Of a DNA stretch of 20,473 nucleotides, positions 1-20,473 are shown piece by piece. This DNA comes from a virus: positions 1 through 20,473 of the IMG/VR virus record IMGVR_UViG_3300042350_000758; one strand, written 5' to 3'. A program made the position numbers and the translations under genes. The notes beneath the pieces were generated by a model. The model had not been told where the DNA came from and made no database searches. It saw only the letters and a list, made by a program, of their open reading frames with translations. Position 1 is the first letter of the stretch. Every line of letters starts with the position of its first letter.

Positions 1-1599
1 AGGTTCCAGTCCTGCGACGGGAGTTTCCGGAGCAATTTGTCTTTGGGTAGTAAGTCCAGATGGAGGCACATTAGCGCCTCTTCCAACTGTTCCACCGACA
101 GGCGGCTGAGTAATTGGCGGTGCTGTTGTTGCGGCTGCATCAGAGACACCCGGCTGGACAGGGGTAGTAGGAGTGACAGTGGGCTGTACATTTAGAGCTT
201 TGGCAACGTCAGGTGAAACCCCCGCTGCCGTCACTTGGTCCTGCGTAATCGTAGGCTTAACGGGCGGCAACGTGCCATTCAGATGTTTGTAAAAAACGTC
301 AATCTTTGTAGTAGTTCGATCAAATTCATTCTGTAAGTTGTTGCGGTATACGTCTAGCGGAATACGAGCGAGTGCAGCCTGTAGTTCAATTTGCTGCGGG
401 TTAAAGAGGAGTTCTGCAAGCTGCTCTTGAGTGTCCTCTAACTTGTCGATTTCATCGTTGATTTGTTCGTTGTTCAGCGTCGTCACTTCATAACGAACGT
501 TCTCAGGCGCGTCTTCAGCTGCCACTTTAGGCGGAGCATCAAGCAGTTCATCCTTCGACGCAGGTACAGCGGCCGCTGCCGGGGGAGGAGTAGGCGCAGT
601 TGGGGGCGTGACAGTTGTAGCGGCAGGCGCAACAGGCGGTACTTCAGGCGGAGTCTCTCCCGGCCTAACCAACTCACGAACGCCCTGTACACCGGCACCG
701 AGACCGCCGCCAACGATGGCCGCTTCAAGCGCAGTAAGTCCCGCAGTGCGAGGATCAAACCCTGCCTCGGTACCCGCAGTGGCACCTGCATAAGCAGCAG
801 TTTCTTCGGTGGCTTCAGTACCTGCCTGAACCCCGGCTTCTTTACCAATACGACCAGCACGGGTAGCGGCTTCCGCACCCTTCTTCAACAAGCGTCCTGT
901 AGCAAATCGCTCAAGACTTCCTTCAACGATGGCCGCGCCAGTAGCGGCAGCTACGTCAGCAACGGTTGCTTCGTCTAGCGTTTTGTTGTCATTAGCCAGA
1001 CGCTCATTCAGGATCTCGTTAGATCGTGTGGCAATGTACGGAAGCGGTACAGTTACAGCCGCAGCCATGTCCGGAGCAGACGTAATCACGCGCTCAACGA
1101 TGAACGGTACGGCAGTCAGTGGGTTGTCAGCCAAGTCACCGAGTTTTGTACTTGGCTCGTAATTAATCTCTCGGCCCCACTCGCGCAGACTGTTTGCCCA
1201 GTCGAACATGTACTGCATCTGATTTTCTTTGCGAACTTCTTCCAGAGACGGACGCTCTACACGCACGCCTTCTTTATCTGCAACAACGCGAGTATCAAGG
1301 ACAGGAGCCTTCTCAGCGATGAAGTCACCGATGGATTCACCAGCACGGGCCGCAAGTTCAATACCTGATCCAAGAAGTTCTGCACCACGACCCAATGCGC
1401 CCATGAACGGGTTGGAAGTGGTTTCGGGTTGAGGCGAAGCGGCGGCTTGGCCTTCTGCTACGACCCACTGACCATTAACCAAAAAGGCTTTTTGCCCAGT
1501 TTGGGGGTTTGTGGCGGTCTGAGTAAACGGCACCCACCGACCATTGATCAGTGCAATGCGCTCACCCGTTTTTGGATTAGTCGCAGTTTGCAGGGCCAT
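1..1599 (-). CDS. large internal virion-like protein (3' end outside window)
   Basis: An open frame runs from ATG at 1599 to the left edge without a stop: 533 residues are visible. The N-terminus has two tandem copies of TNPxTGxxxxLxNGxWV (TNPKTGERIALINGRWVPF and TNPQTGQKAFLVNGQWVVA). Next come an Ala/Gly-rich helical part with hydrophobic stretches (FIVERVITSAPDMAAAVTVP) and the block VEGSLERFATGRLLKKGAEA followed by AGTEATEETAAYAGATAGTE. This Ala/Gly/Glu pattern is typical of giant virion ejection proteins. A Pro/Ala linker (about 340-360), a helical segment (NNEQINDEIDKLEDTQEQLA) and a second Pro/Thr-rich region complete the visible part. Any enzyme domain, such as a transglycosylase, would lie beyond the edge. 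The start is 8 bases after the previous stop; the ribosome-binding site is weak. Confidence 0.78.
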   Translation of the reverse strand, partial: MALQTATNPKTGERIALINGRWVPFTQTATNPQTGQKAFLVNGQWVVAEGQAAASPQPETTSNPFMGALGRGAELLGSGIELAARAGESIGDFIAEKAPVLDTRVVADKEGVRVERPSLEEVRKENQMQYMFDWANSLREWGREINYEPSTKLGDLADNPLTAVPFIVERVITSAPDMAAAVTVPLPYIATRSNEILNERLANDNKTLDEATVADVAAATGAAIVEGSLERFATGRLLKKGAEAATRAGRIGKEAGVQAGTEATEETAAYAGATAGTEAGFDPRTAGLTALEAAIVGGGLGAGVQGVRELVRPGETPPEVPPVAPAATTVTPPTAPTPPPAAAAVPASKDELLDAPPKVAAEDAPENVRYEVTTLNNEQINDEIDKLEDTQEQLAELLFNPQQIELQAALARIPLDVYRNNLQNEFDRTTTKIDVFYKHLNGTLPPVKPTITQDQVTAAGVSPDVAKALNVQPTVTPTTPVQPGVSDAAATTAPPITQPPVGGTVGRGANVPPSGLTTQRQIAPETPVAGLEP

Positions 1600-1607
1600 T
1601 TTAGATA

Positions 1608-2984
1608 CTATTGGTCGAGGTTGAAGCCGGGCGGAAGTTCAGCAGATCCCATATCCCCCGTCTCTCCTCCCATAGTATCAAAGTCCTGTCCCAATGAGGC
1701 TGCTTCATAGTCTCGTCGTGCTTTGGCTTCAGCAGCCTGTGCTGCTCGGAGTGCTGCTCTAGTCTCAGCCGTACCAGATACAGCATCAGCCTCTTGAGCC
1801 TTTCTTAGCGCAGTGGTCGCGTTTCTATAGATATTTTGATAGTAACTTATCTGTGACCGATTCCCTGCACCGCCACGACCTGCATTCATATCGCTTATGA
1901 GACGGCGAATCTCACCATAAGTCGGGTTCGGCTCACCGTTCTCCAAGTACATCGGAGTAGTACGCAACGCTTCTTGCGCCCGAGCCAACGGCGAGTCCTT
2001 CTGAATCCGAGCCAATTCCCGTGCCCTTGCCGCTGCGTCTTCTCGGTCTTTGTCACCCTCAACAGCCTTAACGTAATCGGTAATTTTTGTATCCCGCAGC
2101 GTATTCGCAGCCGCAAGCTTCGTCTTGTAAGACTCCATATCACCCTGCTTAAGAGCTTCGCGGGCTTCTTGGCGCAGAACTTTCTCTTCCGCTGCCTTCT
2201 CCTTGGCGGCCTGAACTTTCTCACGGCTGGCGCGTTTACGCTCAACTGCCTTGGCCTTACTCTTAGCCATAGCAGACACGAGATCACCTGCATCAGAACC
2301 GGCTACGTCTGCCCAGAACGATTCTTCGTTGAGCGCAGCTTCTTCACCGGGCAGTAACCCGGCTCGTTGCTCAGCTTCTTTAGCCAATTCATCACGCATT
2401 TCAAGAGACTTAGCATACTGACCAAGCCCCGCTTCTTTGAGTTCCGCATCACGTTTAGCCAAGAATGCAGCGCGTCCTTCCGCAGTCTCAAGCGCCATCT
2501 GCTCACGCATCGCTTGTTGAGCTAACTCTTCATACGACTTAGGCAGCGTATACAGTTGGGGCGTGATGGACTTCGGTGCTTCCGGCTGACCGCCCTCTGC
2601 AAAAGCCACGATACCGCCCATGTTGAAGCCTTGCGGATTCTCCATTGCCCCCGCATCTAACGAAGCAAGACCCTGCATTTCAGGAGGCATCTCCGGTGAA
2701 GGAGGCATAGCACGCGGCGGCATCCCGCCAAGTCCACCGACAAGCGAAGACTCAAGATTGTTAAGTTGATCTTTAAGGTTGCCACCTTGCGGAGCTTGAG
2801 TCGGAGGCTGCTTCATCCGCTCAAATTGTTTTAGCAACGCATAGAGATCAACCAGCGGGGCGACACCCTGCTGCGCCATGCTCTTAACGTAGGTGATTGC
2901 CTGATCAACGGGCATACCCTTAGCCATCGCTCCTTGGAGCGAAGAGAGCATCGTCTTACCAGTTTCGCTTACCGGACCAATCAT
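1608..2984 (-). CDS. coiled-coil internal virion-like protein
   Basis: The 458-residue protein has a helical N-terminus (MLSSLQGAMAKGMPVDQAIT), then a Pro/Met-rich linker (about 85-105). NMGGIVAFAEGG follows at residues 121-132, a short motif also present in the 1093-aa protein. From about residue 150 to 420 the sequence is almost all charged helix (EKVQAAKEKAAEEKVLRQEA, ARARELARIQKDSPLARAQE), consistent with a long coiled coil, and there is no cysteine. It ends GSAELPPGFNLDQ. The ribosome-binding site is GGGAG shortly before the ATG, inside the 3-base-gap junction with the upstream gene. It resembles the low-complexity virion proteins that follow nozzle genes in aquatic podovirus-like phages and are thought to be ejected with the DNA. 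The function is inferred. Confidence 0.75.
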   Translation of the reverse strand: MIGPVSETGKTMLSSLQGAMAKGMPVDQAITYVKSMAQQGVAPLVDLYALLKQFERMKQPPTQAPQGGNLKDQLNNLESSLVGGLGGMPPRAMPPSPEMPPEMQGLASLDAGAMENPQGFNMGGIVAFAEGGQPEAPKSITPQLYTLPKSYEELAQQAMREQMALETAEGRAAFLAKRDAELKEAGLGQYAKSLEMRDELAKEAEQRAGLLPGEEAALNEESFWADVAGSDAGDLVSAMAKSKAKAVERKRASREKVQAAKEKAAEEKVLRQEAREALKQGDMESYKTKLAAANTLRDTKITDYVKAVEGDKDREDAAARARELARIQKDSPLARAQEALRTTPMYLENGEPNPTYGEIRRLISDMNAGRGGAGNRSQISYYQNIYRNATTALRKAQEADAVSGTAETRAALRAAQAAEAKARRDYEAASLGQDFDTMGGETGDMGSAELPPGFNLDQ

Positions 2985-2987
2985 GGT

Positions 2988-4007
2988 TTAACTCCCGAAA
3001 GATCCAAACAGTCCACCAAGACCGCCAGTCAAACCCGCTATTTGCTGGAAAGTGCTCGGGGCTTGTGTATATACGTTACGTGTTTCCGCAGACGACGGAG
3101 TGCCGCGCAGCAAGTTCGACATGAACTCCAACTGCTTGTACGGGTACGACATCTCATCAATGAAGCGTTGGTAGTTCGACTCCAACATCTTTTGTTTCTG
3201 CGCTTGCTGCTGGGCACCGGCACCAAGTTGGGCACCGAGGATACCGGCCTGCTGTTGATACTGCTGTTGACCCAACTGACCAAGTTGACCTGCCGCAGCC
3301 AACTGCTGTTGTAAACCCTGCAAGCCAAGACCGGCACCGAACTGGCGAGACTGTTCGCCCAACTGTGTACCAGCAAGACCGTACTGCGCTTTTGTAGCAG
3401 CATCAGCCATTGCCTGTTGTGACGCTTGTTGGAAAGCGTTTTGAAGGCCCGTCGCCTGAATGTTCTGTAACTGTTCGCTTAGATTGCGCTGACCTTCGGC
3501 ACGGACAAGAGCCTCACGGGTACCACCCTTTGCGCCAGCACGAGCAGCGGCAGCGGCCATGCCCGGAAGTTGCCGACCGTAGTCTGCAATCGCCTGACCC
3601 TTTTGCTGCTCAACCACGCCCTGCATATAGGGCGACATATATTTATTAAGACCGCCCGGCTGATCGAAAGCAGACTGGTAATACTGTTGTTGCTGAAGAG
3701 GGTTGTATCTAGCAAGATCCTGCGCCTGAAGCGCGGCCAGCCCTGTGAAGCCAGTTGCTTGAGAGGTCTGCGGAGAGACCTGCATACGGGACAGGTCATT
3801 ATATGCCTGACGCTGAAGGGGACTTTCCCCGGCTACTAGTTCGCCGCCGTAGGGCTGGAACCCAGACTCAAGTTTTCCGGTTTGCGGATTGAGTTTGGGA
3901 TAGGTCAGTGCCGCACCAAACCCAAGTAAGTCAGTGGCGTACCCTTTCGCCCAATCTGGGATGTTGGACGTAATCTGGGTTGTAGTGGTCGGAGTCGTAG
4001 TAGACAT
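2988..4007 (-). CDS. Gln/Ala-rich internal virion (DNA ejection)-like protein
   Basis: The 339-residue protein has a Thr-rich N-terminus (MSTTTPTTTTQITSNIPDWA), then PKLNPQTGKLESGFQPYGGE, and a motif block YMSPYMQGVVEQQKGQAIAD. The block is followed by AAAARAGAKGGTREALVRAE, a helical pattern I recognise from virion-associated proteins of aquatic podovirus-like phages. The centre is strongly Gln/Gly/Ala-rich (QQQLAAAGQLGQLGQQQYQQ) and probably helical. The end has YPYKQLEFMSNLLRGTP and a Gly/Phe tail (GGLGGLFGSFGS). It has no cysteine and no signal peptide. A GAGGG sequence upstream in the 11-base gap provides the ribosome-binding site. A role inside the capsid or in the ejected conduit is inferred; the catalytic content appears nil. 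Confidence 0.75.
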   Translation of the reverse strand: MSTTTPTTTTQITSNIPDWAKGYATDLLGFGAALTYPKLNPQTGKLESGFQPYGGELVAGESPLQRQAYNDLSRMQVSPQTSQATGFTGLAALQAQDLARYNPLQQQQYYQSAFDQPGGLNKYMSPYMQGVVEQQKGQAIADYGRQLPGMAAAAARAGAKGGTREALVRAEGQRNLSEQLQNIQATGLQNAFQQASQQAMADAATKAQYGLAGTQLGEQSRQFGAGLGLQGLQQQLAAAGQLGQLGQQQYQQQAGILGAQLGAGAQQQAQKQKMLESNYQRFIDEMSYPYKQLEFMSNLLRGTPSSAETRNVYTQAPSTFQQIAGLTGGLGGLFGSFGS

Positions 4008-4018
4008 CTTTGTACCCT

Positions 4019-7000
4019 CTATCGCCGCTTCTTGGCGGGCGTTGCACGGGGCAGGAACTTATCGGGGTTTACTTGGGGGGCTTGCTTGCCGGTCCCCGTT
4101 CGCGCACGACGAATCTGCTCCATCATTTTATACAGTTTTTTCGCACCTGCCTCGGTCGATCCGTTGCCAAGATGCGACACCACATCGGCGGGGATGACAA
4201 ACTCACCGTCTGCCAAAGCCGCTCTCTGCACCCCCTTACCTCGGATTACGGCAGGGATATCGTCAGACATACCATCTCCCGGTCCACGCAGGAGCTTACC
4301 ACCTGCCTGATATTCAGGCATCGACGGCATACCGCCTTGGGCAAACCCGAAGTTATAGCCGTCAACCGGGTTCACCGCCCCGCCCAAACGAGGATCACGG
4401 GCAGGCAAAGAGGCAATACCGCCCATCTGATACTTCTTAGTCTTCTTCACGATGCCTCCGGAGGCCATATCCCCATCTTGTCCATTTTTAACGCCGCACC
4501 CATACCATTTTTCAAACTCGGTTGGTCGGTACGGTAGCCCTGAAGCGTCAATACATATCGTTGCAATACAACGGTTATAAGTCAGATCAAAATAAGCCCC
4601 AAACGGGCATTGCGGCTGTTCCCCACCTTTATCAGGGTCGTATTCACCGTCGCCATCACCACGCCCACTGCACGGGTAATCACCGTTGTAAGCACGAGTA
4701 TAAGTTGAGTTGTCAGGGCACGTGCCGTAGCACATACCGTCACGTTCAACTTCGTCCTCACGACACTTTTTATCTGCCGGAGGCGGGGGTGGCGGGGGAG
4801 GTGGAGGCGGCGGAGGCGGTGGGGGTGGTGGAGGTGGCGGCGGAGGAGGTGGCGGCGGATCATCATCTTCCGCAGGAACACAAACAATAAAGCCAAGCGC
4901 AGCCAGCACCGGATCAGGCTTAGTACCCGGAGGGCAATTATCTACCGGCGGAGGTGGAGGCGGCGGGGGCGGTCTATCAGTTACACACTTACCATCCGGT
5001 CCCGGCGCTTTCCCGTTCGGACAAAGACAGGTGTCTTTGTTGGTGTCATAAATAAGCCCCGGAGGACAAAAGTCTACGCAACGGAGTTCGCCCGTGTACG
5101 GGTCCGTCATTTTCTTCTGATTTGGTTTGCATTCCTCATCAGGCAACTTCGGGCACTTTTCTCCCAACTCAGGATAGACAATGCTTCCGTCATCGCAGAT
5201 TAAGTACGGCGGCGGAGGTGGCGGGGGAGGTGGAGGCGGCGGAGGAGGCGGTGGCGGCGGAGGAGGCGGTGGCGGAGGCGGTGGCGGCGGACCCGGCTTA
5301 CACTCTTGCTCAACAGGAATTACGGACCCATCCGGGCAGGTCTTAGTCTTTGGGCTATCAGGAGCGTCTTTACATTTACCCGTTACAGGATCAGGTAGAG
5401 ATCCATCGGCGCATCGGCTATCGCTATCGCCCTTACACTTGCCAGTCACAGGATCAGGTAGAGATCCATCGGCGCAGCGATTATCACTATCGCCCTTACA
5501 CTTGCCAGTCACAGGGTCAGGTAGAGACCCATCGGCGCACTTATTCTCACCGGCACATTGACCGGTTACAGGATTGGGTAGAGACCCGTCTGGGCACTTT
5601 TCCGTTCCCCTGCACAAACCCGTTACAGGGTCAGGTATAGACCCATCCGGGCACTTTTCTGTACCTTTACATTCTTGATCCGCAGGAATGACAGAACCAT
5701 CGGAACAAGTCTTAGTCCCTGTACCCCTGCACTGACCAGTCGTCGGGTCAGGTTTAGACCCATCCGGACAAGTATTACCTGTACCGCATTCCTGATCTGA
5801 GGGAATAATTGACCCATCAGGGCAAGTCTTAGTACCCCCGGTAGTCGGACACGGATCAAGTCCCTGAACAATACGGGTTAAATCTGGCGCACTTCCGTCA
5901 GGACATTTTAATTCTGGCGGAGGAGGGGGTGGAGGAGGCGGAGGTGGCGGAGTCGGACCATCCGGATATTTAACTACCGGACCATAGTTAGTCGTACCAC
6001 GCCTCTGCGTGGTTGAGAAATAGTCCCCCATATCTACCGGCGCACGGGCCGTGGGAGGGACAAGTAGTGAACGGTACCAATCTGCGATGTCCCCAGTAGC
6101 TATGCCACCTGCCGGTACTTGAGGCAGACGGGTCATCGGATCGCGGTTTAAATTGTCGCCCTGCGCTGAACCGGTGCCTGTGGCACCAGCGCGATAATAG
6201 TCAGACAGGGCGGGAGCGAAAGGGCGGAGATTCTCGAAATACTTCCGCCTCCTTTCTTCTTCAGTCTCCGTTGCACCACCTTCCGCATAAGCAATACCGC
6301 CCGAAGCCATCTGTAGTCCGTAGCGGCGGTCATCTTGTGGGCTGGGCTGAGGTCTTGGCGGCGGCTGCGGCTGGCTTTGTCCGGTCGTTTGCCCCGGCTG
6401 CTGAGTCGTAGTCGGAGGGCGAGTGTAGTCAGGGTACTGTGTCGTAGTCCCTTGGTCTGTGTATCCCCCACCGATAAAGTACGGCTGCCCCGGCTGCGTA
6501 AAGAACAGCGGATTGACCTGCCCACGGCTGTACTGCACGTTGCGATACTGCGTCGGCTCCGGAGTCGGGATGCCCGGACGCTGCCCCGTGAGCTTCTGCT
6601 CAGCCTTCTTAGTGGCATAGAGCATGATGGCGTCCATGATCGGATCGCCCGAACGGAACAGCCCCTGCTGTCCTTGCTGAGCCTGTCCTTGCTGAGCCTG
6701 TCCTTGCTGCGTAGTGCCCGTCTGACCGCCGCCCAGCACTCGACCTAGCAGAGCATCAAGACCGCCCGTGGCGGGACTTCTACCGAGCGGAGCCTCAACC
6801 GTGGGCTTAGTGTCCATAAGACCCGGCGCAATCTCACCGAAGTCATCCGCACCACGACCAGCTTCCTTATAGCCAACAGGACCGGCGATGCCGGGGATCT
6901 TCCTGCCTTGCTGCATTCCAGCCGTGATACCGCCGAGCAACTTAGTCCCGGCGTAGGCTTTCATGCCCGCCTCAAGACCCTTTTGCAGATCACCCTTGAC

Positions 7001-7300
7001 GGCACCGTAGGCAGCGCCGGTTAGAAGGGCTGTGGTTTGAGGGTTATTGATGATAGCGTTACCGACGCTCGTCACGGTCGGTTTGATCGTTTTCCACGTA
7101 TTTCGCAAGAAATCCGTTAGCCAAAACGCTTCCGGCAACCCGGTTTGTGGGTTGAAAGTCAGGGGTAAGCCGTTAGCGGCTGCGTACTCTTTAAGTACCT
7201 GAACTTCTTCGGGGTTCATGTGGACGAGGGTGGAGTCCCCGCCACGGCCTTGAGCGGCTACAAGGGATGCTAACCCCGCCGCAGGATACTTATCGTTCAT
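4019..7300 (-). CDS. very long internal virion-like protein with polyproline rods and cysteine repeats
   Basis: The 1093-residue protein is built of blocks. Residues 1-130 are globular (LVHMNPEEVQVLKEYAAANG, then NPQTGLPEAFW and an Ala/Gly helix region). Residues 195-330 are Gln/Gly/Pro-rich, ending in MASGGIAYAEGG (331-342). Pure proline runs of 12 (451-462), 28 (671-698), 9 (777-785) and 27 (815-841) residues follow. Between 467 and 668 lie about ten CxDGSxPDPVTGxC or CxDGSxIPxxQEC units, with further related units after 699. The C-terminal 150 residues (MASGGIVKK, GMSDDIPAVIRGKG, LADGEFVIPADVVSHLGNGS) are the part I recognise from internal or tail-tape-like proteins of podovirus-like aquatic phages. 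A virion role is inferred from that tail and from position. No enzyme motif is seen. Confidence 0.8.
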   Translation of the reverse strand: MNDKYPAAGLASLVAAQGRGGDSTLVHMNPEEVQVLKEYAAANGLPLTFNPQTGLPEAFWLTDFLRNTWKTIKPTVTSVGNAIINNPQTTALLTGAAYGAVKGDLQKGLEAGMKAYAGTKLLGGITAGMQQGRKIPGIAGPVGYKEAGRGADDFGEIAPGLMDTKPTVEAPLGRSPATGGLDALLGRVLGGGQTGTTQQGQAQQGQAQQGQQGLFRSGDPIMDAIMLYATKKAEQKLTGQRPGIPTPEPTQYRNVQYSRGQVNPLFFTQPGQPYFIGGGYTDQGTTTQYPDYTRPPTTTQQPGQTTGQSQPQPPPRPQPSPQDDRRYGLQMASGGIAYAEGGATETEEERRRKYFENLRPFAPALSDYYRAGATGTGSAQGDNLNRDPMTRLPQVPAGGIATGDIADWYRSLLVPPTARAPVDMGDYFSTTQRRGTTNYGPVVKYPDGPTPPPPPPPPPPPPELKCPDGSAPDLTRIVQGLDPCPTTGGTKTCPDGSIIPSDQECGTGNTCPDGSKPDPTTGQCRGTGTKTCSDGSVIPADQECKGTEKCPDGSIPDPVTGLCRGTEKCPDGSLPNPVTGQCAGENKCADGSLPDPVTGKCKGDSDNRCADGSLPDPVTGKCKGDSDSRCADGSLPDPVTGKCKDAPDSPKTKTCPDGSVIPVEQECKPGPPPPPPPPPPPPPPPPPPPPPPPPPPPPYLICDDGSIVYPELGEKCPKLPDEECKPNQKKMTDPYTGELRCVDFCPPGLIYDTNKDTCLCPNGKAPGPDGKCVTDRPPPPPPPPPVDNCPPGTKPDPVLAALGFIVCVPAEDDDPPPPPPPPPPPPPPPPPPPPPPPPPPPADKKCREDEVERDGMCYGTCPDNSTYTRAYNGDYPCSGRGDGDGEYDPDKGGEQPQCPFGAYFDLTYNRCIATICIDASGLPYRPTEFEKWYGCGVKNGQDGDMASGGIVKKTKKYQMGGIASLPARDPRLGGAVNPVDGYNFGFAQGGMPSMPEYQAGGKLLRGPGDGMSDDIPAVIRGKGVQRAALADGEFVIPADVVSHLGNGSTEAGAKKLYKMMEQIRRARTGTGKQAPQVNPDKFLPRATPAKKRR
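4778..4858 (-). repeat. 27-codon uninterrupted proline tract
   Basis: A second long run of 27 proline codons, flanked by an acidic EDDD stretch on the N-terminal side and ADKKCRE on the C-terminal side, again with mixed codons. Confidence 0.9.
5207..5290 (-). repeat. 28-codon uninterrupted proline tract
   Basis: Twenty-eight consecutive proline codons (minus strand) in the 1093-aa gene. All four proline codons are used in mixed order, so this is not a simple single-triplet expansion and the peptide itself seems to be maintained. Confidence 0.9.
5295..5902 (-). repeat. array of cysteine-bounded DGS repeats, partly 63-base tandem
   Basis: About ten units of CxDGSxPDPVTGxC or the variant CxDGSxIPxxQEC lie between the first two long proline tracts. 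The most similar copies (CADGSLPDPVTGKC) repeat with a 63-base, 21-residue period; the plus-strand word cgcccttaca starts at 5428 and again at 5491. Older units have diverged, implying growth by tandem duplication. Confidence 0.85.
6669..6709 (-). repeat. 15-base tandem repeat coding for Gln/Gly repeats
   Basis: The plus-strand word tgtccttgctgagcc is repeated at 6669 and 6684, with a partial third copy from 6699. It codes for QGQAQQGQAQQGQQG in the 1093-aa protein. The unit is a multiple of three, so changes in copy number would keep the frame. Confidence 0.8.
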
Positions 7301-7303
7301 ACG

Positions 7304-7316
7304 ACCCCCGTGGGGT
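7304..7316 (-). promoter_or_regulatory. small GC hairpin overlapping the ribosome-binding region
   Basis: The minus strand reads ACCCC-ACG-GGGGT, a perfect 5-base inverted repeat with a 3-base loop, 3 bases before the ATG at 7300. The right arm supplies the G-rich stretch that would act as Shine-Dalgarno sequence, so pairing could mask it. The stem is short and there is no T tract, so it is not a convincing terminator. The function is speculative. Confidence 0.3.
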
Positions 7317-7334
7317 AAAGTTTCTTAAATAATA

Positions 7335-7949
7335 TCATGTAGCCGCCTGATAAATAGCCGAGCCGTAGTTCGACACCCAAACCACGCTTAAGATGATGGA
7401 CGGGATGGCTGGCCTGTTGTTAGTAGCTGCCACGTACGGAATGATGACAGCCGTATCAGCCGCTTCCCAAGCCAACTCAAAGTAGTCGTTGGCCTCCATC
7501 ACAAGCACAAAGTTCCAAGCCGCCACGATCTCGCTGTTAGGACCGTCAATAACGATCTTGGTGTTTGAGTCCGGTACGTTGACTCCGTTAATCCGGGGCC
7601 AAATATAGACCGCACTAGCCGAACCGCCTGACTTGTCTAGCTGAGCGGAGAACTGAAAGTTGTATACACCAGTATTAGCGACGTAAATTTTGGAAGTCGG
7701 GGTACCACGAGTAACTTCGTAGTCCGAAACGACTGAGTTATACGTAAAAAGATTGATAGCGTTGGATACCGGGTTCGTCTGCGTCGTGGTATCGAAATAC
7801 GAAGCGTGTGGAGTAGGCGCGTTGATCCGGTTTGAGACTTGGTTAAAGTACAGACGCAGGACGTTATTGAACTGCTCCATACCACGCTGATCGTATTGCC
7901 GAAGCGCAACTGGCAAATTTGGCGGAACTACACCACGTGGAGTTGTCAT
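7335..7949 (-). CDS. jelly-roll-like virion protein
   Basis: The 204-residue protein has a short helical N-terminus (RQYDQRGMEQFNNVLRLYFN), a pattern common in aquatic phage structural proteins, followed by a compact beta domain. Segments such as GVYNFQFSAQLDKSGGSAS, AVYIWPRINGVNVPDS, AAWNFVLVMEANDYFELAWE and SIILSVVWVSN alternate as expected for a TNF/C1q-like jelly roll (the GxYxFxxS, AWNFV and DYFELxW landmarks). Such domains trimerise and often cap fibres or decorate capsids, so a fibre-tip or decoration role is possible. It is coupled by TAATG to the nozzle-like gene and followed by a 34-base gap holding a small inverted repeat. The fold is inferred from pattern only. Confidence 0.7.
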   Translation of the reverse strand: MTTPRGVVPPNLPVALRQYDQRGMEQFNNVLRLYFNQVSNRINAPTPHASYFDTTTQTNPVSNAINLFTYNSVVSDYEVTRGTPTSKIYVANTGVYNFQFSAQLDKSGGSASAVYIWPRINGVNVPDSNTKIVIDGPNSEIVAAWNFVLVMEANDYFELAWEAADTAVIIPYVAATNNRPAIPSIILSVVWVSNYGSAIYQAAT

Positions 7950-10255
7950 TACCGACGACCATCCGGCCTGATATCAAGACGCAGCGCACCTACCTGCCAC
8001 GACACGCCAAGCCCAGAAGACCCGACACGTACAGCCATCTGCCTACCGCGAACCCGAGTAAACAACTGCTCGGTATAGATCTCGTACGGCAGCACTGCCG
8101 TCGCATTAACTTGTTCTATATCAGGAGTGCCGTACGCGGAGCCGGGATAGTTACGCGGATAGATCGAGATAGTAACTGATGGCGAAGAGGTCGTAGACCC
8201 CAAGAACTTGATATCCGGGATGATGCGGGAGACGAAGCCGAAGTTGTGTCCGTCACCGATGTCAAAGTCAGACGACTCAATAAAGCAAGTAATTGGCTGC
8301 GCCACACCCGTCGAGACATCATCCCAATTCACTTCGTGATACAGGACTTGGTTTGGTGCCGTCATCGAAACGGTAGTACCCGTTGTGTGAGAAGTAGCAG
8401 TCGAAGGCACCCCAGCAGGGCTATTCGCACCTCGCACACATCCAGTCAAAGTGTCGCCACTAACCCCCGTATAAGTAATGTACTCACTATCAATCTGAAC
8501 CGTACCTGATCGTGGGTAAGCAGAAGCTTCAAGCAGAGCGATAGAAGTGACAGATGAATTGATGTTCGTCGCAAGGTAAGAAGTCTGGATGCTGAACGAC
8601 AACATCGGATAGTCGCGGATACTCTGCGGCGAGAACGCAGACCGGTTCAAGCTGCCATACGACCAGACATTATCAAGGTAGTTGTAGATCACTACCGTGT
8701 CATTCACTGTGCTACCTGTGCTTGGGTAGAACCACCAGACTTCACTGAACGCTTCGTTGTTGCCACACATAACCTGTGCGATCTGGTCTTTGTTCAACGT
8801 ACTGAAGATGTGTTGGCGAATCGTGCAGGGCAACGTATTTACACGACCGTCGTACACGAAGAACTTATCCAAGCCCATCCAGTACACAGCGTTGTTGACG
8901 TTGATCACCGCATTCTGAGAGGCAATAGAAACGTCTTGATCAAGCAGGGTGAACCCAAACACAAACGGAGGTCCGAGGTACTGCATCGAGTACACAGCCG
9001 TGTCTGTCCAAATGATAATTTCCTGACGAGCAGTTGTCGCCGTTACGATCTTGGAGCCATTAGCAATACGTTGCTCACCTGACTGGTTAGTAACTTCAGG
9101 CACCCACTCGTACGGGTTATCAGCATCAGACCAACGCACCAACAACGGATCAAACGGTGTACTGAAGTTAGTCGGGTCGTAAGGATTAGATCCAAAGCAA
9201 ACCGTAAAGTCGTCAACCGGAGAGTCAATAATTAACGCGGTTTCATCAGGCACATGTCGTCCGGCATAGCTAAATGTCAAAGCTGAGACTGTAGCGGAAG
9301 CTGTCGTAGCGGTTGAAATAGTGACCGAAGTACTGCCATCCCATGCCGCAGTGACATACGTGCCTGAGACGATACCGCTGCCTGAGATGACTGAGCCGGT
9401 GTTGATACCCGTAGCATCAGCTACGACAAGCGTGACAGACCCTGAAGCATAGGCTGCCGTCGTCGTTGTTTTAGGCAGTGAATTGGCCTTTTCTTCAAGC
9501 GTGATAGCCCGTGCCCACGTAGTAGTGTCATTAGTCCAGTAGTAAATCGGGCCGTTGTTCTCAGCAAAGATCAGGTCGTTGCCATAGTTAAACTGTGACC
9601 ACAAACGCAGCGGAACACCCTGTGGAGTTGAAGAACCCCAGCCACCCGATCCCCACGGAGGACCACCCCAACCGACGTTGGACGTATAGACAGCGGTACC
9701 AGCATCAATGTCGATACTGGCAATAACTAATGAGCCACCGCCCGTCGCAGATGAACTAGCAGCAGTTGGGGTTACGATGACAAGTGAGTTATCGCCCGGA
9801 ACTTCTACGATCTCAAACTGCCCGTTTAAAGTCAGGCTGCCTACCGAAGTCGCACCTGAAAAAGTAACGTAAGTACCTACTGATGAGCCGTGCGCTGAGG
9901 CTAAAACGGTGACAAAGTTACTGCCCGATACAGTCGTAAACGGGTTTTGAGACAGGTTTAGGGAACTGCCAAGCGGAGTAATGTCGTAATACTCACCACC
10001 CAGTTCGACATAAAACTTCTGATTCGTGCCGACGCCCAGCAAATTTAAACCATCAATCGTTACCCAGTTCCACAATGACCGAGCAACGCCTTTAAACGTA
10101 GACAGAATCGTGGAAGAGTTTATCCAGCCACCGATCCTTTGGGCGTAGCCACCACGGAAACGCACCTTGTCTACGACGAAGTAACCGCCCTCACCTGCGT
10201 AATTGGTAGTTTCACGGTTGACGCCGGGGCGGAATTCGACCTTCTGAAGTGGCAT
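7949..10255 (-). CDS. large tail nozzle or hub-like structural protein
   Basis: The 768-residue protein starts MPLQKVEFRPGVNRETTNYA followed by GYFVVDKVRFRGGYAQRIGG and SLWNWVTIDGLNLLGVGTN, a recognisable beginning of a large structural protein in marine podovirus-like phages. The N-terminal and central parts carry repeated WxxD/DN blades (RWSDADNPYEWVPE, IIIWTDTAVYSMQYLG, YWMGLDKFFVYDGR, VWWFYPSTGS), suggesting beta-propeller folds like those of the nozzle proteins of short-tailed phages. A small Ser/Thr/Val-rich insert (about 275-325) looks Ig-like. The C-terminal region ends VSWQVGALRLDIRPDGRR. A nozzle or tail-hub role is inferred from fold-like repeats and position; I would not name a specific homologue. 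A GGGGG sequence 7 bases before the ATG acts as ribosome-binding site. Confidence 0.72.
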   Translation of the reverse strand: MPLQKVEFRPGVNRETTNYAGEGGYFVVDKVRFRGGYAQRIGGWINSSTILSTFKGVARSLWNWVTIDGLNLLGVGTNQKFYVELGGEYYDITPLGSSLNLSQNPFTTVSGSNFVTVLASAHGSSVGTYVTFSGATSVGSLTLNGQFEIVEVPGDNSLVIVTPTAASSSATGGGSLVIASIDIDAGTAVYTSNVGWGGPPWGSGGWGSSTPQGVPLRLWSQFNYGNDLIFAENNGPIYYWTNDTTTWARAITLEEKANSLPKTTTTAAYASGSVTLVVADATGINTGSVISGSGIVSGTYVTAAWDGSTSVTISTATTASATVSALTFSYAGRHVPDETALIIDSPVDDFTVCFGSNPYDPTNFSTPFDPLLVRWSDADNPYEWVPEVTNQSGEQRIANGSKIVTATTARQEIIIWTDTAVYSMQYLGPPFVFGFTLLDQDVSIASQNAVINVNNAVYWMGLDKFFVYDGRVNTLPCTIRQHIFSTLNKDQIAQVMCGNNEAFSEVWWFYPSTGSTVNDTVVIYNYLDNVWSYGSLNRSAFSPQSIRDYPMLSFSIQTSYLATNINSSVTSIALLEASAYPRSGTVQIDSEYITYTGVSGDTLTGCVRGANSPAGVPSTATSHTTGTTVSMTAPNQVLYHEVNWDDVSTGVAQPITCFIESSDFDIGDGHNFGFVSRIIPDIKFLGSTTSSPSVTISIYPRNYPGSAYGTPDIEQVNATAVLPYEIYTEQLFTRVRGRQMAVRVGSSGLGVSWQVGALRLDIRPDGRR

Positions 10256-10743
10256 TACATAACCCCCGACAAGTACAGCGCACGTTCGTCCATACGCCGT
10301 TTAATCAGTCCCGGCAGTACTTTACCACCTGCCTTAGTCCATTTCATAAACTCGTCAGCCGCTTCTTCCAGTTCACCCCGATTGGTCTTCATCCGAAGGG
10401 AAGAACGCTGGAGATTGCCGAGGCCCACGTTGAAGGCAAAACTGACGAGAGAATCGAAGATTCCCTGATTGCCAACAGCAGCAGGGCAAAGTCGAACCAC
10501 ACCACGCTCAAACCGACGAAGGTCTTCAGCAAGTATCCGGTCCACCTCGTCCATCGTGAGAGTGCGATCCCACCCTGCGGGTATCGGTAGATTCTTGCGC
10601 TCCTCATACTTCACCGTAGCGTGAGTAGGGTCAATCACATGGCCGACACCGACAGTCCACAAAAGGGCAGGGCAGCGGTAAGGCTTGGTCCGTACCCCCT
10701 CGTGGTGCTTAATCATGTCGATGGCGGCCTTGGAGACTTTCAC
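10255..10743 (-). CDS. endolysin, GH24 lysozyme (muramidase)
   Basis: This 162-residue enzyme hydrolyses the beta-1,4 bond between MurNAc and GlcNAc in peptidoglycan. The GH24 catalytic pattern E-8x-(D/C)-5x-T is complete: E15 in KHHEG, C24 in PYRCPA and T30 in WTVGVGH. FNVGLGNLQRSSLRM and KAGGKVLPGLIKRRMDERAL are the conserved distal segments of phage lysozymes. There is no signal or SAR anchor at the N-terminus, so export should depend on the holin encoded just upstream. The start is GTG, overlapping the holin stop (GTGA). No in-frame ATG would keep the N-terminal helix before E15. Its stop shares a base with the next start (TAATG). Length is normal for the family. Confidence 0.93.
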   Translation of the reverse strand: MKVSKAAIDMIKHHEGVRTKPYRCPALLWTVGVGHVIDPTHATVKYEERKNLPIPAGWDRTLTMDEVDRILAEDLRRFERGVVRLCPAAVGNQGIFDSLVSFAFNVGLGNLQRSSLRMKTNRGELEEAADEFMKWTKAGGKVLPGLIKRRMDERALYLSGVM

Positions 10744-11225
10744 TTCTTACCGAACGCCTGCGTGCCAAACCAGAAAGCGATGATCGAAGACAGAATCAAC
10801 ATCTCGTCATCCGAGAACACTTCAGCCATCGCAGCGGCAAACGGCACACCCGTGTTGTAGGCGTACCAAACACCAGCAATGTTGATGGCAACAAGTTCCA
10901 GCACGAAGATATAGGTCACAACCGGACGGACGCTGGCGCGGAGATTGATCATCCACTGCGAGGCACCCTTGCCGATTTCCATGTCGTGCTGGTACAGGGC
11001 TTGGCGCTCTTCGCCTGCCGTCTGAGTTTGGATCTGCTCTAGTTTAATTTCCTCAACCCGTGCCTGAGCAATAAAGCCACGCTCAGCCAAAGCCAACTCA
11101 CGCTCCTTCTGGGCAGCAACCAAGGCCAACTCGTGCTTCTTGTCCTGACGGTCTTGGAAGATTTGCAGGATCTTGGGTAATCCACCCGCGAGGAAGGACA
11201 GGAACGTGCTAACCATCGTCATCAT
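10740..11225 (-). CDS. holin, three-membrane-segment gene-transfer-agent type
   Basis: The 161-residue membrane protein should form lesions in the inner membrane at the end of infection and release the endolysin. The start at 11225 is set by an AAGGAG sequence 8 bases upstream. Hydrophobic segment 1 spans about residues 5-23 (STFLSFLAGGLPKILQIF). A long charged, probably coiled-coil stretch covers about 24-85 (KKHELALVAAQKERELALAE). Segment 2 (about 101-122) follows the motif RASVRPVVTYIF, and segment 3 is about 142-158 (MLILSSIIAFWFGTQAF). The WxxxLRASVRPxxTY core and closing WFGxQAFGKK are typical of the GTA_holin_3TM family. It overlaps the endolysin by 4 bases (GTGA). Alternative ATGs at 11222 and 11216 could give dual-start products, which is not demonstrated. 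Confidence 0.88.
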   Translation of the reverse strand: MMTMVSTFLSFLAGGLPKILQIFQDRQDKKHELALVAAQKERELALAERGFIAQARVEEIKLEQIQTQTAGEERQALYQHDMEIGKGASQWMINLRASVRPVVTYIFVLELVAINIAGVWYAYNTGVPFAAAMAEVFSDDEMLILSSIIAFWFGTQAFGKK

Positions 11226-11227
11226 GA

Positions 11228-11785
11228 TCAATACTCCTTGCCAAGAACATTTTTGGCAAACTGATAGTCTGCCGCGTACTTTTCGCGAACGAAAGCTTCT
11301 ATCTCAGGCGTCACCTCTCGTCTATTCACGGCAACAGTCATATTTACTTTTAACGGAGCCGAATCAGGTTTACCCAATAATCCACCAAATTTTTGCATTT
11401 CCGCTTTGTAATTTGCGTAATCAAGCGTCGTTATGCTTGGATAATCAAGCCAGTCAATCTGTGGTCTGAAGAGCGTATGTGGAAAATAATTAGGGTCAAA
11501 CAACTTGTCGAAGTCTTTATCTTCTACGTTCTCAAGTATGTTCCTAATCCCACTCATAAAACGATCAAGCGGATTACGGAAAAACCCGTACGTCTTATAT
11601 GTAGTTAAGTTTGGATACTTAGCAAAGGCTACATCCGGTGTCAGGTGGACACGCGCAATGATATGGTCATTATCGTTAGTAGGTACGTGCTTCATGCCGA
11701 GATCGACAAGAAATGCCCTAGCAGCGGTACTTCCGGTTTTAGGATTAAGCACCATCGCAATCTGTTTTTCTTTGTGAAACAGCAT
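11228..11785 (-). CDS. sulfotransferase family 2-like enzyme
   Basis: This 185-residue protein probably transfers sulfate from PAPS to a sugar or other acceptor. The 5'-phosphosulfate loop is NPKTGST at residues 14-20, right after a hydrophobic strand (IAMVL). The 3'-phosphate-binding motif is RNPLDRFMS at 70-78, with R70 and S78 at the expected PAPS-contacting positions, preceded by a second strand (YKTYGFF). These are the two signature motifs of the Sulfotransfer_2 group. The protein is short for the family (often 250 or more residues) and has no signal peptide or membrane anchor, so it should act in the cytoplasm. It is coupled by TAATG to the fibre-associated gene and ends 2 bases before the holin start. 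The substrate could be a virion protein glycan or host surface polysaccharide. It is AT-richer than its neighbours. Confidence 0.82.
   Translation of the reverse strand: MLFHKEKQIAMVLNPKTGSTAARAFLVDLGMKHVPTNDNDHIIARVHLTPDVAFAKYPNLTTYKTYGFFRNPLDRFMSGIRNILENVEDKDFDKLFDPNYFPHTLFRPQIDWLDYPSITTLDYANYKAEMQKFGGLLGKPDSAPLKVNMTVAVNRREVTPEIEAFVREKYAADYQFAKNVLGKEY
11234..11239 (-). promoter_or_regulatory. ribosome-binding site that fixes the holin start
   Basis: AAGGAG on the minus strand, embedded in the last codons of the sulfotransferase gene. It stands 8 bases before the ATG at 11225, but only 2 bases before an in-frame TTG at 11231, so the ATG is the better holin start. Confidence 0.7.
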
Positions 11786-12168
11786 TACGGTAATTCTTCT
11801 TCGGTTAGTGATTTCTTAACTGCATAGCTAAGATTTGAAAAAAGAACCGGCAAATTGGTTGCCTCGTCTTTAACTTCCCATAAACAGGTATTAGGGTTAA
11901 TTACCAAAGAAGCTGGATAGGGCGGTTTAGGAGGTACAAACGCGTCGTACTCAGAAGAATATGTGCCGCCAATTGCAGCGTAGTTTTTTCTAAAATTGGC
12001 GTTATAGCTTGTCTGCACCCAACGAGTATCAGGGCCAAACAAAGACTGACAGAAAGCTATACCCTTCGCTTCAGACTCTTTACCGTCTAAATCAATGAGT
12101 TCGTTGTTAGATACAGTAATGACCTGAAGAACAACGTTATTTGTGTCTATTTGTGCAAAGTGAGCCAT
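11785..12168 (-). CDS. small fibre-associated phage protein, assembly-like
   Basis: The protein has 127 residues from the ATG at 12168, starting MAHFAQIDTNNVVLQVITVS. A longer reading from a TTG at 12183 would run back into the preceding gene and adds only five residues, so I reject it. The pattern AxIDxNNVVxxVI, then GIAFCQSLFGPDTRWVQTSY, then FRKNYAAIGGTYSSEYDAFV plus PPKPYP-like and NPNTCLWEV segments is a widespread small protein of aquatic phages that sits after fibre genes. Its layout (strand pair, central turn, GxxYxxxxxxFxPP clasp) parallels the fibre-assembly-like gene at 13352-13759. Its stop shares a base with the sulfotransferase start (TAATG). Base composition is lower in G+C than in the surrounding genes. 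Confidence 0.78.
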   Translation of the reverse strand: MAHFAQIDTNNVVLQVITVSNNELIDLDGKESEAKGIAFCQSLFGPDTRWVQTSYNANFRKNYAAIGGTYSSEYDAFVPPKPPYPASLVINPNTCLWEVKDEATNLPVLFSNLSYAVKKSLTEEELP

Positions 12169-12170
12169 AG

Positions 12171-13301
12171 TTATGAGTTCCAAACTATCGAGCCTGAACC
12201 AGTAAACGTATAAATCTTGTACCCGCCAGTATTAACAAACGTTGGCGAACCTGTCGTAGTAGCAGTTGTGTAGGTATTAGAGTGTCGAACGATTACAACA
12301 CCGGAACCGCCAGAGTTACCTGAGAAAGCGACCCATTCGTTATATCCACCCAAACAACCATTACCACCGCCGCCACCGCCGCCAGTATTAGCGCCACCAG
12401 CCTGTGCGTTGTTAAGACAGTAAAAACCTGCATGTCCGCCGCCACACCGCCCATCTCTTGGAGCAGTGTCACTATTACCGCCACCGCCGCCACCGGCTCT
12501 ACATACAGAAGATCCGGTAATAGTTGAAATGGTGCCGGAAGCACCCAAACCCTGCTGAAAAATACCAGAAATAACAATTGACTGTGCCGCAGCATCGGCA
12601 CCGCCACCGCCACTAGTATATGAATACCGAGCAGGATTATTTACTTTACCGTTAATACCTCCGTAGCCTTGTCCGGAAGTTCCTGCACCGCCAGCACCTT
12701 GAGCATTGGTAACGTTACTTTCCCAGTTACCGTCAAGAACGTTATTAAAATACGCCGCGCCACCGCCACCGCCTGATCCACCGGAACCGCCAGCATTAGC
12801 ATAGTCGCCGTAATACCAATAACCACTACCGCCGTATCCACCGCCTATAGCAGTCACGCCAAATGCAGATGAGTTACCACCCTGTGCACCGTTAGAACCT
12901 GCGCTATTACCGTAAGCGCCACCACCACCGCCAGCACCGACTGTGATGGTATAAGTAGTTGATTGACTAATTGATGCAGAACCGCTGAGGTAGCCACCGC
13001 CACCGCCGCCAGCACCGCCACCGCCATAAACTTGCCAAACAGCGTATGGGGCGTAGGGCTGATAACCGACCAAAGTCCATGCACCTGCGCCACCGCCGCC
13101 ACCGGCGATAACCAAGTATTCAACTTGCGGAGGACCGTTATAGGCAGACTTGCCCCACAAGTCACTCATTGAAATCGCACCGGAAGCCTTACCAGCAAGT
13201 GTGCGTACGTTCGCTTGGTTCAACGAAATCTGAGTAGTAGCGGCTAAGCTAAGCTCAACGTTTACTTGTGAAAGCGATATAGAACCTGTAGGAAGTGGCA
13301 T
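12171..13301 (-). CDS. glycine-rich adhesin-like tail protein 2
   Basis: This 376-residue protein has an N-terminal module, MPLPTGSISLSQVNVELSL followed by ISLNQANVRTLAGKASGAI and SMSDLWGKS, that I recognise from phage tail proteins and that probably docks it to the tail. Residues 57-330 are glycine-rich with aromatic interruptions (WYYGDYANAGGSGGSGGGGG). A cluster of four cysteines lies in the distal part (VCRAGG, GRCGGG, FYCLNN, NGCLGG). The C-terminus GSGVVIVRHSNTYTTATTTG plus YKIYTFTGSGSIVWNS is a beta cap typical of these proteins. It probably binds a cell-surface receptor, by analogy with other glycine-rich phage adhesins. A 50-base gap, the longest in the window, precedes it. The next gene follows 2 bases after its stop. 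Confidence 0.82.
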   Translation of the reverse strand: MPLPTGSISLSQVNVELSLAATTQISLNQANVRTLAGKASGAISMSDLWGKSAYNGPPQVEYLVIAGGGGGAGAWTLVGYQPYAPYAVWQVYGGGGAGGGGGGYLSGSASISQSTTYTITVGAGGGGGAYGNSAGSNGAQGGNSSAFGVTAIGGGYGGSGYWYYGDYANAGGSGGSGGGGGAAYFNNVLDGNWESNVTNAQGAGGAGTSGQGYGGINGKVNNPARYSYTSGGGGADAAAQSIVISGIFQQGLGASGTISTITGSSVCRAGGGGGGNSDTAPRDGRCGGGHAGFYCLNNAQAGGANTGGGGGGGNGCLGGYNEWVAFSGNSGGSGVVIVRHSNTYTTATTTGSPTFVNTGGYKIYTFTGSGSIVWNS

Positions 13302-13351
13302 GGCTTACTTCTTTGAAATTACTCAATGACAGGTTCAGGCCGAGAAAACAC

Positions 13352-13759
13352 TCAGATCTTCTCGTTAGGCTGTACCGGAGCAGTCAGGATCTCAGTCTCG
13401 CGCTGCGAAGTCAAAAGTCCCTTTGACACCATCATGTCCAAACCAGACTTGGTACGAGAATCGTTGAGATTGACTTGACTGACGATGTTGAACGTCTCAA
13501 CCCACGCCGCTACGGAAACGTCGGTTTTAGCAGCAGTCAAAATGCCAACATACTCTTCATCGGTCATGCGATAGCGAAACGCCAACCGAGTGATGATTGG
13601 TTCTGCCGCAAGTGGAGGACTAAATGTACCGCCGCTATAAAGCCAGCCGGGGCCGACAGAATCAGGACATTCAACCCATGTTCCAAATACTTGAGGTTGG
13701 GCGGCTTGTATAACCACCGTATCAACCACGCCATTTTTAATTAAAGCCCAGCGTTTCAT
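13352..13759 (-). CDS. tail fibre assembly-like protein
   Basis: This is a 135-residue protein. The N-terminal half, MKRWALIKNGVVDTVVI then GTWVECPDSVGPGWLYSGG followed by TFSPP, is the standard layout of small tail-fibre-assembly-like proteins: a xxxALIxNGVVxxVV strand pair, a WVExPD turn and a GxxYxxGxFxPP clasp. The C-terminal half is helical (RMTDEEYVGILTAAKTDVSV) and ends EILTAPVQPNEKI. It overlaps the upstream glycine-rich gene by 4 bases (ATGA), and a GAGGAG ribosome-binding sequence lies 11 bases before the ATG. The pairing suggests it acts with that glycine-rich protein, either as chaperone or as part of the tip. The family call is good; the partner is inferred from position only. 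Confidence 0.78.
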   Translation of the reverse strand: MKRWALIKNGVVDTVVIQAAQPQVFGTWVECPDSVGPGWLYSGGTFSPPLAAEPIITRLAFRYRMTDEEYVGILTAAKTDVSVAAWVETFNIVSQVNLNDSRTKSGLDMMVSKGLLTSQRETEILTAPVQPNEKI

Positions 13760-14553
13760 GCTTGTATAAACTCCTCAATAACGATGTAACCGCCAGACCC
13801 GGCACCGCCAGAACCAGAAACGCATCCGACTCCTTGTGCACCACCTGAACCGCCGCCACCGGCTCCGTAGCCCGTTCCAGCACTACCGTTTGCGCCTGTT
13901 GTGGAATTAACTGCGGCACCGCCATTTCCACCAGTTCCATATATGCTGTCGCCGCCAGCGCCGCCGCCACCTGCATCACTAGCCGCAGCGCCGCCGGTTG
14001 CTAGTCCTGCTATTAATTCTCCGGGGGATTCTCCGGCGCTTCCCGCAATGGCAGGACTTCCGGTTCCACCAGCACCACCATCTCCTCCGCTATAACCGGG
14101 AGAAGCGCCAGCATTGGTGTAGTTTAAAGCGCCACCATTTCCACCTGTTGAAGGAGAACCGCCAGATGGATTTCCTTGACCGCCGCCACCGCCACCGGGA
14201 GATACAAACCTTCCAAATTTAGTATTTCCGCCCGCAGTACCGTTATTGCCTAACGGATTTCCAGAAGAGCCAGCAACTCCAGCGCCACCAGATCCACCAG
14301 CGCCAACGGCATATGAGTAAGAACCGTCAATAAGTCTTATCCAGAACTGAACGGTTGCACCTGCGCCGCCACCGCCACCGCCAGTAGCCGCTTGACCGTC
14401 TGTTGCACCGCCAGATCCGCCACCGCCACCACCACCAACAAGCGTGACACGCGCCCAAGATTGCGATGTGCTAATGGGTGTAAACGTGCCACTACCGCTG
14501 GTGTAAGTCGTGACCTTGGCGGGGCCGCCAGTAAATTGACTAAAGTAACTCAT
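13756..14553 (-). CDS. glycine-rich adhesin-like tail protein 1
   Basis: The 265-residue protein starts MSYFSQFTGGPAKVTTYTSG. I chose the ATG at 14553 over the upstream ATG at 14565 because it makes a 4-base ATGA coupling with the preceding gene and puts an AAGGA ribosome-binding sequence 10 bases away; the upstream start would have none. After a short beta domain (WARVTLVGGGGG), the rest is dominated by glycine runs separated by short Ser/Ala/Asn segments, ending GGYIVIEEFIQA. This layout matches the glycine-rich domain of phage tail adhesins such as the polyglycine-II bundles of T-even gp38 adhesins. Receptor binding at the fibre tip is the likely role, by analogy. The following small gene looks like its assembly partner. 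Confidence 0.82.
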   Translation of the reverse strand: MSYFSQFTGGPAKVTTYTSGSGTFTPISTSQSWARVTLVGGGGGGGSGGATDGQAATGGGGGGAGATVQFWIRLIDGSYSYAVGAGGSGGAGVAGSSGNPLGNNGTAGGNTKFGRFVSPGGGGGGQGNPSGGSPSTGGNGGALNYTNAGASPGYSGGDGGAGGTGSPAIAGSAGESPGELIAGLATGGAAASDAGGGGAGGDSIYGTGGNGGAAVNSTTGANGSAGTGYGAGGGGSGGAQGVGCVSGSGGAGSGGYIVIEEFIQA

Positions 14554-15725
14554 GCCAAAATCCATCCTTCGGTGTTATCGGTAAAGCGAAGCTGTGCCGA
14601 TGCGTAGGGAGCGTTCAACGTCATATCTTCTGCAATACCTTGAATGTTTTTGCCGTTACGAGCGATGACGTTCGTTGTCAGGCTGTTAGCCACCGTGACG
14701 TAGATTGTGTCGCCCGAACTTGGTGAACCCGGCAGCGTAACCGTAGCGGCAGAACCTGCGGTCAAAACGTAGTGGAACCCAGCCGAAGCAGAGATGGCCG
14801 TGGAAGAAGTCACGGTCACGACCGGAAGTCCCGCCGAAGCAAGCGTAATGCTGCCAGCGTTGTTCGTGATGGTCATGCCGGTACCGGCAGTCAGAGTCGA
14901 TAGAGCAAACCCAGATCCGTTACCAATTAGCAACTGACCATTGGTCGGAGTCGAATCTACACCGGTTCCACCCTCTGCAACTTTGAGTGCATTCGTAAGG
15001 GTCAGGCTAGTCGCAGAGATGTTCGTACCTGTGAGGGTTGTGATGTTGGCTGAAGTAGACCCGAGGTTTGTAACCGTAGCCGAGGTATAAGTGGCCGTCG
15101 TACCTGTGAGAGTCGTGATGTTGGCTGAAGTGGAGGTCAGCGTCGTAATCGTGGCCGAAGTTGATTGAAGTTGAGTAATGTTTGCTGAGGCATGAGTCGC
15201 CGTAGTGACGTTCATACTGCTACCGGTCAGGGTGGTAATCCCCGCCGAGGTCGAAGTCAGCGTCGTAATTGTGGCTGAGGTAGCCGTTAAATTAGTCAGT
15301 GAAAGGCTTGACGGCGTAGAAGTGATGTAGCTCGTTGCTTGGACAATATCCGTGCCATTAGAAACGAGAATAACTTTATCACCTGCCGCAACAGAGACAC
15401 CGGTCTGACCCGCCACCTTGACCGTTACTGCACCAGTAGAGTTATTGAAGATGAAGTAGAGCTTCTTGTTGGCAGGGACGATCAGGTTAGTGTTAGTACC
15501 ACCCGTGCCGGTCAACTCAATAAACATATTACGGGCGACACCGGTCGCGCCGTTCGGGATGGTCAGCGTGGTATCTGTGCCCGTAGAAACAGCCTGAGTA
15601 ACGTACCCGGAAATGGCTTGCTCAAGCAGCGTACCAAGATTGGTATTTGTAGTATTACCCCATGTACCCGCGCCTTCGCCGGTAGTCAAAAGGGTCAAGG
15701 CCAGATTTGTACTGTAAGTAGCCAT
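14550..15725 (-). CDS. tail fibre-type protein
   Basis: This 391-residue protein begins MATYSTNLALTLLTTGEGAGTWG followed by NTNLGTLLEQAI, an N-terminal module I recognise from many aquatic phage fibre proteins; it probably anchors to the tail. Residues 60-130 form a beta-rich domain, followed by repeats of TSANITTLTGT and TSATITTLTST, then GGTGVDSTPTNGQLLIGNG, a module shared with the S74 fibre, and a C-terminal beta domain ending TDNTEGWILA. No S74 domain is present. TGAGGT at a suitable distance before the ATG serves as ribosome-binding site. Its stop overlaps the next start as ATGA. Recombination with the larger fibre gene is plausible because both repeats and the flanking module are shared. 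Confidence 0.85.
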   Translation of the reverse strand: MATYSTNLALTLLTTGEGAGTWGNTTNTNLGTLLEQAISGYVTQAVSTGTDTTLTIPNGATGVARNMFIELTGTGGTNTNLIVPANKKLYFIFNNSTGAVTVKVAGQTGVSVAAGDKVILVSNGTDIVQATSYITSTPSSLSLTNLTATSATITTLTSTSAGITTLTGSSMNVTTATHASANITQLQSTSATITTLTSTSANITTLTGTTATYTSATVTNLGSTSANITTLTGTNISATSLTLTNALKVAEGGTGVDSTPTNGQLLIGNGSGFALSTLTAGTGMTITNNAGSITLASAGLPVVTVTSSTAISASAGFHYVLTAGSAATVTLPGSPSSGDTIYVTVANSLTTNVIARNGKNIQGIAEDMTLNAPYASAQLRFTDNTEGWILA

Positions 15726-15733
15726 TTAAAACC

Positions 15734-16591
15734 TCACGCCGCAACCTGTATCCAGTTCGGATTTTGTGTGTCATCAACAGGAGTCCAAGGACCGGTCGGG
15801 ACCGGAACAATATTACCCCAAACAAGCACTTGGGCTACAACGCCCGTGCCAACAACCCCTGTGGGGAACACAACCGCCCCCGCAGACGTAGTAACCGTAC
15901 CGACCGCGCCCTGTGCAGATACTCCTGTGACCGGAACACTAGCTCCTGCCGCTGCCGTAGCTGTACCAAGCTGGCCTGTACCTTCAACGCCCGTAACGGC
16001 AAGAACCTGATCCGTCTTGACGAATACTGTTCCGATTTGTGGGAGAGCAACGACTTGAGTTGGGTAAATTATTGCGGTACCAATTACCGCTACGTCGCCA
16101 ATCTCACCCGTACCTGCAACGCCTGTAACCGGGACATCGACAACGACGGCAACAGATATCGTGCCGAGTTCAGCAGTGGCCTCAAGACCGGTAACAGCCA
16201 AGACCTGATCGGTAGTAACAAATACGTTACCAAGTTCCGCAGTTGCCCCAAGTCCCGTGACCGGGACAATCGCTTGGGCTGCTACAGCAACATCGCCAAT
16301 TTCGCCGGTGGCCTCAACCCCGTCTTCAAATACGTTGGCATTTGCGGCAACAGTGACATCACCAACAAAGCCAGTAGCTTCAACCCCCGTAACTATCTGA
16401 ACAATAGTGATGAAGATCTCAACACTACCAAGCTCAGCGGTAGCAGCGACTCCATTTGGGAATACGTCTGCTTGGGCTACAACTAGAACATCACCAAGTT
16501 GCCCAGTAGCACTTACCCCAGTTACAGTTACAAGAACGTCACCGTCCGTAGCAGCAAACGGCGCTTCAGAAAATGGGGTAAAACTGAGCAC
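15734..16591 (-). CDS. repeat-built virion protein, probable fibre or spike component
   Basis: The protein is 285 residues with a GTG start, 3 bases after the stop of the S74 fibre gene. Nearly the whole length consists of about eleven copies of a degenerate 20-22 residue unit, GVEATGELGDVxVxA; clear copies begin GVSATGQLG, GVEATGEIG, GLEATAELG and GVEGTGQLG. Regular Gly/Val spacing suggests a beta-solenoid or stacked beta-turn rod. The C-terminus VPTGPWTPVDDTQNPNW resembles a tail seen in marine phage structural proteins (TQxPNW). There are no cysteines and no charged clusters, which fits an extended virion protein. It lies between two fibre genes and is probably part of the same adhesion apparatus. 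The exact role is not known. Confidence 0.75.
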   Translation of the reverse strand: MLSFTPFSEAPFAATDGDVLVTVTGVSATGQLGDVLVVAQADVFPNGVAATAELGSVEIFITIVQIVTGVEATGFVGDVTVAANANVFEDGVEATGEIGDVAVAAQAIVPVTGLGATAELGNVFVTTDQVLAVTGLEATAELGTISVAVVVDVPVTGVAGTGEIGDVAVIGTAIIYPTQVVALPQIGTVFVKTDQVLAVTGVEGTGQLGTATAAAGASVPVTGVSAQGAVGTVTTSAGAVVFPTGVVGTGVVAQVLVWGNIVPVPTGPWTPVDDTQNPNWIQVAA

Positions 16592-16594
16592 GGC

Positions 16595-19399
<2,805 letters not shown>

Positions 19400-19403
19400 G
19401 TAA

Positions 19404-19409
19404 CCCTCC
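19404..19409 (-). promoter_or_regulatory. strong ribosome-binding site of the S74 fibre gene
   Basis: GGAGGG on the minus strand, 4 bases before the ATG at 19399, in the 12-base gap after the preceding stop. It is the best Shine-Dalgarno match among the fibre genes and supports this start. Confidence 0.7.
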
Positions 19410-19411
19410 GA

Positions 19412-19867
19412 TTAAGCGATACGCAGGATAGCAGTCGAGGCAGCAGCAGGCGGGAACTGGATGGTGAAGTTACCAGCCGTCGAGGTCTTGTCACCGCCAA
19501 ACGCCAGCACCGCCACAGCCTTGTTTCCCTGCGTCTCGTTGTAGATCAAAGCACCATTGGCCGTGATCGTCGCGCTCGGGAAGGTCAGGTCATCGAAGTC
19601 GATGTAGGCCGTCGTGCTGCTCGAAGTCGGTACTTGCGAGATCGTCAGCGTCAGCCCACCCGCCGTGTAGTTAGTACCAGACGAGGAAACTTCGTCAGCC
19701 GAAGTGTATGCCGTAGTAGCAGCACTCAACGTAGCCGACGAGGTGTACAGGGCCAGCTTGAACACATCCGCAGCCGTCGAAGCACGGATGACGCCGGTAC
19801 CAAAATTATGAATGCCGTCAAGGATCTCAACCTTGAACGACGTTGCCATTGCTTGAGTAATAGCCAT
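19412..19867 (-). CDS. beta-rich virion structural protein
   Basis: The protein is 151 residues, rich in Ser, Thr and Ala, and has alternating beta-strand character throughout. Landmarks are FKVEILDGIHNFG near the N-terminus, FKLALYTSS at about residue 36, YTAGGLTLTISQVPTSS mid-protein, GALIYNETQGNKAVAVLAFG, and a closing NFTIQFPPAAASTAILRIA. I recognise this combination from structural proteins of many tailed phages usually left as hypothetical; it could be a decoration, neck or fibre-base protein. A GGAG ribosome-binding sequence lies just upstream inside the preceding gene, and the start is coupled by TAATG. It sits directly ahead of the large S74 fibre gene. No transmembrane or catalytic feature is visible. 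Confidence 0.7.
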   Translation of the reverse strand: MAITQAMATSFKVEILDGIHNFGTGVIRASTAADVFKLALYTSSATLSAATTAYTSADEVSSSGTNYTAGGLTLTISQVPTSSSTTAYIDFDDLTFPSATITANGALIYNETQGNKAVAVLAFGGDKTSTAGNFTIQFPPAAASTAILRIA

Positions 19868-20115
19868 TAGAGGTCTCCAATTAAGTGTGCGATTTCCGCA
19901 TATCCTTGTTGATCTAGTTTCTTACATATCATCTTGCGCTCGGCCACTTGAGCCTCGCTGAGATACTTCACCAGCCAATAATGCAGTGCTTCCTTTGAGT
20001 CGGCACTGAGTATGCGGTTAGCCGCACGTTCTGCAATTTCTTCTACAGTGTGCTCACGGTTATCCGTGGTCTGTACAAACACACTGCCAATCTCTGACCC
20101 AGCTACGAAGCTCAT
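19867..20115 (-). CDS. small conserved phage protein of unknown function
   Basis: This is an 82-residue soluble protein with no signal peptide or membrane segment. The N-terminal part reads GSVFVQTTDNREHTVEEIAERAANRI, a pattern seen in small proteins next to structural genes in many aquatic phages. The C-terminal half is charged and helical, with two cysteine/lysine-containing segments and a final HLIGDL. It starts inside the stop of the adaptor-like gene (ATGA overlap) and its own stop shares one base with the next start (TAATG), so it is translationally coupled on both sides. No enzymatic motif is visible. Its conserved position suggests a role in virion assembly, but that is a guess. Confidence 0.7.
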   Translation of the reverse strand: MSFVAGSEIGSVFVQTTDNREHTVEEIAERAANRILSADSKEALHYWLVKYLSEAQVAERKMICKKLDQQGYAEIAHLIGDL

Positions 20116-20473
20116 GTCACAGGAATCCTAACTTGTCCAGACCGGTACGCATCCTGACGATCCAAGCCGTCACCGAGGCGCTTCAACTGGCCGAGGGCTT
20201 CTTGGTACTTCTGCTCGTAGTAGGTCATCATGTCCTGCTCACCCTTCAAGTAGGTGTACGCCTCGCGCAACGACCCGTAGAGCAAAACAGAATCAAAGTT
20301 ATTACCGAGCCAAGAAGTCCCCGCCGTCACGATGGATACCGGGTAATAATAGTAGTGCAGTTCCGCAGTATAGTTTGCGTTTGGGGTCGGCCCCAGCAAC
20401 ATCGTCGTAGCGTCGAAGATAGCGTAGTACTTAGGCTTACCTGAAGTCGCCGGGAACGGGTACGAGGCTCGGA
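20112..20473 (-). CDS. head-tail adaptor-like phage protein (5' end outside window)
   Basis: This reading frame is open to the right edge of the window, so the start lies outside it; 119 residues are visible. An internal ATG at 20402 is not the true start, because the upstream codons continue a sensible protein containing KPKYYAIFDA before it. The visible part has an aromatic-rich stretch (ELHYYYYPVSI), then SWLGNNFDSVLLYGSLREAY, then an acidic helical region ending in YRSGQVRIPVT. I recognise this pattern from adaptor or connector proteins of podovirus-like marine phages, which join the portal to the tail; that role is inferred from resemblance. It overlaps the next gene by 4 bases (ATGA), and its position ahead of the fibre genes fits a neck protein. 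Coding status is very secure; the function is moderately so. Confidence 0.75.
   Translation of the reverse strand, partial: RASYPFPATSGKPKYYAIFDATTMLLGPTPNANYTAELHYYYYPVSIVTAGTSWLGNNFDSVLLYGSLREAYTYLKGEQDMMTYYEQKYQEALGQLKRLGDGLDRQDAYRSGQVRIPVT

Follow-up and report, generated by a model that had tools for sequence, protein, structure and literature searches.

What is a sulfotransferase gene doing between the adhesin genes and the lysis genes of a phage late operon? We address this question for the window, the whole 20,473-base viral record analysed here, which comes from a lake-type phage and carries nearly all of its long plausible genes on the minus strand. An earlier note on this DNA had picked out the open reading frame at 11228-11785 and left its strand unstated; the gene is real and on the minus strand, forms part of the late tail/lysis operon, where that note had put it, and encodes a protein that is cytosolic by sequence, again as described. 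The features on which the argument rests are given below, with the genes in their order of transcription.

19399-14550, minus strand: tail proteins, the start of the series in transcription order
13756-14565, minus strand: first glycine-rich adhesin of the window, 269 aa
13352-13759, minus strand: second adhesin-partner protein (phrog_25252), variable at its N-terminus and conserved at its C-terminus
12171-13301, minus strand: glycine-rich adhesin of 376 aa, from profile matches (Gly_rich_2, phrog_2295)
11785-12168, minus strand: phrog_7759 protein (MAHFAQID...), the adhesin partner, with its conserved start at 12168
11783-11787, minus strand: TAATG stop/start overlap between the upstream gene and the sulfotransferase gene, a junction kept in the family
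11228-11785, minus strand: sulfotransferase gene (P0001), 185 aa, assigned from predicted fold and family
11726-11746, minus strand: predicted PAPS-binding loop N14-T20 (NPKTGST) with the transition-state Lys16, conserved in homologues
11645-11647, minus strand: His47, candidate catalytic base, from its conservation in homologues and analogy with HS2ST His142
11552-11578, minus strand: predicted 3'-phosphate-binding motif R70-S78 (RNPLDRFMS), conserved in homologues
11234-11239, minus strand: AAGGAG, putative ribosome-binding site of the holin-type gene, within the sulfotransferase end codons (LGKEY)
10740-11225, minus strand: holin-type membrane protein (phrog_6637), the conserved edge of the swapped cassette
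10255-10743, minus strand: endolysin (Phage_lysozyme, E=3.4e-35)
7949-10255, minus strand: virion structural / stabilization protein

The window also encodes, at 4019-7300 on the minus strand, a 1093-aa protein with long proline runs and repeated CPDGS-type motifs.

We consider the identity of the enzyme settled, despite weak profile matches, because of its predicted fold and the 15 divergent homologues that keep its motifs. The Sulfotransfer_2 profile (PF03567), which the earlier note had named as a check, gave a weak but specific match that stayed under the cut-off (E=0.01; 16.4 bits against a gathering cut-off of 22 bits), and it matched five of the 15 homologues at E<=0.01, the best at 1.2e-5. 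The PHROG 3347 profile, which belongs to a library without curated cut-offs, matched residues 8-178 of the window protein at E=4.5e-4 and was matched by 8/15 homologues. No phage GenBank record was found by tblastn with the window protein; scans of IMG/VR yielded homologues at 30-39% identity, and a profile then added more from neighbouring loci.

Sulfotransferases depend on a basic residue (Lys or Arg) in the PAPS loop, on an RxxxDxxxS motif, which is the consensus for binding the 3'-phosphate, and on a base that is either His or Glu (PMC11625862). Both signatures reported earlier are present in the window protein: NPKTGST (residues 14-20) provides a 5'-phosphosulfate loop with Gly and Lys/Arg, and RNPLDRFMS (residues 70-78) fits the published RxxxDxxxS consensus. 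Lys/Arg16, Arg70 and Ser78 are retained in 15/15 homologues whose identity to the window protein is only 30-43%; position 16 carries Lys in 14 of them and Arg in one (L010), R70, P72 and S78 are invariant, and His47 occurs in 14, being absent from L008. Since changing His142, the putative base of HS2ST, abolishes activity (PMC6094399), His47 is by analogy a candidate for the catalytic base. Values of dN/dS in two homologue pairs (0.17 and 0.07, by simple Nei-Gojobori counts, the first pair having a nearly identical 3' part in common) point to purifying selection. It is very improbable that catalysis has been lost and that the protein persists as a tail-tip component with a structural or chaperone-like role: the gene does sit in the usual place of fibre assembly factors, L008 lacks His47 and L010 has Arg for Lys16, but the key residues are kept across sequences this divergent, and Arg also occupies the Lys16-equivalent position in the sulfotransferase Stf0 (PMC11625862).

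An AlphaFold model of the 185-aa protein, built on 15 sequences, reached a pLDDT of 87 and a pTM of 0.85, with lower confidence in the stretch holding His47, and has the P-loop beta-alpha fold of sulfotransferases. Ranks 1-18 of a Foldseek search against the PDB were all sulfotransferases, although the best E-value was only 1.1e-3. In VIA-align the top match was heparan sulfate 2-O-sulfotransferase (Z 10.4, rmsd 3.7, 167 aligned residues); the best 18 rows (Z 9.3-10.4) comprised glycosaminoglycan sulfotransferases and one bacterial sulfotransferase, and cytosolic SULT enzymes ranked lower (Z 8.5 and below). The named leading matches in a viral library were mostly phage and giant-virus sulfotransferases. 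Both checks that the earlier note had proposed for its assignment, the P-loop fold in a predicted structure and the retention of the two motifs in homologues, came out in its favour.

To which neighbours the gene belongs was addressed with a comparison set of ~170 viral contigs; the loci are mostly metagenomic contig fragments, several of them near-duplicates, and their gene calls are mechanical ORFs. Among the 14 distinct loci having both a sulfotransferase and an upstream adhesin, the enzyme gene lies one or two genes behind the Gly-rich adhesin in 13, compared with a random expectation of 3.5, and none of 20,000 shuffles of gene placement reached 13. In the single exception (L013) the enzyme is four genes behind the adhesin, with a 2OG oxygenase and phrog_7759 in between. 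Linkage to the lysis genes was rejected, since the sulfotransferase-to-holin distance ranges across loci from 1 to 6 genes; the enzyme gene directly precedes the holin in only 5/11. The sulfotransferase therefore belongs with the adhesin cassette and not with the lysis genes, moving with the adhesin instead of with the conserved backbone. Of the placement that had been reported, between adhesin and lysis genes, the adhesin side is borne out and the lysis side is not. In the homologue tree, two sequences found behind a phrog_25252-type partner form a supported pair and two found directly behind an adhesin form another. Comparison of the same locus in related phages shows a recurrent family and not a lone oddity.

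The gene is also tied to the cassette by translation. The start-stop coupling to an adhesin-associated gene that had been noticed earlier takes the form of a TAATG overlap with the preceding gene (phrog_7759 in the window), and the same junction is kept in 12/16 family members. At the other end, the sulfotransferase stop lies 2 bases ahead of the holin-type ATG at 11225, as had also been observed, and the end codons for LGKEY hold AAGGAG or AAGGAA in many members. These hexamers are placed to act as a ribosome-binding site for the next gene, holin or tail gene, and part of the C-terminal conservation of the sulfotransferase may reflect this embedded site.

The partner genes have a wider distribution of their own. 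Proteins of the phrog_7759 type (MAHFAxxDxNNxVxxVIVV...) pair with Gly-rich adhesins in most of the 78 diverse viral loci of a separate scan (L101-L178), on contigs of up to 250 kb; counted from its listing, phrog_7759 stands directly behind a Gly-rich protein in ~62/78. The Gly-rich adhesin and phrog_7759 form a widespread two-gene unit, in which phrog_7759 might be an adhesin chaperone or a tip protein. The phrog_25252-type partner (13352-13759), in its variable N-terminus and conserved C-terminus, resembles tail-fibre assembly chaperones such as Mu TFA and Pam3 gp25. A chaperone identity for the partner genes was unsupported, since comparison of the partner proteins with PDB sequences gave no meaningful match, the best being histone H1 at E 0.35 and the others worse.

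A scan with the holin-type protein recovered 80 loci with holins 98-100% identical, upstream of which the genes are very different. In 72/78 loci DNA similarity to the window breaks off at most 3 bases from the start of the holin gene (at 9246-9249 in reverse-strand numbering, in which the holin ATG is at 9249), showing that the cassette is exchanged as a unit with its breakpoint at the holin start codon. Four loci (L016, L017, L020 and L027) have backbones ~92% identical over 3.7-6.5 kb downstream and other genes in the slot; the backbone therefore does not need the enzyme in that slot. In other phages several types of 2OG-Fe(II) oxygenase (PF13759, PF13640) take the place behind the adhesin, four loci (L004, L009, L010 and L013) carry both oxygenase and sulfotransferase, and some carry neither. 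The oxygenases that lie behind an adhesin in related phages fall into at least four kinds, found at L050:6826-7422, L091:5461-6030, L023:5780-6439 and L082:4920-5525.

The GC content of the sulfotransferase genes is 0.35-0.49 against 0.48-0.54 for their loci, and is the lower of the two in 16/16 members. Such a low value is what one would expect of a mobile, foreign-looking gene, and phage sulfotransferases are indeed known and usually listed as auxiliary metabolic genes, their function being described as unclear (PMC10580990). Even so, we regard it as unlikely that this is an auxiliary metabolic gene of the general kind, whose enzyme acts on a small molecule and has no functional link to adhesion, the tail region being a convenient insertion site, given that its order behind the adhesin partner is fixed and its TAATG coupling kept though other genes of the locus are rearranged. 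A bacterial origin was also considered and set aside, as a pattern scan of 84,980 species genomes, which covers close relatives only, found no relative.

We propose, with a probability of roughly 0.5, that the protein is a working PAPS-dependent sulfotransferase and an accessory of an exchangeable receptor-binding cassette made up of a glycine-rich adhesin, a small partner protein and the sulfotransferase itself. The enzyme would be made late, with its translation coupled behind that of the adhesin partner, and sulfate would join the receptor-binding surface during virion maturation, the PAPS being supplied by the host; the 2OG-Fe(II) oxygenases of sister cassettes may do a similar job by hydroxylation. 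We infer that the enzyme is active and made late, and that it uses host PAPS because 11 of 12 records lack a PAPS-reductase-family gene. A local supply of PAPS was rejected as an alternative, this family occurring in 1/12 records only. A PAPS-reductase-family gene lies at L008:54-539, ~5.5 kb upstream of the sulfotransferase.

As to the acceptor, we put the chance that it is the adhesin or its partner at about even, and favour these two because gene order and translation tie the enzyme to them, oxygenases can take its place and its synthesis is presumably late. Oxygenases of the 2OG-Fe(II) type commonly hydroxylate proteins. Tyrosine was examined as the acceptor residue: the Tyr content of adhesins with a sulfotransferase behind them (3.9 vs 2.8%, p=0.006, in a small set with 9 features tested) was less clearly enriched in a larger set of 116 clusters (p=0.02) and within the phrog_7759 class (p=0.08-0.11).

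Linkage to the adhesin does not on its own separate virion from host targets, because an enzyme that modifies the receptor would also need to match the adhesin, and so would travel with it. It is possible, though we hold it at less than even odds, that the enzyme, late in infection, sulfates a glycan of the host surface (LPS, capsule or precursors of either) and thereby masks the receptor of the linked adhesin. Progeny would then escape being caught on debris or on the dying cell, and rivals bearing the same adhesin would be shut out. Carbohydrates are the substrates of the closest solved folds, the structural ranks being headed by carbohydrate sulfotransferases, and this leans towards a glycan acceptor; the PHROG 3347 profile is named galactose-3-O-sulfotransferase, which is an annotation only, and in cyanophage S-T4 a related sulfotransferase gene stands beside a NolO-like carbamoyltransferase and tail fibres. 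Against masking of the host, the cassette contains no recognised flippase, glycosyltransferase or membrane anchor, glycan masking accounts less readily for the 2OG-Fe(II) oxygenases found in the same slot, and late expression leaves little time for surface remodelling.

Returning to the virion as target, we tentatively suggest that swappable adhesin cassettes, each bringing a tailoring enzyme of its own (a sulfotransferase or a 2OG oxygenase), might chemically modify the receptor-binding tip during assembly, in which case recognition would depend on post-translational chemistry as well as on sequence. If this were true, sulfation of proteins on a phage virion would be part of the picture, and we found no report of such sulfation in the open-licence literature; host-range prediction that relies on the adhesin sequence alone would then overlook a layer. 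More broadly, the fixed partners of the gene turn the open label of auxiliary metabolic gene into a specific claim, that sulfate is part of host recognition, with hydroxylation in its place in the sister cassettes; our results suggest that sulfate may serve phages to tune, or else to conceal, how virus and host make contact.

The description of this arrangement as an unusual phage strategy needs qualifying, as related sulfotransferases occur in cultivated cyanophages, some of them adjoining baseplate or tail-fibre genes. What is new is the systematic, exchangeable adhesin-partner-sulfotransferase unit; phage sulfotransferases, including some beside virion genes, were already known, and in the open-licence literature we found no paper linking one to an adhesin cassette. 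The PHROG 3347 enzymes of the cyanophages P-SSM7, S-T4 and Sf-CH5/CH8 are likewise small, cytosolic and PAPS-type, from tailed phages. In P-SSM7 the gene comes right after the baseplate gene gp5 and shares 1 base with its end, in S-T4 (L183:8962-11193) it adjoins the carbamoyltransferase and tail-fibre genes on opposite strands, and in Sf-CH5 its neighbour is a tail gene on the other strand. However, these enzymes match the window protein only weakly in sequence, and the adhesin-partner cassette was not seen around their genes. With members of Sulfotransfer_2 (PF03567), including heparan sulfate 2-O-sulfotransferase, the window protein has in common the fold, the PAPS loop, RxxxDxxxS and a candidate His base, whereas it scores below their curated cut-off, is shorter (185 aa) and is without a membrane anchor.

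The hypervariable host-recognition islands of marine phages are likewise swappable tail-fibre/receptor-binding regions, and Fe(II)-dependent oxygenases are listed among their "host recognition" genes; sulfotransferases, in contrast, go unmentioned in the text of that paper (PMC3909814). Pam3 gp24-gp25 and S16 gp38 also combine a glycine-rich distal adhesin with a small partner gene, although no enzyme is described with these fibre-chaperone pairs in the passages on them (PMC9608196). Among cultivated phages, the lake phage DSL-LC04 carries a matching cassette that comprises an oxygenase, phrog_7759, a lectin-type protein and a peptidase, along with a gene annotated "3TM holin" at the place that matches the holin-type gene of the window.
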